Source: Mycobacteriales bacterium (GTDB taxonomy: Bacteria > Actinomycetota > Actinomycetes > JAFAQI01). From it: a stretch of DNA of 61,660 nucleotides. Of this stretch, positions 1 through 61,660 are shown in pieces. The stretch spans positions 1 through 61,660 of the forward strand of contig DASZRO010000029.1 of NCBI GenBank assembly GCA_035550055.1, read 5' to 3'. Below the pieces are notes generated by a model. That model was given only the letters and a program-made list of their open reading frames with translations, searched no databases and was not told where the DNA came from. The translations under genes were made by a program, and so were the position numbers. Positions within the stretch are counted from its first letter, which is position 1. Every line of letters starts with the position of its first letter.

Positions 1-2385
1 GACACCACGAACTGCATCCACGTATCGGTCAACAAGCACACCAACCTGCAAGACCACGAACGGATCACGGTCACCTGGTCCGGTGCGCATCCGACCGCGG
101 GCCGGGCCCTGAACCCCTACGGCGAGACCGGTCTGGAACAGGAGTACCCGGTCGTCCTCATGCAGTGCCGTGGAGTCGACCCGAAGGACGACCCGAAGGT
201 CTCCGCCGATCAGGCGGTCAGCCCAGACACGTGCTGGACCAACACCTACTTCGAGCGCACGTCGTCGGCAGATCCGGGCCAGGGCGTGTGGCAGCAGGAC
301 GCCGCGGCATCCGCGTCGGACGGCGCTCACATCGCGGGCATCGACCCGTCGAAGATCCCTGACGAGTGCAACGTCAGCAGCACCTTCGACTACCACATCA
401 CGCCGTTCCTGGCAGCGAACGGGACGTCGTACCCCGGCTGCTCGTCGGAGTCGATGCCGCCCGAGGCCACGGTGAACTCGGTGACCATCCCGCAGGAGGC
501 GTTCGCGTTCACCAGCCTCGACGGCAAGGGCAACTTCGACTTCGACCCGCGCACCAACCTGGACAACGCCTCGCTCGGCTGCTCCTCGGCGGTGGCGTGC
601 ACCCTCGAGGTGATCCCGATCGACGGCATCAGCTGCGCCGCCGGCAACAAGAGCCAGGAGTGCAACGCGACCGGTCAGCTGCCGGTCGGTCAGGTCAACC
701 CGGGTTCCGCGCCGCAGGACGCCGTCGCGCCGGCGTTCTGGTGGTCGGCGTCGAACTGGGACCGCCGCATCCCGGTGCCGCTGACCTTTGCGCCGCCGCC
801 CGGCGTGTGCTCGTCGTCGGCGGCCGGAAAGCCGGTGCCGTTCTACGGGTCGGAGCTGCTCAGCCAGGTGGCCCTGCAGTGGACCCCGGCGTACTGCGAG
901 AACAAGTCGCGGTTCAACTGGCAGGACAACATCATGCCGGACCAGGCGGCCGACGCCCTGATGAACAGTGGGCAGGCGGCGGCGGCTGAAGTCTCGAGCC
1001 GGCAGGCGAGTGACGACGACGTCGCCTACGCGCCGACCGCCGTCACCGGGTGGGGGATCGGCTTCGACATCGACAAGCCCGGCAACGCCGGACAGCAGAC
1101 CACGATCAACCTCGACGCGCGGCTGATCTTGAAGCTCCTCACCGAGTCCTACCCGGGCTCGGTCGACGTCCGGTCGTCTCACCCGGGCTTCTCGCACAAC
1201 CCGCTCTCACTGAACCTCGATCCGGAGTTCATCAAGCTCAACCCCGGCCTCGACACTTCGCACTGGAGCGAGAACGCCGCCGCGCTCATGAACCTGTCGA
1301 CCAGCTCGGGGGTCATGACGCAGCTGACGTCCTACATCGCGGCGGACCCCCAGGCGATGGCCTTCCTGCACGGCAAGCCTGACCCGTGGGGCATGACGGT
1401 CAACCCGTACTACAAGGACTTGAAGCTGCCGGTCAGCACCTGGCCGCTGCTCGACACCTGGGTCGACAAGACCACCAACAACCCGTGCCTGCAGGCGGCG
1501 CCCTCGGCGTACATGCCACTGGTCGCCAGCCCGGTCAGCAGCCTCCGGCTCATCGCGACGGCGCTGCTCTACAGCTGGCCGATGGTCACGACCGGCTGCA
1601 CCGGAAACGGTACGACGACCTCGCCGTTCCAGCTGTCCCGGGCGGCGCCGGAGGGCATCGGCAACCGGTTCATGCTCGGCTTGGTGACGCTCGGCGACGC
1701 CCGGCGCTACGACCTCACACTGGCGAAGCTGCAGGCGTCGCCGGGTCACTTCGTCGCTCCCGACGACGCGGGTCTGTCCGCGGCGATCGACCTGATCAAG
1801 CCGGGTCCGAAGCTCAAGCCCTTCGAGCTCTCGGAGCAGGCCATCCGCAAGAGCAAGGCCGCCTATCCCGGGACGACGATCGTCTACACCGCCGCCAAGA
1901 CCTCCGGGCTGGACAAGACGACCGCCCAAGAGGTGTCGCAGTTCATCACTGTCTCCTCGACCGAGGGTCAGGTCCCCGGCCGCGGCAACGGCCAGCTGCC
2001 CGACGGCTACCTGCCGATCACCAAGTCGGGCGCCACGAAGCGGCTGTTCGCGCAGGCGGCGCAGGTGGCGAAGGTCATCGCCGCGCAACACGCGTCGGCG
2101 GGTGCGACCGGCTCGTCAGGTACGACGGGGTCCGCGGTCCCCACCGGCGGCGCCGGTGTGCCACTGCCGGTGACCGGAGCCAGCGCGCCGACCTCGCAGC
2201 CGGCGCCGGAGATCGCCCCGAGCGGCGACTCGCCGGCGTACTCCGACCAGCCCGGCAGCATCACCGCCGCACTCACCTCGCCGGTGGGCGGCTCCTTGTT
2301 GCCGATCGTGCTGTTGCTCGGCGTCACCGCCGCCGTCGCAACCGGCGCAAGCCGGCTCTGGCTGCGCAGGCAGGCAGTGCGATGA
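1..2385 (+). CDS. Secreted, C-terminally membrane-anchored surface protein (5' end cut by window)
   Basis: The frame is open from base 1, so the first in-window ATG (160) is not the real start and the N-terminus lies outside the window. What is visible is about 794 residues of Cys-containing, presumably extracellular sequence. A segment with VTGWGIGFDID followed by LDARLILKLLTESYPG resembles the hinge region of PstS-like (PBP-fold) binding proteins. A low-complexity Ser/Gly/Pro/Thr linker follows, then one C-terminal membrane segment (LLPIVLLLGVTAAVATGA) and a short basic tail (RLWLRRQAVR). It overlaps the sortase-like gene by four bases (ATGA), so the two are translationally coupled. A substrate-binding or surface-display role next to the PstS-like protein is inferred; the exact family is not certain. 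Confidence 0.7.
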   Translation, partial: DTTNCIHVSVNKHTNLQDHERITVTWSGAHPTAGRALNPYGETGLEQEYPVVLMQCRGVDPKDDPKVSADQAVSPDTCWTNTYFERTSSADPGQGVWQQDAAASASDGAHIAGIDPSKIPDECNVSSTFDYHITPFLAANGTSYPGCSSESMPPEATVNSVTIPQEAFAFTSLDGKGNFDFDPRTNLDNASLGCSSAVACTLEVIPIDGISCAAGNKSQECNATGQLPVGQVNPGSAPQDAVAPAFWWSASNWDRRIPVPLTFAPPPGVCSSSAAGKPVPFYGSELLSQVALQWTPAYCENKSRFNWQDNIMPDQAADALMNSGQAAAAEVSSRQASDDDVAYAPTAVTGWGIGFDIDKPGNAGQQTTINLDARLILKLLTESYPGSVDVRSSHPGFSHNPLSLNLDPEFIKLNPGLDTSHWSENAAALMNLSTSSGVMTQLTSYIAADPQAMAFLHGKPDPWGMTVNPYYKDLKLPVSTWPLLDTWVDKTTNNPCLQAAPSAYMPLVASPVSSLRLIATALLYSWPMVTTGCTGNGTTTSPFQLSRAAPEGIGNRFMLGLVTLGDARRYDLTLAKLQASPGHFVAPDDAGLSAAIDLIKPGPKLKPFELSEQAIRKSKAAYPGTTIVYTAAKTSGLDKTTAQEVSQFITVSSTEGQVPGRGNGQLPDGYLPITKSGATKRLFAQAAQVAKVIAAQHASAGATGSSGTTGSAVPTGGAGVPLPVTGASAPTSQPAPEIAPSGDSPAYSDQPGSITAALTSPVGGSLLPIVLLLGVTAAVATGASRLWLRRQAVR

Positions 2386-3359
2386 GCCTGGCCACGCTGA
2401 CCCGCCGGGTCGGGCTCGGCACGCCCGCCCCGGACGCCGACCGCCCGGTGACGGCGGCGAGCTCGGACGAGGCTGCGACGACCCGCCACGAGGCGGTCCC
2501 GGACGCCCGAAGTGAGCGGCTGTTGGTCGTGTCGTCGGCCTGCGCGGTGCTCGCGCTGGTGTGCGGCTGGATGCTGCTCCAGCTGCTCGTCCTCGGCGGT
2601 CTCGCGCACACCCGCAGCCAGCACCTCCTCTACTCGAGGTTCCGCTCCGAGCTGGCACAAGCGACCGCGCCGACCGGCGAGCTCGACTACAACGGCAAGC
2701 CGGTGAAGGAGGGCGCTCCGGTCGCCCTGCTGACCATTCCGGCCATCGGGTTGCACGAGGTCGTCGTCGACGGGACCACTTCCGGTGACCTCGCGGCGGG
2801 ACCCGGCCACCTGCGCGACACCCCGCTTCCGGGCCAGGCGGGCTGGTCGTGGGTGTTCGGGCGCGGCAGCATCGACGGCGCGCCGTTCCGCAAGATCGCC
2901 GATCTGGCGAAGGGTAACCCGGTCACCGTCCTGACCGGCCAGGGCAAGGTCACCTACACCGTCCTCGACGTACGCCGCGCCGGGGATCGAGGACCGTCGG
3001 CGCCGGTCGCGTCGACCAGCGGGCTGATGACGCTGGCGACGGCGGACAGCCACGGCTTCCTGTCCGGCCTGCGCGCCTCGTCGGCCGTCTATGTCGACAT
3101 GAGCACCGACAAGGCGCTTCCTGACGGGCCGGTCGCGGGAGCCGTCCCGGCCGCCGAGCAGCTGATGGCACGCGACTCGAGCTCGCTGCCGATGCTGACG
3201 CTGCTGCTCGCGGTGCTGACCGGCGTCGTCCTCGCGATCAGCGTCGCGCGCCGCCACTTCCGGACCGCGCTCGTGTGGCTGGTCTCGGCCCCCGCCGTGA
3301 TCGCCCTCGCATGGGCGGTGACCGACCAGGTCACCCGCCTCCTACCGAACTTGATGTGA
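2382..3359 (+). CDS. Sortase-fold membrane protein lacking catalytic His and Cys (pseudo-sortase)
   Basis: This 325-residue protein has an N-terminal membrane helix (about 48-72) and two C-terminal helices (about 268-315) around a sortase-like domain. The family landmarks are clear: LLTIPAIGLHEVVVDGT, then GPGHLRDTPLPGQAG, then DGAPFRKIADLAKGNPV. In active sortases the next motif contains a catalytic His (AGHR); here it reads VFGRGS. The catalytic Cys normally sits in TLTTC; here it reads TLATADS. An Arg remains in LRASSAVYV. Both essential residues are therefore replaced, and transpeptidation is not expected. The ATG overlaps the stop of the upstream surface protein, and the PstS-like gene follows after 41 bases, suggesting a three-gene unit. 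A scaffold or chaperone role at the membrane is possible but unproven. Confidence 0.8.
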   Translation: MSLATLTRRVGLGTPAPDADRPVTAASSDEAATTRHEAVPDARSERLLVVSSACAVLALVCGWMLLQLLVLGGLAHTRSQHLLYSRFRSELAQATAPTGELDYNGKPVKEGAPVALLTIPAIGLHEVVVDGTTSGDLAAGPGHLRDTPLPGQAGWSWVFGRGSIDGAPFRKIADLAKGNPVTVLTGQGKVTYTVLDVRRAGDRGPSAPVASTSGLMTLATADSHGFLSGLRASSAVYVDMSTDKALPDGPVAGAVPAAEQLMARDSSSLPMLTLLLAVLTGVVLAISVARRHFRTALVWLVSAPAVIALAWAVTDQVTRLLPNLM

Positions 3360-3400
3360 ACCCACATCGAGCACAGAAGAGAAGAATCAGGGAGCAACTG

Positions 3401-5242
3401 ATGTCCGTTCGCAAGAACAGCGTCAAGCTGGGCGTGGCCGCCGCGGCCGCGTTCGGCTTGGCCCTAACCGCGGCGGCGCCGGCAGGCGCGGTCGATGGGG
3501 GTCCGTCGACCTCGCCGAAACTCGGCACCGACATCATCGGCGCCGGCTCCGACACCACCCAGTACATCCTGGACAAGCTGGCGACCGACTACGACGCGGC
3601 GCACACCAGCGGCCCGCAGCTGGTCAACTACGACGCGTGCGTCGGCGCGACCGGCACCACCGCGACCGGACTCGGCTCCAACCCGGACGGCTCGGGTTTC
3701 CCGTGCGGTGCTGACAACACCGGCACCAAGGTCGGCGTGGCGCGTCCCGCAACCGTCATCGACCCGAAGGCGCCCGCCGCAGCGGTCATGCCGAACAGCT
3801 CCGGGTCGGGTCGTACGTTGCTGCGTACGCCCACGGACCCGCTGTTCAACGACGTCGCCTTCGCGCGCTCGTCGGGTCCGCTGAACACCACCGACCTCGC
3901 CGCCGGCGAGATCGGCCTGCCGTTCGCGGTCGACAAGATCGTCACGGCGACCAACCCGAGCGGTCCGGCGCCGGCGGCGCTGACCGGCCTGCAGGTGCTG
4001 CGCATCTACAACGGCACCTACACCAACTGGGACCAGGTCGGCGGCAAGGACGCCGAGATCCACCCGTACCTTCCCAAGGCCGGTTCGGGCACGCTGAACG
4101 CCTCCGAGGCGTTCCTCGCGCAGCTCGACGGCGTGACCGAGGCGCCGGGCACCGACAACGACCCGAGCTCGCACAGCGCGGCGTACCAGACCTGGCAGGG
4201 CCCGGGCGTCACGATCACCGACTCGAACTGGAACACCGGCAAGGCCAACGTCGAGGAGCACGACCCGTCGATCATCGCGGCCGACCCGGACGCGATCGAG
4301 ATGTTCTCCTACGCCCGTGCCGAGCTGGCCAACACCAAGTCGCAGATCCTGCGGATCGAGGGCGGCTGGTCCGAGGACCGCGAGCTGTACGACGTCGTGC
4401 GCGGCAAGGCCATCGCCGGCGCCACGACCACGCCGTTCCTCTACGGCAGCGACAACAACGTGCTCGAGGGCATCTTCTCGAACACCGGCTGGATCTGCAC
4501 CAACTCGACGGCGCAGGCGGACATCGCGGCGCTCAACGAGTGGCCGCTGAGCTCCAAGCTGTGCGGGGTGGCGAACAACAACACCGTCGACACCATCAAC
4601 CCGTTCGCCAGCAACGGCGTGGGTGAGGGCGCGTCGACGACGACCACCGCGCTCTACAGCAGTGGCACGATCCACGTGACCGTGGCCGCGTCGGACGGCA
4701 GCGTCCCGACCGGCTCGGTGCAGGTCGTCATCGCGCCGCCGGCGGTTGCCGGCGGTACTCCGGCGGCTGCGTCGTACAGCACGACCGCGACGCTGACCAA
4801 CGGTGCCGCGACGGTGACGGTGCCGTCGACCGTCTCGGGTAGCCAGGTCGTGGACGTGGCCTTCCTACCGACCAACTTCGGTGCGTTGAGCTCCGCGGGT
4901 GGTCACGCGGCGGACGGCTCGTCATACGCCGAGTTCACGCAGACCTTCGTCGCCGGTCCGACCGGCCCGTCGAAGTTCAGCAACCTTGCCAAGCCGGTGC
5001 TGTCCGGCAAGCACAAGGTGGGCTCGGTGGAGACCAGCTCTCACGGCCGCTGGGCGCCGGGGGCGACGACGTACTCCTACCAGTGGTTCAAGGGTCGGGT
5101 GAAGATCGCCGGCGCGACGAAGCCGACCTTGAAGCTGACCAAGGCCCTCAAGGGCAAGACGATTCACTGCACGGTGACGGCGCACAAGTCCGGGTACGCC
5201 AACGCCTCGTCGTCTTCCGCGAGCGTCAAGGTCACCGGGTAG
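3401..5242 (+). CDS. Secreted PstS-like phosphate-binding-fold protein with C-terminal Ig-like domains
   Basis: The chosen ATG has a GGAG Shine-Dalgarno six bases upstream and begins a Sec signal peptide (basic MSVRKNS, hydrophobic core, AGA cleavage site near residue 29); longer in-frame starts lack both. Residues about 35-430 match the PstS/PBP fold: IIGAGSDTTQYILD, a serine-rich loop, RSSGPL, a stretch from FAVDKIV to LQVLRIYNGTYTNWDQVGG, and PKAGSGTL. An Ig-like beta domain follows (about 435-530). The last 80 residues form a YQWFKGRVKIAGAT...GKTIHCTVTAHKSGY repeat common on actinobacterial surface proteins. There is no pst permease or ATPase nearby, so a role in transport is doubtful; surface binding or adhesion is an alternative. 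A strong hairpin follows the stop. Confidence 0.8.
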   Translation: MSVRKNSVKLGVAAAAAFGLALTAAAPAGAVDGGPSTSPKLGTDIIGAGSDTTQYILDKLATDYDAAHTSGPQLVNYDACVGATGTTATGLGSNPDGSGFPCGADNTGTKVGVARPATVIDPKAPAAAVMPNSSGSGRTLLRTPTDPLFNDVAFARSSGPLNTTDLAAGEIGLPFAVDKIVTATNPSGPAPAALTGLQVLRIYNGTYTNWDQVGGKDAEIHPYLPKAGSGTLNASEAFLAQLDGVTEAPGTDNDPSSHSAAYQTWQGPGVTITDSNWNTGKANVEEHDPSIIAADPDAIEMFSYARAELANTKSQILRIEGGWSEDRELYDVVRGKAIAGATTTPFLYGSDNNVLEGIFSNTGWICTNSTAQADIAALNEWPLSSKLCGVANNNTVDTINPFASNGVGEGASTTTTALYSSGTIHVTVAASDGSVPTGSVQVVIAPPAVAGGTPAAASYSTTATLTNGAATVTVPSTVSGSQVVDVAFLPTNFGALSSAGGHAADGSSYAEFTQTFVAGPTGPSKFSNLAKPVLSGKHKVGSVETSSHGRWAPGATTYSYQWFKGRVKIAGATKPTLKLTKALKGKTIHCTVTAHKSGYANASSSSASVKVTG

Positions 5243-5266
5243 CGATACCGCGTGTCCGCGTGACAA

Positions 5267-5299
5267 CGAGGGGCCGGGGCGATCAGCCACGGCCCCTCG
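5267..5299 (+). terminator. Strong hairpin terminator after the PstS-like gene
   Basis: A perfect 10-bp GC-rich stem (CGAGGGGCCG with CGGCCCCTCG) closes a 13-base loop 24 bases after the stop codon. There is no U-tract, which is usual for high-GC actinobacterial terminators. It lies one base before inverted-repeat element A1. Confidence 0.7.
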
Positions 5300-5300
5300 C

Positions 5301-5388
5301 GTTCGAAGTAGCACACAACGTCGCGGTAGTCGTGGCGGTATGCGCTGCGGTGTCCGGTTCGGGAGGCGCGTTGTGTGCTACTTCGAAC
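5301..5388. repeat. Inverted-repeat element A, copy 1
   Basis: The arms GTTCGAAGTAGCACACAACG (5301-5320) and its exact reverse complement (5369-5388) enclose a 48-base centre containing TGCGGTGTCCGGTT. Copies with the same arms occur at 9074-9154 and 39862-39943. All three sit between convergent genes. This copy starts one base after the hairpin of the left-hand gene and lies 12 bases beyond the stop of the P450 gene on the other strand. Confidence 0.9.
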
Positions 5389-5400
5389 AAGCGGCGGGGG

Positions 5401-6657
5401 TCAGGCGAAGCGGTAGCTCACCGGCAGGTGCTTCACGCCGGAGACGAAGTTGGACTGCGTCCACTCGGCCTCGCCGGACTGCTCGATGTGGTCGACCTGC
5501 TCCGCGAGCTTGCGCAGCATGGTGCGCACCTCCCGACGCGCGAACTGCGATCCCAAGCAGTAGTGCGTGCCGCCTCCGAAGGCGAGCAGCCGATCCGCGT
5601 TGGTCCGGCGTACGTCGAACACGTCCGGGTCGTCGAAGACGAGCTCGTCGCGGTTGATGCTCGGGTAGGACAACAGCACCCGCTCCCCTTGCGCGACCGC
5701 TACGCCCGCCACCTCCGTGTCACGAGTGGCGTACCGCATGAAATGGCGCACCGGCGCGGTGTAGCGGACCGCCTCCTCGGCGGCATTCGCCGCGGCATCC
5801 TCGTCACCGCGCAACGACCAGAGCTGGTCGAGGTCGTGCAGCAACGCCTCGACGCTGCCGGCGAGCGCGTACGACGTGGTGTCGTGCCCGGCGGTGGCGA
5901 TGATCATGTAGTACCAGAGCCGTTCGGCGTCACCCATCGGGCAGCCACCCGGCTCACCGAGCGCGATGACCGTGGCGAGATCGTCGGTCGGCCTGGCACG
6001 CCGGTCGTTGGTGATCTCGTCGAAGTACGCGATGAACTTCATCACGGAGTTCAGCAGCACCTCGCCAGGGTCGGCTCCACTGCCCATGAACTCCGGGTCG
6101 GCGGCACCGAACATGCCTTGCGTCAGCTCGAGCATCAGCGCTTCGTCGGTCTCCGGTACGCCGAAGATCTCCATGATCACGCGCAAAGTGAACGGTTGAG
6201 CGATGTCCTTGGCGAAGTCGCACGCACCGCCGAGCGCACGCATCTTCTCGATGTAGGTGTCGGCCAGATGCTCGATCCGCGGCTGGCGCTTCTTCACCGA
6301 TCCCGGCTTGAACCAGTCGTTGGCCACTTGCCGGTGGTCGCGGTGGTCGACGCCGTCGAGGTGGACCAGCGTGCGTGGCTCCGGCAGGCCCGATTCGATC
6401 AGTCGCTGCTTGTCCTCCTCGAGCTGCAGGACGGAGTACGTCGTGTTGTGCCACAGCTCGCTGTCGCGCTCGATGGCGGACGCCTCCGCGTAGCGGAGTA
6501 CGGCGAGGAACGGCAGCATCCCGGGCACCTCGACCGGGACGACCGGCGCGGATCGGCGTACCTCGCCCATCAGCGTGTGCCAGCGCGTCATGTCCGCCCA
6601 CGACTGCGGCAGGGCCAGGAGCTCACCCGCGACCTCCGCGCGCTGTGTCGCATCCAC
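5401..6657 (-). CDS. Cytochrome P450
   Basis: A 418-residue protein of typical bacterial class I P450 length, with no membrane segment, so it should be cytosolic and depend on a ferredoxin partner not seen here. The I-helix oxygen-activation motif is AGHDTTS, the K-helix ExxR is EAVR, and the heme loop is FGGGTHYCLGSQFARRE with the Cys ligand near residue 367. LVHLDGVDHRDHRQVANDWF matches the C-helix region of CYP125/142-like and related actinobacterial P450s, but the substrate cannot be assigned. It stands alone on the minus strand, convergent with the PstS-like gene; element A1 lies just past its stop codon. Confidence 0.93.
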   Translation of the reverse strand: MDATQRAEVAGELLALPQSWADMTRWHTLMGEVRRSAPVVPVEVPGMLPFLAVLRYAEASAIERDSELWHNTTYSVLQLEEDKQRLIESGLPEPRTLVHLDGVDHRDHRQVANDWFKPGSVKKRQPRIEHLADTYIEKMRALGGACDFAKDIAQPFTLRVIMEIFGVPETDEALMLELTQGMFGAADPEFMGSGADPGEVLLNSVMKFIAYFDEITNDRRARPTDDLATVIALGEPGGCPMGDAERLWYYMIIATAGHDTTSYALAGSVEALLHDLDQLWSLRGDEDAAANAAEEAVRYTAPVRHFMRYATRDTEVAGVAVAQGERVLLSYPSINRDELVFDDPDVFDVRRTNADRLLAFGGGTHYCLGSQFARREVRTMLRKLAEQVDHIEQSGEAEWTQSNFVSGVKHLPVSYRFA

Positions 6658-6818
6658 GGCCGGCTCCTTCGATCGACTCCACAGGCATCAAACCTCACCT
6701 CGCCTGACGGGGACAGGCCGAGGCCGTATCGCGACTGCGCCGGGTTCGTTGGACGGACGGGCGACGAAGAACAACCCGAATGCACTAGCGATGACCGGTA
6801 AATGCGCCGTGTGGTCCC

Positions 6819-6848
6819 TTGAGACCGCGGCGCATTCGCCGTTAACGT
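6819..6848 (+). promoter_or_regulatory. Candidate sigma-70-type promoter for the NlpC/P60 gene
   Basis: TTGAGA and TAACGT are separated by 18 bases and lie 83 bases before the gene start. No other gene is present in 6658-6930. No riboswitch consensus could be recognised in the leader. Confidence 0.35.
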
Positions 6849-6930
6849 GCATTTCAACCACGACGTGACTAGCCGGCACCCCCTGGCCGAGCGGCGTTGC
6901 GGTGCCGCCGAAAGGTAGGTCCTGGACAAC

Positions 6931-8055
6931 TTGACGGCGATTCCCCACCGCCATCTTGTTCGACCCCGCGCGCTGCTGGCGCTGGCACTGTGTGTCGCGT
7001 CGCTGGCCGGCGGAGTGGTCGCGACATCGCCTGCGGCCGCCGAGACCGTCAAGCAGCAGATCGCGGACGCACAGCAGCAGCTGCGATCGCTCGACAGTCA
7101 GGCGGAGGCCGCCAGCGAGGCCTACGATGCCGCGCGCATCAAGCTCGCCGCTGCGCACACTGCCGCGGCCAGCGCAGCCAAGGCGGTGACCTCGGCGCAG
7201 CAGCGACTCGCTGCGCTGCAGTCGTCGGTGACCGCCTTCGCCGTCGCGGCGTACCGCGGTGGTGGTACGAACTCCGTGCTCGGCCTGGTCAGCGACGGCT
7301 CCACCGGACGCTACATCGACCAGCTGTCGTCCATGCAGGCGATCTCGGTCAGCGAGGCGCGGACGCTGTCCGACGTCGAGGCAGCCCAGCGCGTCGAGTC
7401 GGCCGCGCAGGCGACTGCGCAGGCGGCGTTGGCGAAGCAGCAGGCCGCGACCGACCTCATCGACGCGTCTCGCCAGAAGATCCAGGCCGCGGCCGCCAAG
7501 GAGCAGCAGATCCTGTCGGGGCTCGAGGCGAAGGAAGCCGCCATCATCAAGGCGGCGAAGGCCCGCGCCGCAAAGCTCGCCGCGGAGCGGGAGCAGGCTC
7601 GGCTGGAGGCGGAGAGCCAGGCGACGCAGCAGGGCGTCGAGGCGATCGACGACCCGGTCTCGCCGACGCCGCCGCCGGTGATCTCCGGGTCGGGCGGTGC
7701 GGCGGTCGCCGTGCAGTGGGCGTACGCCGAGATCGGCAAGCCGTACGTGTGGGCCGCAGCCGGGCCGGACTCCTTCGACTGCTCGGGGCTGACGCAGTAC
7801 GTCTGGGGCAAGGCGGGCGTCTACCTCGGCCACTACACCGGTGACCAGTGGAACGAAGGGGTCCACGTGTCGCAGGACCAGCTCGAACCCGGCGATCTGG
7901 TCTTCTTCGCCTACAACACCTCAGACCCGTCGACGATCCACCACGTCGGCATCTACGTCGGCAACGGCAACATGATCGACGCTCCCTACACCGGCGTCGA
8001 CGTACGGGTCGATCCGGCGTTCCGCTCCGACTACATCGGTGCGGTACGCCCGTAG
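6931..8055 (+). CDS. Secreted NlpC/P60 peptidoglycan endopeptidase with coiled-coil N-terminus
   Basis: The TTG start is preceded by AAAGGTAGG and begins a signal peptide (residues 1 to about 40, ending SPAAAET). Residues about 42-245 are Ala/Gln/Lys-rich heptad-type sequence, predicted coiled coil as in RipA-like hydrolases. The NlpC/P60 domain follows from about 260, with catalytic Cys284 in DSFDCSGLTQYVW and His338 in IHHVGIYVG. These enzymes cleave the stem peptide (gamma-D-Glu to diamino acid) and are used in cell separation; the coiled coil often controls activity or recruits partners. It is a single gene, followed by a lipoprotein gene with its own promoter. A second NlpC/P60 protein of different architecture lies at 59.2 kb. 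Confidence 0.9.
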   Translation: MTAIPHRHLVRPRALLALALCVASLAGGVVATSPAAAETVKQQIADAQQQLRSLDSQAEAASEAYDAARIKLAAAHTAAASAAKAVTSAQQRLAALQSSVTAFAVAAYRGGGTNSVLGLVSDGSTGRYIDQLSSMQAISVSEARTLSDVEAAQRVESAAQATAQAALAKQQAATDLIDASRQKIQAAAAKEQQILSGLEAKEAAIIKAAKARAAKLAAEREQARLEAESQATQQGVEAIDDPVSPTPPPVISGSGGAAVAVQWAYAEIGKPYVWAAAGPDSFDCSGLTQYVWGKAGVYLGHYTGDQWNEGVHVSQDQLEPGDLVFFAYNTSDPSTIHHVGIYVGNGNMIDAPYTGVDVRVDPAFRSDYIGAVRP

Positions 8056-8117
8056 CTGGCCCGATTTGCCCGCGGCGTACCTGAACGCCGTACCCGAATC
8101 CGCTCAGCCTTCTCCCG

Positions 8118-8123
8118 TACCCT
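8118..8123 (+). promoter_or_regulatory. -10 box (TACCCT) for a leaderless lipoprotein transcript
   Basis: TACCCT ends eight bases before the ATG at 8132 and there is no Shine-Dalgarno, which fits transcription starting at or next to the start codon. Confidence 0.4.
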
Positions 8124-8131
8124 TGATCGTC

Positions 8132-8692
8132 ATGCAAACGCACCGGGTGGCCCGCGTCGTCGCGATCGCGGCGACGCTGACGACGTCACTTGCGGCGTGC
8201 CACTCGACGAAGAACGAGCCCGGTCCCACCGTCACGACGACGACGGTCAAGCACCACACGAAGGTGGTGGTGATCCACACCTTCAAGACGCTGCGGACCG
8301 GCCAGGTGGCGCAGATCGGCGCCGCGGGCAGCGACGCGGCCGAGCTCATCAAGATCGGCAAGCCCAGCGTCTCGACCCACCGGCTGTCGTCGTACGCCGA
8401 CGATCCCGAGCACGGCTACTTCGTGACCTTCCCGATCAAGATCTACAACGATGGCAAGAACCCGTTGGTGGTCAACCGGCTCGACTTCTGGGTGAAGGTG
8501 CCGGGCGAGGGAGACCTCAACAACAACGACGGCGCGGCGCCGTTCTCGGGTGCCCATCGCCAGCTCGACACGACGGAGCTGGAGAGCGGCCAGGGGGTCA
8601 GCAACATCATGACTTTCGACGTGTCCAGCACCCACGGCACGTTCCTCTACGGACCGGGCGGCAAGCACGCCGAGCTCGGCTGGAAGTACTAG
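8132..8692 (+). CDS. Lipoprotein with DUF4352-like beta-sandwich domain
   Basis: The 186-residue product starts with a lipoprotein signal peptide: basic MQTHRVAR, hydrophobic core, and lipobox LAAC with Cys near residue 28. A Thr/Lys linker follows. The remainder, with YFVTFPIKIYNDGKNPLVVN and a late EL(E)SGQGVSNIMTFDV, has the look of the DUF4352/telomeric-repeat-binding-like immunoglobulin fold found on many Gram-positive lipoproteins. Longer upstream starts would spoil the signal peptide, and a -10 box sits just before this ATG. Function is unknown; surface location is well supported. The small gene at 8719 follows closely. Confidence 0.75.
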   Translation: MQTHRVARVVAIAATLTTSLAACHSTKNEPGPTVTTTTVKHHTKVVVIHTFKTLRTGQVAQIGAAGSDAAELIKIGKPSVSTHRLSSYADDPEHGYFVTFPIKIYNDGKNPLVVNRLDFWVKVPGEGDLNNNDGAAPFSGAHRQLDTTELESGQGVSNIMTFDVSSTHGTFLYGPGGKHAELGWKY

Positions 8693-8718
8693 GCGCTCGC
8701 TTGGAGGAGTCAGTCGCG

Positions 8719-9081
8719 GTGGAGGTCGTCGAACGCCTGCGCGCCCACCGCATCTTCGCCAGCGTCAACCGTCGCGTCGGCGTCTACAACGTCGGGCTGC
8801 GCGTGGTGCTCCCTGACGGCCGCGAGGCGATCTGGGACAACGACGAGACGCCCGGGCTCGAGGCCATGGTGCTGCGCGACGGCGTACTCGTCGGCTTCGT
8901 ACCGCAGATCCCCGACACCGAGAACCTCGACGCGGAGGCGATCACCGCGATCATCGCGGCGACCGACTACGACGCGCCGCTCCCGCCGTCACCGCCCGCC
9001 AACCCGACCAGGGCCAGGACCTCACGGTTGCCGGCGCCCGTACCGAAGGCCCGCTGGCTGCGCCGCCTCCGCACGAAGTAG
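8719..9081 (+). CDS. Conserved-type hypothetical protein (120 aa)
   Basis: I do not recognise a named family. The GTG start is chosen because GGAGGAG lies nine bases upstream; an in-frame TTG at 8701 would overlap that site. The protein has an alpha/beta-looking core (VEVVERLRAHRIFASVNRR, then YNVGLRVVLPDGREAIWDND) with a small globular domain of about 85 residues and a Pro/Arg-rich basic tail ending RLRTK. No signal or membrane segment is present. Its final Lys and stop codon (AAG TAG) are part of the left arm of inverted-repeat element A2. It faces mshD across that element. Confidence 0.6.
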   Translation: MEVVERLRAHRIFASVNRRVGVYNVGLRVVLPDGREAIWDNDETPGLEAMVLRDGVLVGFVPQIPDTENLDAEAITAIIAATDYDAPLPPSPPANPTRARTSRLPAPVPKARWLRRLRTK

Positions 9082-9154
9082 CACACAACCCGCTGCAAAA
9101 TGCCGCGATTGCCCTGCGGTGTCCGGTTTGCCGCGGTGGTTGTGTGCTACTTCG
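9074..9154. repeat. Inverted-repeat element A, copy 2 (contains stop codons of both flanking genes)
   Basis: The 17-bp arms CGAAGTAGCACACAACC (9074-9090) and its exact reverse complement (9138-9154) surround a 47-base centre that again contains TGCGGTGTCCGGTT. The left arm supplies AAG TAG to the hypothetical gene and the right arm, read on the minus strand, supplies AAG TAG to mshD. Confidence 0.9.
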
Positions 9155-10046
9155 AACCGGCGGTGGCGGGTTTGGCGGGTTTGGTGGGGGTGGGGGCAGG
9201 CGGGCTCGCGAAGAGGCGGTCGGCGCTCCACCGGGTGAAGCCGAGGCGTTCGTAGAGGGCGATCGCGGCGGAGTTGTCGGCTTCCACGTAGAGCACGACG
9301 GTACGCAGGCCCTGGTCGCGGAGATGTCGCAGGCCGTGCAGCAGCAGCGCCTCGCCGAGCCGCTTGCCCTGCATGCCGGGCGCGACCCCGATCACGTAGA
9401 CCTCGCCGTACGGCTTCGATCCCGCGTGCACCTTCGTCCAGTGGAAGCCCGCGAGCGACCCATCGAGCTCAGCCAGGAAGAACCCGGCGGGGTCGAACCA
9501 CGGCTCCTGCTCGCGTCCTTCGATGTCGGCCAGCGTCCAGTCCGCCTGCTCCGGGTGGCCGACGAACGCCGCGTTGTTGACCGCCAACCAGGCCGCCTCG
9601 TCCGTGCCGACGACGAAGGTGCGCACGCTCACCCCCGGCGCCCAGACCGGCGCGGGCAGCGGATCGTCGAGCGACCGGTGCAGCTTCAGCAGCGTTCGCT
9701 CGAGTGTGAAACCGAGTGAGGGCAGTACGTCGTTGAGCGGCGCGGCCTCGCCCTTGGTCCAGATCCGTACGCCGGGACCAGCGGTGTCGACCACGACCGA
9801 GAGCAGGCCCCGAGGGTCGACTCCAGGCGCCACCACGAGCTCGGCGGCCGGATGCTCGCCGGAACGGTCGATGTGCGCGTACCCGACCAGCTGACCCGCG
9901 CGGTGCTGGGTCAGATGGGTGCCCGGCTCCCGGCGACGCAGCGAGGCCACGACCGGATCGGACAGCGGGCTGAAGCCGTCGGCGGCCATGACCGTGTCGC
10001 GCAGCCGCAGGACCGCGTCGGCTTCCTCGGCGGACAGCGACTCCAC
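9147..10046 (-). CDS. mshD: Mycothiol synthase (acetyl-CoA:Cys-GlcN-Ins acetyltransferase)
   Basis: The 299-residue protein has two tandem GNAT domains, as in MshD, which acetylates the Cys amine of Cys-GlcN-Ins in the last step of mycothiol synthesis. Diagnostic MshD segments are visible in the second domain: NNAAFVGHPEQADW, EPWFDPAGFFLAE, GEVYVIGVAPGMQGKRLGEALL (acetyl-CoA site) and YVEADNSAAIALYERLGF. The GTG at 10046 is preferred because longer in-frame starts run into the stop region of glnR. It lies 31 bases downstream of glnR on the same strand. Mycothiol is restricted to actinobacteria, so this gene supports the taxonomic call. The C-terminal GSK and stop codon come from element A2. 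Confidence 0.95.
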   Translation of the reverse strand: MESLSAEEADAVLRLRDTVMAADGFSPLSDPVVASLRRREPGTHLTQHRAGQLVGYAHIDRSGEHPAAELVVAPGVDPRGLLSVVVDTAGPGVRIWTKGEAAPLNDVLPSLGFTLERTLLKLHRSLDDPLPAPVWAPGVSVRTFVVGTDEAAWLAVNNAAFVGHPEQADWTLADIEGREQEPWFDPAGFFLAELDGSLAGFHWTKVHAGSKPYGEVYVIGVAPGMQGKRLGEALLLHGLRHLRDQGLRTVVLYVEADNSAAIALYERLGFTRWSADRLFASPPAPTPTKPAKPATAGSK

Positions 10047-10077
10047 GGCGCCGAGGCTAGTGAGTGACCGCGGCCAC

Positions 10078-10818
10078 TCAGAGGTCGGCGTACGCCTCGT
10101 CGACCGCGGCGGCCAGCCCGTCGAGCGCATCGCGGCCGGCCGGCGGCTGGGCCACGAACTTGTAGCCGACGTTGCGGACCGTGCCGATCAGCGCCTCGTG
10201 CTCGGGACCGAGCTTGGCGCGAAGCCGGCGGACATGGACGTCGACCGTGCGCGTGCCGCCGAAGTAGTCGTAACCCCAGACCTCCTGGAGCAGCTGCGCC
10301 CGGCTGAACACCCGCCCGGGATGCTGCGCCAGGAACTTCAGCAGCTCGAACTCCTTGAAGGTCAGGTCGAGCGGTCGGCCGCCGAGCTTCGCCTGATAGG
10401 TCGCTTCGTCGATGGAGAGGTCGCCGGAGCGGATCTCCTCGCCGCCGGCGGCGTCACGCGAGCTGGCCGCCTTGCCGAGCGCGAGCCGCACTCGCGCCTC
10501 GACCTCGCCGGGTCCGGCGGTGTCGAGTACGACGTCGTCGAGTCCCCAGTCAGCGGTGACCGCCACGAGGCCACCCTCGGTCACGACGGCGAGCACGGGC
10601 GAGGACGTGCCCGTGGCCTGGAGCAGCCGGCAGGTCTGCCGGGCAGCGGCCATCTCACGGCGGGCGTCGACGACGATCAGGTCGTTGGGCGGCGCGTCGA
10701 GCAGCGGAGCCGCGTCGAGTGGCATCACGCGAACCGCGTGACCGAGCAACCCGAGGCTGGGCAGCACCTGCGCGGATCCGGCCGAGGCGTTGGGCGTCAG
10801 GAGCAGCAAGCTCGCCAT
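10078..10818 (-). CDS. glnR: OmpR-family nitrogen regulator GlnR
   Basis: The 246-residue product closely matches streptomycete GlnR from memory of that family: LLLLT start, [15 protein letters not shown]...[10 protein letters not shown] in the receiver domain, and an almost invariant winged-helix domain ([67 protein letters not shown]). GlnR is an orphan regulator that activates ammonium assimilation genes (glnA, amtB) under nitrogen limitation; its receiver is atypical and it has no partner kinase, in keeping with none here. GGAGGG precedes the ATG by about eight bases. The leader contains a hairpin plus U-rich tract. The MshD gene lies downstream. Confidence 0.93.
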
Positions 10819-10833
10819 CGTGACGTTCCCTCC

Positions 10834-10864
10834 AAACGAAAACGGGCCCGGCGTGCCGCACCCG
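10834..10864 (-). terminator. Hairpin with U-rich tail in the glnR leader (possible attenuator)
   Basis: Read on the minus strand, 10864-10843 can pair as CGGG/CCCG plus a wobble and a CGG/CCG upper stem with a four-base loop, followed at once by GTTTTCGTTT. It lies between any upstream glnR promoter and the glnR Shine-Dalgarno, and no minus-strand gene lies upstream that would need terminating. Confidence 0.4.
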
Positions 10865-10931
10865 GGGTCTTTTCCAGGACTCCGATTGGGAAGGCGGCGC
10901 TGCCCGAACCCGACTGGTGAAGGATAGCGGA

Positions 10932-11729
10932 GTGAGCCAGCCCCCGCCCGCGCCGGGCCGTCGGGTGACGACCGACACGCTGACGACGACGGACGGCGAG
11001 CGGCTGGTCGCCGTACACCTCGAAGGCCCCGATCCGGCCAGACCGATCGCGGTCGTGGTGGCGCACGGGTTCACCCAGTCGACGGCACACGCCGGCCCGC
11101 GCTCGGTGATGACCGCGCTGTCGGCACACGTCGGCGTCATCGGGATCGATTTGCGCGGCCACGGCGGGTCGAGCGGCTGGTCGACGGTCGGCCGCGACGA
11201 GATCCACGACGTCGAGGCCGCCGTCCGCTACGCGCGCCGGCTCGGGTACGCCGACGTCGTCACCTGCGGCTGGTCGATGGGCGGCAGCATCGTGCTTCGT
11301 CACGCCGCACTTCTCGGCGACGTGGCGGCGGTGGTGACGGTGTCGGCGGTGTCGCGCTGGTTCTACCGGGACACCAAACCGATGCGCCGGATCCATTGGG
11401 CGATCGAGTCGCGGCTCGGCCGGCTGATCCTGCGGCGCGGGCTCAACACGCGCATCACGCCGGACGGCTGGGATCTCGACGCACTGCCGGAGGCGCCGGT
11501 CGAGGTCATCGGCCGGATCGCGCCGATCCCGGTGTTGATCGTGCACGGCGACGAGGACCACTACTTTCCCGTGGAGCATCCTGAGGCGCTCTACGACGCG
11601 GCGAACGAGCCCAAAGAGCTGTGGATCGAGCGAGGGTTCAGCCACGCCGAGAACGGGGCGAGCCCGCAGCTGCTCGACCGGATCGGCCGGCACCTGACCG
11701 TCCTGGTCAGTCGTGGTCCGGGCCGGTAG
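10932..11729 (+). CDS. Alpha/beta-hydrolase
   Basis: A 265-residue cytosolic alpha/beta-hydrolase. The GTG start has GAAGGA seven bases upstream. Visible landmarks: the oxyanion-hole HGFTQS, the nucleophile elbow GWSMGGS (Ser), a likely acid Asp in [12 protein letters not shown], and the catalytic His in FSHAENG near the C-terminus. The [11 protein letters not shown] segment is typical of esterase/lipase or 2-acylglycerol lipase-like members. The substrate is not predictable. It is divergent from glnR and followed after nine bases by the DUF2993 gene, so the two may be co-transcribed. Confidence 0.85.
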
Positions 11730-11738
11730 ACAGTCCCA

Positions 11739-12416
11739 ATGCTCCGCAAGCTGCTGATCGCGTTCGTGGCGCTGGTCGTCGTACTGGTCATCGCGGCCGA
11801 CCGGGTCGGTGCTCACGTCGCCGCGCACGTGCTGGCGGGCAAGCTGGAGACCGACGAGCATTTGCCGAGCCGTCCATCGGTCACGATCAGCGGCATCCCG
11901 TTCCTGACGCAGGCCGTTCACGGGCACTACAGCGACGTCAAGGTGACCAGCCACGACTACGTCACCAAGGACCACGTTCAGCTCGACACGATGACCGTGC
12001 ACCTGATGGGCGTGCACATACCGCTGTCCGATGTCATCGACGGGTCGGTGAAGACGGTCCCCGTCGATCGGGTCAGCGGGACGGTGTCGGTGTCGTTCGT
12101 GGACCTCGAGGCCTACCTCGCGTCGCACGGCATCACGCTGAAGCTTGCTGCCGCGCCGAACGGCGCCGTCGACCTGACCGGCACGGCGAGCAGGATCAGC
12201 GGCCTGCCGAGGGTGCTGACCGGAACCGCCACGATCTCGGTCGCCAATACCGTGCTGACCCTGTCGGTCGGGCTGGGTCAGGGCGGTGCCAAGGTGGTCA
12301 AGATCCCGATCCCGCTGGGCGGCCTGCCGTTTCGCATCACCGTGACGTCGGTGACGGTCTCGGACGACGGGATCGTCGGCACCGGCACGGCGCAGCACGT
12401 GGTGCTGGGCAGCTGA
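11739..12416 (+). CDS. DUF2993 (LmeA-like) envelope protein
   Basis: The 225-residue product begins with a hydrophobic N-terminus (LLIAFVALVVVLVIAADRVG) that serves as signal or anchor. The DUF2993 pattern follows: AAHVLAGKLETDEHL, PSVTISGIPFLTQAVHGHY, a long series of beta strands, then PLGGLPFRITVTSVTVSDDG. In mycobacteria the family member LmeA is a phosphatidylinositol-binding periplasmic protein needed for lipoglycan mannan maintenance. No lipobox Cys is seen. It sits nine bases after the hydrolase and before a GT-C-like membrane protein, a context compatible with envelope glycolipid work, though this is inference. Confidence 0.8.
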   Translation: MLRKLLIAFVALVVVLVIAADRVGAHVAAHVLAGKLETDEHLPSRPSVTISGIPFLTQAVHGHYSDVKVTSHDYVTKDHVQLDTMTVHLMGVHIPLSDVIDGSVKTVPVDRVSGTVSVSFVDLEAYLASHGITLKLAAAPNGAVDLTGTASRISGLPRVLTGTATISVANTVLTLSVGLGQGGAKVVKIPIPLGGLPFRITVTSVTVSDDGIVGTGTAQHVVLGS

Positions 12417-12439
12417 GCCGCAAAGCCGTGCGGCTCGCA

Positions 12440-12445
12440 TAAGGT
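12440..12445 (+). promoter_or_regulatory. -10 box (TAAGGT) for a leaderless transcript
   Basis: TAAGGT lies six bases before the GTG at 12452 and no Shine-Dalgarno is present. Confidence 0.45.
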
Positions 12446-12451
12446 CGCCGC

Positions 12452-14506
12452 GTGGACGTCGCCGACTATCTGCTCGGCAGCGCTGCCCTCACGCTCGGCC
12501 TGGTGCCGTGGGTCATCGCCTCACAACGACTTGCCAGGCGCCTGCTGCCCGACCGCGAGGGCGCGGTCGCCGCACTCGCCGCCTCCATCATCGGGATCAG
12601 CGGCGTCGTCGTCGTTGCTGAGCTGGTCGGAGTGGTCGACGGGTTGCGGCGGTGGCCGTTCGCGGTCGTGAGCGCCGCCGTGGCGGCCGGGGTGGCGTAC
12701 GTCGGCCGCGGGCCCGATCCCTCACGTGCCCTGCGGCTGCGGCTGCCGCGCTCGCACGCGGCACGGTTGATGCTGGCCTGCGTCGGGGTGTGCGTGATCG
12801 CGACCTCCGCGTCGCTGCTCGGCCGCGACGCCGCCGTCGTCGGCACCGGCCCGCTCGACCTCGACAGCCTGCACTACCACCTCAGCCAGGCCGCGCAGAT
12901 GGTCCAGGTCCACAACATCGACCACCTGCACCACACCGCGTCGTCGGACGGCACCGTCTACTACCCGTACGACGCGGAGCTGCTCGACGCGGTCGGCATG
13001 CTCGGGCCGCGCCCGGACATCGCGATCTTCGGGCTGAACCTGCTGTTCGGCTGGCTCGCTCTGCTCGCGTGCTGGGTGATCGGAGCGAGGTGGTCGCGCG
13101 GCGCTCCCGCGCTCGCCGCCGGGGCGGCGGTGCTGGCGCTGCCCATCGTCTCCCGGGCGAGCTCAGGCCCGGGCCTCAACGACATCCCGGCCATGGCGTT
13201 CGTGCTCAGCGCCGTCGCGCTCGTCGCCGGCGTCGGCCTGCCCCGCGGATCGCGTGACCGCCGGGCGTGGGGGGCCGAGCTCGCCGTGGCCGGCGCGGCG
13301 CTCGGGCTGGCCGCCGGCACCAAGCTGAACGCGCTGCCCGTGGTGATCCTGGTTGCCGTCGTGGTGGTCGTGCTTGCCACGTCGGACCGCCGGGTGGCCG
13401 TCCTCGCGCTGGTTGCTCCGTCGGTGCTGACCGGGGGTTTCTGGTACGTCCGCGACTGGATCGCGGTCGGTTCGCCGGTGCCGGACCTGAACCTGACCGT
13501 CGCGGGACACGGCTTCCACGTCGTGCCGTACCCGGAGGTGAAGCCGTACGCCTACACGGTCGCGCACTACCTCGACAACGGCACCGTCATCCGCAACTGG
13601 TTCGAGCCCGGCCTGCGCGCAGTGTGGACCGGACAGTGGCGCGTCGTCGGCGTCCTGATCGTCCTCGGCGTCGTGGTCTCGCTGTTCGACCGGTCGTGGC
13701 TGCGCCGCCTGCTCGCGATCGTCGTGGCGATCGGCTTCGTCGCCTATGCGGTGACGCCGACCACGGCGATCGGCGATCCCAACGCCCCCGTCTTGTTCGC
13801 CACGAACACCCGCTACGCGCTGCCGTCGATCGTGCTCGCCATCGTGCTGCTCGCGTCCTCGCCTCGGCTACGCCGGCTCGCGCCGGTGCTGACCCTCGGC
13901 TTCACCGTGCTGACCGTCGTGCTGATCGACCAGCAGAAGCTGCCGCAGCAGATCGACTACGCCGTCGGGATCGCGATCGCGATCGTGCTCGTCCTGCTGT
14001 TGCTCGGCGCCTGCGACCTGCGCCAGCACAGCCGCGCGGCGCTGCCGGCGGTGATGGCGTCGGCGATTGCGGTGGTGGCGGTCGTGGGTGGGGTCGCGGC
14101 GGTGCAGCGGCACTACGTGCAGGACCGGTACGCCGCGAACACGCCGGAGGACAAGCTGTTCCGGCTGGTCGGCGGGTTCCGCGACGTACGAATCGGGGTC
14201 GCCGGCCACGGCCTGGAGTACCCGCTCTACGGTCGCGACTTCACCAACGTCGTGAACTACATCGGGGTGAGCGCGCCGAGCCACGCCTTCGACGGGCCGA
14301 CGTCCTGCCAGGAGCTGCTACGCGTGCTCGCCGAGCAGCACGACGACTACGCCGTGGTGGAGCCGCTGCCGGTCGAGCACACCGACCGCATCGACCGTTG
14401 GCTGTCGGGGATTCCCGGGGTGAGCGAGATCTTCCCCGGCTACATCGGCCACGTCTATCGGCTGCCCGCCACCATCCCGGCAGACGGGTGTCTCGCCTCC
14501 GAGTAG
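12452..14506 (+). CDS. Polytopic membrane protein, probable GT-C-fold glycosyltransferase
   Basis: 684 residues with about 12 or more hydrophobic helices spread over residues 1-545 and a soluble C-terminal domain of about 130 residues. Between helices 3 and 4 a loop carries DLDSLHYHLSQAAQMVQ; an acidic pair near the first extracytoplasmic loop is where GT-C enzymes (GT39, ArnT-like, which use polyprenyl-phosphate sugars) bind their donor. GLNDIPAMAF and GTKLNALPVVI also recall that group. I cannot assign a donor or acceptor. A -10 box directly before the GTG suggests its own promoter. It converges with the MFS gene with a seven-base gap. Confidence 0.6.
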   Translation: MDVADYLLGSAALTLGLVPWVIASQRLARRLLPDREGAVAALAASIIGISGVVVVAELVGVVDGLRRWPFAVVSAAVAAGVAYVGRGPDPSRALRLRLPRSHAARLMLACVGVCVIATSASLLGRDAAVVGTGPLDLDSLHYHLSQAAQMVQVHNIDHLHHTASSDGTVYYPYDAELLDAVGMLGPRPDIAIFGLNLLFGWLALLACWVIGARWSRGAPALAAGAAVLALPIVSRASSGPGLNDIPAMAFVLSAVALVAGVGLPRGSRDRRAWGAELAVAGAALGLAAGTKLNALPVVILVAVVVVVLATSDRRVAVLALVAPSVLTGGFWYVRDWIAVGSPVPDLNLTVAGHGFHVVPYPEVKPYAYTVAHYLDNGTVIRNWFEPGLRAVWTGQWRVVGVLIVLGVVVSLFDRSWLRRLLAIVVAIGFVAYAVTPTTAIGDPNAPVLFATNTRYALPSIVLAIVLLASSPRLRRLAPVLTLGFTVLTVVLIDQQKLPQQIDYAVGIAIAIVLVLLLLGACDLRQHSRAALPAVMASAIAVVAVVGGVAAVQRHYVQDRYAANTPEDKLFRLVGGFRDVRIGVAGHGLEYPLYGRDFTNVVNYIGVSAPSHAFDGPTSCQELLRVLAEQHDDYAVVEPLPVEHTDRIDRWLSGIPGVSEIFPGYIGHVYRLPATIPADGCLASE

Positions 14507-14513
14507 CGGCCGG

Positions 14514-16289
14514 TCAGGACTCGACCGCGACGCCGGCGCCGATCTCGGCCATGACCTCGTCCCCCGCGCCGGCGATGCCGGCCTCGACGGACTCCGCGGT
14601 GCCCTGAATGCGGCCCTCGACCGTGTCCGATCCGCGCAACCCGGAGCAGATGGCGCCGACGAAGCTCACCCCGGCGGCCATGAGCATGGCCAGGTGCAGG
14701 CCGTGTCCGAACGGTCCGGTGATCAGCGACGGGAAGAAGCTGCGCCCGGTCAGGTAGTGGTAGTGCGCGGCGGTGACGTGGGCGTGAGCGGCGGAGCCGA
14801 TCAGCTGCTGGATCGGGTTGTAGCCGAGGAACGCCGCGAACAGGATGCCGATCGGTGGCAGGTGGGCGATGGTGTGCGCCTGTCCCGCCGGCATCCCCTG
14901 GCCGACCAGACCGCTCTCCAGCGCATGGGGCAGGCGCGACGCGAGCCCGAGCGTGATCACCGTGAAGAACACGCCGATCGAGAGCACCTGCGCGCTGTTC
15001 TGGAACGTGTTGAGCATCCCGGCCCCGGCGCCCCGCTGCGACGCGGGCACGGAGTTCATGACGCTGGCGATGTTCGGCGCGAAGAACAGCCCGAGGGACA
15101 GCCCCATCACGAGCAGCAGCAGCGCGAACCACACGTAGCTGAAGTTCATCGGCATCAGGTCGAAGAACAGGAAGCACACGCCGGACAGCGCCATGCCCGC
15201 GGTGGCGAACGGCTTCGCGCCGAACCGGTCGGTCAACCGCCCGGACACCGGTCCGGAGATCAGGAAGCCGACCGTGAGCGGGACCATGTAGATGCCCGCC
15301 CACAGCGGCGTGCGCTCGAAGGAGTAGCCGTGCTGGGGCAGCCAGATCCCCTGTAGCCAGATGATCAGCGTGAACATCAACCCGCCGCGCGACAGACCCG
15401 CGAGCAGACCGGTGACGTTGCCCATCGTGAACGTCCGGCTCCGGAACAGGTGCAGCCGGAACATCGGGTCCTTGACGTGGTTCTCCACGACGATGAACAC
15501 GGCAAGGATCGCCAGACCGCCGAACGCGCACGCCAGCACGAACGGCTTGGTCCAGCCCATGGTGTGACCGCCGTACGGCTCGAGGCCGTACACGATCGAC
15601 AGCAGCACGCCCACGAGTCCGGCCGCGAACAGGATGTTGCCGACCCAGTCGATCTTGGCCGGGGTGCGCACCCCGTTGTCACGCAGCTTCAGGTAGGACC
15701 AGACGGTCCCGAACAGCCCCAGGGGCACCGAGATGATGAACACCAGGCGCCAGGTGACCGGCGCCAGCAGACCGCCGAGCACGAGGCCGATGAACGAGCC
15801 GCTGATCGCGGCGACACCGTTGATCGACAGCGCGAGCCCGCGCTCCTTCTCGGCGAACGCGTCGGTGACGATCGCCGAGGAGTTCGCGAGGATGCACGCG
15901 CCGCCGACGCCCTGACCGAGTCGCATCAGCACGATCCACAGCGCCGCGTGCGTGCCCGTCATCCAGGTGACCGACAGCAGGATCGAGAACGCGGTGAAGA
16001 TCGCGAAGCCGAGGTTGAACATCTTGACGCGCCCGTAGATGTCGCCGACGCGACCGAGGCTCACCACCAGCACGCTCGTGACCAGCAGGAACCCCATCAG
16101 GATCCACAGGAAGTACGGCGTGTTGCCGGGGGCGAGCGGGTTGAGCTTGATGCCGCGGAAGATGTCGGGCAGGGCGATCATCAGGATCGAACTGTTGATC
16201 GTCGCCATGAGGATGCCGAGCGTCGTGTTCGACAGCGCGATCCACTTGTACGGGATGCGTCCGGTGGCGGGTGCAGCGGTGCTGGACAA
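14514..16289 (-). CDS. MFS drug/metabolite exporter, DHA2 (14-helix) family
   Basis: 591 residues, long for the 14-helix DHA2/EmrB-QacA group of proton-driven exporters. Helix 1 (LSNTTLGILMATINSSILMIALPDIF) shows the typical DHA2 N-terminus, the loop 2-3 motif A is LGRVGDIYGRVKMF, and motif C appears as SGSFIGLVLGGLLAP. The TTG start is preceded by GAGGA at suitable spacing and by a TANNNT box (TAGGCT, 16319-16324 read on the minus strand). The C-terminus is hydrophilic and acidic. It is divergent from the cysA2 leader; the shared 60-base AT-rich region between them may link their control. Substrate unknown. Confidence 0.9.
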   Translation of the reverse strand: MSSTAAPATGRIPYKWIALSNTTLGILMATINSSILMIALPDIFRGIKLNPLAPGNTPYFLWILMGFLLVTSVLVVSLGRVGDIYGRVKMFNLGFAIFTAFSILLSVTWMTGTHAALWIVLMRLGQGVGGACILANSSAIVTDAFAEKERGLALSINGVAAISGSFIGLVLGGLLAPVTWRLVFIISVPLGLFGTVWSYLKLRDNGVRTPAKIDWVGNILFAAGLVGVLLSIVYGLEPYGGHTMGWTKPFVLACAFGGLAILAVFIVVENHVKDPMFRLHLFRSRTFTMGNVTGLLAGLSRGGLMFTLIIWLQGIWLPQHGYSFERTPLWAGIYMVPLTVGFLISGPVSGRLTDRFGAKPFATAGMALSGVCFLFFDLMPMNFSYVWFALLLLVMGLSLGLFFAPNIASVMNSVPASQRGAGAGMLNTFQNSAQVLSIGVFFTVITLGLASRLPHALESGLVGQGMPAGQAHTIAHLPPIGILFAAFLGYNPIQQLIGSAAHAHVTAAHYHYLTGRSFFPSLITGPFGHGLHLAMLMAAGVSFVGAICSGLRGSDTVEGRIQGTAESVEAGIAGAGDEVMAEIGAGVAVES

Positions 16290-16318
16290 CAGGAGTCCTC
16301 GGAGTCGGGCTGATATTT

Positions 16319-16324
16319 AGCCTA
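16319..16324 (-). promoter_or_regulatory. -10 box (TAGGCT) for the MFS gene
   Basis: On the minus strand TAGGCT lies about 30 bases before the TTG start, in an AT-rich patch (16311-16343) that stands out in this GC-rich DNA. Confidence 0.35.
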
Positions 16325-16343
16325 CGAAACTATTATTGCACAG

Positions 16344-16349
16344 TAGCCT
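16344..16349 (+). promoter_or_regulatory. -10 box (TAGCCT) for the leaderless cysA2 leader ORF
   Basis: TAGCCT ends seven bases before the GTG at 16357, placing the transcription start on the start codon. No convincing -35 is visible. Confidence 0.5.
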
Positions 16350-16356
16350 GACGGCC

Positions 16357-16452
16357 GTGGCAGCCATGAGCACCCCGCGGGTTCGTCCCGCGCTGTGGAG
16401 CCGGCGCACGGTTGACCTGTGCCGGGTCGCCGCCTGCCTCTGTCTGGCCTGA
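16357..16452 (+). CDS. Cys-rich leader peptide (31 aa), candidate cysteine-responsive attenuator ORF
   Basis: A GTG start directly downstream of a -10 box opens a 31-codon frame (a second possible start is the in-frame ATG at 16366, giving 28 residues). The peptide ends RRTVDLCRVAACLCLA, with three Cys codons in the last 10. Actinobacterial leader peptides upstream of sulfur-metabolism operons show the same RRxVDLCR-type pattern, and in mycobacteria leaderless Cys-rich short ORFs upstream of cysA2 and related operons act as cysteine-responsive attenuators (established for that group). Here the next gene is cysA2. A hairpin and a Shine-Dalgarno flanked by complementary bases follow, as expected for such a switch. 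The function in this organism is inferred. Confidence 0.75.
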   Translation: MAAMSTPRVRPALWSRRTVDLCRVAACLCLA

Positions 16453-16468
16453 CGAATCCGGCCACTTC

Positions 16469-16492
16469 GTCACCCGCGGTACGCGGGGCGAC
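16469..16492 (+). promoter_or_regulatory. Hairpin between leader ORF and cysA2
   Basis: CCCGCG and CGCGGG form a six-bp stem around GTA, extended by GTC/GAC across a small bulge. It begins 16 bases after the leader stop codon, where a stalled ribosome would influence folding. Confidence 0.5.
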
Positions 16493-16513
16493 CCCTCTTT
16501 CGTGCACGTTTCC

Positions 16514-16534
16514 CCTTTCAACCTTTCAAAGGAG
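16514..16534 (+). promoter_or_regulatory. cysA2 Shine-Dalgarno with adjacent complementary CCTTT tracts
   Basis: AAAGGAG (16528-16534) lies 10 bases before the ATG. CCTTT occurs at 16514-16518 and again at 16522-16526; the first can pair with AAAGG across a nine-base loop and hide the ribosome site. Confidence 0.45.
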
Positions 16535-16544
16535 TGTTGGCTAC

Positions 16545-17378
16545 ATGGCTCGCAACGACGTACTCGTCGACGCGGACTGGGTCGAGGCGCACCTCGACGA
16601 CCCCAAGGTCGTCCTGGTCGAGGTCGACGAGGACACCGCGGCGTACGACAAGAACCACATCCGCAACGCAGTGCGGATCGACTGGAAGCGCGACCTGCAG
16701 GACCCGGTCCGTCGCGACTTCGTCAGCAAGGAGCAGTTCGAGGCGCTGCTGTCGGAGCGCGGCATCGCCAACGACGACACGGTCGTCCTGTACGGCGGGA
16801 ACAACAACTGGTTCGCGTCGTACGCGTACTGGTACTTCAAGCTCTACGGCCACTCCGACGTCAAGCTGATGGACGGCGGCCGCAAGAAGTGGGAGCTCGA
16901 CAGCCGTGAGCTGGTCGCCGAGCAGCCGAACCGCCCGGCCACGTCGTACCGCGCCTCGGAGCCGAACAACGACATCCGCGCCTTCCGCGACGAGGTCGTC
17001 GCCGCGATCGGGGTCAAGAACCTCGTCGACGTCCGCTCGCCCGACGAGTTCTCCGGGAAGCTCCTCGCGCCGGCGCACCTGCCGCAGGAGCAGTCGCAGC
17101 GCGCGGGCCACGTGGCCAGCGCGGTCAACATCCCGTGGAGCAAGGCGGCCAACGAGGACGGCACGTTCCGCTCCGACGACGAGCTGACTGAGCTCTACAA
17201 GAGCGAAGGGGTCGACTTCGGCAAGGAGACCATCGCCTACTGCCGGATCGGTGAGCGCAGCGCGCACACCTGGTTCGTGCTGCACGAGCTGCTCGACCAG
17301 AGCGGCGTGAAGAACTACGACGGCTCGTGGACCGAGTACGGGTCGCTCGTCGGTGTGCCGATCGAGAAGGACGTCTGA
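16545..17378 (+). CDS. cysA2: Thiosulfate sulfurtransferase (rhodanese), CysA2/SseA type
   Basis: 277 residues, the same length as mycobacterial CysA2, with two rhodanese domains. The inactive N-terminal half has YGGNNNWFASYAYWYFK; the C-terminal half has NLVDVRSPDEFSGK, PAHLPQEQSQR, and the active-site loop CRIGERSAHTWF with the persulfide-carrying Cys. It transfers sulfane sulfur from thiosulfate to acceptors such as cyanide or protein thiols in the cytosol. The ATG has AAAGGAG at 10 bases. It is followed after three bases by sseC, and preceded by a Cys-rich leader ORF and hairpin that probably tie expression to cysteine supply. Confidence 0.95.
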   Translation: MARNDVLVDADWVEAHLDDPKVVLVEVDEDTAAYDKNHIRNAVRIDWKRDLQDPVRRDFVSKEQFEALLSERGIANDDTVVLYGGNNNWFASYAYWYFKLYGHSDVKLMDGGRKKWELDSRELVAEQPNRPATSYRASEPNNDIRAFRDEVVAAIGVKNLVDVRSPDEFSGKLLAPAHLPQEQSQRAGHVASAVNIPWSKAANEDGTFRSDDELTELYKSEGVDFGKETIAYCRIGERSAHTWFVLHELLDQSGVKNYDGSWTEYGSLVGVPIEKDV

Positions 17379-17381
17379 GAC

Positions 17382-17681
17382 ATGTGTGGAGCACCTGACC
17401 AGGCGACGATCAGTCGCGAAGGAATCCCGAGCGGCGAGACCGTGATCCAGGGTATCGTCTACCAGGGCGACGCGCCGGTCTCCGGCGGCTACGTCCGGCT
17501 GCTCGAGGCGGGCGGCGAGTTCACCGCTGAGGTGATCACGTCGGCGACCGGCCAGTTCCGCTTCTTCGTCAAGCCGGGGACGTGGAACGTGCGCGTCATC
17601 CCCGGCGGCGGCCACGAGGGCGGCGACGCCAAGGTGGACGTGTCCGAGGGCGAGATCAGCGAGGTGCGGATCTCGGTCTGA
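17382..17681 (+). CDS. sseC: SseC/DUF1416 protein
   Basis: 99 residues beginning MCGAPDQ, the invariant start of the DUF1416/SseC family. The body is a transthyretin-like beta fold: GIVYQGDAPVSGGYVRLL, then FTAEVITSATGQFRFFVKPG, then WNVRVIPGGG. In actinobacteria it almost always follows the CysA2/SseA rhodanese, as it does here with a three-base gap, and is thought to assist sulfur transfer, although its biochemical role is not settled. A strong terminator hairpin follows the stop, closing a two-gene operon plus leader. Confidence 0.93.
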   Translation: MCGAPDQATISREGIPSGETVIQGIVYQGDAPVSGGYVRLLEAGGEFTAEVITSATGQFRFFVKPGTWNVRVIPGGGHEGGDAKVDVSEGEISEVRISV

Positions 17682-17702
17682 GGACCGTGGCTTCTCGGCG
17701 TT

Positions 17703-17734
17703 GGCCGCTCATCCGGTTTGCCGGACGGGCGGCC
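17703..17734 (+). terminator. Terminator of the cysA2-sseC operon
   Basis: A 14-position stem around TTTG: GGCCGCTCATCCGG pairs with CCGGACGGGCGGCC apart from one wobble and one mismatch. It starts 22 bases after the sseC stop. Confidence 0.7.
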
Positions 17735-17762
17735 TTCGTCGTTGGTCGGTAACAATGTGCGG

Positions 17763-18215
17763 GTGTCCGACGACCGGGTGGCGCCCGCGGCCAGCCCGGT
17801 GGCGACGCTCGTCGCCGAAGGTCACGCCGGGGGACAGCGTCCGTCGCTGAAGGAATCGCTGGTGCGCTTCCTCGTCACCGGCGTGTGCAGCCTCGGGGCG
17901 GACTTCGCGTTCCTGTACGGCCTGCACTCCGGCGCCGGCACGTCCCTCACTCTGGCCACGGTCGTCGGGTCCCTGGCCGCGGTGATCGTCAACTACACGC
18001 TCAACCGCAACTGGACGTTCCAGGCGACCGCGTCGCACGGCTCCGTGGTCGGGCCGTACTTGCTGATGGTCGCCGTCAACGTGGGATCCACGCTGCTGAT
18101 CGTGCGTGGGCTGACCCACCTCGGGCTCTACTACCTCGTCAGCAAGCTGGTGGCGGTGGCCGTCAACGCCGTACTCAACTTCGTGAGCGCCCGCTACTGG
18201 GTGTTCAAGTACTAG
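17763..18215 (+). CDS. GtrA-family membrane protein
   Basis: 150 residues with four hydrophobic helices in the GtrA pattern: LVRFLVTGVCSLGADFAFLY, then VVGSLAAVIVNYTLNRNWTF (the conserved NYxLNRxWxF segment), a third helix, and a fourth ending VLNFVSARYWVFK. GtrA-like proteins are membrane partners in moving or modifying lipid-linked sugars for surface polysaccharides. The N-terminal 35 residues are hydrophilic. GTG at 17763 is chosen because AACAAT lies six bases upstream as a plausible leaderless -10; GTG at 17757 is also in frame. It is separate from the main glycan locus by one SDR gene and one short gap. Confidence 0.88.
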   Translation: MSDDRVAPAASPVATLVAEGHAGGQRPSLKESLVRFLVTGVCSLGADFAFLYGLHSGAGTSLTLATVVGSLAAVIVNYTLNRNWTFQATASHGSVVGPYLLMVAVNVGSTLLIVRGLTHLGLYYLVSKLVAVAVNAVLNFVSARYWVFKY

Positions 18216-18237
18216 CGAGCGAATGCCCGTCCGCTCG
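18216..18237. terminator. Bidirectional hairpin between GtrA and SDR genes
   Basis: CGAGCG and CGCTCG pair across a 10-base loop and exactly fill the 23-base gap between two convergent stop codons. Confidence 0.5.
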
Positions 18238-18238
18238 G

Positions 18239-19015
18239 TCAGCGGGGTTGCATGCGGATGCCGGCGTCCAGCCGTACTGACTCCGCGTTGAAGTAGCTGT
18301 TGCGCAGCATCTCCAGCGCCAGCGTCGCGTACTCCTCGGCCTGGCCGAGCCGCTTCGGGAACAGCACCTGCTTGCCGAGGTTCGCCTTGAACTCCTCGGC
18401 CCCCGGACCCTCGCCGTAGATCGGGGTGTCGATCAGGCCGGGCAGGATCGTGTTGACCCGTACGCCGATCGCCGACAGGTCGCGTGCCACCGGCAGCGTC
18501 ATGCCGACGATGCCGCCCTTGGACGACGAGTACGCCGCCTGGCCGATCTGCCCGTCCTCGGCCGCGACGGACGCGGTGAGCACGATCGCGCCGCGACCGC
18601 CGTCGGCGTCGGGCGCGTTGCGGCTCATCGCGGTGGCCGCGATCCGGACGCAGTCGAAGCTGCCGGTCAGGTTGATCGCGATCACGAGCTTGTACATGTC
18701 GAGGTTGAACGCCGAGGCGTACTCGCCGTCCTTGCCCACGGTGCGCTGTGCCGACCCGATCCCCGCGCAGCACACCAGAGAGCGCAACGGCGCCATGCCG
18801 ACCGCGGTGTCGACCGCTTCGATGATCTGGTCGGTGTTGGTCACGTCGGTGTGGACGAACACGCCGCCGATCTCCTTGGCGAGCGTCTCGCCCTTGTCGT
18901 CCTGGACGTCCGCGACCACGACGCCCACCCCCTGCTGAGCGAGCAGGCGAGACGTCGCGGCGCCGAGCCCGGAGGCGCCACCGGTGACAACGGCCGAGGT
19001 CTGGTTCAGATCCAT
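18239..19015 (-). CDS. SDR oxidoreductase, HSD10-like 3-hydroxyacyl-CoA dehydrogenase
   Basis: 258 residues with the classical short-chain dehydrogenase layout: nucleotide-binding TGGASGLGAATSRLL, D in VVVADVQDD (favouring NAD), CCAGI in the NAG position, catalytic Ser in TASVAAEDG, and YSSSKGG with catalytic Tyr and Lys. NTILPGLIDTPIYG and the insertion before GGRGAIVLTAS resemble type-10 17beta-hydroxysteroid/3-hydroxyacyl-CoA dehydrogenases that act in fatty-acid or sterol beta-oxidation. The substrate is not proven. It stands alone on the minus strand, convergent with gtrA and divergent from the GH5 gene. Confidence 0.88.
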   Translation of the reverse strand: MDLNQTSAVVTGGASGLGAATSRLLAQQGVGVVVADVQDDKGETLAKEIGGVFVHTDVTNTDQIIEAVDTAVGMAPLRSLVCCAGIGSAQRTVGKDGEYASAFNLDMYKLVIAINLTGSFDCVRIAATAMSRNAPDADGGRGAIVLTASVAAEDGQIGQAAYSSSKGGIVGMTLPVARDLSAIGVRVNTILPGLIDTPIYGEGPGAEEFKANLGKQVLFPKRLGQAEEYATLALEMLRNSYFNAESVRLDAGIRMQPR

Positions 19016-19055
19016 GCCGGGAAACCTATCGGGCGTCCGTTTCAGGTCGCCGCAC

Positions 19056-19061
19056 TAGCCT
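19056..19061 (+). promoter_or_regulatory. -10 box (TAGCCT) for a leaderless GH5 operon transcript
   Basis: TAGCCT ends seven bases before GTG 19069, and no Shine-Dalgarno is present. It is the only promoter-like signal before the GH5-GT4-GT2-GT4 gene run. Confidence 0.45.
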
Positions 19062-19068
19062 GCTCGTC

Positions 19069-20766
19069 GTGCCAGGCAGCGTTCGCGAGCAGTGGCAGGA
19101 GCGAGCCGGCACCATCGCCATCGCCATCGTGGTGACCGTGCTGATCGCCGTCGGTGCGCTGATCGCGAGTCGTGGCGGGTCGAGCCCGTCAAGCGCTGTT
19201 CCCACGACGACCAGCCCGCCGCAAGCCCTGCCGGTCGGCGCCTCGCTTCGCCCGGCCGAGCTGCTCAAAGGCGCCGCGTCGGACTTCGAGGGCGGCACCG
19301 GCGACTGGATCGCCGACGCGGCGTCGCTGACCCTTGCCGCGGGCGGCTACCAGAGCTCCGGGTCGTTGTCGGTGGCGCCGGCGGGCGGCACGTCGCCCAC
19401 CACGGCACCCACGGACACCGCCAGCCCCGCGGACGGCAGCGACCTCGACGTACCCGCGCTGACCGCCTGGTCGCCCGAGCAGGACGCCTCCGCCGGCGAC
19501 CGGTTCGTGGGCAACGCCTACGTCAAGACCGCGTCCGGGGACAGCATCGTGCAGCTCGAGATGCGGTTCATCGACGCGGCGGGCAACGTCACCGACACCG
19601 AGTACGGCGAGCCGGTGCGCGACACCGAGCGATGGGGCCAGCCACCGGTGGTCGCCGCGATCTCGCCGAAGGGAACGACCCACGTCGAGCTCGGCGTGTC
19701 CTTCCCTGCCTCGACCGCGGCGTCGGACCAGTACGTCGACCAGGCGACCCTCGCCGAGACGCCCGGCGGCCACGCGCGCGTCGTCGGCCCGCTGACCACG
19801 CGCGGCAACCAGATCCTCGACGGCAACGGGCAGCCGCTGATCCTGCGGGGCATGCAGCGGTTCGGTCTCGAAGGCGGCTCGAAGAACCCGCTGCCGACCG
19901 AGGCCGAGATCGCGCAGCTGTCGATGTGGGGAGCCAACGAGGTCCGGATCTCCCTCGGCGAGCAGCTGTGGCTCCAGACGTCCTGCTACTACCAGGCCGA
20001 CTACCCGCAGGAGGTCGACAAGGTCGTCAACTGGGTGACCTCGCGCGGCATGGTCGCGCTGATCAACCTGCACTTCTCCACCGCGGGCGACTGCCGGCCT
20101 CCGACGCTGACCCCGATGGCCGACTCGCCGGGCTCGCTGACGTTCTGGCAGGAGGTCGCGACCCGCTACCAGAGCAACCCGCTCGTCGCGTTCGACCTGT
20201 TCAACGAGCCGTACGTGCCGCAGTCGATCTGGCTCAACGGCGGCGCCTTCACCTTCGACGGTCATGGTGTCGCCGCTGCGGGAATGCAGCAGCTCTACGA
20301 CGCGGTGCGCAACACCGGGGCCAAGAACCTGATCGTCGTCAGCGGGCTGAACTACGCCAGCGAAGCGCCGACCGCGTTCGTCGACGGCGTCAACCTCGCC
20401 TACGGCGTCCACGCCTACACCTGCCCGCAGGCGCCCCCGCCGCACTGCACCAAGGCCTACGCCGCCGACCCGTACGACCCGTCCCCGATCCTCGACCGCT
20501 GGCTGCCGCTGGCGAAGGACCACCCGCTGATCATCAGCGAGTTCGGGTTCCCCAACGGCGACAACAGCGTCTACAACGCCAACCTCGTCGGCTACGCCAC
20601 GGCGCACGACCTGGGCTGGAGCGCGTTCGCGTGGGACGGCGGCACGGACGGGCTGTTCGACCTGGTGCAGAGCCGCCCGGCCTCCGACGGCACGACCATC
20701 GAGCCCAACGCCGCCGGCATGCCCCTGGTCGCCGCCTACGCCCTGAACTGGCCGGCACAACCGTGA
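19069..20766 (+). CDS. Membrane-anchored GH5 glycoside hydrolase
   Basis: 565 residues. An N-terminal helix (TIAIAIVVTVLIAVGALIA, about 14-33) anchors the protein with the catalytic part outside. Residues about 60-235 form a jelly-roll-like carbohydrate-binding region. The GH5 barrel starts at LDGNGQPLILRGMQRFG; the acid/base is Glu380 in DLFNEP and the nucleophile is Glu491 in ISEFGFPN, with HAYTC between. GH5 enzymes are retaining endo-glycosidases (cellulase, mannanase and others); specificity cannot be read here. Its position at the head of a glycosyltransferase gene run suggests trimming or release of the same polymer rather than nutrition. Confidence 0.88.
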   Translation: MPGSVREQWQERAGTIAIAIVVTVLIAVGALIASRGGSSPSSAVPTTTSPPQALPVGASLRPAELLKGAASDFEGGTGDWIADAASLTLAAGGYQSSGSLSVAPAGGTSPTTAPTDTASPADGSDLDVPALTAWSPEQDASAGDRFVGNAYVKTASGDSIVQLEMRFIDAAGNVTDTEYGEPVRDTERWGQPPVVAAISPKGTTHVELGVSFPASTAASDQYVDQATLAETPGGHARVVGPLTTRGNQILDGNGQPLILRGMQRFGLEGGSKNPLPTEAEIAQLSMWGANEVRISLGEQLWLQTSCYYQADYPQEVDKVVNWVTSRGMVALINLHFSTAGDCRPPTLTPMADSPGSLTFWQEVATRYQSNPLVAFDLFNEPYVPQSIWLNGGAFTFDGHGVAAAGMQQLYDAVRNTGAKNLIVVSGLNYASEAPTAFVDGVNLAYGVHAYTCPQAPPPHCTKAYAADPYDPSPILDRWLPLAKDHPLIISEFGFPNGDNSVYNANLVGYATAHDLGWSAFAWDGGTDGLFDLVQSRPASDGTTIEPNAAGMPLVAAYALNWPAQP

Positions 20767-20784
20767 CGCCGTGGCGGTGAGCGG

Positions 20785-21879
20785 GTGAGGGTGCTGCTCG
20801 TCCACGACGAACCCGTCGACGCCGGGTACGGCGCCGAGGCCTACGTACGCCGGCTCGCCGCGGGGCTTCGGGCAGCCGGTGACACGGTGGAGGTCCTCGC
20901 CGGTGAGCGCCGTCATCGCGGTCTGGCGAAGACCCTCGACGTCTGGGATCCCGTGGCGCGCCGCCTGGTCGCCGGCCGGGTGCGGACCTTCCAGCCCGAT
21001 CTCGTCCACCATCACAACGTCAGCCGCGAGCTGTCCGCGAGCGTGGTGGGCGTCTGCGGCGTACCCGAGGTCATGACGCTGCACGACCGTCGGCTCTTCG
21101 GCGCGCGCGAGCACTCGCCGGCTTCCCCCAAGCGGGTCGTCGAGGCGCTCGGTGCGCGCGCTGTGCTGCGCGCGGCCCGCCGCGGCCTCAGCGCCACCAT
21201 CGGCGTCAGCGAGGAAGTGTCGAGACTCGCCCGTGACGCCGAGCTGCCTGCCGTGTCGACAGTCGGGGTGCCGGCCGCTGATCCGGTCGGCGTGCTGGTT
21301 CCGGCGGCGCAGTGCCGCGACCTGCTGGTGACGGCCCGCCTGGCGCCGGACAAGGGTGTGGACGTGATCGTCGACGCGTTCGCCCGCCTCGGCGAGGCTG
21401 CGGCGGCCAGCCGCCTGCTGATTGCCGGCGCCGGTCCGGACGAAGCGGCGCTGCGCCGACGAGCCCGGCCGCTCGGCAGCCGGGTCGAGTTCCTCGGCTG
21501 GCTCGACGAGACCGAGCTGTCCGGGCTGCTCGGCCGGGTACGCGCCGTCGTCGTGGCCTCGGTGCCCCGCCGGCGCCCGGAAGGGTCGTCGCTGGCCGCA
21601 GTGGAGGCAGCCCGGCATCGCCGGGCGGTCGTGGGCTGCGACGACCCGGCCGTCGCCGAAGTCGTGCGGGCGCTCGGCGCCGGGCCCGTCGTACCGGCGG
21701 GCGACGTGGGTGCGCTGGCAGAGGCGTTGCGTGCGCTGCTCGCCGACGACGCGGCCGTGGCGCGGTACGCCGACGCGGCGGCGGCCGCGGCGCGCGCCCA
21801 TTCCGTCGAGGCCGTGGCCGAACGCACCCGTGAGGTCTACCGGCAGGCGCTCGCCGAGGGGCCGCGTCGCCGTGCGTGA
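20785..21879 (+). CDS. GT4-type glycosyltransferase
   Basis: 364 residues in the GT-B fold. The N-terminal half starts VRVLLVHDEPVDAGYGAEAYVRRLAAGL, and the donor-binding half has LVTARLAPDKGVDVIVDAF, then RRRPEGSSLAAVEAARHRRA, the equivalent of the EX7E motif. There is no membrane segment; it should work at the cytosolic face on a lipid-linked or nucleotide-sugar step. It starts 18 bases after the GH5 stop and overlaps the next GT2 gene by eight bases, so these are one operon. Sugar specificity unknown. Confidence 0.85.
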   Translation: MRVLLVHDEPVDAGYGAEAYVRRLAAGLRAAGDTVEVLAGERRHRGLAKTLDVWDPVARRLVAGRVRTFQPDLVHHHNVSRELSASVVGVCGVPEVMTLHDRRLFGAREHSPASPKRVVEALGARAVLRAARRGLSATIGVSEEVSRLARDAELPAVSTVGVPAADPVGVLVPAAQCRDLLVTARLAPDKGVDVIVDAFARLGEAAAASRLLIAGAGPDEAALRRRARPLGSRVEFLGWLDETELSGLLGRVRAVVVASVPRRRPEGSSLAAVEAARHRRAVVGCDDPAVAEVVRALGAGPVVPAGDVGALAEALRALLADDAAVARYADAAAAAARAHSVEAVAERTREVYRQALAEGPRRRA

Positions 21880-22798
21880 ACCGCTGTCCGTCGTCGTCCC
21901 CACCCGGGACCGCCCGGCCATGCTCGACCGCTGCCTGGCCGCATTGCGGGCTGAGCTGACCGACGCCGACGAGATCGTCGTCGTCGACTCCGCCTCCGCC
22001 GACGCTGCGGCCGTGGCTGCTGCGGCGGCTCGGGCGGGTGCCCGGCTGGTGCGCAGTGACCGGGCCGGCGCGAGCCTCGCCCGCAACGCCGGGTGGCGGG
22101 CTGCCGCACATGACCTGGTCGGCTTCGTCGACGACGACGTGCGCGTGCGGGCGGGCTGGGCGGCCGGGCTCGTCGCGGCGTTCTCCGACGACTCGGTCGC
22201 CTTCGTGACCGGTCGGGTCGTCGTACCCGACGCCCAGGCGGCCGCCGAGCGGCCGGTTGCGGTCAGCAGCCGGACCTCCCGGGAGCGGCTGCACCCCGGT
22301 CTGGCCGGCGACCTCGGCGCGAGCGCGAACCTCGCCGTACGCCGGTCCGCGCTGGAGCGGGTCGGCGGGTTCGACGAGACCCTCGGGCCGGGGACCTGGG
22401 CGTGCAGCGCCGAGGACCTCGACCTGTTCGACCGGCTGTTCCGGTGCGGATTCGCTGGTTTGTTCGAACCGGACGCGCTTGCCGAGCACGACCAGTGGCG
22501 ATCCCGCCCGCAACTGATCCAGCTCGACTGGCGTTATGGGAAGGGAATGGGCGTGCGCATCGCCAGACTGGCGCGCTGGGACCGCCCGCGAGCGAGGCGA
22601 CTGTTGCGCGAGGCGGTCATCGAACAGGGGCTGAGGCCGGTGTTAGATGATCTCCGGCACGGCTACGAGTTCGGCGCGATCACGGTCGCAACCCGTACCC
22701 TGGGTACGTTGCTGGGCCTGGTGGTGGGCACGGGCGGGGCGTGGGTAGGACGAGCGGGACGTCGCGGACAGGCGGATCGGGGCGAGCGAGAGGTATGA
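21872..22798 (+). CDS. GT2-family glycosyltransferase
   Basis: 308 residues, GT-A fold. LSVVVPTRDRPAMLDRCL opens the domain, a DxD-like metal site appears in VGFVDDDVRVR, and the acceptor region has GGFDETLGPGTWACSAEDLDLFDRLF. GTG 21872 is chosen because it overlaps the preceding stop by eight bases, as in its neighbours. The last 40 residues are hydrophobic then basic (LGTLLGLVVGTGGAWVG), perhaps a membrane contact. It closely resembles the GT2 proteins at 24984, 30835 and 31743 in the VVPTRDRP and RARNAGWRA segments, indicating local duplication. Confidence 0.85.
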   Translation: MREPLSVVVPTRDRPAMLDRCLAALRAELTDADEIVVVDSASADAAAVAAAAARAGARLVRSDRAGASLARNAGWRAAAHDLVGFVDDDVRVRAGWAAGLVAAFSDDSVAFVTGRVVVPDAQAAAERPVAVSSRTSRERLHPGLAGDLGASANLAVRRSALERVGGFDETLGPGTWACSAEDLDLFDRLFRCGFAGLFEPDALAEHDQWRSRPQLIQLDWRYGKGMGVRIARLARWDRPRARRLLREAVIEQGLRPVLDDLRHGYEFGAITVATRTLGTLLGLVVGTGGAWVGRAGRRGQADRGEREV

Positions 22799-22802
22799 CG
22801 CG

Positions 22803-24038
22803 GTGAAGTTGGCGCTCTACCACCCGTGGATCTACGTCACGGGCGGGATCGAACGCACGCTTCACGAGATCGCCAGCCGCAGCCGCCACGACTGGACGCT
22901 CTACACCCACCACTACGACTCGGCGGGCACCTTCCCGGGCTTGCGCGACGCCCGCATCGTCGTCCTCGAGCCGCAGGTCTCGGTCCGCCGGGCACTTCCG
23001 GCGCTCGCGCAAGCGGCGTACCGGATCAGCCGCACCGAGCTGCCGCTGCACGACGAGCAGGGCCTGCTGGTCTCCTCCGAAGGTCTCGGCGACTTCGTCG
23101 TCGCCCGCAACGACCTGCCGACCGTCTGCTACTGCCACACGCCGCTGAAGATCCTGCACGACCCGGTCACCCGCCAGGCGCTGCGCTCGCGCAGCCTGCG
23201 CAAGTACGCCGCGCTGCTCGCGCTCGCGCCCGGCTTCAAGGCGGTCGACCGGCGGATGTGGAAGCGCTACTCCTACGTGCTCGCCAACAGCCAGGAGACC
23301 GCGCACCGCATCGAGCGGGCCGGGCTGCCCGCCGAGGAGATCGAGGTGCTGCACCCGGGCGTCGACCTGGAGCAGTTCACGCTGCACCCGACGCTGCCGC
23401 GCGAGAACTTCTTCCTCGTCGCCGGCCGCATCATGTGGGAGAAGCGCATCGAGCTGGCGATCCAGGCGCTGCGCGTCGCGCGTCAGAACGGCATGGACGC
23501 CTCGATGGTGGTGGCCGGCGGCGTCGACAGCAAGAGCCGGCCGTACCTGCAGACGTTGCGCCAGCACGCGGCGGGCCTGCCGGTCGAGTTCCTGATCCAC
23601 CCGAGCGACGAAGAGCTCGCCTCGCTCTACGCCCGGTGCATGGCGGTCGTGTTCACCGCGCCCAACGAGGACTGGGGGATCGTGCCGCTCGAGGCGATGG
23701 CCTCGGGTGCGCCGGTGCTCGCCGTCGACGCCGGTGGGCCGCGCGAGAGCGTGATCCACAACGTCACCGGCTGGCTGCTGCCGCCCACGCCGTGGGCCTT
23801 CGCGGAGCAGATGAGCATCGTTGCCGCCGACGGGCCGAACGGGCGGCTGGTCTCGCGTCGCGCGACGCGCCGTCGCGCTCAGCAGTTCGCCGCAGAGGCC
23901 TTCGTACGCCGGCTCGACGACGTCATGGAGGAGGTCGTCCTCAACGGCGGCGTGGCCCGGCCGATCCTGCCGGTAGCGAAGCTGCCAGTTGCCGCCCCAC
24001 GTCTTGCCAAGACCGCTTCGGAGGAGTCGCGGGGCTGA
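22803..24038 (+). CDS. GT4-type glycosyltransferase
   Basis: 411 residues. MKLALYHPWIYVTGGIERT begins the GT-B fold with a glycine-rich acceptor loop; VCYCHTPLKILHDP is typical of mannosyltransferase-like GT4 enzymes; NFFLVAGRIMWEKRIELAIQA and EDWGIVPLEAMASGAPV (EX7E) form the donor site. It follows the GT2 gene after four bases. Its last 98 bases overlap the convergent minus-strand gene, both frames being well-formed, with this one ending RLAKTASEESRG. Cytosolic, on the nucleotide-sugar side of glycan assembly; the sugar is not predictable. Confidence 0.87.
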   Translation: MKLALYHPWIYVTGGIERTLHEIASRSRHDWTLYTHHYDSAGTFPGLRDARIVVLEPQVSVRRALPALAQAAYRISRTELPLHDEQGLLVSSEGLGDFVVARNDLPTVCYCHTPLKILHDPVTRQALRSRSLRKYAALLALAPGFKAVDRRMWKRYSYVLANSQETAHRIERAGLPAEEIEVLHPGVDLEQFTLHPTLPRENFFLVAGRIMWEKRIELAIQALRVARQNGMDASMVVAGGVDSKSRPYLQTLRQHAAGLPVEFLIHPSDEELASLYARCMAVVFTAPNEDWGIVPLEAMASGAPVLAVDAGGPRESVIHNVTGWLLPPTPWAFAEQMSIVAADGPNGRLVSRRATRRRAQQFAAEAFVRRLDDVMEEVVLNGGVARPILPVAKLPVAAPRLAKTASEESRG

Positions 24039-24987
24039 GCCGGTCGAGCAGCCCATCCCGCAGCGCCGCCGCCCACGCGGCCACGTCACCCGGCGGTACC
24101 ACTCTGGCGGTGCCGGCCGTGCTCTCCCGCAGCGCGGGGATGTCGCTGACGAGCGCCGGAGTGCCGCACGACATCGCCTCCAGCGGCGGCAGCCCGAACC
24201 CCTCGTACCGGCTCGGGTAGAGCAGCACCTTCGCGCCGGTGAGCAGCGCGACCAGGTCGTCGTCGCCGGCATGGCCGATCGTGCGCACCCGCGGGGCGTC
24301 GGGCAGGTGCACCGGCGCGAACGTCGGGTGGCCCGAGCCGACCAGCACCAGGTCGTGCTGCAGCTCGTCGACGACGGCTCGGTGGGCCGCGACCGCCGTC
24401 GCCGCGTCCTTGCGCGGGTCGGCCCAGCCGACCAGCAACGCATAGTCCTCGGTGAGTCCGAAGCTGTCGCGGACCCGGGCAACCTCGGCCGGCGAGGCAG
24501 GCCGGAACCGTTCGTCGACGGCCGGCGGCACCACCGTGATGCGGTCGCGGGCCACGCCGTGCGCGGCGAGCTCGTCGCCGACGGCGGCGGACACCGTGAT
24601 GACCTGACGTGCCCGTCGCGCCGCGACCAGCACCGTGCGCGCGTAGAGCCGCATCGATCCGGCGAACCAGTGCGGTCCGACGGCGGCGGCGAGGTCGTGG
24701 ACGACGACGACGCCCGGGCGGGCGACCGGCGCGGTGTTGGTCAGCGACCAGATGGTGCTGCCGCGCGCCGCCGCCGGGAGCACGACCTGCTCCCACAACC
24801 GACCGCCGATCCGGCCGTTCGGCACCGGCAACGCCCGGTCGGCGAGCGGGTCGTCGACGCGGCCCGGAGTCCACACTTCGAACTCGACGCCCGCGTCACG
24901 CGCCGCGACCAGGAAGCCACGGGCGACGCGATGCAGTCCGGTCGGTCGTGCGGTCAGGAACCGGCCGTCGACCACGAGACCGGTCAT
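23941..24987 (-). CDS. GT4-type glycosyltransferase
   Basis: 348 residues. The ATG at 24987 overlaps the stop of the upstream GT2 gene (ATGA). GT-B features: VVDGRFLTARPTGLHRVARG at the N-terminus, VVVHDLAAAVGPHW, TVVPPAVDERF, YALLVGWADPRKDAATAV and SRYEGFGLPPLEAMSCGTPA (EX7E). The pattern is close to the mannosyltransferases of O-antigen loci. Its C-terminal 32 codons run antisense to the end of the neighbouring plus-strand GT4 gene, a 98-bp convergent overlap. Confidence 0.87.
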   Translation of the reverse strand: MTGLVVDGRFLTARPTGLHRVARGFLVAARDAGVEFEVWTPGRVDDPLADRALPVPNGRIGGRLWEQVVLPAAARGSTIWSLTNTAPVARPGVVVVHDLAAAVGPHWFAGSMRLYARTVLVAARRARQVITVSAAVGDELAAHGVARDRITVVPPAVDERFRPASPAEVARVRDSFGLTEDYALLVGWADPRKDAATAVAAHRAVVDELQHDLVLVGSGHPTFAPVHLPDAPRVRTIGHAGDDDLVALLTGAKVLLYPSRYEGFGLPPLEAMSCGTPALVSDIPALRESTAGTARVVPPGDVAAWAAALRDGLLDRLSPATPPKRSWQDVGRQLAASLPAGSAGPRRR

Positions 24988-25877
24988 CGCGCGACCAGCT
25001 GCCCGTCGACGATCGCCAGCCTGGCGGCCCGGGCCCGGCCGACCGCGATGCCGAGTCCGCGTGCGACGTTCACCGCGACGCCGAACTCGTAACCGTTGCG
25101 GGCGTCGGTCGCGGCCTGCCGTGCGGTGCTGCGCAGGCTCGCGTCGGTCAGTCGGCGACCGGCTTGGTGGCCGGCGAGCTTGGCCACCTTGTGCCGAAGC
25201 GCGCCGGCGCCGACGCCGTACCCGAACGACGCGCGCAGCGCGTCCCGCCGGCTGCGCCACTGGGTGTGCGACACGACGGCGGCGGGCTCGTAGCGGCCGA
25301 CCCAGCCCTCGCGCATCGCCCGCCACATCAGGTCGGTGTCTTCGGCGCTTCGCAGGGGGGCGCCGACCCCGAGCAGCTCGTCGAACCCGCCGAGCTCGGT
25401 CCAGCACGCCCGGCTCACGGCGAGGTTGGCGCCGTGCCCGATGTGGCTCGCGTCGTCGCCTCCGGCGTACCTGCGAGGGACCGCGTCCAGCAGCACCGAG
25501 ACCGGCTGACCTCGGCCGGCGGCCACCACCTGCCCCGTGACGAACCCGAGCCGCTCGCCGTCGAGCGCGGCCGTGGCGAACCGGTCGCGGATGGTTGCCG
25601 CCCAGTCGGGCTGAGGGGTGCAGTCGTCGTCGGTGAACGCGACGACGTCCGCTGTCGTCGCGCGGAACGCGGCGTTGCGAGCCCGGGCCAACCCGGCCCG
25701 GTCCACCCGCGTCGAGCGCAGCCCGTGGTCGGCGGCGACCGTTCGGGTGGCCTCGCCGGTCGATGCGGAGTCGACCACCAGGAGCTCGTCGGCCTGCTGG
25801 GCGATCAGGGCCGGCAGGCATTCGCGCAACCGCTGCGGCCGGTCGCGGGAGCACACCACCACCGCAACGGTCACCAC
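24984..25877 (-). CDS. GT2-family glycosyltransferase
   Basis: 297 residues. The GTG at 25877 has GGGAG nine bases upstream; a longer open frame exists but would run through inverted-repeat element B. GT-A landmarks: TVAVVVCSRDRPQRLRECL, VAFTDDDCTPQPDW (DxD), GGFDELLG...SAEDTDLMWRA and SHTQWRSRRDAL. It heads a two-gene minus-strand unit with the GT4 gene. Divergently it faces the GT4 gene at 25996 across element B. Related by sequence pattern to the GT2 genes at 21872, 30835 and 31743. Confidence 0.86.
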   Translation of the reverse strand: MVTVAVVVCSRDRPQRLRECLPALIAQQADELLVVDSASTGEATRTVAADHGLRSTRVDRAGLARARNAAFRATTADVVAFTDDDCTPQPDWAATIRDRFATAALDGERLGFVTGQVVAAGRGQPVSVLLDAVPRRYAGGDDASHIGHGANLAVSRACWTELGGFDELLGVGAPLRSAEDTDLMWRAMREGWVGRYEPAAVVSHTQWRSRRDALRASFGYGVGAGALRHKVAKLAGHQAGRRLTDASLRSTARQAATDARNGYEFGVAVNVARGLGIAVGRARAARLAIVDGQLVAR

Positions 25878-25890
25878 CTCCCCATTCTCC

Positions 25891-25979
25891 CGTGAGCGAA
25901 CGGCACATAGGTACTGCTCCGGCGATACCGGTGGCACCTGCGTACCGCTACGGCAGTAGCTATGTGCCATCCGCTCACG
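25891..25979. repeat. Inverted-repeat element B between divergent glycosyltransferase genes
   Basis: Arms of 20 bases (CGTGAGCGAACGGCACATAG at 25891-25910 and its reverse complement, 18 of 20 positions, at 25960-25979) enclose a 49-base centre containing GCGATACCGG. Size and layout match element A although the arms differ. It lies in the 5' leader of the minus-strand GT2 gene and ends five bases before the -10 box of the plus-strand GT4 gene. A shortened relative occurs at 42720. Confidence 0.85.
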
Positions 25980-25983
25980 CGGG

Positions 25984-25989
25984 TAGCGT
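25984..25989 (+). promoter_or_regulatory. -10 box (TAGCGT) for a leaderless GT4 transcript
   Basis: TAGCGT lies six bases before GTG 25996 and just outside the right arm of element B, so folding or protein binding at B could affect this promoter. Confidence 0.45.
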
Positions 25990-25995
25990 CCTCGC

Positions 25996-27186
25996 GTGCG
26001 GGTCGTGGTGGTCAGCGCCTGGGAGCCCTGGCGTACGACGGACGGCGCCGCCTTCATCCTCGACCACCAGCTGCGCCGCCTCGCCGGGCGCCACGAGATC
26101 ACGTTGCTCGCCGCCGGCGCTCCGGTGCCCGAGGTGTCGCCGGTGCCGGAGGCCGCCGGCCGGTACGCCGAGGCGAGCGTGAGCTGGTTCGGCCCCGAGG
26201 TCTCACCGCTGGCCGACTACCTGTTCCGGCTCGGCTGGTCGGCCCGGCACGGCGAGCCGGCGCACGTCCGCTTCGTCGAACGGGCTGGGTTGCTCGCGGC
26301 CTTCGACGACGCGATCGAGCGCGGCGCCGACGTGGTCCATCTGCACGGCTGGGGCACCGCCCGGCTGGCCGAGCGAGCGGGCGCCGTCCCCGCGGTGCAC
26401 GTCGCGGTCGACCCGTGGGCGCTCAACTTCGCCAACCGCCGGACCTCCCCGCTGCGACGGTGCCTGGATCGCAACCAGCCGGCCCGGGTGGCGCGCCACG
26501 AGCAACGGCACTACCCGGCTGCCGCCGCAGTCGTCGTCGTCACCGAGGCCGACGCCGAAGCGCTTCGTCCGGTCGCCGCGCCGACCACCGTCGAGGTCAT
26601 CCCCAACGGCGTCGAGCCAGGCCCGGACCCGACCGACCCTGCTGCGGACCCGCCGGTGATCGGCTTTCACGGCGTGTTCGACAGCCAGGCCAACGTCGCG
26701 GCGGCGGTGTCGCTGGTCACCGAGATCCTGCCGCGGGTCCGGGCGAGCGTGCCCGGCGTCCGCGTGCTGCTCGCCGGCCGGCGGCCACCGAGCCTCGTAC
26801 GCGACTTGGCGGGACCGGCCGTCGAGGTTCGCGCGGACGTCGACGACATCCGTGACGCCCTCCTCGACATGAGCGTGCACGTCGACTGGATGACTTCCGG
26901 CGCCGGGATCAAGAACAAGGTCCTCGAGGCGATGGCGGCTGCCCGGCCGGTGGTTGCCTCCGCCGCCGGAGCTCAGGGCATCGGCGCGGGCGACGGCCTG
27001 ACGGTGGCCCCCGACCTCGACGCGGCGGCTGCCGCGATCGTTGCGCTGCTGCGCGACCCGGCGGCACTGCGTACGGCGGGGACGGCCGCGCGTGAGCGCG
27101 TTGTCGCCGACTTCAGCTGGGACGACAACGCGCGAGCGCTCGAGCGACTGTGGGCGCGGGTCGCCGACGTGAGAGCGGCGTCGTGA
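25996..27186 (+). CDS. GT4-type glycosyltransferase
   Basis: 396 residues, leaderless GTG start. VRVVVVSAWEPWRTTDGAA opens a GT-B fold; HLHGWGTARLAERAG lies in the acceptor domain; VEVIPNGVEPGPDP and VIGFHGVFDSQANVAAAV mark the linker and donor domain; GAGIKNKVLEAMAAARPVVASAAG holds the EX7E-equivalent. This form (GxGxKxKxLEAMA) is typical of the sugar-PEP-CTERM/stp1-type GT4 branch. It overlaps the next GT4 gene by four bases (GTGA). Specificity unknown. Confidence 0.86.
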   Translation: MRVVVVSAWEPWRTTDGAAFILDHQLRRLAGRHEITLLAAGAPVPEVSPVPEAAGRYAEASVSWFGPEVSPLADYLFRLGWSARHGEPAHVRFVERAGLLAAFDDAIERGADVVHLHGWGTARLAERAGAVPAVHVAVDPWALNFANRRTSPLRRCLDRNQPARVARHEQRHYPAAAAVVVVTEADAEALRPVAAPTTVEVIPNGVEPGPDPTDPAADPPVIGFHGVFDSQANVAAAVSLVTEILPRVRASVPGVRVLLAGRRPPSLVRDLAGPAVEVRADVDDIRDALLDMSVHVDWMTSGAGIKNKVLEAMAAARPVVASAAGAQGIGAGDGLTVAPDLDAAAAAIVALLRDPAALRTAGTAARERVVADFSWDDNARALERLWARVADVRAAS

Positions 27187-28226
27187 AGATCGAGGTCGTC
27201 ACGTGGCATCTGCCTCACCCCGACGGGACCGCGACCGGCCGCCACGTGTTCGCGATCTGGGACGCCGTCCGGCAGCAGGGCCACGACGTGACCGCCTGGT
27301 GCTGGGGTAGCCCGCCCGACGGCCTGACGCCGCCGCCGTGGGTGCGCTGCTCGCCGTATCACGACCCGGGCGGCTGGCGCCGCAAGCCGGCGACGCTGGT
27401 GCGTCCGCGTGCCGGGCTGGCCTCGGTCGGCTGGCAGCCGAGCGCCGACGCGGTGGCGTGGGCCGAGGAACCGGAGTCCTACGCCGCGATCGCCCAGGCC
27501 GCCAAGCGCGGCGTCACGATCTATCACTCGGAGCGGCTCGACGCGGTGGCGCTGCGCCGCCCGCGACCCGCCGTCATGCAGTCGATGCGGGCCGAGCGCC
27601 ACGTCGTGCGTCACGCCGACGTCGCGATCACGTTCTCCGCGCGGGTGGCGCGTGTGACCGGGATAGGCGAGCTGTGTCCGGTGACGCTGCCGATCCCGGT
27701 CGCGCCGCTCGACCCGGTGGCCGAGCCGGTCGCGGTCATGATCGCCGACTGGGCGTGGCAGCCGAACCAGGCGGCTTCGCACCGGCTGTTCACCCACTGG
27801 CAGACCGTGCGTGAGGCGCTGCCCGACGCCAAGCTGCTGATCGCCGGACGCGGCATGAGCGACCGGGCGGTTCCCCCGGGCGTCGAGGTCGTCGGTGAGG
27901 TGGCCACGCCGAGCGACGCGCTGCGGCGGGCCGCCGTGCTCGCCTTCCCGTGCCCGCCGACGAGTGGCCCGAAGATGAAGGTGCTCGACGCGCTCGCCTG
28001 GGGGCTGCCGGTCGTCACGACCCGCGCCGGGGTCGAGGGCATCCAGGTCGCGGAGCCGGCGGTCGCCGTCGCCGACGACGCGGGCTTCGCGTCGGCGCTG
28101 ATCGACGTGCTCGGCGACCCGGCGCGGCGCGCCGAGATGGCAGCCGCTGGTCGCGCCGCCGTACTCGCCCATCACACGCCGCAACAGGCGGCGGCCGCGC
28201 GGCTGGCGCTGATCAGCCGCCTCTAG
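27183..28226 (+). CDS. GT4-type glycosyltransferase
   Basis: 347 residues; the GTG overlaps the previous stop. The N-terminus (KIEVVTWHLPHPDGTATGRH) and VAVMIADWAWQPNQAASHRL mark a GT-B protein of the same branch as its neighbour. The donor motif is GPKMKVLDALAWGLPVVTT, in which the usual second Glu of EX7E is Asp. The C-terminus overlaps the convergent polymerase gene by 14 bases. Second and last gene of this short plus-strand unit. Confidence 0.83.
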   Translation: MKIEVVTWHLPHPDGTATGRHVFAIWDAVRQQGHDVTAWCWGSPPDGLTPPPWVRCSPYHDPGGWRRKPATLVRPRAGLASVGWQPSADAVAWAEEPESYAAIAQAAKRGVTIYHSERLDAVALRRPRPAVMQSMRAERHVVRHADVAITFSARVARVTGIGELCPVTLPIPVAPLDPVAEPVAVMIADWAWQPNQAASHRLFTHWQTVREALPDAKLLIAGRGMSDRAVPPGVEVVGEVATPSDALRRAAVLAFPCPPTSGPKMKVLDALAWGLPVVTTRAGVEGIQVAEPAVAVADDAGFASALIDVLGDPARRAEMAAAGRAAVLAHHTPQQAAAARLALISRL

Positions 28227-30084
28227 CCCCCACGGGGACCGGGTCGTCGACCAGATGCAGGTCGAACAGGTCGTCGCTGAACGCCGACGGCTCGGGCAGC
28301 GGCCGCCGCCGGCGCCGATACGGCAGCGGGGCGATGAACCCGATCGCGAGACCCACCGCGGCGCCCGACGCCGGTGCGGTCCGCCAGAAGGTGGCCCGGG
28401 ACTTCACCGGTGGGGTGTAGACGAGGGTCTGGAACGCGTCGAGGTAGGAGGCCTGGCGCAGCGTCGCGGTCAGGTGGGAGTACGCCGCGAGGGTCCGATC
28501 GGCGCTCGGTGAGCTGATCCGCATCGTGCCGACACCGGCCGCGCCGTAGTCGTCCAGACATGAGATGTGCACCCCCATCGACTGCTGGAGGTCGTCGGCC
28601 ACCTGGCAGACCGTGGCGATCAGCAGCCGACCCGAGGTGACCGCGTCGTAGACGCCGGTGTTGCGCTGCGGCGTCACCGTCGAGAACTGCCGCTCCTGGG
28701 AAACCGTGACCGGGGCGAGCAGCATCGCCGCCAGGCCGACGAGCGCGCCGGCCGAGGAGAACGTCACGATCCGCCGGAACGACCATTTCGGCATCAGCGC
28801 CCGGCCGAGCTCCGGCTCCGCGGTCGCGGTGGCGAGCGCCACCATGAGCATCGCGAGCTCGGCCGGCTGGCTCAGCAACAGCGCGTCGTCGACCAGGCCG
28901 CTGAACAAGAACGCGAGGAAGCCGAGTGCGCAGCCCACGACGATGGTGCGCCGGGTCTTGTCGAGCAGCCGGATGCCGCGGCAGGACTGGAAGAGTGCGG
29001 TGACGCACACGACGAGCAGGATGGCCGCGCCGACCGCGCCGGTGTCCCCGTAGGCGTAGAGGTAGAAGTTGTCGGTCGTCGGTACGCCGATCGTCTGCAA
29101 CCCGCCGATGCCGAGGCCGAGGTAGGCGTGGTGGGAGACCGCGTCGAGGATCGGCGGCAGCCGCTGGAAGCGGACGCCGACCGATCCCTGGTCGGTCTTC
29201 AGCGACAGGTGATGCCGGATCGCTCCGTCAAAGAAGAACAACCCGACCGCCACCAGCACGCTCGACGAGGCGAGCAGCACGGCGCGGCGTTCCATGAGCA
29301 GGATCGCCAGCAGGATGAAGACGACCGGGATCGCGGCCGCGGCGCTGCGGGCGTAGGTCCAGTAGATCGCGGCGAACGTCAGGAGCATCAGCGGGATGCT
29401 CCACGTCACCAAGCGCTTGGCCCGCAGCAGGTAGATGGTGGCGAGCGGCAGCACCATGATCGCCACCCACGCATAGCCCAGGGCGAACTCGGCGCTCGAG
29501 CGCACCCGCAGGTGCCCGGCGCGGGTCTCCAGCACGTGCGCGGCCGTCGTAGACCCGGACTCGCCGGCGAGGTTGAACAGGTGCTCGCCGTAGGACTGCC
29601 TGGTGAAGTGCTCGAGGATCGCGATCGCCGCCGACACACCGAAGCTGACCAGCACCGTCTTCACGACGAACCGCGGGTTGTCGACCCATCGGCACAACGC
29701 GAGCATCACGACGTAGAAGCCGGCGACGAACGCCAGGTTGATCAAGCGCTGCAAACCGACCGTGGGGATGCCGCCGGGGGGTGCGAACGCCAGCCCGTTG
29801 GTCGTCCATGTCACGACGAGCAGCGCCAGCGCCAGATGCAGCGGGGTGGACCGGAACAGCCGGTTCCAGCCGCCCTGCTTGCCCATCGTCGCCAGGCGCA
29901 CCGCCGCCGCGCCGATCAGGACGTGGTTGACGGTCGCGTAGGAGGTGAGCATGTGCGGCGCGACGAGCGTCGCGGGGACGAGCATCGTGGAGGCCACGAG
30001 CAGCCCGACCACCGCCGTCGGGCGGGAGTACAGGCAGATCAGTACGCCGAGCAGCGTGCCGCCGTCGATCAGCAGTACGCCCAT
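28213..30084 (-). CDS. O-antigen polymerase/ligase (Wzy/WaaL fold) with C-terminal Wzz-like domain
   Basis: 623 residues. Ten or so helices span residues 1-420. The O-antigen ligase/polymerase signature is present: a long loop with RVRSSAEFALGY, then FQRLPPILDAVSHHAYLGLGIGG and DNFYLYAYGDTGAVGA. Unusually, a further helix (about 442-459) is followed by about 110 extracytoplasmic residues (SQERQFSTVTPQRNTGVYD... through SRATFWRTAP) and a final helix (about 570-586), an arrangement like a Wzz-type chain-length regulator. It probably joins repeat units at the outer face of the membrane and may set chain length itself. A separate Wzz-like gene lies 26 bases upstream on the same strand. Confidence 0.78.
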   Translation of the reverse strand: MGVLLIDGGTLLGVLICLYSRPTAVVGLLVASTMLVPATLVAPHMLTSYATVNHVLIGAAAVRLATMGKQGGWNRLFRSTPLHLALALLVVTWTTNGLAFAPPGGIPTVGLQRLINLAFVAGFYVVMLALCRWVDNPRFVVKTVLVSFGVSAAIAILEHFTRQSYGEHLFNLAGESGSTTAAHVLETRAGHLRVRSSAEFALGYAWVAIMVLPLATIYLLRAKRLVTWSIPLMLLTFAAIYWTYARSAAAAIPVVFILLAILLMERRAVLLASSSVLVAVGLFFFDGAIRHHLSLKTDQGSVGVRFQRLPPILDAVSHHAYLGLGIGGLQTIGVPTTDNFYLYAYGDTGAVGAAILLVVCVTALFQSCRGIRLLDKTRRTIVVGCALGFLAFLFSGLVDDALLLSQPAELAMLMVALATATAEPELGRALMPKWSFRRIVTFSSAGALVGLAAMLLAPVTVSQERQFSTVTPQRNTGVYDAVTSGRLLIATVCQVADDLQQSMGVHISCLDDYGAAGVGTMRISSPSADRTLAAYSHLTATLRQASYLDAFQTLVYTPPVKSRATFWRTAPASGAAVGLAIGFIAPLPYRRRRRPLPEPSAFSDDLFDLHLVDDPVPVGARGG

Positions 30085-30110
30085 TGGTTACGCCCCGCGG
30101 CTTTCGCCGG

Positions 30111-30746
30111 CTACCAGCGACGGCGCAGCAGGTCCGCGACGATCAGGAACGCTGCGCACACCACGACGAAGGCGACCCCTGCCGAGACCAGCTCCTTCTT
30201 CGTCGACACGGCCACCTTGATACCGAGCCCGGGGTTGCTGACCTCGGTGAGCGTCACCCGATCGGGTGACGGGATGCCGAGCTTCGACTGCTGCTGGCGG
30301 ACGTAGGTGATCAGCTCGTTGGTTGCGGCCTGGGCGATCGTCTCCGCCTGCTGCGGGTTCTGGCCCTGGGCGAACAGGTCGATCGTGAACGTCGACGGCG
30401 ACATCAGCGAGCTCAGTGCTCCCTCGATCTCGCCGACCGGGAGGCCGACCTGCTGCGCGACCGGGGCCGAGATGACCTGCGTCTGGAGCAGGCCGGCGTA
30501 GTAGAAGCGCAGCCGCTGGAGCTTGGCGAGAGTCGCGTCGCCGGTGTCCTGGAGCACCTGCAGCGGCTGGTCGATCAGCATGATCGAGTAGCTGATGTAG
30601 TGGGTCGGCTTCGACCGCTGGTAGAGCGCCGCGCCGGCTCCGGCCAGCAGCGAGAGCACCAGCGCGAGGATGACGGTCAGGGCGCTGACCTCGATCGGGA
30701 GGCGCCTGCGGGGACGCGGAGCGGTCCTCACCTCGTCGGCCAGCAC
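30111..30746 (-). CDS. Wzz-like polysaccharide chain-length/co-polymerase protein
   Basis: 211 residues with two membrane helices, near the N-terminus (LTVILALVLSLLAGAGAALY) and the C-terminus (SAGVAFVVVCAAFLIVADLL), flanking an extracytoplasmic domain of about 125 residues that contains SPSTFTIDLFAQGQNPQQAE and a Pro-rich approach to the second helix (LTEVSNPGLGIKVAVST). This is the layout of Wzz/CapA-type co-polymerases; there is no attached tyrosine kinase. GTG 30746 is chosen because TAGCGT lies seven bases upstream. It is paired with the Wzy-type gene downstream. Confidence 0.75.
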   Translation of the reverse strand: MLADEVRTAPRPRRRLPIEVSALTVILALVLSLLAGAGAALYQRSKPTHYISYSIMLIDQPLQVLQDTGDATLAKLQRLRFYYAGLLQTQVISAPVAQQVGLPVGEIEGALSSLMSPSTFTIDLFAQGQNPQQAETIAQAATNELITYVRQQQSKLGIPSPDRVTLTEVSNPGLGIKVAVSTKKELVSAGVAFVVVCAAFLIVADLLRRRW

Positions 30747-30753
30747 GCGCGCC

Positions 30754-30759
30754 ACGCTA
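30754..30759 (-). promoter_or_regulatory. -10 box (TAGCGT) for the wzz-wzy unit
   Basis: Read on the minus strand TAGCGT ends seven bases before GTG 30746, fitting a leaderless transcript. Confidence 0.4.
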
Positions 30760-30834
30760 CCGGGAGCGGCCGTTGGACGTGCCGAGGTCCGCTCCGTGGG
30801 CGTCCGTCTCGGGTGCGTGTGGCAGTCTGCGGCG

Positions 30835-31746
30835 GTGCAGGAGAGCGGGGTCGCCGCGGTGACCGTCGTGGTGCCGACCCGCGACCGCCCGCAGCAGCTG
30901 GCGGCGTGTCTCGCGTCGGTTCGCGGCGCGCTGCGCCCCGGCGACGAGCTCGTCGTGGTCGACAGCGCCTCCACGGACGGCGACGCCGTGGCCGCGGTCG
31001 CGACGGGCGCTGCGGCGCGCGTCGTTCGATGCCCGCTTCCCGGCGTCAACCGGGCGCGCAACGCCGGCTGGCGGGCCGGCCGCCACTCGGTCGTCCTGTT
31101 CACCGACGACGACGTGGTCGTCGACGCCGGCTGGCGCGACGCCCTCGCCGCCGCCGTGACGGCGGGCGAGGACATCGGCTTCGTCACCGGACGGGTGTTG
31201 CCGCCGGACGGCGAGCAGCCCTCACGCGATGTCGCGATCAAACGCGACGACCTCCCGGCAACCTACGACGCGACGAGCGTCGGCAACCTCGGCCACGGCG
31301 CGAGCCTGGCGATCCGGCGGCCGGTCCTCGACCGCATCGGCGGATGGGACGAGTCGATGGGCACCGGCGGGCGGTTCGGTGCCGCGCCGGAGCACGACCT
31401 GTTCGACCGTTGCTTTGCGGCCGGCTACGCCGGCCGCTACGAGCCGAAGGCACTCGCCTGGCACGCGCAGTGGCGCGGGCCTCGCCGGCTGCTGCTGCTC
31501 GACCTCCGCTACGGGTACGGCGCCGGCGCCCGGCTGGCCAAGCTGTGGCGGCTGGACCGGCGACGCGCCCGGTTGGTGACCGCTGACTACTTCGGTGGAA
31601 GCGGGCGCGAGCTGATGCGCGAGCTGCGGGCCGGCCAGGGCTACCCGGCTCTCGGGACGTTCCTCCGGCTGGTCGCGATGCCGGTCGGGCTGCTGCGGGC
31701 GCTGTTCGTCCCCATCGACGACGGCCACTACCGGGCGCGCGAGTGA
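30835..31746 (+). CDS. GT2-family glycosyltransferase
   Basis: 303 residues, GT-A fold. TVVVPTRDRPQQLAACLASV starts the domain; VVLFTDDDVVVDAGW is the metal-binding DxD; LDRIGGWDESMGTGG and APEHDLFDRCF form the acceptor region. GTG 30835 is preceded by CAGTCT at six bases, a possible leaderless -10; the long in-frame extension would cross the divergent wzz promoter. The C-terminus has a hydrophobic patch (VAMPVGLLRALFVP). It overlaps the next GT2 gene by four bases and the two are clear paralogs. Confidence 0.85.
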   Translation: MQESGVAAVTVVVPTRDRPQQLAACLASVRGALRPGDELVVVDSASTDGDAVAAVATGAAARVVRCPLPGVNRARNAGWRAGRHSVVLFTDDDVVVDAGWRDALAAAVTAGEDIGFVTGRVLPPDGEQPSRDVAIKRDDLPATYDATSVGNLGHGASLAIRRPVLDRIGGWDESMGTGGRFGAAPEHDLFDRCFAAGYAGRYEPKALAWHAQWRGPRRLLLLDLRYGYGAGARLAKLWRLDRRRARLVTADYFGGSGRELMRELRAGQGYPALGTFLRLVAMPVGLLRALFVPIDDGHYRARE

Positions 31747-32699
31747 GCACCAGCGGCGTCGACCTGACACGCCGGCCGCGACCGGCCTTGTCGGTGGTCG
31801 TGGCGACCTGCGGGCGACCCGAGCTGCTCGACGCGGCACTGGTCAGCCTGCGCGCGGCGCTGGCGGACTCCGACGAGCTCGTCGTCGTCGAGTCGGGCTC
31901 GGCCGAACCGGAGCCGGTGTGGCAGGTCGCCCGCCGGCACGGCGCCACCCTGCTCGTCGCCGACGAGCGAGGAGTGTCGCGGGCCCGCAACCTCGGGTGG
32001 CGAAAGGCGGCCCACGACCTCGTCGCCTTCGTCGACGACGACGTGCGGGTGCGCCCCGGATGGGCCGATGCGATGGCACGCGCGCTCGCCTCCCACCCGG
32101 GTGCGGCGTTCGTCGCCGGCCGGATCGACCTGCCCGAGGGCCAGGGGACGCTGTCGCTGACGGTCAAGGACGACCCGTCACCCCAGGAGTACGACGCGAG
32201 CTCCGGCGGGGCGCTCGGTCACAGCGCGAACCTCGGGATGCATCGCGCCGTGCTCGCGCAGGTCGGCGGGTTCGACGAGGCGATGGGGCCGGGCACCCGC
32301 TGGCCGGCGGGCGAGGACCCCGACCTGCTCGACCGGGTGCTGGCGACCGGCGCGCACGGCTGGTACGAGCCCGCCGCCGCGGCCTACCACGAGCACTGGC
32401 GGCGGGCCCGCCAGTACATCGCGCTCCAGCACAGCTACGGCCGCGGCGCCGGTGCCCGGCTGGCGAAGCTGGCGCGCACCGACCGCCGCCGGTTCCGGGT
32501 GGTCGCCGCCGACGACCTGTGGCGCTGGGGGCTCGCCTCGATCGGCCGCGAGCTCGGCAAGCGCGACTGGCTGCGAGCGGCGGGTTCCGTGCTGAGGCTC
32601 GGCGGCATGGTCCGGGGAATGGTGACCGCGCTCGTCGTACCCGTCGAGGGCGGCCACTTCCGCCCCGCGGCTCACCGTCGGCGCGGCAGCTCTTCGTAG
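31743..32699 (+). CDS. GT2-family glycosyltransferase
   Basis: 318 residues. LSVVVATCGRPELLDAALVSL, GVSRARNLGWRKAAHD, VAFVDDDVRVRPGWAD (DxD), VGGFDEAMGPGTRWPAGEDP and YEPAAAAYHEHWRRARQY are GT-A landmarks. It ends with the same GG-M-VTALVVPVEGGHFRP-type segment as its upstream neighbour (ALFVPIDDGHYR), so the pair arose by duplication. Its last 28 bases overlap the convergent GT4 gene. Confidence 0.85.
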   Translation: MSTSGVDLTRRPRPALSVVVATCGRPELLDAALVSLRAALADSDELVVVESGSAEPEPVWQVARRHGATLLVADERGVSRARNLGWRKAAHDLVAFVDDDVRVRPGWADAMARALASHPGAAFVAGRIDLPEGQGTLSLTVKDDPSPQEYDASSGGALGHSANLGMHRAVLAQVGGFDEAMGPGTRWPAGEDPDLLDRVLATGAHGWYEPAAAAYHEHWRRARQYIALQHSYGRGAGARLAKLARTDRRRFRVVAADDLWRWGLASIGRELGKRDWLRAAGSVLRLGGMVRGMVTALVVPVEGGHFRPAAHRRRGSSS

Positions 32700-33748
32700 A
32701 GGGCGTCGACCCGGGCGGTGCAGCGGCGCACGTCCCACTGCGCCACGTGGTCGATCGCCGCCGCCCCGAGCCGGCTGGCGAGGTCACGGTCACGCAGCAG
32801 CCGGATGAGCGCGGCCGCGAGGGCCGACGGGTCCGCTTCGGGGACCAGCAGCCCGGTACGCCCGTCCTCGACGTACTCCGGGATGCCGCCGTGACGGGTC
32901 GACACCACCGGCCGCCCGGTCGCGCCGGCCTCCAGGTTGACCAGCAGCAGGCTCTCCGCGTCCCCGGTCCGGCCGGTCCGGCTCGGCGTGACGACGACGC
33001 TCGCCCGCCGCAGCTCGTCGCGGACCTGGTCGTGACGGCGCGCCACCTGCGGCCGCAGATGCGTCACCGACGGCGGCGGATCGGCGAGCAGCGGCGCGAG
33101 ATCACCGTCACCCAGCACCCGCAGCCGGGCGTCGGGCACGTCCGCGAGCACCTCGGGCCAGGCCGCGAGCAGGACGTCCAGTCCCTTCTTCTCGACCAGG
33201 CGCCCGACGTAGGTGACTGTCGGCGGTCCGTCGGGCAGCGGCGCGGGCGAGAAGAACTCGGTGTCGACGCCGCTGGGAATGACCCGGATCTGCTCGTCGG
33301 TGAACCCGACGGCCTTGGCGGCGGCGGCGAGGAACCGGGACGGGACGATCGCGGCGTCCACCCGGCCGACGACCCGGTCGTAGTAGCCGGGTTTCTCGGT
33401 GACCAGGCCGGTGACGTCCTGGCCGTGCAGCGAGAGCACGTACGGGCGGCTGCCGACGCTGTCGAGCACGTCCGGGGCGGCGTAGCCGAAGTGGACGTGG
33501 AGCAGTTCGCTACGGGTGAGCGCGAGCAGCGGTCCGAGCTGCGCCCGCAGCGCGGCGTACTTGTAGCGGTCGGGGACGCGGTCGCGCAGATGGCACAGCG
33601 TGTAGCGCGGGCGCAGGTCGTAGGCCTCTAGGTGCCACCACCCCTGCCGGCTGATGACGACCGACCGATGGCGCGAGTTCCGGACGTGCGCCGCGACGAA
33701 CCCGGCGGACAGGTCGAGCCAGCGGTCGATGTAGTGCGCCACCTTCAT
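32672..33748 (-). CDS. GT4-type glycosyltransferase
   Basis: 358 residues from ATG 33748 (GAGGGTG 12 bases upstream); a GTG at 33760 would add four residues but has no ribosome site. MKVAHYIDRWLDLSAGFVAAH, VLSLHGQDVTGL, VIPSGVDTEFF, VTYVGRLVEKKGLDVLL and DAESLLLVNLEAGATGRPVV give a GT-B glycosyltransferase similar to colanic-acid-type WcaL proteins. It is a lone minus-strand gene divergent from the methyltransferase, separated by only 37 bases. Confidence 0.86.
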   Translation of the reverse strand: MKVAHYIDRWLDLSAGFVAAHVRNSRHRSVVISRQGWWHLEAYDLRPRYTLCHLRDRVPDRYKYAALRAQLGPLLALTRSELLHVHFGYAAPDVLDSVGSRPYVLSLHGQDVTGLVTEKPGYYDRVVGRVDAAIVPSRFLAAAAKAVGFTDEQIRVIPSGVDTEFFSPAPLPDGPPTVTYVGRLVEKKGLDVLLAAWPEVLADVPDARLRVLGDGDLAPLLADPPPSVTHLRPQVARRHDQVRDELRRASVVVTPSRTGRTGDAESLLLVNLEAGATGRPVVSTRHGGIPEYVEDGRTGLLVPEADPSALAAALIRLLRDRDLASRLGAAAIDHVAQWDVRRCTARVDALYEELPRRR

Positions 33749-33785
33749 GACGGTCGTCACCCTCGCACAACGGCAGAATGACGTG

Positions 33786-34901
33786 ATGGACGCGTCTGCC
33801 GGGAGGCTGGCTCGACTGGGCCTTCCGGTGGTCCTGATCGTGGCGGCCGCGCTGCCGATGGACCCCTGGTGGTTGCGGATCGTCTTCCTGGTCGCCCTCG
33901 TCGGCGTGTGGTCGCTGACGTACTCGCGTTACCGCCGCCGCGGCCTCGCCGCGACCGCACACGAGTGGGAGCTGCTGCGTACGGCGACGCCGGAGATCTT
34001 CTCCCGCCACTACAACGAGTCGGTTCCCACGGTCGAGGAGGAGCTCGACCTGTGGAGTGACTACCACGGGCATCGCCACGAGATGCGGTACACGCTGGTC
34101 GGTACGGCGGCGCGCCGGCACCTCCCGCCCGGAGGCGTGGTGCTCGACGTGGGGTGCGGGTCGGCGCTGGCGGCCGACCAGCTGCTCGACGTCGCCGCGC
34201 GCTACGTGGGGCTCGACTTCGGCGGCCACCACATCGAGGCGGCAGCCAAGCGTCACGCCGACCGCGACGCGCCGCTACGCAGGTCTTTCGTCCGCGGCGA
34301 CGGCGAGCACCTGCCGCTCGCCGACGCGAGCGTGGACGTCGTCGTCTTCACCGAGGTCATCGAGCACCTGCTGCGTCCCGAGCTCGCCGTCTGGGAGATC
34401 GCGCGGGTGCTCAAGCCGGGAGGCGTGCTCGTGATGACGACGAACAACGCCTCGGAGATGCCGTTGCGCTTCCCGCTGTCGGATCCGTTCGCCTACGCCG
34501 AGAAGGCGTTCGGCTTCCGCCGCGACCGGCTGATCTCGCACCGGCCGTGGGTGTGGCCGGAGCCGGTCAGCCCGGCCCTGCTCGAGGAGGGCGTGGCTGC
34601 GGCGTGGGTGCCGCACACCTGGCACAAGCAGGCCGAGACCCGCCGGATGTTCGCGGCGGCGGGGCTGGACACCATCGCGGCCGGCAGCTTCGAGTTCCCG
34701 CCGCCGCAGAGCCGCACCGCGCGCTGGCTCGACCGCCAGGGGGAGCGCGGTCAGCGCCTCGCCGACGCCATCGAGGCGGTCTGTGGGGCGCTGCCGCTGG
34801 TCAACCGGCTCGGCTGCCACCTGCTGATGGTCGCCCGCCGGACCGGCAGTGCCAGCACGCCGCCGCCGCCGGGCATCTGGCCCGGCCCGTTCTCCGACTG
34901 A
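33786..34901 (+). CDS. Membrane-associated SAM-dependent methyltransferase
   Basis: 371 residues. Two N-terminal hydrophobic helices (LGLPVVLIVAAALPM and WWLRIVFLVALVGVWSL) precede a class I methyltransferase of the Methyltransf_11 type: motif I VVLDVGCGSALAADQ, acidic loop YVGLDFGG, motif II/III DASVDVVVFTEVIEHL and RVLKPGGVLVMTTNN. ATG 33786 directly follows an in-frame GTG; CAGAAT upstream may be a leaderless -10. In this setting it most likely methylates a sugar of the glycan or its lipid-linked intermediate, at the membrane. The DNA between it and the ABC permease gene (34902-34949) shows no clear signal. Confidence 0.82.
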   Translation: MDASAGRLARLGLPVVLIVAAALPMDPWWLRIVFLVALVGVWSLTYSRYRRRGLAATAHEWELLRTATPEIFSRHYNESVPTVEEELDLWSDYHGHRHEMRYTLVGTAARRHLPPGGVVLDVGCGSALAADQLLDVAARYVGLDFGGHHIEAAAKRHADRDAPLRRSFVRGDGEHLPLADASVDVVVFTEVIEHLLRPELAVWEIARVLKPGGVLVMTTNNASEMPLRFPLSDPFAYAEKAFGFRRDRLISHRPWVWPEPVSPALLEEGVAAAWVPHTWHKQAETRRMFAAAGLDTIAAGSFEFPPPQSRTARWLDRQGERGQRLADAIEAVCGALPLVNRLGCHLLMVARRTGSASTPPPPGIWPGPFSD

Positions 34902-34949
34902 GCCGGGCGTCGGCCCGGACGTTCGCGACCGGGTGCGGGCGCGGCACTC

Positions 34950-35888
34950 GTGAAACGATGTTGGCCGGGAGTCACAAGGCGCAGCTCGACGGAGGAGGGT
35001 CACATCGCGACGCTGGCGACCGCGGCCGGCTCGGCCGCGGGTGAGCCCGAGCCGGGCTTCGAGCTGCGTGGGCCTGCCACCCCACCCGGCGTCATGCTTC
35101 GGGAGCTCTGGGCCGCGCGCCAGCTGCTGGTCATCCTGGCTCGCAAGGACTTCTACGTGCGGTACCGCCGTACCGTGCTCGGCGTCATCTGGGCGGTCGG
35201 CGTGCCGCTCGTGCAAGCTGTCGTGCTCTCCGTCGTGTTCACCCACGTCGTCGGAATCGGTCGCAGCTACGCCTCGTCGCAGCAGGCATACGCCGTGTTC
35301 CTCTACTCGGCGCTCGTCCCCTGGAACTACCTCGCCAACGCCGGGCCGTCCGCGGCGACGGCGATCGTCGACAACGTCGCGCTGGCCGGCAAGATCTACT
35401 TCCCGCGCGCCCTCCCGGTCCTCGTCACGGCGGCCTCCGCGATGTATCCGTTCGCGATCGGCATCATGCTGCTGCTGCTGATGTCACTCGTCGTGGGCAG
35501 CGGGATCGGGGTGTCGTTCCTGCTCGTCTTCCCCGGGGCCGCGCTGGCGGTGCTGCTCGTCGTCTGCGTCGGGTTGTGCCTGTCGGCGCTGCACGTGTAC
35601 TTCCGCGACATCCGCTACATCGTCATGGCGGTGCTGTCGGTCGGCTTCTATCTGACGCCGATCATCTATCCGCTGTCGCGGCTGTCGGCACATCACCACG
35701 TGCTGCGCACCCTGATCGCGATGGGGCCCGCCGCCGGACCGATCGAGATCTTCCGGGCCGCAACCGTCGGCGCCGACTCCGCGCTGACGTTGGCCGTCGT
35801 CGCGTGCGGTTGCTGGTGCGTGGTGTTCGGCGGGATCGGGTTCTGGCTGCAGTGCCGCCGCGACCGAGTGTTCGTCGATCTGCTGTGA
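34950..35888 (+). CDS. wzm: ABC-2 polysaccharide export permease (Wzm type)
   Basis: 312 residues as drawn. Six helices with the ABC-2 signature: the cytoplasmic N-terminal helix LVILARKDFYVRYRRTVLG, then GVIWAVGVPLVQAVVLSVVF, YFPRALPVLVTAA in the cytoplasmic loop, and YFRDIRYIVMAVLSVGFYLTPIIYP before the last helices. It forms the channel that moves the lipid-linked polymer out. The start is uncertain: GTG 34950 has no ribosome site; GGAGGAGGG at 34991-34999 points to ATC 35004 or CTG 35013; ATG 35094 is also in frame. It overlaps the ATPase gene by four bases. Confidence 0.88.
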   Translation: MKRCWPGVTRRSSTEEGHIATLATAAGSAAGEPEPGFELRGPATPPGVMLRELWAARQLLVILARKDFYVRYRRTVLGVIWAVGVPLVQAVVLSVVFTHVVGIGRSYASSQQAYAVFLYSALVPWNYLANAGPSAATAIVDNVALAGKIYFPRALPVLVTAASAMYPFAIGIMLLLLMSLVVGSGIGVSFLLVFPGAALAVLLVVCVGLCLSALHVYFRDIRYIVMAVLSVGFYLTPIIYPLSRLSAHHHVLRTLIAMGPAAGPIEIFRAATVGADSALTLAVVACGCWCVVFGGIGFWLQCRRDRVFVDLL

Positions 35889-37075
35889 CCGGCCAGCCCG
35901 TCATCTCGCTGCGCGAGGTGAGCAAGCGCTACGTCAAGTACGACGACCAGCCCATGCTCGCGAACGCGCTGCGGTTGCGCGCGCGCAGCCGCCGCAGCAG
36001 CCTGCTCGCACTCGAGAACGTCGATCTCGACGTCCACGCCGGTGAGAGCCTCGGCGTGCTGGGGCGCAACGGCGCCGGCAAGTCGACGCTGCTCCAGCTG
36101 CTGTGCGGGGTCACCGCGCCGTCGAGCGGCGTCGTCAAGGTCCGCGGCAAGGTCGCGCCGCTGATCTCGGTCGGTGTGGGCTTCCACCCCGAGCTGACCG
36201 GCCGGGAGAACATCTACGTCAACGGGACGATCCTCGGGATGAGCAACGCCGAGATCGACCGTCGTCTCGACGGCATCGTCGACTTCGCCGAGGTGGAGAG
36301 CTTCATCGACACCCCGGTGAAGTTCTACTCGTCCGGGATGTTCGTGCGGCTCGGCTTCTCCGTCGCGGTTGCCGCAGACCCCGACGTCCTGCTCGTCGAC
36401 GAAGTCCTCGCGGTCGGTGACTTCGCCTTCCAGCTGAAGTGCTTCGCGCGGATGCAGGAGATCCGCGCCAACGGGACCACGATCGTGGTGGTCAGCCACA
36501 ACCTCAACGTCGTACGCGGGTTCTGCGACCGAGCCCTGGTGATGAGCCACGGCCACAAGATCTTCGACGGGCCGACCTTCGAGGCGATCTCGGAGTTCTA
36601 CAACGTGGTGGGCAGCGAGGCGATGGCCGATCCGTCGACCGGTGAGCTCGCCACACACGGCGCGGACATCGAGTCGCTGAGCCTGCACAACGCCGCGACC
36701 GGCGAGCCGGTGCTGCACTTCGACAGCGGTGACGACGTCGTGCTGCGGTTGCGGGTGCGGGCGACCACCGCGATCGCTCACCCGGTGATGGGCATGACGA
36801 TCACGACCGAGGCCGGGACCGTCGTGTACTCCGACACGAACCTGATGACCCCGTTCCCGCCGCTGGCGGCGAACGAGGTCGCGACGTACGAGACCCGCCT
36901 TGCGCTGACGCTGCCGAGCGGTGGGTACTACGCGACGGCTTCCCTGCACAGCGCCGACGGCGGCAACAGCGTCGTGCTCGGCCGCGCCGTGCCGGTGACC
37001 TTCTACGTGTCGGGGCGCGGTCTCGCGTCGGGGGTCGCGGATCTCGGCGGTACCTTCCACCGCGCGGACTCGTGA
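35885..37075 (+). CDS. wzt: ABC polysaccharide export ATPase with C-terminal sugar-binding domain (Wzt type)
   Basis: 396 residues. ATPase core: Walker A GRNGAGKST, Q-loop region ISVGVGFHPELTGRENIY, signature YSSGMFVRLGFS, Walker B DVLLVDEVLAVGD and switch His in VVSHN. From about residue 260 a beta-sandwich follows, matching the Wzt carbohydrate-binding C-terminal domain that recognises the finished chain end in O9a-type systems. Such a domain means export may depend on a terminal modification; the neighbouring methyl- and sulfotransferase genes are candidates. It is coupled by four-base overlaps to the permease upstream and the sulfotransferase downstream. Confidence 0.92.
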   Translation: MTGQPVISLREVSKRYVKYDDQPMLANALRLRARSRRSSLLALENVDLDVHAGESLGVLGRNGAGKSTLLQLLCGVTAPSSGVVKVRGKVAPLISVGVGFHPELTGRENIYVNGTILGMSNAEIDRRLDGIVDFAEVESFIDTPVKFYSSGMFVRLGFSVAVAADPDVLLVDEVLAVGDFAFQLKCFARMQEIRANGTTIVVVSHNLNVVRGFCDRALVMSHGHKIFDGPTFEAISEFYNVVGSEAMADPSTGELATHGADIESLSLHNAATGEPVLHFDSGDDVVLRLRVRATTAIAHPVMGMTITTEAGTVVYSDTNLMTPFPPLAANEVATYETRLALTLPSGGYYATASLHSADGGNSVVLGRAVPVTFYVSGRGLASGVADLGGTFHRADS

Positions 37076-38364
37076 GCGAACCGGGCGCCCCCCACCTGCC
37101 GGTCTTCGTTCTGGCGGAGAGCGCGGAGTCGGGCGAGCAGCTGCGGGCGGCACTGGGCCGGATGTCCGGCTGGTCGGCGCCGACCGGGGTCGACCTGCCG
37201 AGCCGGCTCGCCCGGCTGTTCTGGGGGCACGAATCCGGCCAGGGCGAAGCCGGCGTGTCCGCGCTGGTCGACCACGAGCACCTGATGCACGCGCTGCGCC
37301 GGCTGGCGGACTCGCTGGTGGCCGCTGCGTTGCGGCCGGGTTCGTCGGTGTTCGTGGACGTGGTCGCCGACGCGGAGCTGCTCGGCCCGTACGTCCGGCT
37401 GGTGTGGCCGGATGCGGTCGTGGTCGCGGTGGCGCACGGCGTACCCAGCGACCGGGTTGCCGCCGCGTCGCCGGACCTGGTGGTCACCGACCGCGACGTG
37501 ACCAAGGACCCGCGCGCGGTCGCGGCGCGGGTGGCCGCGGTCGCTGCCGAGCGCATCGAGGCGCCGCCGCGATGGGCCCGGTTGTGGCCGCGCCGCGTCG
37601 GGAGCCGCCGCGCCCGCGTCTCGGACAGCGCGCTGCGCGACCGGCTCGTCGTCGTCCTCGGAGCGGCACGCAGCGGGACGACATGGCTGCACCGGCTGCT
37701 GTGCGCGAGCCCGTTGATCGCCGGCACGGAGACCGGCGAGACCTGGTTGTTCCCCGACATCGCGCCGGTGTGGGCGGACCAGATCCGGGCCCTTGCCGGC
37801 GACAACGTCACGCTGTCGGCGATGCGGGCGTTCTGCGACGACCTGCTCGTCGCGATGCGTGACCGGGTCGCACCCGGCGCGACCCACGTCTGCGAGAAGA
37901 CCCCGACGACAGCGTGGCAGCTGCCCGTGTTGGCAAGGCTCTATCCGGACGCGCGCTACGTGCACATCGTGCGTGACGGCCGCGACGCGGCGCTGTCGTT
38001 GTCGCTGACGCGCGGAGACGGCGCTGACCTGGCCGGCGCCGCGCAGGAGTGGGTCGAAGCCGTGTCGGCGATCCGATTGGCCGCGGGCGGGTTGCGGCGC
38101 TTCACCCAGGTCCGCTACGAGGACCTGTTGGCCGACCCGTCGGCGGTCACGACCGGCTTGTGGTCCTGGCTCGGCGTACCGAGCTCGGAAGCGGCGCTGG
38201 CGGAGCTGCGCTCGCGCGCCACGCAGCGCGTCACGCCGTTGCCGGCGAGCGGCGAGATCGGCAGCGGGAAGTGGCGGTCGTTGCCGGCGGCCGAGCGCGC
38301 GGCACTGGACAGTCTCGCCGGCCCGCTGCTGCGCGAGCTCGGTTACGACGAGGCCGACTCATGA
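37072..38364 (+). CDS. PAPS-dependent sulfotransferase with a degenerate N-terminal repeat domain
   Basis: 430 residues. The C-terminal two thirds is a sulfotransferase: 5'-phosphosulfate loop GAARSGTTWLHRLL (about 197-210), CEKTP, 3'-phosphate site RYVHIVRDGRDAALS (about 295-309), and FTQVRYEDLLADP. It moves a sulfo group from PAPS to a hydroxyl, most likely of a sugar given the setting. The first 150 residues look like a decayed copy of the same fold: VFVLAESAESGEQLRAAL in place of the 5' loop and PDAVVVAVAHGVPSDRVAA in place of the 3' site. GTG overlaps the wzt stop and the stop overlaps the next ATG. PAPS can come from the cys genes at 46-52 kb. Confidence 0.88.
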   Translation: MSEPGAPHLPVFVLAESAESGEQLRAALGRMSGWSAPTGVDLPSRLARLFWGHESGQGEAGVSALVDHEHLMHALRRLADSLVAAALRPGSSVFVDVVADAELLGPYVRLVWPDAVVVAVAHGVPSDRVAAASPDLVVTDRDVTKDPRAVAARVAAVAAERIEAPPRWARLWPRRVGSRRARVSDSALRDRLVVVLGAARSGTTWLHRLLCASPLIAGTETGETWLFPDIAPVWADQIRALAGDNVTLSAMRAFCDDLLVAMRDRVAPGATHVCEKTPTTAWQLPVLARLYPDARYVHIVRDGRDAALSLSLTRGDGADLAGAAQEWVEAVSAIRLAAGGLRRFTQVRYEDLLADPSAVTTGLWSWLGVPSSEAALAELRSRATQRVTPLPASGEIGSGKWRSLPAAERAALDSLAGPLLRELGYDEADS

Positions 38365-39869
38365 CCGCGCCCGAGGAGCTGACCGTCGTCATCCCCACCC
38401 GGGACCGCTGGGACATCCTCGCCCGGACGTTGCGCGCGCTCGCCGCCCAGAGCGTGCAGGGGTTCTCGGCCGTCGTCGTCGTCGACGGCGACGACCAGGT
38501 CGTCCCGCCGTTGCCCGACTGGGTGCGGGTGATCCAGGTCGCGCACGGCGGCCCGGGTGTCGCCCGCAACGCCGGCGTGGCGGCCTCCGCGACGCCGCTG
38601 GTTCTGTTCCTCGGCGACGACATGATCCCGACGCGGCGGCTGGTCGAGAGTCATCTCGACCGGCATCGCACCGAGGGCGGGCCGACGGTCGCGGTCCTCG
38701 GCAGCGTGGACTGGCACCCGCAGGTCCCGCGTACCTCGCTGCTGGAGTGGATCGACCGGGCCGGGATGCAGTTCGAGCTCGCCGGGATCGCCGACGACGC
38801 GGGGTGGGGCCGGTTCTACTCCTGCAACGTGTCGTTGCCGCGCGCGCTGTTCGACGCGGCGGACGGCTTCGACCCGGCGTTCTCCTACTACTACGAAGAC
38901 CTCGATCTCGCCTACCGGCTGCGTGACGCCGGCATGTCGCTGCGCTACGAGCCGAAGGCGCGGGCCGAGCACCTGCACTCCTACGACGAGGCGTCGTACG
39001 CCGCGAGGCTGCGCGGCATCGCCAAGGGCGAGTTCCAGCTGACGGTGAAGCACCCGGACTTCGCGCCGTACTACGCGAACAAGTTCCGTGCCGTCGAGGG
39101 CCGGCCGCGGCGCTCGGTCGCCCGTTGGCTCGCCCGGTTCGCGCCGGTCTACCTCGACGCGTTCGAGGCCGAGCAGGAGCTCGCCGAGCTGAAGGCCTAT
39201 CTCGGCGACGACTACGACGAGGCGAAGCTGCGGGGACACCAGCAGGCGGTCGACGCCGAGGAGGAGGCTGCCGCCGACGAGCTGACCTTCTACCGCACCT
39301 CGACGGCGTACCTGTACGACCTCACCGTCTTTGCGATGTCGGGAACGAAGCGTCCCTATCGCGAGGCCATCATGCGGCGCATCGGGCGCGGGTCACGGCT
39401 GCTCGACTACGGCTGCGGCATCGGCAGCGACGGGCTGCGGTTCCTGGCGGCGGGCTATCGCGTCGAGTTCGCCGACTTCGCCAACCCGAGCACGGCGTAC
39501 CTGCGCTGGCGGCTGGCGCAGCGCGGGATCGACGCCGCGGTGCACGACGTCGACGGCGAGGTGCGTGGCGGCTTCGAGCTGGCCTACTGCTTCGACGTGA
39601 TCGAGCACGTCGAGGACCCGTTCGGCTTTCTCGCCTCGCTCGAGGCCACCGCCGACCTGGTCGCGATCAACTTCCTCGAACCGTCGCCGAACGACGTCCA
39701 CGTGCACAAGCCGCTGCCGATCGAGCGACTGCTCGACTACGTCACCCGCAAGGGGCTGGTGCACTACTCGAAGCACTACGGCCGCAGCCACTTCGTGATC
39801 TACCACTCGCACGGCACCGATCCGGCCCGCCGGGCGCTCGGACGGCTGCGCCGCCTCGTTCCGAAGTAG
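38361..39869 (+). CDS. Bifunctional GT2 glycosyltransferase-methyltransferase
   Basis: 502 residues with two enzymes in one chain. Residues 1 to about 250: GT-A domain with LTVVIPTRDRWDILARTL, DxD in LFLGDDMIP, GFDPAFSYYYEDLDLAYRL and acidic/aromatic acceptor motifs. A helical, Glu-rich linker spans about 260-305 (EAEQELAELKAYL, AVDAEEEAAADE). From about 310 a class I methyltransferase follows: motif I RLLDYGCGIGSDG (about 346-358), CFDVIEHVEDP and LVAINFLEP. A fused pair could add a sugar and then methylate it, as in chain-terminating WbdD-like logic, but order and target are inferred. Its last Lys and stop codon lie in element A3. Confidence 0.87.
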   Translation: MTAPEELTVVIPTRDRWDILARTLRALAAQSVQGFSAVVVVDGDDQVVPPLPDWVRVIQVAHGGPGVARNAGVAASATPLVLFLGDDMIPTRRLVESHLDRHRTEGGPTVAVLGSVDWHPQVPRTSLLEWIDRAGMQFELAGIADDAGWGRFYSCNVSLPRALFDAADGFDPAFSYYYEDLDLAYRLRDAGMSLRYEPKARAEHLHSYDEASYAARLRGIAKGEFQLTVKHPDFAPYYANKFRAVEGRPRRSVARWLARFAPVYLDAFEAEQELAELKAYLGDDYDEAKLRGHQQAVDAEEEAAADELTFYRTSTAYLYDLTVFAMSGTKRPYREAIMRRIGRGSRLLDYGCGIGSDGLRFLAAGYRVEFADFANPSTAYLRWRLAQRGIDAAVHDVDGEVRGGFELAYCFDVIEHVEDPFGFLASLEATADLVAINFLEPSPNDVHVHKPLPIERLLDYVTRKGLVHYSKHYGRSHFVIYHSHGTDPARRALGRLRRLVPK

Positions 39870-39943
39870 CACACAAAGCCCCCCGCGATACGGACAGGAA
39901 GTGCGGAACCCCCGCAGATCCACCGACTCTGTGTGCTACTTCG
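39862..39943. repeat. Inverted-repeat element A, copy 3 (contains stop codons of both flanking genes)
   Basis: 14-bp perfect arms CGAAGTAGCACACA (39862-39875) and reverse complement (39930-39943) around a 54-base centre that includes GCGATACGGACAGG. The left arm gives AAG TAG to the GT2-methyltransferase gene; the right arm, on the minus strand, gives AAG TAG to the GT4 gene. Confidence 0.88.
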
Positions 39944-41027
39944 AACGGGCGGAGGGGGTCGTGAGGGCCGTGTCGTAGGCGGCCACGTGCCGGGGGCCGA
40001 CCTGGTCCCAGCTCCACTGCTCGGCGTGCCGGACACATCGCACCGGCGTCTCGGGATCGGCGGCGAGGCCGATCGTGGCGAGGATCGCGTCGGCCAGGGC
40101 GGCCGGGTCGCCCACCGGTGTCAGCGCCCCGACCCCGGCACCTGTGCCGACGATCTCGGGCATCCCGCCGGACCGCGCCGCGACGACCGGCGTACCGCAG
40201 GCGAGTGACTCGACCAGCACCAGCCCGAACGCCTCGTCCTGTGACGGCAGGACCGTCACGGTCGCGTCGCGGTAGCGCTGCGGCACGTCGTCGAGACTGC
40301 CGGTCCCGATGTCGTCGACGGCGGCAGCCACCTCGGCGGGCAGCCCGCCGGGTACGGCGCCGCCCCCGCCGATGACCAGTCGGGTCTGCGGTTGGGCGGC
40401 CAGCACCTGTGGCATCGCGGCGAGCAGGTCGGTCAGGCGCTTGTGAGGCGCGCCCGCCTGTGCCGCGAACAGCAGACGGGCGGGGCCGAGGCGCGGTGCG
40501 ATGTTGGGAGTGAAGACGTCCGCGCGTACGCCGGGCGGCAGGACGAGCGGCGTACGCCCCACCACTGCGGCCAGGCCGTCGGCGGCCGACTGGGAAAGGG
40601 CCGTCGTCACGTGCGCCGCCCGGCTCGCCGCGACCAGCAGCCGGCGCGCGGAGCCGACGTTGTGAGGGGTGGGGTGACCGATCGCCGTGAACACCGTCCG
40701 CTGGCGCGCCATGCGGGAGGCGACCGCGGCGGACGGCACGAACGCGTGGACCACGTCGTAGCGGTGTCGGGCGAGCCACGGCAGCACGGTGACCCCGAAC
40801 GTCTGCGTCTTGTCCAGGCCCCAGCCGGTGAGCCGGTCACCGTGGCGGTGGTGCAGCCGCACCATCCGCACCCCGCCGTCGGTCGTGACTCCGTGCGCCG
40901 GTCCGCCGGTCACGTAGTCGACGGCGTGTCCCTGCGCGGCCAGCCACCACGCCAGGTCGTGGGCGTAGCGCTCACCGCCGCGACGGACGTCGGCCCACGT
41001 GAACGGGTGGACGACCGCGATCCGCAA
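39936..41027 (-). CDS. GT4-type glycosyltransferase
   Basis: 363 residues from TTG 41027, which starts LRIAVVHPFTWADVRRGGERY exactly where GT4 proteins begin; upstream codons overlap the previous gene's end. Further motifs are VVHAFVPSAAVA, LVLPPGVRADVF, LLFAAQAGAPHKRLTDLL and SQDEAFGLVLVESLACGTPVV (EX7E). It lies 11 bases downstream of the extended SDR and is the third gene of the 42702-39936 unit. The final SK and stop codon are part of element A3. Confidence 0.86.
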   Translation of the reverse strand: MRIAVVHPFTWADVRRGGERYAHDLAWWLAAQGHAVDYVTGGPAHGVTTDGGVRMVRLHHRHGDRLTGWGLDKTQTFGVTVLPWLARHRYDVVHAFVPSAAVASRMARQRTVFTAIGHPTPHNVGSARRLLVAASRAAHVTTALSQSAADGLAAVVGRTPLVLPPGVRADVFTPNIAPRLGPARLLFAAQAGAPHKRLTDLLAAMPQVLAAQPQTRLVIGGGGAVPGGLPAEVAAAVDDIGTGSLDDVPQRYRDATVTVLPSQDEAFGLVLVESLACGTPVVAARSGGMPEIVGTGAGVGALTPVGDPAALADAILATIGLAADPETPVRCVRHAEQWSWDQVGPRHVAAYDTALTTPSARSK

Positions 41028-41038
41028 GGCGGACCCGG

Positions 41039-42025
41039 CTAGCTGGCGAACGGCGAGGTGCCGGAGGCCAGCGCGTCCCGGTACCAGTTGATCGTGCGCT
41101 CGAGCCCGTCTTCGAGTGAGACCGTCGAGGTCCAGCCCACCCGCTCGCGGGTCTTCGTCACGTCCGCGTGCATGCGGTAGATCTCGATCGGGCGTTCGGG
41201 CAGGGCGCCGAACTCCGCCTCGATCGGGTTGCCCATCAGCTCCAGGATCGTCGTGGCGATCTCGCGCATCGACACCTCGCGGCCGCAGCCGAGGTTGAAC
41301 AGGTCGCCGTCGATGCCCGGAGCCGTCGCGAGTGCCACGAACCCGTCGGCGAGGTCCTCGACGTAGTTGAACTCGCGGGTCTGTCTGCCCTGGGTCATCT
41401 TCAGCGGCTGGCCTTGCACCGCCCGGGAGATGATCTCGGGGATCACTCGGTCCGGCGACTGCATCGGTCCGTAGGCGTTGAACGGCCGAACTCGGACCAG
41501 CGGCAGGTCCCGGGCGTCGGCGAACAGGCGGCAGTACTCCTCCGCGGCGTGCTTGGACACCGAGTACGGCGAGATCGGGTGGACGGTCGCGTCCTCGCGG
41601 AACGGCACGTCGATGTCGCCGTAGATCTCCGACGTACCGGTGTTGAGGAAGCGGGTGAAGCCGACCCGCTCGACCGCCATCAGCAGGTTGACCGTGCCCT
41701 GGATGTTGGTCTGGATGCACTCGTCGACGCGGTTCCACGACTTGCCGACGTGGGTGTAGGCGCCGAGATGGAAGACGTACTCCGGGCGGACCTCGTCGGC
41801 GAGCAGCTCCATCGCGCCGCGGTCGTCGAGTGAGGCCTCGTGCATCGACAGCGACTCGCGGATGTCCAGCAGCCGCGCGGGGTAGACCGAGGACACGGTG
41901 CTCGTCAGCGCGTGCACGATCGCGCCGTCGGCGACGAGGCGGCGGGTCAGGTGCGAACCGATGAAGCCGGACGCACCGGTCACCAGCACCCGCTTGCCCG
42001 CGAGTGCGCTGTCTACGCCAGCCAC
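41039..42025 (-). CDS. Extended SDR nucleotide-sugar epimerase/dehydratase
   Basis: 328 residues. NAD-binding VTGASGFIGSHLTRRL, HLGAYTHVGKSW, catalytic TGTSEIYGD (Thr/Ser-Glu) and YSVSKHAAEEY (Tyr, Lys), VRPFNAYGPMQSPDRVIP and REFNYVEDLADGF are typical of GDP-mannose/CDP-glucose 4,6-dehydratases and UDP-glucose 4-epimerases. SE in the TSE triad tends to mark dehydratases, which fits the cytidylyltransferase-like gene just upstream (13-base overlap). It would make an activated deoxy or epimerised sugar for the transferases in this locus. The exact substrate is not determined. Confidence 0.88.
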   Translation of the reverse strand: MAGVDSALAGKRVLVTGASGFIGSHLTRRLVADGAIVHALTSTVSSVYPARLLDIRESLSMHEASLDDRGAMELLADEVRPEYVFHLGAYTHVGKSWNRVDECIQTNIQGTVNLLMAVERVGFTRFLNTGTSEIYGDIDVPFREDATVHPISPYSVSKHAAEEYCRLFADARDLPLVRVRPFNAYGPMQSPDRVIPEIISRAVQGQPLKMTQGRQTREFNYVEDLADGFVALATAPGIDGDLFNLGCGREVSMREIATTILELMGNPIEAEFGALPERPIEIYRMHADVTKTRERVGWTSTVSLEDGLERTINWYRDALASGTSPFAS

Positions 42026-42702
42026 GGTGGTTCCTCTCTTCGGGCGAGAGCGTCGAGGTCGCTCACGTCCTTTTGGGTGTCCATCGACTTCCAGAAGCCA
42101 TCGTGACGGTAGACGAACAGCGCACCACGGGCCCCGAGCGACGGCAGGATGTCGCGCTCGAGGCTGCCTCCCGCGCAGTCCCGTACGGCGTCTCGGTCGA
42201 ACACGAAGAACCCGGCGTTGATGAGGTGGTCGGTCAGCACCGGCTTCTCGCGGAAGTCGGTGACCTGACCCGCCTCGTCGACGACCAGCGTCCCGTACTG
42301 GGAGGGGAGCGGGACCACGGTGACCGTCGCGCCGCCGCCGTGTGCCGTGTGGCGCGCGGCGAGCCCGGCGATGTCGACGTTTCCGACGCCGTCGCCGTAC
42401 GTCGCGAAGAACTCGTCACCGACGCGGTCGAGGCAGGCCACGACCCGGTCGCCGGTGTCGGCCTCGTCGCCGGTGTCGACGACGTCGACCGTCCACTCGG
42501 TCGGCCACCCGCGGTAGGACTCGATCACGTCGTGGCGGTAGCCGGCGGCGAGGACGAAGTCGGTGAAGCCGTGACGGGCGTAGATGTCCATCACGTGGTG
42601 CAGCACGGGACGGTCGCCGACCTGGAGCATCGGCTTGGGCACGTCGGCGGTAGCCGGCCACGCGCGGACCCCTCGCCCGCCGCACAGGATGAGCACGCGC
42701 AC
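42013..42702 (-). CDS. Sugar-1-phosphate nucleotidylyltransferase, RfbF-like
   Basis: 229 residues. GTG 42702 begins VRVLILCGGRGVRAWP, the expected N-terminus, six bases after a TATTCT box; a longer frame starts at GTG 42732 inside a repeat remnant. Family marks: DVPKPMLQVGDRPVLHHVMDIY, TYGDGVGNVDI, GTLVVDEAGQVTDFREKP, INAGFFVFDRD and YRHDGFWKSMDTQKD. The last pattern is close to glucose-1-phosphate cytidylyltransferase (RfbF), which makes CDP-glucose from CTP. Unusually the pyrophosphorylase loop has GGRGVRAWP rather than GGxGTRL. It feeds the overlapping SDR. Confidence 0.85.
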   Translation of the reverse strand: MRVLILCGGRGVRAWPATADVPKPMLQVGDRPVLHHVMDIYARHGFTDFVLAAGYRHDVIESYRGWPTEWTVDVVDTGDEADTGDRVVACLDRVGDEFFATYGDGVGNVDIAGLAARHTAHGGGATVTVVPLPSQYGTLVVDEAGQVTDFREKPVLTDHLINAGFFVFDRDAVRDCAGGSLERDILPSLGARGALFVYRHDGFWKSMDTQKDVSDLDALARREEPPWLA

Positions 42703-42708
42703 CCGCTG

Positions 42709-42714
42709 AGAATA
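42709..42714 (-). promoter_or_regulatory. -10 box (TATTCT) for the nucleotidylyltransferase-SDR-GT4 unit
   Basis: On the minus strand TATTCT ends six bases before GTG 42702; it overlaps the left edge of the palindrome at 42712-42748. Confidence 0.45.
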
Positions 42715-42748
42715 GGGAAGAGCGGATGGCACATCCGTATCGCCCTAT
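42712..42748. repeat. Shortened relative of element B / imperfect palindrome
   Basis: ATAGGG...CCCTAT and CGGATG...CATCCG form a two-part palindrome. The 15-mer GAGCGGATGGCACAT (42720-42734) is identical to one arm of element B in reverse orientation, and is followed by CCGTATCGCC, close to CCGGTATCGCC in B, as if about 30 bases between them had been lost. The downstream GT2 stop codon lies inside this palindrome. Confidence 0.55.
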
Positions 42749-43782
42749 AGGAGGAGGCGGCGGGCTCTCACGCTTCCACTGACGAGCGCCGCGCAGCCGA
42801 CCACGTCCGCCACCAGCAGCTGCATCGCCCGCACCGGACGAGGGGCGCCGGGGTAGCCGACAGCCTCGCGCCACAGCGTCCGTCCCCACGGCAGCATGAG
42901 CAGCAGGGCGACCAGCCCGACCCACAGCTGAGCGGCAGCGAGCCCGACCGCGACGAGGAAGCCGGCCACCCCGAGGTCGGTGATCGCCCGCCGCTTGCCG
43001 AGGAACACACCGAGGTAGGCCCGCGAGCGCAGCTGCGGCACCAGGCGCAGCAGCTGCGGGAACCCGGCAAGCCGTCGCCGCTCGGACACGAAGCTCGCGT
43101 ACGTGCCCGGCATCACGCGGTGATGCATCTGCGCGTCCGGCGCGAAGCGGAAGCCACCCGTCGCCGCGACCGTGGCGCCGAGGACGACGTCCTCACCGAA
43201 CGCCCGTCCGGACAGCAGCCGCTTCGCCCCGAAACCGCCCGCCCGCACGAACGCGTCACGCCGGAGGGCGAGGTTGGCCGTCTCGTACAAGCCGGACGGG
43301 TTCGGCACGTCGAGGCTGCGCCCCCACGGCCCGGCCCAGCCGCCGGGCTCCGGGCTGGTCCGGCCTTGCACGATGTCGATCGAGTCGTCGAAGGCGCCGA
43401 CCAGCCCGGTGAGCCATCCAGGGGTCGGCAGGCAGTCGTCGTCGGTGAACGCGATGAGCGGCGCCCGGGACTGCGCGATCGCGGTGTTCCGCGGGACGGC
43501 GGGTCCGTCGTGGAACGCCAGCCGCAGCGCCCGCAACCGCAACGCGTCCTGCGCGCAGCGTTCGGTCAGCACCTGCCACGTGCCGTCCTCGGAGCCGTTG
43601 TCGGACACCACCACCTCGAAGTCGGGGTGGTCCTGCGCCGCGAGCGCATCGAGCAGGCCGGCGAGCAGGCTCGCCCTGCTGTGACTGGAGACGACGACGG
43701 ACACCGCGGGCGCCGCGCCGGCGAAGCTGGGGCTCTCCGCGGTGGCGATCGGTACGGCGCTCGCCATCCGGGGTTCGGTCAC
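42745..43782 (-). CDS. GT2-family glycosyltransferase with C-terminal membrane segment
   Basis: 345 residues; the GTG at 43782 overlaps the upstream GT4 stop. VSVVVSSHSRASLLAGLLDAL, VVVSDNGSEDGTW, IAFTDDDCLPTPGW (DxD) and FGEDVVLGA are GT-A marks. The C-terminal 90 residues hold two or three hydrophobic stretches (GVAGFLVAVGLAAAQLWVGLVALLLMLPW and LLVADVVGCAALVSG), so the catalytic domain is tethered to the inner face of the membrane. The extreme C-terminus RRLLL lies at the degenerate element-B palindrome. Confidence 0.85.
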   Translation of the reverse strand: MTEPRMASAVPIATAESPSFAGAAPAVSVVVSSHSRASLLAGLLDALAAQDHPDFEVVVSDNGSEDGTWQVLTERCAQDALRLRALRLAFHDGPAVPRNTAIAQSRAPLIAFTDDDCLPTPGWLTGLVGAFDDSIDIVQGRTSPEPGGWAGPWGRSLDVPNPSGLYETANLALRRDAFVRAGGFGAKRLLSGRAFGEDVVLGATVAATGGFRFAPDAQMHHRVMPGTYASFVSERRRLAGFPQLLRLVPQLRSRAYLGVFLGKRRAITDLGVAGFLVAVGLAAAQLWVGLVALLLMLPWGRTLWREAVGYPGAPRPVRAMQLLVADVVGCAALVSGSVRARRLLL

Positions 43783-44981
43783 GACGTCCCCGCAGCGGCG
43801 AGGTGGATGTCCTCCAAGGTGTTCGCGAAGCGGTCGACGCGGTAGTTCGCGGCGGTGGCGAGGCCGCCGTTGATGAGCCGCCGCCGCAGCGCCTCGTCGG
43901 AGCCGAGCGCTCGCACCGCCGCCGCGACGGCGTCCGGTGCGTCGATCGGGACCTCCAGGCAGTTCAACCCGTCGGTCAAGAACTCCGCCGAGCCGCCGCG
44001 CCGGGTCGCGACGACGGGCGTGCCCTGCGTCATCGCCTCGAGCGGCACGAGGCCGAACGGCTCCTCCCACCGCGACAGGAACAGGAGCGCGTCGGCCGCG
44101 GCGTACACGCCCGCGAGCTCGTTGCGGGCGACGAAGTCGACGCAGGTCAGCCGGTCGTTGACGCCGAGGTGGCGGGCCAGCACCAACAGCTCCTCGCGGT
44201 GGCGGCCGTCGCCCGCGCCGACGATGTGCAGGGTCGCGTCAGGCAGGTCGCTGAGGGCGTGTACGGCGATGTCGAAGCCCTTTCGTGGCTCGACGCGCCC
44301 GACCATCAGCAGCTTGCCGGTCCACGGTCGCGGCGTCGGTCGGCGGGCAGGGAAGTCCGCCGGGTCGGTGCCGAGCGGCACGATCTGCGACTTCGAGAAG
44401 GTGATCGTCGCCTCGGCCTTGGCCCGCCGTCGCAGGTAGTCGCTGGCGAACGCGACGATCGCGGTCGGCGGCAGCTTCGGCGCCGCCGTCGGGAGCCCGG
44501 TCAGCTGGGTGACCAGCGAGCCGAGCCAGCGAGGGCGCCTGCCCCACGCGGCGGTCCACGCGTCGACGTTCGGCGCGTAGACCAGCCAGTCGTCCTCCAT
44601 GACCGCGACGATCGGGTACGAACGCTCGACGCACGTCCAGACGAGGCCGACCGACATGCCGCCCATCGCCCACAGCGACACGACGTCGGGCTCGACCTCC
44701 GCCAGCACCTCTTGCAGGTGGCGCTGGTTCTCGCGCTCGATCCGCAGTCGCTCGCGCGGCGGCGGCCGGCGCAGCTGATGGTCGTGCCAGTACCACTCCA
44801 GGAGGCGGCGGACGTGCGCCTCGGCCTCGTCCTGCGCCGGATCGTGGAACGTCGTGGTCGTGGTCAGCACGGTGACGTCGTGGCCGTTCGCCCGCCACGA
44901 CTCGACGGTGTCGCGGCAGGACAGCTCGTACCCACCGACCGCGTGCGGCGGGTACAAGTTGATCAGGACGAGGACTTTCAC
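43779..44981 (-). CDS. GT4-type glycosyltransferase
   Basis: 400 residues from GTG 44981, overlapping the upstream GT2 stop. VKVLVLINLYPPHAVGGYELSCRD is a GT4 N-terminus with the glycine-rich acceptor loop; VVSLWAMGGMSVGL, QIVPLGTDPADF, LLMVGRVEPRKGFDIAV and SRWEEPFGLVPLEAMTQGTPVV (EX7E) complete the GT-B fold. It is the middle gene of a minus-strand run GT2-GT4-GT2 joined by four-base overlaps. Confidence 0.87.
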   Translation of the reverse strand: MKVLVLINLYPPHAVGGYELSCRDTVESWRANGHDVTVLTTTTTFHDPAQDEAEAHVRRLLEWYWHDHQLRRPPPRERLRIERENQRHLQEVLAEVEPDVVSLWAMGGMSVGLVWTCVERSYPIVAVMEDDWLVYAPNVDAWTAAWGRRPRWLGSLVTQLTGLPTAAPKLPPTAIVAFASDYLRRRAKAEATITFSKSQIVPLGTDPADFPARRPTPRPWTGKLLMVGRVEPRKGFDIAVHALSDLPDATLHIVGAGDGRHREELLVLARHLGVNDRLTCVDFVARNELAGVYAAADALLFLSRWEEPFGLVPLEAMTQGTPVVATRRGGSAEFLTDGLNCLEVPIDAPDAVAAAVRALGSDEALRRRLINGGLATAANYRVDRFANTLEDIHLAAAGTS

Positions 44982-45877
44982 GGCTGACGCTCCGCGAACC
45001 GATCGGGGTGAGCCCAGGCTTGCGCCTGCAGATCGAACATCTCGGCGCGGGTCACGTCGCCGCGGCGTCTCGCCGATCGCGCGACGCGACGGCACGCCAG
45101 CGCGTTCGTCGCCTGCCACAACCGGGTCGCGGCCGCGGTGTGGTGGCGCCGGTAGACCACGACGCTGTTGGGGATCCACGCCGCGGGGGAGCGGGTGCCG
45201 TAGCGCTGCGCCCCGGAAGCGTTGCCGATGTGGCGTACGACGGCGTCGGGCGCGAGCCAAACCTCCCAGCCCGCTTCGCGGGCTCGCCAGCACCACTCGA
45301 GGTCCTCGCCGTACATGAACAGCGACTCGTCGAGCCCGCCGAGCTCGTCGACCGCCGCGCGGCGCAGCAGCACTGCGGCTCCCACCGCCCAGTCCACCTG
45401 GCGCTCCACCTCGTGTCCGCGCAGCGCGTCGTAGCCCGGGCGGTTGCTGGCGAGGGTCACCCGGATGGACGGGAACGGCCACGCGCTCGCCTCCCGCGTC
45501 CCGTCGGGGCGGCGCAGCGTCGGGGTGACCGCCGCCGCCCGCGGATGGCGTTGCGCGCAGGACACCATCCGGTCGAGTGCGCCGGGCTCGGGCCACGCGT
45601 CAGAGTTGAGCAGCAGCACCCACGGCGCGCTCGACCGACGCAAGATCGTGTTGACCCCGCCGGCGAACCCGAGGTTGTCTCCGCCGGCGTCGAGCTCCAC
45701 CTGCGGGTACGCCGCGGCGACCGCTTGCGCCGTACCGTCGCCGGACCCGTTGTCGCGCACCAGCACCCGGATCCCAGTCGGCGTGGCGGCGAAGAGCTCG
45801 GCGAGCGCAGCCAGCGTCGTGTCGCGGGTGTTCCAGGTCACCATTGCGACGTCGACCGCAGGCCCGGTGACCGGCAT
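44978..45877 (-). CDS. GT2-family glycosyltransferase (rhamnosyltransferase-like)
   Basis: 299 residues. VDVAMVTWNTRDTTLAALAEL, VRDNGSGDGTAQAV, NLGFAGGVNTIL, WVLLLNSDAWPEPGALD (the DxD equivalent NSDA) and GGLDESLFMYGEDLEWCWRARE follow the WcaE/RfbN rhamnosyltransferase pattern. ATG 45877 faces cysD across 72 bases. First gene of the GT2-GT4-GT2 unit. Confidence 0.87.
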   Translation of the reverse strand: MPVTGPAVDVAMVTWNTRDTTLAALAELFAATPTGIRVLVRDNGSGDGTAQAVAAAYPQVELDAGGDNLGFAGGVNTILRRSSAPWVLLLNSDAWPEPGALDRMVSCAQRHPRAAAVTPTLRRPDGTREASAWPFPSIRVTLASNRPGYDALRGHEVERQVDWAVGAAVLLRRAAVDELGGLDESLFMYGEDLEWCWRAREAGWEVWLAPDAVVRHIGNASGAQRYGTRSPAAWIPNSVVVYRRHHTAAATRLWQATNALACRRVARSARRRGDVTRAEMFDLQAQAWAHPDRFAERQP

Positions 45878-45933
45878 GGGGCCTATCTAAGCGCCGCTGG
45901 ACCTCCGGACGGCCGCGACCCGGCGCAGCCGTC

Positions 45934-45939
45934 TATCCT
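45934..45939 (+). promoter_or_regulatory. -10 box (TATCCT) for the cysDNQ genes
   Basis: TATCCT lies 10 bases before ATG 45950; no Shine-Dalgarno is visible, so the transcript is probably near-leaderless. I saw no Cys-rich leader ORF here. Confidence 0.4.
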
Positions 45940-45949
45940 GTCTGCGGTC

Positions 45950-46861
45950 ATGAGCATGCCTTCGACGTACGAGCTGAGCTCGCAACAGGCACTCGAAGCC
46001 GAGTCGATCCACATCTTCCGTGAGGTCGCCGCGGAGTTCGAGCGTCCGGTTCTGCTGTTTTCGGGCGGCAAGGACTCCGTGGTCATGCTCCACATCGCGT
46101 CGAAGGCGTTCTGGCCGGCGCCGATCCCGTTCCCCGTCATGCACATCGACACCGGGCACAACTTCCCGGAGGTCCTCGACTTCCGGGACCGCACCGTCGA
46201 GCGGCTCGGGCTGCGCCTGGTCGTCGGCAGCGTGGAGGAGTCGATCGCGAAGGGCCGCGTCCGCGAGCGGCCGGACGGGATCCGCAACCCGCTACAGACC
46301 GTGACCCTGCTCGACGCGATCAACGAGGGCCAGTACGACGCGGTCTTCGGCGGCGCCCGGCGCGACGAGGAGAAAGCCCGCGCCAAGGAGCGCGTCTTCA
46401 GCTTCCGCGACGAGTTCGGTCAGTGGGATCCGAAGAACCAGCGGCCCGAGCTCTGGTCGCTGTACAACGGGCGGCACCACAAGGGTGAGCACATCCGGGT
46501 CTTCCCGCTGTCGAACTGGACCGAGCTCGACATCTGGAGCTACCTCGCCAGCGAGAACGTCGAGCTGCCGAGCATCTACTTCGCCCATGAGCGCGAGGTG
46601 TTCCAGCGCGACGGCATGTGGTTGCCGGTCAGTCACCTGACCAGGCCGCGCGAGGGCGAAGAGGTCGTCACCCTCACGGTTCGCTATCGCACCGTCGGCG
46701 ACATCCCCGTGACGGGCGCCGTCGAGTCGACCGCGAGGACCTACGAAGAGGTCATCGCCGAGGTCTCGGCGACCCGCATCACCGAGCGTGGGGCTACCCG
46801 CGCCGACGACCGGCTGACCGAGGCGGCGATGGAAGACCGCAAGCGCGAGGGCTACTTCTGA
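45950..46861 (+). CDS. cysD: ATP sulfurylase small subunit CysD
   Basis: 303 residues, the normal CysD length. It belongs to the PAPS-reductase-like ATP-pyrophosphatase fold: PP-loop LLFSGGKDSVVMLHIA, HIDTGHNFPEVLDFRD, GARRDEEKARAKERVFSFRD, RVFPLSNWTELDIWSYLA. With CysN it makes adenosine 5'-phosphosulfate (APS) from ATP and sulfate, driven by GTP hydrolysis. The C-terminus ends with the conserved MEDRKREGYF. ATG 45956 is an alternative start. Its place between glycosyltransferase genes rather than beside cysH/cysI reductase genes suggests supply for sulfation. Confidence 0.96.
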   Translation: MSMPSTYELSSQQALEAESIHIFREVAAEFERPVLLFSGGKDSVVMLHIASKAFWPAPIPFPVMHIDTGHNFPEVLDFRDRTVERLGLRLVVGSVEESIAKGRVRERPDGIRNPLQTVTLLDAINEGQYDAVFGGARRDEEKARAKERVFSFRDEFGQWDPKNQRPELWSLYNGRHHKGEHIRVFPLSNWTELDIWSYLASENVELPSIYFAHEREVFQRDGMWLPVSHLTRPREGEEVVTLTVRYRTVGDIPVTGAVESTARTYEEVIAEVSATRITERGATRADDRLTEAAMEDRKREGYF

Positions 46862-46877
46862 TGCGGACGAACCACTG

Positions 46878-48119
46878 ATGGAGCTCTTGCGATTCGCGAC
46901 CGCCGGAAGCGTCGACGACGGCAAGTCGACGCTGATCGGCCGGCTCCTCTACGACACCAAGTCGATCTTCGAAGACCAGCTCGAGGCGGTCGAGCGGACT
47001 TCCCGCGCCCGTGGCGACGAGCACGTGAACCTGGCGTTGCTGACCGACGGGCTTCGCGCCGAGCGCGAGCAGGGCATCACCATCGACGTCGCCTACCGCT
47101 ACTTCGCGACTCCCAAGCGGTCGTTCATCATCGCCGACACCCCCGGCCACATCCAGTACACCCGCAACATGGTGACCGGCGCCTCGACCGCGAGCCTTGC
47201 GCTGGTGCTGGTCGATGCGCGCAACGGCATCGTCGAGCAGTCGCGCCGGCACGCGTTCATCACCTCGTTGCTGCGAGTGCCCCACCTGGTGGTCTGCATC
47301 AACAAGATGGATCTCGTCGACTACGACGAGCGCGTGTTCAACCGGATCAAGGACGAGTTCCGCTCCTTCGCCGCGAAGCTGGACATCGGCGACCTGTCCT
47401 TCATCCCCATCAGCGCGCTGCACGGCGACAACGTCGTCCATCGGTCGGAGAACATGCCGTGGTACGACGGCAGCTCCCTGCTGCACCACCTCGAAGACGT
47501 CCACATCGCCAGTGACCGCAACCTGATCGACGTACGGTTCCCGGTCCAGTACGTCATCCGTCCGCAGTCGACGGCCTACCACGACTACCGCGGCTACGCC
47601 GGCCAGGTCGCGGGCGGCGTGATGAAGCCGGGTGACGAGGTCGTCGTGCTGCCCAGCGGCATGAAGGCCACCATCGCCGGGATCGACACCGCGCAGGGTG
47701 AGGTCGCCGAGGCGTTCCCGCCGATGTCGGTGACCGTGCGGTTGACCGACGACATCGACGTGTCCCGCGGCGACATGATCTGCCGGCCGCACAACCAGCC
47801 CACCGTCAGCCAGGACATCGACGCCACGATCTGCTGGCTCGCCGACGAGCCGATGCGCGAGCGCGGCATGTACGCCATCAAGCACACGACCCGCGCGGCG
47901 CGGGCACAGGTGCGGGGCCTGGACTACCGGATCGACGTCAACACGTTGCACCGCGACGAGAGCGCGGACTCGTTGTCGCTCAACGAGATCGGTCGCGTCA
48001 AGCTGCGTACGACGGTGCCGCTGTTCGCCGACGAGTACCGCCGCAACCGGACCACCGGGTCCTTCCTCGTCATCGACGAGTCGTCGGGCGCCACCGTCGG
48101 CGCCGGGCTCGTCCTGTGA
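46878..48119 (+). CDS. cysN: ATP sulfurylase GTPase subunit CysN
   Basis: 413 residues, EF-Tu-like GTPase. G1 GSVDDGKST, G2/G3 with EREQGITIDVAYRYF and DTPGH, G4 NKMD, and G5-like ISALHGDNV, followed by two beta-barrel domains (VIRPQSTAYHDYRGYAGQ onward). Unlike actinobacterial CysNC fusions it stops without a kinase domain; the APS kinase is the separate gene at 50848. It lies 16 bases after cysD and overlaps cysQ (GTGA), forming cysDNQ. Confidence 0.96.
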   Translation: MELLRFATAGSVDDGKSTLIGRLLYDTKSIFEDQLEAVERTSRARGDEHVNLALLTDGLRAEREQGITIDVAYRYFATPKRSFIIADTPGHIQYTRNMVTGASTASLALVLVDARNGIVEQSRRHAFITSLLRVPHLVVCINKMDLVDYDERVFNRIKDEFRSFAAKLDIGDLSFIPISALHGDNVVHRSENMPWYDGSSLLHHLEDVHIASDRNLIDVRFPVQYVIRPQSTAYHDYRGYAGQVAGGVMKPGDEVVVLPSGMKATIAGIDTAQGEVAEAFPPMSVTVRLTDDIDVSRGDMICRPHNQPTVSQDIDATICWLADEPMRERGMYAIKHTTRAARAQVRGLDYRIDVNTLHRDESADSLSLNEIGRVKLRTTVPLFADEYRRNRTTGSFLVIDESSGATVGAGLVL

Positions 48120-48877
48120 GCGACTCCCGCACGGACTCCGAGCTCGCGCGCGACCTGGCCACCAGCGCCGGGAAGCTGCTGCTCAAGCTGCGCGCCGACC
48201 GTGGCTTCAGCGACCCGTGGAAGCTGCGGGACGCCGGCGACCACGACTCGAACGTGCACCTGCTCGAGCTGCTGGCCGAGGCGCGGCCCGACGACATCGT
48301 GCTGTCCGAGGAGTCGGCCGACGACCAGCGCCGCCTCGAGGCGGATCGGGTCTGGATCATCGACCCGCTCGACGGCACGACGGAGTTCGGCGAGCCGGAC
48401 CGCACCGACTGGGCGGTTCACGTCGCGCTGTGGCAGCGCGGCCAAGGGCTGACCGACGGCGCCGTCGCGCTGCCCGCGCGCGGCATCACGCTGTCGACGG
48501 CGGACCCGCTGCCGACGCGAGGCGACCCGGCGCGCGAGCCGCGGCTCGCGGTCAGCCGCACCCGCCGTCCGCCGTGGGTGGTCGACGTCGCGGAGAAAGT
48601 GTCCGGCGCGCTCACCCCGATCGGCAGCGCCGGGATGAAGGCGATGTCGGTGGTGTTGGGCGAGACCGACTGCTACCTGCACAGCGGCCGGATGAAGGAG
48701 TGGGACTCCGCGGCGCCTGTGGTGGTCGCCGCCGCCGCCGGTCTGCACACCAGCCAGCTCGATGGCTCGCCGCTGGAGTTCAACAAGCCGTCACGGCTCA
48801 CCGAGCAGCTGCTGATCTGCCACCCGTCGCTCAGCGAGGCGCTCATCTCGGCCTCGGCCGGAGCCAAGCTCTACTAG
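48116..48877 (+). CDS. cysQ: 3'(2'),5'-bisphosphate nucleotidase CysQ
   Basis: 253 residues of the inositol-monophosphatase-like, Mg-dependent, Li-sensitive superfamily. VLSEESADD and WIIDPLDGTTEFGEP are the metal-binding signature, and EWDSAAPVVVAAAAG is the C-terminal Asp motif. It hydrolyses PAP, the product left after a sulfotransferase uses PAPS, back to AMP and so relieves product inhibition. Coupled to cysN by a four-base overlap, it supports the reading that this locus serves sulfation. Confidence 0.93.
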   Translation: MSDSRTDSELARDLATSAGKLLLKLRADRGFSDPWKLRDAGDHDSNVHLLELLAEARPDDIVLSEESADDQRRLEADRVWIIDPLDGTTEFGEPDRTDWAVHVALWQRGQGLTDGAVALPARGITLSTADPLPTRGDPAREPRLAVSRTRRPPWVVDVAEKVSGALTPIGSAGMKAMSVVLGETDCYLHSGRMKEWDSAAPVVVAAAAGLHTSQLDGSPLEFNKPSRLTEQLLICHPSLSEALISASAGAKLY

Positions 48878-48883
48878 CTCGCG

Positions 48884-49723
48884 ATGCCAACCGTTCTCGT
48901 CACCGGGGCGTCGCGCGGCATCGGGCGCGCGACCGTCGAGCGGCTGGTCCGGGAAGGCAGGACCGTCGTCGCCGCCGTACGGCGGGACAGCGACGCCTCG
49001 TCGCTGGTCGACGAGTTCGGCGTGCGGGTCCAGCCGGTGTTGCTCGACATCGCCGACCCGAAACAGCTGGCGTCGCTGGACAGCCGCCTGCCCGAGGCGC
49101 TCGACGCGGTCGTCAACAACGCGGGCATCGTCGTCGGCGGCCCGGTCGAGGCCGTGGCCCTCGACGAGCTGCGCCGCCAGCTCGAGGTCAACCTCGTCGG
49201 TCAGGTCGCAGTGACCCAGCTGGTCCTCCCCCGGCTGCGGCGCTCACGCGGCCGGATCGTGTTCGTGTCCTCGGTATCGGGGCGCATCGTGACGCCGATG
49301 ACCGGCGCCTACAACGCCTCGAAGTTCGCCCTGGAGGCGATCGCCGACGCGATGCGGATGGAGCTGTGGCCCTGGCGCATCGAGGTCTCAGTGGTCGAGC
49401 CGGCGCAGACCGACACGGACATGTGGCGCCACGCCGACGACCAGCTCGAGGAGTCGGTGGCCGCGGTGCCGCAGCACCAGCGAGAGCTCTACGCCCAGCA
49501 CATCGAGGGATTTCGCAGAGCCATCCCGAAGTCACAGAAGCTCGCGACGCCGGCCGCCGACGTCGCGGACTGCATCTTCCGGGCGCTCACCGAGCGCAAG
49601 CCGCGACCTCGTTACATCGTCGGCGCGATGCCGCGGTTGCAGTACCGGACGTCCCGGCTGCTCCCCACCCGCGTGCTGGACGCGGTCATTCGCAGCCACT
49701 CGGGAATCAAGCACCGCAGCTAG
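48884..49723 (+). CDS. Classical short-chain dehydrogenase
   Basis: 279 residues. TGASRGIGRATVERLV binds the nucleotide; RRD after VVAAVR favours NADP; NNAGIVVGGPVE, SSVSGRI (catalytic Ser) and YNASKFALEAIADAMR (Tyr, Lys) follow, with VVEPAQTDTDMW and an extended C-terminal part (LLPTRVLDAVIRSHSG) as in retinol-dehydrogenase-like SDRs. It starts six bases after cysQ and is probably co-transcribed. A link to glycan or sulfur metabolism is not evident from sequence; it may act on a lipid. Confidence 0.86.
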   Translation: MPTVLVTGASRGIGRATVERLVREGRTVVAAVRRDSDASSLVDEFGVRVQPVLLDIADPKQLASLDSRLPEALDAVVNNAGIVVGGPVEAVALDELRRQLEVNLVGQVAVTQLVLPRLRRSRGRIVFVSSVSGRIVTPMTGAYNASKFALEAIADAMRMELWPWRIEVSVVEPAQTDTDMWRHADDQLEESVAAVPQHQRELYAQHIEGFRRAIPKSQKLATPAADVADCIFRALTERKPRPRYIVGAMPRLQYRTSRLLPTRVLDAVIRSHSGIKHRS

Positions 49724-49756
49724 CTTCGGCTCCTCGGCTCACGCGGGGGTCGGGTG

Positions 49757-50851
49757 TTACGGCGCCGTGTTGGCCTCGGCCTTCTCCTCGAGGTGCGCGC
49801 CGCCCGGCTCGGCGCGGCGCGAACGGGCGCGGAAGCGTCGCTCGACCTGGTAGTACGACAGCGACGCGAGTGCGAAGGCCACCGCGAGGACGGCGAGCGC
49901 GCGCAGCGCGAGCGGCCACGACCGGGTGTGCCCGCCCACCTCGCTGACCGCGAACACGCTCCACAGGTACAGCGAGTACGAGATCACGCCGACCCACACG
50001 ATCGGCTTGCTGGCGAGGAACCGGTCGAACCACCACGGACGGTTCCGCGGCGCGATCATGACGGCGGTCGACAGCGCCGTCAGCAGCAAACCGTACTGAT
50101 AGACCCACGACGCGAGGTAGCTCGCGCGGATGGTCGCGACGATCAGGAACACCACGCCCGCGGAGCGGACCAGGTTCGGGATCCGGCGTGACATCGGCAG
50201 CAGCGCGATCGCGCAGCCGGCCAGCATGTCCTGGAAGCGCAACAGGCCGAGGTGGTAGTTGAGCACCACGTTGCCGTTGTGGTGCAGCAGCCAGATGCGG
50301 CCGAGCGAGCACCCGGCAACGCCCAGCACCGCGAGCCAGCCGATCACCTGCTTCGGCACGTCGAGCCACAACAGGAGCAGCAGCGCGATCGACCACGCGA
50401 TGTAGAACTCCCACTCGACCACCAGGGTCCAGACCTGGGAGAGCCCGAACGGGAAGTTCGACGCGTGCGGCTTCCCGTAGAGCGTGTAGGTGAGGACGCG
50501 AGCCAGGCCGTGCGCCTGCGCTTTCCCGTCGCTGTGGGCGAGCTGGTAGTAGCCGAGCGCGAGCACGATGAAGGTGAACAGCGCAGGGAGCAGGCGGCGC
50601 GCCCGGCGCCGGTAGAAGCCCCACAGGTCGATGCGCCCGCGCCGCTGCGCGTCGGCAACGAGGATGTCGGTGATCAGCATCCCGGACAGCACGAAGAACA
50701 GGTCCACCGACAGGAACCCGCCGCGCCCGACGTGCGTGAGCCACGGGACGAGGAAGGTCAGGTGGTAGAGCAGGATCGCAAGCACGGCGAGCGCTCGGAC
50801 CCCGTCGAGCTCGGGTCGGTAGCCGAGCTTCTGCTCCGGCGGGCTGGTCAC
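49757..50851 (-). CDS. Acyltransferase-3 (OafA/YrhL-type) membrane protein
   Basis: 364 residues with about 10 helices. YRPELDGVRALAVLAILLYH is the family start with the functional His region, FLSVDLFFVLSGMLIT and the RRARRLLPAL motif follow, and VVEWEFYIAWSIALLLLL matches the WSLxVEEQFY region. Such proteins pass acetyl or other acyl groups across the membrane to sugars. It overlaps cysC by four bases, so an acylation and a sulfate-activation gene are co-expressed. The C-terminal 25 residues are charged and cytosolic. Confidence 0.9.
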   Translation of the reverse strand: MTSPPEQKLGYRPELDGVRALAVLAILLYHLTFLVPWLTHVGRGGFLSVDLFFVLSGMLITDILVADAQRRGRIDLWGFYRRRARRLLPALFTFIVLALGYYQLAHSDGKAQAHGLARVLTYTLYGKPHASNFPFGLSQVWTLVVEWEFYIAWSIALLLLLWLDVPKQVIGWLAVLGVAGCSLGRIWLLHHNGNVVLNYHLGLLRFQDMLAGCAIALLPMSRRIPNLVRSAGVVFLIVATIRASYLASWVYQYGLLLTALSTAVMIAPRNRPWWFDRFLASKPIVWVGVISYSLYLWSVFAVSEVGGHTRSWPLALRALAVLAVAFALASLSYYQVERRFRARSRRAEPGGAHLEEKAEANTAP

Positions 50852-51834
50852 TGGTCGAGCAGCGCCAGGATGCGGGCAACGGCGTCGGGGACGGCGACCT
50901 CGGTCGTGTCGATGACCAGCTCGGCGTCGGTCGGTGCCTCGTACGGGTCGTCGATGCCTGTGAAGCCCTTGATCTCGCCGGCCCGCGCCTTCGCGTACAG
51001 CCCTTTGACGTCGCGCCGCTCGCACTCCTCGATGGGTGTCGACACCCAGACGAGGACGAACGCGCCAGGACCGCCGGCCGCCTCGACGATGCCGCGCACC
51101 CAGCGGCGGGTCGCGTCGTACGGCGCGATCGGCGCACACACCGCCACCCCGCCGTGCTTGGTCACCTCTGCGGCGACCCAGCCGATCCGGCGGATGTTGA
51201 TGTCGCGGTCCACCTTGGAGAACCCGAGGCCGCGCGACAGGTGGGTGCGCACGACGTCGCCGTCGAGCAGCGTCACGGCGCGTCGGGTGGCGAGCTCGTC
51301 GACGAGCGCTCGTGCGATCGTCGACTTGCCCGACCCGGACAGCCCGCTCAACAAGACGGTCCGGCCGCCGTTCGCCGGCTGGGGAACCGTGTCGACCGAC
51401 AGCTGCTCCCCGGAGCTGTACTTCGAGGCGATCTCCCGGCCGCGCGTGGCCGCGTCCGCCGGGGCGAGCGGGACCTCGACCGTCGCTGTCGCGGCCGACC
51501 GCCATGCGCCCGCCCATGCGCGGTGGCGAGCGTCGTCGCTTCGGACGCCGGCCGACGCGAGCAGCAGGATCGCGCCGTCGGGCAGCGGTCCGGCCGGCAC
51601 CGCCTCGGGAACCGCGACGACGACGGGTGCGGCGCTGAACACATCCTCCGGCCGCTGCCAGCGCGGGGCCCGCAGCCCGACGACGGCGCCGCCGTCGTGG
51701 CGCGCGACCGGCGTGCCCTCCTCGTCGAGGTAGTCGTCTCCGTCGCTACCGGGAAGCGCATCCGGTGGGAGCAGCCCCAGCAACACCTGGTCGAGCTGAG
51801 CGAGTCCGGCGTCGTCGAGAGTGACTACAGGCAC
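50848..51834 (-). CDS. cysC: Adenylylsulfate (APS) kinase CysC with an N-terminal extension
   Basis: 328 residues; a stand-alone CysC is about 200. The kinase is residues about 155-328: P-loop LSGLSGSGKST, LDGDVVRTHLSRGLGFS, DRDINIRRIGWVAAEV, APYDATRRWVR and KGLYAKARAGEIKGFTGIDDPYE. It makes PAPS from APS. The first 150 residues (GLRAPRWQRPEDVFS, then VVVAVPEAVPAGPLPDGAIL) match no domain I know. GTG 51834 lies directly after the stop of the upstream acyltransferase gene, and its own stop overlaps the next one, so it is sandwiched between two sugar O-acyltransferase genes in one unit. Confidence 0.93.
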   Translation of the reverse strand: MPVVTLDDAGLAQLDQVLLGLLPPDALPGSDGDDYLDEEGTPVARHDGGAVVGLRAPRWQRPEDVFSAAPVVVAVPEAVPAGPLPDGAILLLASAGVRSDDARHRAWAGAWRSAATATVEVPLAPADAATRGREIASKYSSGEQLSVDTVPQPANGGRTVLLSGLSGSGKSTIARALVDELATRRAVTLLDGDVVRTHLSRGLGFSKVDRDINIRRIGWVAAEVTKHGGVAVCAPIAPYDATRRWVRGIVEAAGGPGAFVLVWVSTPIEECERRDVKGLYAKARAGEIKGFTGIDDPYEAPTDAELVIDTTEVAVPDAVARILALLDQ

Positions 51835-51835
51835 G

Positions 51836-53002
51836 TCAGGACACTAACTGCCTGTCGTCGAACGGCTGGCCGGTGATGGCGGCCCTCATGGCGGGGTCGA
51901 GCGCTCGCCCGTCGCGCTGCCGCCCGATCTCGGCGGGGCTCGGTGGCAGCGTGACGCGGCGGGAGACCCGGTCGAGGATCGGCCGCTCGACGAGATGGAA
52001 GCTGGTCACGGCGGCGAACGCCGTCATCGCCAGCCACAGCGTCCCCCGCTCGAACTGATGGTTGCGGCTGACGAGCGTGCCGGCCAACAGTCCGAGCGTG
52101 CTGTTCCACAGGTAGACGCCGTAGGAGATCTCGCCCAGGTAGGAGATCGGTCGCCAGGCGAGCAGCCGCGACACGATCCAGCGCGGCGCCCCGAGCAGCC
52201 CGTAGATGAGGCCCGCCGAGGCGAAGGCCGTGACGGGGAACCAGACCGTGTAGGTCGAGCGCGTGAAGACGTTGGTGTCGGCGTAGGCGAACCCGAGGAT
52301 CGTCAGGCCCGCGGTCCCCAGGACGATCCCGACCGCGCGATTGAGCAGATGCGGCCAGCGCCACAGGGCGAGCGCGAGCAGGCAGCCCACGAACAGCGCG
52401 TCCATGCGGGTGTCGACGCCGAAGTACGTGCGGTAGGTCCAGCGCAACCCGTTCGGGTCGAGCAGGACGTAGCTCGTCTTCGGCGCGGTCGCGATGCGGT
52501 ACACGATCGGCTCGATCACGCCGACGCCGGCGATCGCCGCTGCGACACCGACCCGCTTGCGCCACAGCGCGACGCCGAGGATCAACGGCCACAGCAAATA
52601 GAACTGCTCCTCGACCGACAACGACCACGCCCACGACACCGGGTTCGACGCGTGCGCGACGTAGGCGACCTTGATGTCCATCCCGTAGAACATCGCGACC
52701 GCGGCGTTGCCGAGCGCCGAGCCCATGGACTGGCCGAGCCGGCCGGAGACCGCGATGAAGCCGCCGAGGGCGAGCACGAGCGCGGGGAGCAACCGCGCCG
52801 CACGTCGAAGGTAGAAGTGCCCGCCGTCGATGCGGCCGGTCTTGTCACGCTCCCTGAGCAGCAACGTCGTGATCAGGTAGCCCGACAGCACGAAGAACGC
52901 GATGAGCCCGAAGTCGCCACCGGGGATCTTGCCGCCGTGCAGGCCGAGGACGCCGATCATGCCGATCCCACGAATCCCGTCGAGGTCGCGGCGCCGTCCC
53001 AT
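51836..53002 (-). CDS. Acyltransferase-3 (OafA/YrhL-type) membrane protein
   Basis: 388 residues, about 10 helices. GRRRDLDGIRGIGMIGVLGLHGG, FGLIAFFVLSGYLITTLLL, YLRRAARLLPALVLAL and SWAWSLSVEEQFYLLWPL are the family landmarks and are closer to consensus than in its paralog at 49757. It probably O-acylates a sugar of the polymer or its precursor. ATG 53002 is chosen at the family N-terminus; an ATG further upstream would add a charged tail. First gene of the minus-strand unit with cysC and the second acyltransferase; divergent from the acyl-CoA dehydrogenase. Confidence 0.9.
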   Translation of the reverse strand: MGRRRDLDGIRGIGMIGVLGLHGGKIPGGDFGLIAFFVLSGYLITTLLLRERDKTGRIDGGHFYLRRAARLLPALVLALGGFIAVSGRLGQSMGSALGNAAVAMFYGMDIKVAYVAHASNPVSWAWSLSVEEQFYLLWPLILGVALWRKRVGVAAAIAGVGVIEPIVYRIATAPKTSYVLLDPNGLRWTYRTYFGVDTRMDALFVGCLLALALWRWPHLLNRAVGIVLGTAGLTILGFAYADTNVFTRSTYTVWFPVTAFASAGLIYGLLGAPRWIVSRLLAWRPISYLGEISYGVYLWNSTLGLLAGTLVSRNHQFERGTLWLAMTAFAAVTSFHLVERPILDRVSRRVTLPPSPAEIGRQRDGRALDPAMRAAITGQPFDDRQLVS

Positions 53003-53114
53003 GAGCCGATCCTTCGTTTCGTCGATCTTCGAACTGTAGGGGTCTGTCTTCTCTAGCAGCATCAACGAGCGACAGGCGTCACGATCACGCGGTCTTTGGG
53101 GCAGACTCGGTCGC

Positions 53115-54254
53115 GTGGACTTCTCGCTGACCGAAGAGCAGAAGGCGTTTCGCGCGAGCGCGCACGACTGGGCCGCGGCAACGCTTGCGCCGGAGGCCGC
53201 GCTGCGCGACCGAGAGGGTCGCTGGGATCCCGAGATCTGGAAGTCCCTCGGCGCGCAGGGCCTGGCCGGTCTGCCGGTGGCCGAGGAGTACGGCGGTGCC
53301 GGCGCCTCGGTCATGGACTGCGTCATCGCCAACGAGGCGATCGCCGAAGGCGGTCACGACGGCGGCTTCAACCTGTCGATGGGCGCCCACTGGGTGATCG
53401 GCGCGGTGCCGATCTGGCTGCACGGCACCGAGGAGCAGAAGCGGCGCTGGCTGCCCGGTCTGTGCGACGGCTCGATGGTCGGCGCGTGGGCATCGACCGA
53501 GCCCGAGGCCGGGTCCGACGCGGCGGGTCTGCAGACCAAAGCGGTCCGTGACGGCGAGGACTGGATCCTCAACGGCAACAAGATCTTCATCACCAATGGT
53601 CCGATCGCCGGCGTCTGCAACGTGCTGGCGCGCACCAGCGAGAAGGGCGCGACCGCGTTCATCGTCGACACGACGAACCCTGGGTTCCAGGTCGGCAAGG
53701 AGCTGGACAAGATGGGCTGCCGGTCGTCCCCGACCGCCGAGATCGCCCTGGTCGACTGCCGGGTTCCCGGCGACAGCGTCCTCGGCGAGGTCGACCAGGC
53801 GTTGTGGCGAGTGGCGTTCGAGTGCTTCGACTGGGAGCGGACCGTCATGATCGCCAGCGGCATCGGCGGCATGCAGGGCACGCTCAACACCTGCATCGCC
53901 TATGCCAAGGAGCGCAAGCAGTTCGGCCGGCCGATCGCGTCCTTCCAGGCGATCGCCCACAAGCTGGCCGAGATGAAGATCCGGCTGGAGGCGTGCCGCA
54001 CCGCGGTCTACCGCGCGGCGTACCTCAAGCAGACCGGCGTCGAGCACCAGATGGAGGCGTCGATCGCGAAGTACCTCATCGGCGAGTACAGCGTGCAGAA
54101 CGCGCTCGACGCGATCCAGATCCACGGCGGCTATGGCTACCTGCGTGACTTCAACGTCGAGCGCAGCCTGCGGGACGCGAAGCTCGCGACGATCGGCGGC
54201 GGCACCTCCGAGATCCAGAAGCTCATCATCAGCCGGCTGCTGCTGGGCGACTGA
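53115..54254 (+). CDS. Acyl-CoA dehydrogenase (long-chain/isovaleryl type by catalytic Glu position)
   Basis: 379 residues, standard ACAD length. MDFSLTEEQKAFRASAHDW starts the helical domain, GAWASTEPEAGSDAAGL and FITNGPIAG form the FAD/substrate beta domain, and RKQFGRPIASFQAIAHKLAEM, IQIHGGYGYLRDFNVERSLRD follow. The position that carries the catalytic base in medium-chain enzymes (YEGTSE) reads IGGGTSE; instead FDWERTVMIASG has a Glu where isovaleryl- and long-chain enzymes keep theirs. It oxidises an acyl-CoA to the 2-enoyl-CoA with an ETF acceptor. GTG start. Gene 54265 follows after 10 bases. Confidence 0.92.
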   Translation: MDFSLTEEQKAFRASAHDWAAATLAPEAALRDREGRWDPEIWKSLGAQGLAGLPVAEEYGGAGASVMDCVIANEAIAEGGHDGGFNLSMGAHWVIGAVPIWLHGTEEQKRRWLPGLCDGSMVGAWASTEPEAGSDAAGLQTKAVRDGEDWILNGNKIFITNGPIAGVCNVLARTSEKGATAFIVDTTNPGFQVGKELDKMGCRSSPTAEIALVDCRVPGDSVLGEVDQALWRVAFECFDWERTVMIASGIGGMQGTLNTCIAYAKERKQFGRPIASFQAIAHKLAEMKIRLEACRTAVYRAAYLKQTGVEHQMEASIAKYLIGEYSVQNALDAIQIHGGYGYLRDFNVERSLRDAKLATIGGGTSEIQKLIISRLLLGD

Positions 54255-54264
54255 GCGGACCGGC

Positions 54265-54780
54265 ATGACACAGCGCGATGACCTCCCGGAGGCGGTTCGC
54301 CCGCTCGCGGAGTTCCTGGGGACGTGGCACGGCGAGGGCGCCGGTGCGGTGCCGGGCGGGCTCGCGCCGGACTTCCCGTATCGCGAGGAGCTCACCCTGC
54401 GGTGCAACGGCATGCCCTGGATCGAGTACGCCAGCCGCACCAGCAACCCGGAGACCGGCCGTCCGATGCACACCGAGCTCGGCTGGTGGCGCCCGAAGCC
54501 GGCTGACGAGGACGGCAAGATCGCCGTCGAGATGGTCCTGGCACACGCCACCGGCGTCGTCGAGGTGCTGGTCGGCGAGCTCGTCGACGGTGCCAACGGC
54601 GTACACCTCGAGGTGGCCAGTGACGTCGTAGCGCGTACGCCGAGTGCCCCGGCGGTCGCCGCCGACCGGCGGATGTACGCGGTGCGCGGCGGCAAGCTGA
54701 TGTACGCGATCGACATGGCGACGGGTGAGGCCGGGTTGGTGCCCCATCTCGCGGCCGCGCTCGATCCCGTCACGACGTGA
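54265..54780 (+). CDS. Nitrobindin-like (DUF1794/THAP4) heme-binding beta-barrel protein
   Basis: 171 residues. LAEFLGTWHGEGAG carries the GxWxGxG motif of the nitrobindin family, followed by FPYREELTLRCNGMPWIEY, MHTELGWWRPK and a C-terminal strand run. Family members bind ferric heme through a near-terminal His (here possibly VPHLAAAL) and isomerise peroxynitrite. It is cytosolic and small. ATG 54265 follows the ACAD stop by 10 bases and the stop overlaps the DUF4012 GTG, so the three genes form an operon despite unlike functions. Confidence 0.82.
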   Translation: MTQRDDLPEAVRPLAEFLGTWHGEGAGAVPGGLAPDFPYREELTLRCNGMPWIEYASRTSNPETGRPMHTELGWWRPKPADEDGKIAVEMVLAHATGVVEVLVGELVDGANGVHLEVASDVVARTPSAPAVAADRRMYAVRGGKLMYAIDMATGEAGLVPHLAAALDPVTT

Positions 54781-56666
54781 CCTACGGGGACGATCGGTCC
54801 CGCCGCGCGACCGAGAAGTATCTGCGCGAGACCGAGCAGATCCAGAAGGAGCACAGGCTCCCTCGGTACAACGCATACCGGCGCCGGCGGCGGCGTCGTT
54901 CCCGCCGCGCGCGGTTCGGGCGCGCCGTCGCGATCTGCCTGCAGCTCGGCGTGATCGCCGTGGTGGTGGTGCTGGCCGCCGCGGTGTGGATGTTCATCCA
55001 CGCCCTCGACGCCACGGGCCGGTTGGCCGACGCCCGCACCGACATCGATCGGGTGCGGGCCGACTTGCTCGCCGGGCGCAGCGCGGAGGCGGACATGCTC
55101 GCCGCGCAGCACGACGCGCTGGCCGCACACAGTGACACCCACGACCTGATCTGGGACGCCGCCTCCTGGCTGCCGCCGGTGAAGACCGTGCGGGGCATCA
55201 CCACGGCACTCGACACCCTCGCCACTCAGGCGCTGCCCGACGTCGTGCAGGTGGGCAGCCGGTTGAGTCCGGGCGAGCTTCGGATCGGGCCGAACCACAT
55301 CGCCCTGGCGCCGCTGGTCGCCGCCGCGCCGACGATGCGCCAGGCAGCGGCGGCGGCGATCCTCGCCCGCACCGAGGTGGCGAGCCTGCCCAGCGGGTGG
55401 ATCGGGTTGATCTCGACCGCTCGCAGCAAAGTGCTCACCGAGCTGACCTCTCTGGCCGGTTCGGTCGACGACGTGGCCCGGTTCGCGACGGCCGGACCGG
55501 ACATGCTCGGGTTGCACGGCCCGCGGCGCTACTTCGTCGGCATCCAGAACAACGCAGAGGCCCGAGCGACCGGCGGGCTGGTCGCGGCGTACGCCGTCGT
55601 CACCGCCGACCACGGCCGCATCCACGTCGTGGAGCACGGCAACGACGGAAAGCTCCAGGCGTTCACCGCCGCGAAGCCGGTGATCCCGCTCGACGCCGAC
55701 TATGCGCACGAGTACGGCAACTACGAACCGGCGCAGCGCTGGATCACCAGCAACGTGTCACCGGACTTTCCGGTGGCCGCCGACATCTGGGCGCATCTGT
55801 GGGAGGAGCAGACCGGCGAGCACATCGACGGCACCTTCGGCGTCGACCCGGTCGGGCTGGCGCAGATCCTCGGCGCGGTCGGCCCGGTGACCGTCCACGG
55901 GTACCCGGGCGAGTTCAGCGGGTCGAACCTCGCGACGTTCATCGAGTCGACGGAGTACGTCGCGTTTCCCGGTCTGGACAACACCCGGCGCAAGAACTTC
56001 CTCGGTGACGTCGGTGACGCGGTGATCAAGAAGATGCTCTCGGGTGCCGGCGATGCGCAGGCGATCGCCTCGGCGCTGGGCAGCGCCGCCGGCGGCGGCC
56101 ACCTGTCGCTGTGGTCGATGAACGACAGCGAGGAAGGGCAGATCGTCGGCACCCCGCTTGCGGGAGCACTTCCGGCGACGACGGCGCCGTTCGCGTCGCT
56201 GAGCGTCGACAACGCGACGTCGTCCAAGCTCGACTACTACCTCGACCGGTCGCTCACCTACCAGGCCGGCGGCTGCGGCTCGTCACGACGCGAGTCGACG
56301 ATCACGGTGACTCTCGACAACACCGCGCCTCGCCACGGGCTGCCCGAGTACGTTCGGAGCATCACCCTCCCCGGCGGGGAGCCCGCGGTCGAGCAGGTCC
56401 CGAACAACACGCTGTTCGTGTTCATCCACGCCACCGACGGCGCGGCGCTGGAACGAGCCACCCTCGACGGCCACCCGGTCGCGGTGGGTGAAGGTGTCGA
56501 GCGCGGGCATCCGGTCTACTTCGTGTCGGTGAAACTGAGTCCCGACCTACCTCGCACAATCGTGCTGCACCTGTCCGAGCCGACGACGTCGGGAGCGGCG
56601 ACGACTCAGGTGCAGCCGCTTGCTCGCCCGCAGCAGACGACCCTGGATGTGCCCAAATGCGCGTGA
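54777..56666 (+). CDS. DUF4012 membrane protein
   Basis: 629 residues. A basic cytosolic N-terminus (KYLRETEQIQKEHR, RRRRRRSRRARFGRA) precedes one helix (AVAICLQLGVIAVVVVLAAAVWMFI). A helical extracytoplasmic region is followed by the DUF4012 core: GPRRYFVGIQNNAEARATGGLV, HEYGNYEPAQRWITSNVSPDF and DGTFGVDPVGLAQILGAVGPV, a pattern distantly like LytR-CpsA-Psr proteins. The family occurs in surface-polysaccharide regions but has no proven activity. The C-terminal 170 residues form a beta-rich domain ending LDVPKC. GTG overlaps the nitrobindin-like stop. Confidence 0.85.
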   Translation: MTYGDDRSRRATEKYLRETEQIQKEHRLPRYNAYRRRRRRRSRRARFGRAVAICLQLGVIAVVVVLAAAVWMFIHALDATGRLADARTDIDRVRADLLAGRSAEADMLAAQHDALAAHSDTHDLIWDAASWLPPVKTVRGITTALDTLATQALPDVVQVGSRLSPGELRIGPNHIALAPLVAAAPTMRQAAAAAILARTEVASLPSGWIGLISTARSKVLTELTSLAGSVDDVARFATAGPDMLGLHGPRRYFVGIQNNAEARATGGLVAAYAVVTADHGRIHVVEHGNDGKLQAFTAAKPVIPLDADYAHEYGNYEPAQRWITSNVSPDFPVAADIWAHLWEEQTGEHIDGTFGVDPVGLAQILGAVGPVTVHGYPGEFSGSNLATFIESTEYVAFPGLDNTRRKNFLGDVGDAVIKKMLSGAGDAQAIASALGSAAGGGHLSLWSMNDSEEGQIVGTPLAGALPATTAPFASLSVDNATSSKLDYYLDRSLTYQAGGCGSSRRESTITVTLDNTAPRHGLPEYVRSITLPGGEPAVEQVPNNTLFVFIHATDGAALERATLDGHPVAVGEGVERGHPVYFVSVKLSPDLPRTIVLHLSEPTTSGAATTQVQPLARPQQTTLDVPKCA

Positions 56667-57121
56667 ATGATCTCGACGCCGCCCGTCACGCTCAGACGCC
56701 CGGCGTACCCCGCTCGACGACGCACGTGCTCGGCCCGACCCAGCTTCGGTATTGCGTGCGGAGCTACGCGCCGAGCTCGCCGGTGAGCGTTGCCGAGCCG
56801 AACGGCGACACCGTCTCGATCCACACCAACAACGTGGGCGCGGCTTGCACGGTGCTTCCCTACGACGTGGTGTGCGGCGGAGCCGGACGTGCGGTGGTGG
56901 CGACCGGCGTGGGCGCGGACGGGAACCCGGCCACCTCCTCGGCGACGCCCGCGACGCTGGCGCGGCCGGCGACGTGCGCACCGACCCCGAGCGCCCACGC
57001 CGCCGCCGGGGGCGGGTTGTCGACGGCGAGCACCGTGCTGATCGTGGTGGCGGCCGTGGTGGTCGCCGGGGGGCTCGCGCTCGCCCTCCTGCTGCGGCGT
57101 CGCCGAGCCGCCGAGGGCTGA
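56657..57121 (+). CDS. Small surface-type protein with C-terminal helix, lacking a signal peptide
   Basis: 154 residues. The core (LRYCVRSYAPSSPVSV, then CTVLPYDVVCGGAGRAVVATG, DGNPATSSATPA) is a paralog of the N-terminal domain of the next gene, with matching Cys positions. A Ser/Thr linker, a helix (STVLIVVAAVVVAGGLALALLL) and RRRR tail follow, but no sorting motif. No signal peptide is present; the frame stays open upstream inside the DUF4012 gene without providing one. It overlaps that gene by 10 bases. It may be a decayed or differently routed copy. Confidence 0.6.
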   Translation: MRVNDLDAARHAQTPGVPRSTTHVLGPTQLRYCVRSYAPSSPVSVAEPNGDTVSIHTNNVGAACTVLPYDVVCGGAGRAVVATGVGADGNPATSSATPATLARPATCAPTPSAHAAAGGGLSTASTVLIVVAAVVVAGGLALALLLRRRRAAEG

Positions 57122-57200
57122 CCTCCGTTCAGCCCAATGCGCGAGCTGTTGTGACATGCGACACTTTGCCAGGGGGACGACGGTCCGGACGGAGAGCAAG

Positions 57201-58136
57201 ATGGGCGCTCGGGTGCGCCGCGGAGCACGGCGCTATCTCGTGGTTTCGGTGCTGGCGGCACTTGCCGTGATGACGGGTGCCCCAGCCGTCGCCTTCGCGA
57301 CTTCGCTGCCCGCAGCCGCGAGCGACACGAGTGCCACCCCGGGCGTACCGACGTCGACCATCGAGGCGACCAGCGCCGGCTCGGTGACCTACTGCGTCTC
57401 GAACTACGCGCCGAACAGCGACGTCGTCGTGGTCAACCGGCTGACCGGGGTCAGCAAGACGATCCACACGGACGCGACCGGTGCGGGCTGTACGACGATC
57501 CCCGTCTCGAGCGCCTGCCGCAGCACGGTCAGCCAGACGATCGTCGCCACCGGAACCGACGCGACGGGAAAGCCCGCCACCTCGCAGGTCACCTACAGCG
57601 CGCCGCCGGACCCGACCAAGTGCCACTCGGCGTCGCCGACGCCCACGCCGACGAAGACCTGCGCCGCCACCCAGGCGATCCTGAGCGTCTACATCGTGCC
57701 CGAGGGAGCCCGGCTGCGCGGTCACGCCTGCGGCTTCACGCCGGGCGAGCTCGTCTACATCTACCTGCACTCGGCCCCGGTGTTCGTCGGCAGCACCGTC
57801 GCCGACGCCGACGGCGTCGCGGCCAAGCACGTGAACGTTCCCAAGTGCATCGCACCGGGACAGCACGAGTTCATGATGGTCGGGCAGTCCTCCGGCAACG
57901 TGGCCACCGCCACGTTCACCATCACCAAGTCGAACGCTTGCCCGTCCAGCGGCGGATCCGTGGTCGCGGTCAGCGCGGGTAGCGGCGGCAGCACCGGCGG
58001 CACCGGCAGCGGTGGCGGTTCGCTGGCCTTCACCGGCGCCGACATCGCGGCGATGGTGCTGGTCGCGCTGGTGTTGCTCGCGCTGGGCGCCGCGCTGGTC
58101 ACCGTCCGCCGGCGTCGGGACGCGACTAGCGCGTAG
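57201..58136 (+). CDS. Cell-wall-anchored surface protein with LAFTG sorting signal
   Basis: 311 residues. ATG 57201 has GGAG upstream and starts a signal peptide (MGARVRRGARRYLVVS..., cleavage near AFATS); the longer start at 57156 lacks a ribosome site. Domain 1 (VTYCVSNYAPNSDVVVVN ... ATGTDATGKPATS) is paralogous to the previous gene; domain 2 (RLRGHACGFTPGELVYIYLHS) has an Ig-like surface fold. After a Gly/Ser linker come LAFTG, a helix (IAAMVLVALVLLALGAALV) and RRRR. LAXTG is the class E sortase signal of actinobacteria. No active sortase is in this window. The stop overlaps the convergent EAL gene by 11 bases. Confidence 0.82.
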   Translation: MGARVRRGARRYLVVSVLAALAVMTGAPAVAFATSLPAAASDTSATPGVPTSTIEATSAGSVTYCVSNYAPNSDVVVVNRLTGVSKTIHTDATGAGCTTIPVSSACRSTVSQTIVATGTDATGKPATSQVTYSAPPDPTKCHSASPTPTPTKTCAATQAILSVYIVPEGARLRGHACGFTPGELVYIYLHSAPVFVGSTVADADGVAAKHVNVPKCIAPGQHEFMMVGQSSGNVATATFTITKSNACPSSGGSVVAVSAGSGGSTGGTGSGGGSLAFTGADIAAMVLVALVLLALGAALVTVRRRRDATSA

Positions 58137-59007
58137 GCGGCGTACGCCTCAGATCCGCGAACACCCCGCGGGGCCGCGGCAGCCGGATGGTCACGGCAGG
58201 CGCGGGCGCCGGGCGGCTCGCCAGCTCCCGGTCGGCCGCGAGCAGGATGTCGATGCAGCGCGCGGGCTGCGGGCTGGCGTAGAGGTAGCCCTGGCCGAGG
58301 TCGCAGCCGAGCCGGTCGAGTGCCCGCTGCTGGGCGGAGTCCTCGACCCCTTCCGCGACGACGATCCGCTGCATTGCATGCGCCATCTCGACGATCGCGG
58401 TGACGATTGCGGCGTCGGCGGGTGAGCGGTCGATGTCCGTGACGAAGCTGCGGTCGACCTTGACGACGTCGACCGGCAGCGACCGCAGGTGCACCAGCGA
58501 GGAGTAGCCGGTGCCGAAGTCGTCGAGCGCGATGCGGATGCCGGCGGCGTGCAGCCGCTGGAGGGTCGCGACCGCCTCCTCGAGGTCGGCGATCGGTGCG
58601 GTCTCGGTCACCTCGATGCCGAGCTGACCACGCGGCAGGCCCGCGCTTGCGACGAGATCGCTGATCCACTCGCCCAGCCGGCAGTCGCTGAGCTCGGCGG
58701 CTGAGACGTTGACCCACACCGGGAGGGCAGCCTGGTCCCACCGGGCCGATGTCCACTTCGTGGCCTGCGTGAGCGCGGTCTCGACCACCCGCTTCGTAAG
58801 CGCGCTGATCGTGCCGGAGGACTCGGCGAGCGGGATGAACTCGTCCGGCGGGACGACTTGGCGGTTCGGGCGGCGCCAGCGGACCAGCGCCTCGACCGCG
58901 CCGATGTGCCCGGTCCGCAGGTCGACCTCGGGCTGGTAGACGAGCTCGAGCTCGTCGTCGCGCAGGGCGCGCTGCAGGTCACTGACAGTGACCGGTGGCG
59001 ACGCCAT
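58126..59007 (-). CDS. EAL-domain cyclic-di-GMP phosphodiesterase
   Basis: 293 residues, a stand-alone EAL domain without GGDEF or sensor. Catalytic positions look intact: EALVRW (EAL), VNVSA (Asn), IEVTET (Glu), ALDDFGTGYSSL (metal-binding Asp pair), VKVDRSFV (Lys), VAEGVED (Glu) and LGQGYLY (Gln). It should hydrolyse cyclic di-GMP to pGpG in the cytosol. The C-terminal 40 residues are Pro/Arg-rich. ATG 59007 begins the family N-terminus; the extension to 59067 adds nothing conserved. A link with control of exopolysaccharide is plausible but not shown. Confidence 0.92.
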   Translation of the reverse strand: MASPPVTVSDLQRALRDDELELVYQPEVDLRTGHIGAVEALVRWRRPNRQVVPPDEFIPLAESSGTISALTKRVVETALTQATKWTSARWDQAALPVWVNVSAAELSDCRLGEWISDLVASAGLPRGQLGIEVTETAPIADLEEAVATLQRLHAAGIRIALDDFGTGYSSLVHLRSLPVDVVKVDRSFVTDIDRSPADAAIVTAIVEMAHAMQRIVVAEGVEDSAQQRALDRLGCDLGQGYLYASPQPARCIDILLAADRELASRPAPAPAVTIRLPRPRGVFADLRRTPPTR

Positions 59008-59173
59008 CAGTCGACGGTACGACCGGGGCCTGCCGAGCGGTCCGGTGCCGGTCGAAGATGGTCCCAAGATGGCCTGCGCGGACTATGTTGCAGCGCGCGC
59101 AGGGGCAACGGCGCGCCGAGATTGGATGGTCCGGGAGGGTCAAGGTCGGCGGGGTCGGCTGCCGAGACACAAT

Positions 59174-59188
59174 GTAACGGGTGTTACG
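59174..59188 (+). promoter_or_regulatory. Direct repeat GTAACG-GGT-GTTACG upstream of the second NlpC/P60 gene
   Basis: Two near-identical hexamers with a nine-base period, also readable as a small palindrome GTAAC/GTTAC, lie 31 bases before the GTG. GTAAC-type direct repeats are bound by the response regulator MtrA, which controls cell-wall hydrolases in actinobacteria; assignment here is inference. Confidence 0.4.
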
Positions 59189-59218
59189 TGTGGTACGACG
59201 GGCGAGGGGAGAACGTCG

Positions 59219-60640
59219 GTGCGGTGGTCCGGCAGCGCGCGCCAGCGTGCCCTGCTGACCCTCGTCGCCGTGGGCGCGACGGTGTGCGGTGTTGCGTCAC
59301 CGGCAGCCGCCACCGGCGCGAGCCCCGCCGTGTCGCCGACCGGTACGACCGCGGCAACGCCACCGACCGTGTCGACGCCGGTCACGGCGTGCGCCACCAT
59401 CGGCGCAGGCACCACGGGCCCCGCCGTCACGACGATCCAGACGCTGATCGCCACCACGGCTGACGGCGACTTCGGGCCGCAGACCGCCGCCGCGCTGTCG
59501 AAGTGGCAGTCCGCGCAAGGGATCCCGGCGACCGGCGTCGTCGACGCGGCCACCTGGGCGGTCATGCCGCCGGCCGTCGCTGAAGCGGCCTGCTCGCAGC
59601 GGATCGGTGGCGCCGGCTTCACAGTGAGCTGCGCCGTGCTGTCCGCCGGTGACACGGGCCCGGCGGTCGACGTGCTCGAGACCGCACTCGAGCTCGCGGT
59701 CGACGGCGAGTTCAGCGACGCCGTGGGCCAAGCGCTGGGAGCGGCCCAGCAGGCCGCGAGCCTGCCGGCGAGCGCGACCACCAACCGGCGTACCTGGCGG
59801 GCGCTCGCCCTCACCGGCACACCGGTCTGCACACCCGGCAGCACGACGCCCGCGCTGCCGAAGGACTACGCCGCGCAGCAGAAGGTGCGCAATCAGGTGG
59901 CCGCTCTCGCGGGCGCTCTGCTGGAACAACCCGGGACGACGACCAACAAGATCGCGCTGGCCGCGGTGGCGTTCGCCAAGCAGCAGATCGGCAAGCCGTA
60001 CGTCTACGGCGGAACCGGCCCGACCGGGTATGACTGCTCAGGCTTGCAGATGACGTCCTACCTTCACGCCGGCCTGACGCTCCCGCGCGTCGCGGCGAGC
60101 CAGTACACCGGCTCGGGACCGACCGTGCCGCTGAACGACGCGCAGGCAGGCGACCTGCTCTTCTTCGCCAGCGACGTGACGCAGCCCGAGACGATCTACC
60201 ACGTCGCGATGTACCTCGGCGGCGGCCAGGTGCTCGACGCCCCGCACACCGGCGCCACCGTCTCGATCCGCCCGCTGTGGACCACGGACCTGCTGCCGAC
60301 CGCCGTGCGGCCGTCAGCCGGCCTGACACTTCCGCTGCGCCGGGGCGCGACCGGGTGGCCGGTGCTGCAGCTGCAACAGATGCTGAACCGGCTCGGCGCC
60401 AAGCTCACCGTCGACGGCGGGTTCGGCGCGGCGACCAGAGCCGCGGTGAAGGCCTGGCAGCAGGCGCATCAGCTCGCCCCGACCGGAGTGGTTCGGCTGC
60501 CGACCTGGCTGAGCCTGATCAACCCTTCACCGGCCGGCTCGACGCCGCCGACAACCACGCCGACCACCCCCACGACCTCGGGCGCAGCGCCACCGGCGCC
60601 CGGAAATGGGACGCCCCCGGGCGGTTCCGCGGCTGGATGA
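59219..60640 (+). CDS. Secreted NlpC/P60 hydrolase with peptidoglycan-binding repeats
   Basis: 473 residues from GTG 59219 (GAGGGGAGA seven bases upstream). A signal peptide (RQRALLTLVAVGATVCGVASPAAA) is followed by two PG_binding_1-like repeats (GTTGPAVTTIQTLIATTADGDFGPQTAAAL and a more divergent GDTGPAVDVLETAL), the NlpC/P60 domain with Cys273 in GYDCSGLQMTSYLH and His in IYHVAMYLGGG, a third repeat (GATGWPVLQLQQMLNRLG...DGGFGAATRAAVKAWQ), and a Pro/Thr/Gly-rich tail. It binds and cuts peptidoglycan peptides outside the membrane. The domain order differs from the coiled-coil NlpC protein at 6931. Confidence 0.92.
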   Translation: MRWSGSARQRALLTLVAVGATVCGVASPAAATGASPAVSPTGTTAATPPTVSTPVTACATIGAGTTGPAVTTIQTLIATTADGDFGPQTAAALSKWQSAQGIPATGVVDAATWAVMPPAVAEAACSQRIGGAGFTVSCAVLSAGDTGPAVDVLETALELAVDGEFSDAVGQALGAAQQAASLPASATTNRRTWRALALTGTPVCTPGSTTPALPKDYAAQQKVRNQVAALAGALLEQPGTTTNKIALAAVAFAKQQIGKPYVYGGTGPTGYDCSGLQMTSYLHAGLTLPRVAASQYTGSGPTVPLNDAQAGDLLFFASDVTQPETIYHVAMYLGGGQVLDAPHTGATVSIRPLWTTDLLPTAVRPSAGLTLPLRRGATGWPVLQLQQMLNRLGAKLTVDGGFGAATRAAVKAWQQAHQLAPTGVVRLPTWLSLINPSPAGSTPPTTTPTTPTTSGAAPPAPGNGTPPGGSAAG

Positions 60641-60655
60641 GACTGGATCTCCCAG

Positions 60656-60688
60656 CCGGGGCCGGTTGGACATGGACCGGCAGCCCGG
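60656..60688 (+). terminator. Hairpin after the NlpC/P60 gene
   Basis: GCCGGT/ACCGGC around a nine-base loop is extended by CCGGG/CCCGG across a two-base bulge, starting 16 bases after the stop. Confidence 0.5.
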
Positions 60689-61011
60689 GGGCGCGATGAC
60701 CATCTGGAGTTCGCCGTACGCCGTCTCCCTTGCGGGTCGGGCGGCGCGTGGCTGCCACCTGCGAAGAGACGGCGACTAGCGGATGGTCACCTCACGTGTC
60801 CTACGACTACGCAAGTGTCGGACCACCTCCTTTCCCGTGTACTCACACGGTATCGGGGCAGGCAACCCGTCGGCATCCGGTTTTGGCGGGCCCGCTCCTG
60901 CGGTGGCGCCTCGGCCGGCCTTTTCTTGACGCCCCGGAAAGTGGCGCTCGCATGCGCTACGCTGTCCGACATCATCGCCCGGGATGACATCAGCAGAAGG
61001 AGCGGCATGTC
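60689..61011. other. Gene-free stretch before the (STGP)n protein
   Basis: I see no convincing coding frame. The right end holds a possible -10 box TACGCT (60958-60963) and the Shine-Dalgarno AAGGAG (60997-61002) of the next gene, giving a leader of about 40 bases. TTGACG at 60926 is too far from that box to be its -35. No riboswitch or RNA gene was recognised. Confidence 0.4.
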
Positions 61012-61605
61012 ATGCTGACGACTCGCCGTACGGTCACGACACTGGCCATCGCCGTGCTCGTGCCCGCAGGAGCATCCGTTGCCATGGCGACCGCCGTCTC
61101 GGCGTCGCCGCACACGGCTCTTCGCCCGGCCTACCCGCCGCCGCCCCCGCCGGTCACGCCGCCGTCGACCGGTCCGTCGACCGGCCCCTCCACGGGACCG
61201 TCGACCGGTCCGTCCACCGGCCCCTCCACGGGACCGTCGACCGGTCCGTCCACCGGACCTTCCACGGGTCCGTCGACCGGCCCCTCGACCGGCCCGACGA
61301 GCACCCCGAACCCGGTCAAGCACGACGCCTCGATCGGCAACGGCGGTCCGGTCGCTCCCGGCTCGCCGGCCAAGCTGACCGTGCCCAAGGGCACCTTCAA
61401 GCCGGGCAGCATCGTCAAGATCGTGATCCACGGCCCGCACGGCTACACCCACACCTTCATCCGCAAGGCGGACGCGAAGGGCGGCGTGAACCTGAAGGTC
61501 ACGATTCCGAAGAACGCGCCCAAGGGCAAGTACGGCCTGGACCTCAAGGGCAAGTCCAAGGGCAAGAGCCAGACGGTCACCGGCGGCTTCAAGGTCGGGG
61601 GCTGA
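61012..61605 (+). CDS. Secreted protein with (STGP)11 linker and C-terminal beta domain
   Basis: 197 residues. ATG 61012 has AAGGAG nine bases upstream. A signal peptide ([24 protein letters not shown], cleavage near VSASP) leads to a Pro-rich run, 11 exact Ser-Thr-Gly-Pro repeats, and a lysine-rich domain of about 85 residues ([28 protein letters not shown], then [21 protein letters not shown]) similar to the Ig-like repeats of actinobacterial surface proteins. There is no membrane anchor or sorting signal, so it is probably released or bound by the basic domain. Function unknown. A perfect hairpin follows at the window edge. Confidence 0.78.
61165..61296 (+). repeat. Coding tandem repeat, 11 x 12 bp (STGP), partly in a 36-bp higher order
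   Basis: Eleven 12-base units encode STGP without an amino-acid change. Codon variants recur every third unit over units 1-9 (TCGACCGGTCCG, TC[GC]ACCGG[CA]CC[CT], TCCACGGG[AT]CCG), giving a 36-base super-repeat of three copies. Confidence 0.9.
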
Positions 61606-61641
61606 TCGGCGCTCGCGCCACCTGCCTTACACGTGGGGGTC

Positions 61642-61660
61642 CGGCACCGACTCGGTGCCG
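61642..61660 (+). terminator. Perfect 8-bp hairpin after the (STGP)n gene
   Basis: CGGCACCG and CGGTGCCG close a three-base loop at the very end of the window, 36 bases after the stop codon. No U-tract can be checked because the window ends. Confidence 0.6.

Follow-up and report, generated by a model that had tools for sequence, protein, structure and literature searches.

Sortases are enzymes that staple proteins to bacterial cell walls. The gene at 2382-3359 of the window (the whole stretch of 61,660 nucleotides that was analysed, from a Mycobacteriales genome) encodes a sortase-like protein that was described preliminarily, from the sequence, as having both catalytic residues replaced and as a possible non-enzymatic scaffold for its two neighbours, a membrane-anchored surface protein and a PstS-like protein. 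The question raised by this locus is what a sortase fold without its catalytic residues may be used for, and with which partners.

The pseudosortase and its predicted structure

The features of the window considered here are listed in Table 1. The ATG of the pseudosortase gene (2382) and the stop codon of the upstream gene (2383-2385) lie in a four-base overlap, and the ATG of the PstS-like gene (3401) starts 41 bases past the pseudosortase stop; both spacings had been given correctly before. The Pfam Sortase domain (PF04203) is matched by residues 117-200 at 5.8e-12, as a partial domain (profile positions 1-85 of 125). The NCBIfam models for class E (NF033747; 57.2 bits against a cut-off of 160) and class D (NF033746; 30.2 bits against 165) score the protein far below their cut-offs.

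An AF2 model built on an alignment of 106 relatives has a mean pLDDT of 89.2. All PDB matches listed for this model are sortases, many of them at Z 13-18, including the class D sortase 4d70 (Z 18.1, rmsd 2.8, 153 residues) and the class E sortase SrtE 5go5 (Z 15.1). From the model we are confident that the gene product has the sortase fold; the preliminary description had called this fold intact, on motifs that do lie where it placed them. The three helices it had counted are found in the model as one long helix before the barrel (42-92) and two after it (266-292 and 295-320). The control sortases are gapped in the alignment where the two C-terminal helices lie, and W299, P304 and the LLPNL(L/M) end are conserved in the family. 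Apart from a disordered N-terminus and short loops, the protein has no cytoplasmic domain.

Catalytic columns were fixed by alignment with 19 ordinary control sortases. In the window protein they hold R161 for the His, A221 for the Cys and A235 for the Arg; the first two replacements had been recognised before, and the third had been overlooked. With class E and D sortases (NF033747, NF033746; 5go5, 4d70) the pseudosortase has in common the fold, the TIPxxGL, GPGH, PGQxG and GAPF motifs and the N-terminal TM helix, whereas it lacks the catalytic His, Cys (of TLxTC) and Arg, carries two extra C-terminal TM helices and is encoded in a Pst operon.

Table 1. Features of the window discussed in the text, with strand and basis of assignment
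Feature	Position	Strand	Basis or remark
Large membrane-tethered protein UpL, truncated at its 5' end by the contig edge	1..2385	+	ORF open at base 1
Pseudosortase P0001	2382..3359	+	325 aa; three predicted TM helices around extracytoplasmic sortase barrel
N-terminal helix, residues 42-92 (TM1 and extension)	2505..2657	+	AF2 model
Sortase beta barrel, residues 108-247	2703..3122	+	AF2 model and PDB comparison
Codon 161, R161 in place of the catalytic His	2862..2864	+	Arg or Lys in 112/116 relatives
Codon 221, A221 in place of the catalytic Cys	3042..3044	+	Alignment columns; no Cys in relatives
Codon 235, A235 in place of the catalytic Arg	3084..3086	+	No Arg in 116 relatives
Two C-terminal helices (266-292, 295-320), then family end motif LLPNL(L/M)	3177..3341	+	AF2 model and alignment
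PstS-like secreted protein: N-terminal PBP_like_2, C-terminal repeat (Ig-like) region	3401..5242	+	PF12849, 1.3e-14
Likely cytochrome P450	5401-6657	-	Haem motif FGGGTHYCLG, read by eye
Likely wall hydrolase	6931-8055	+	ORF ends in DCSGLTQYVW-type NlpC/P60-like domain, read by eye

Directly past the PstS-like gene, positions 5301-5388 hold a perfect 20-bp inverted repeat (GTTCGAAGTAGCACACAACG) with a 48-base loop. Its arm has 51 copies in the genome at two mismatches or fewer, often as opposed pairs spaced 67-68 bases, against 0 for the reversed control; these copies mark the repeat as a REP-like hairpin element that is dispersed in the genome.

Loss of the catalytic triad in the family

To collect members of the family, 198 genomes from the class were searched with a profile. 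Full-length members scored mostly 232-404 bits (one distant member 178, some fragments lower) and ordinary sortases at most 126, which leaves a clean gap between the two. A scan of named genomes, using patterns that exclude the catalytic positions, gave 80 further loci, all in Actinomycetota, among others in Nocardioides, Aeromicrobium, Mumia, Cryobacterium, Microbacterium, Streptomyces, Amycolatopsis, Dactylosporangium, Planotetraspora and Acidimicrobiia.

The alignment of 116 relatives has no Cys in the Cys column, where Ala (89), Ser (21), Thr (3), Gly (2) and Val (1) stand instead; its His column shows Arg (107), Lys (5), His (3) and one gap, and none of the relatives has Arg in the Arg column. 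All 19 control sortases keep the three residues. In the tree, a single branch separates the family from the controls (SH-aLRT 97), and the same split is recovered with the sortase domain alone and the catalytic columns removed (SH-aLRT 94), a topology compatible with one origin. Omega (dN/dS) ranges from 0.03 to 0.36 across 14 close pairs, and by this measure the family is under purifying selection.

When the whole phylum was searched, other classes proved to have members too. The three that adjoin Pst genes (L205, L207, L208) all lack the His and the Cys, whereas the five best-scoring sortases that are not in a Pst operon (L201-L204, L206) all keep His, Cys and Arg; from this contrast, a place in a Pst operon and the loss of catalysis go together. 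L207 (G198:C20:500000-517000, about 7817-9157), which adjoins pstC, has the triad R/S/R, with the Arg kept and a TTSNPE motif, and looks transitional, as if at an early stage of catalytic loss.

That the window gene is a normal sortase gene which mutated recently or is decaying as a pseudogene was rejected and is given a negligible probability. Solely the loss itself speaks for it, and it is ruled out because the triad loss is family-wide, omega is well below 1 and the family occupies its own side of the branch; the 116 relatives moreover have open frames in a fixed operon. The earlier argument against simple decay is borne out, and the catalytic loss is conserved together with the same neighbours. 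It is also very improbable that the protein has remained an enzyme by using a nucleophile other than Cys, for instance Ser or Thr. The Ser residues in the Cys column and the few retained His would allow it, but Ala is by far the commonest residue there and the Arg is lost as well. The preliminary description had named another His and Cys filling the active site, or homologues retaining both residues, as observations against its reading. In the alignment of the 116 relatives no replacement conserved Cys and no new His was found at the active site (the conserved His143 of GPGH is common to active sortases), and no relative retains both residues, since the Cys is absent throughout.

The Pst operon around the family

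The gene order in relatives, from neighbour profiles, is pstC-pstA-UpS-UpL-pseudosortase-PstS-pstB (UpS and UpL being names coined in this analysis), with variants in which PstS precedes the pseudosortase or pstB comes first. The profiles were seeded from loci of the same set, so that the counts are of homologues, and names were taken from Pfam and NCBIfam matches on one complete operon (L042). In this operon PstC (237.9, cut-off 196) and PstA (194.1, cut-off 193.45) exceed their NCBIfam cut-offs and PstB is just below its own (329.7, cut-off 343.2). The window genome likewise has a PstC over the cut-off and a PstB just below it (332.0 against 343.2); since PstB falls just short, the substrate may differ from phosphate.

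Some pst transporter gene was found at 106 of the 116 pseudosortase loci, many of the remainder being on short contigs (several loci sit on truncated contigs); pstB lies within 10 kb at 104 and UpL at 102, UpL and the pseudosortase often being adjacent. A point against the subunit role proposed below is a distant member (L175), which adjoins a divergently oriented pst cluster. Neither a kinase nor PhoU was a constant neighbour in the gene clusters. There is one pseudosortase copy per operon, and in 21 of 28 pseudosortase-bearing genomes the number of PstC genes over the cut-off equals that of pseudosortases plus one; most of the others have more. Seven genomes (G003, G005, G055, G068, G118, G137, G157) have two pseudosortase genes and three or four PstC over the cut-off each, and whole operons appear to be duplicated in them.

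In the window this Pst context is hidden because of a contig break: the window is the start of contig C29 and opens inside UpL. The minus strand of contig C46 (8,059 bases) encodes pstB, pstC, pstA and UpS and also has roughly 30 bases from the start of UpL, which overlaps UpS by four bases. The ends of C46 and C29 do not overlap; gene order and reading frame suggest that the two join into one Pst operon. The separate canonical pstSCAB of this genome is on contig C18.

Partner proteins

The importer set consists of PstC, PstA, PstB, two tethered PstS-fold proteins and often a third PstS. UpS is a PstS that is anchored by a TM segment at its C-terminus. The PDB entries that match it best are PstS structures, with which its phosphate motifs (RSDGSG) align. 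An exact RSDGSG[TA]-type motif is present in 40 of 71 UpS proteins and the N-terminal loop in 65 of 71; the window organism's own UpS contains VVRSDGSGAT. The PstS-like protein of the window matches phosphate-binding proteins of the PDB at 7.5e-6 and above.

UpL comprises an N-terminal Cys-rich beta domain, a PstS-fold domain with a degenerate ligand loop, a linker and a C-terminal TM helix. In the AF2 model of a homologue (L034; pLDDT 87.5), residues 328-760 have the same fold as M. tuberculosis PstS-1 and PstS-3 (1pc3, 4lvq), with Z 31 to PstS-1; UpL differs from these proteins in its TM tail, in its Cys-rich N-terminal domain of about 300 residues and in lacking the phosphate motifs, either of which was found in 0 of 91 UpL proteins. 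According to the model, UpL is a membrane-tethered degenerate PstS-fold protein. The upstream surface protein had been correctly described as membrane-anchored; its PstS fold, its truncation by the contig start and the membership of these genes in a Pst operon had been missed. Six Cys are invariant in UpL (C109, C128, C244, C250, C324 and C353 in L034 numbering; alignment A4), in or near the N-terminal domain.

PHO boxes and a linker motif

PHO boxes were searched as GTTCACC-N4-GTTCACC, which we take to be the core of the PhoP box, with at most two mismatches. They precede pstC in 23 of 70 loci (0.4 expected from shuffles) and PstS in 8 of 100 (0.2 expected); at this threshold none precedes pstA, UpL or pseudosortase genes, and none was found in the pseudosortase operon of the window genome, the sequence upstream of pstB included. 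The canonical pstS of this genome does have a PHO box. In Streptomyces, the PhoP box has been described as two 11-nt direct repeats (PMC7866108).

The linker of UpS is variable and rich in Gly/Ser apart from an [IV]DP[DE]TG segment or a near variant of it, which has PxTG in common with the classical sorting signal. [DN]PxTG occurs in 54 of 70 UpS linkers against 1.2 by shuffling, and is not enriched in UpL or PstS. LPXTG-type signals on UpS and UpL were rejected as ligands, being not clearly above the shuffled level. About a quarter of UpS proteins have no DPxTG, that of the window organism among them (QSGNGQPV at this place), so that binding of the motif cannot be the whole mechanism; in the window organism a contact between pseudosortase and UpS, if any, would differ from DPxTG binding.

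Proposed role

The protein probably belongs to an accessory phosphate importer, as a subunit with a sortase fold but without catalysis, and its most likely task is to keep membrane-tethered PstS proteins at the permease. We infer phosphate as the substrate of this importer from the motifs of UpS, the PstA and PstC families and the PHO boxes. The barrel would sit outside the membrane and bind instead of cutting; the pseudosortase would most likely dock or position the tethered PstS proteins at PstC/PstA, and phosphate caught in the wall would be handed to the permease through them. In most members the [IV]DP[DE]TG of the UpS linker is a candidate ligand for the old substrate groove, and the Arg or Lys that replaced the His would face this ligand and could meet the acidic tag. 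A bolder form of the proposal, possible but doubtful, is that the sortase has become a non-covalent latch, whose dead groove reversibly docks the DPxTG-tagged tethered phosphate-binding protein to the ABC permease, making a wall-spanning phosphate relay under phosphate starvation across Actinomycetota.

Two other non-enzymatic roles were weighed against docking, from which, by sequence, they cannot be separated. The pseudosortase might be a sensor for the state of the wall or the occupancy of PstS, with PstCAB or the Pho two-component system as the receiver of its signal; canonical Pst, too, is involved in Pho signalling. A Pst operon with PHO boxes, a partner with a degenerate PstS fold (UpL) and a possible regulatory function, and three TM helices with conserved W299, P304 and LLPNL would suit such a role, but with hardly any cytoplasmic part and with neither kinase nor PhoU as a constant neighbour we consider it unlikely. 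Slightly more improbable is an assembly factor or chaperone that holds UpS and UpL during export and wall insertion, outside the working importer: sortases naturally meet freshly exported proteins, and the four-base overlap with UpL in the window and the frequent adjacency of the two genes point the same way, but the strict linkage to PstC/PstA/PstB and the single copy per operon fit a subunit at least as well. For the docking subunit, scaffolding is a reasonable reading of the sequences. The non-enzymatic use of the fold proposed earlier is supported; the unit is a whole Pst-type ABC importer and not a three-protein surface complex.

Relation to known systems and significance

The operon resembles the PstSCAB importer in its PstC and PstA over the NCBIfam cut-offs, its PstB-like ATPase, its PstS with phosphate motifs and, in many cases, its PHO boxes. 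It differs in the added pseudosortase and degenerate PstS (UpL), in PstS proteins that carry C-terminal TM anchors or Ig-like repeats, and in occurring beside an ordinary pstSCAB. A literature search, with most subscription journals outside its reach, returned no description of a conserved non-catalytic sortase family or of a pseudosortase-Pst operon, and nothing relevant on sortases that are inactive or linked to Pst; sortases go unmentioned in a review from 2021 on phosphate transport in Streptomyces and its relatives. At the protein level the pseudosortase is a novel form of the sortase fold, without catalysis, and at the system level its operon is a novel form of the Pst importer.

Domain-based annotation will label pseudosortase genes as sortases and so inflate sortase counts. 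It seems that a nutrient transporter has taken up an old enzyme fold as a constant, non-enzymatic component. If the proposed role is true, a pseudoenzyme has passed from the anchoring of wall proteins to the import of nutrients, and Streptomyces, Nocardioides and other Actinomycetota would possess a second phosphate-uptake system that is widespread and, as far as is apparent, undescribed.
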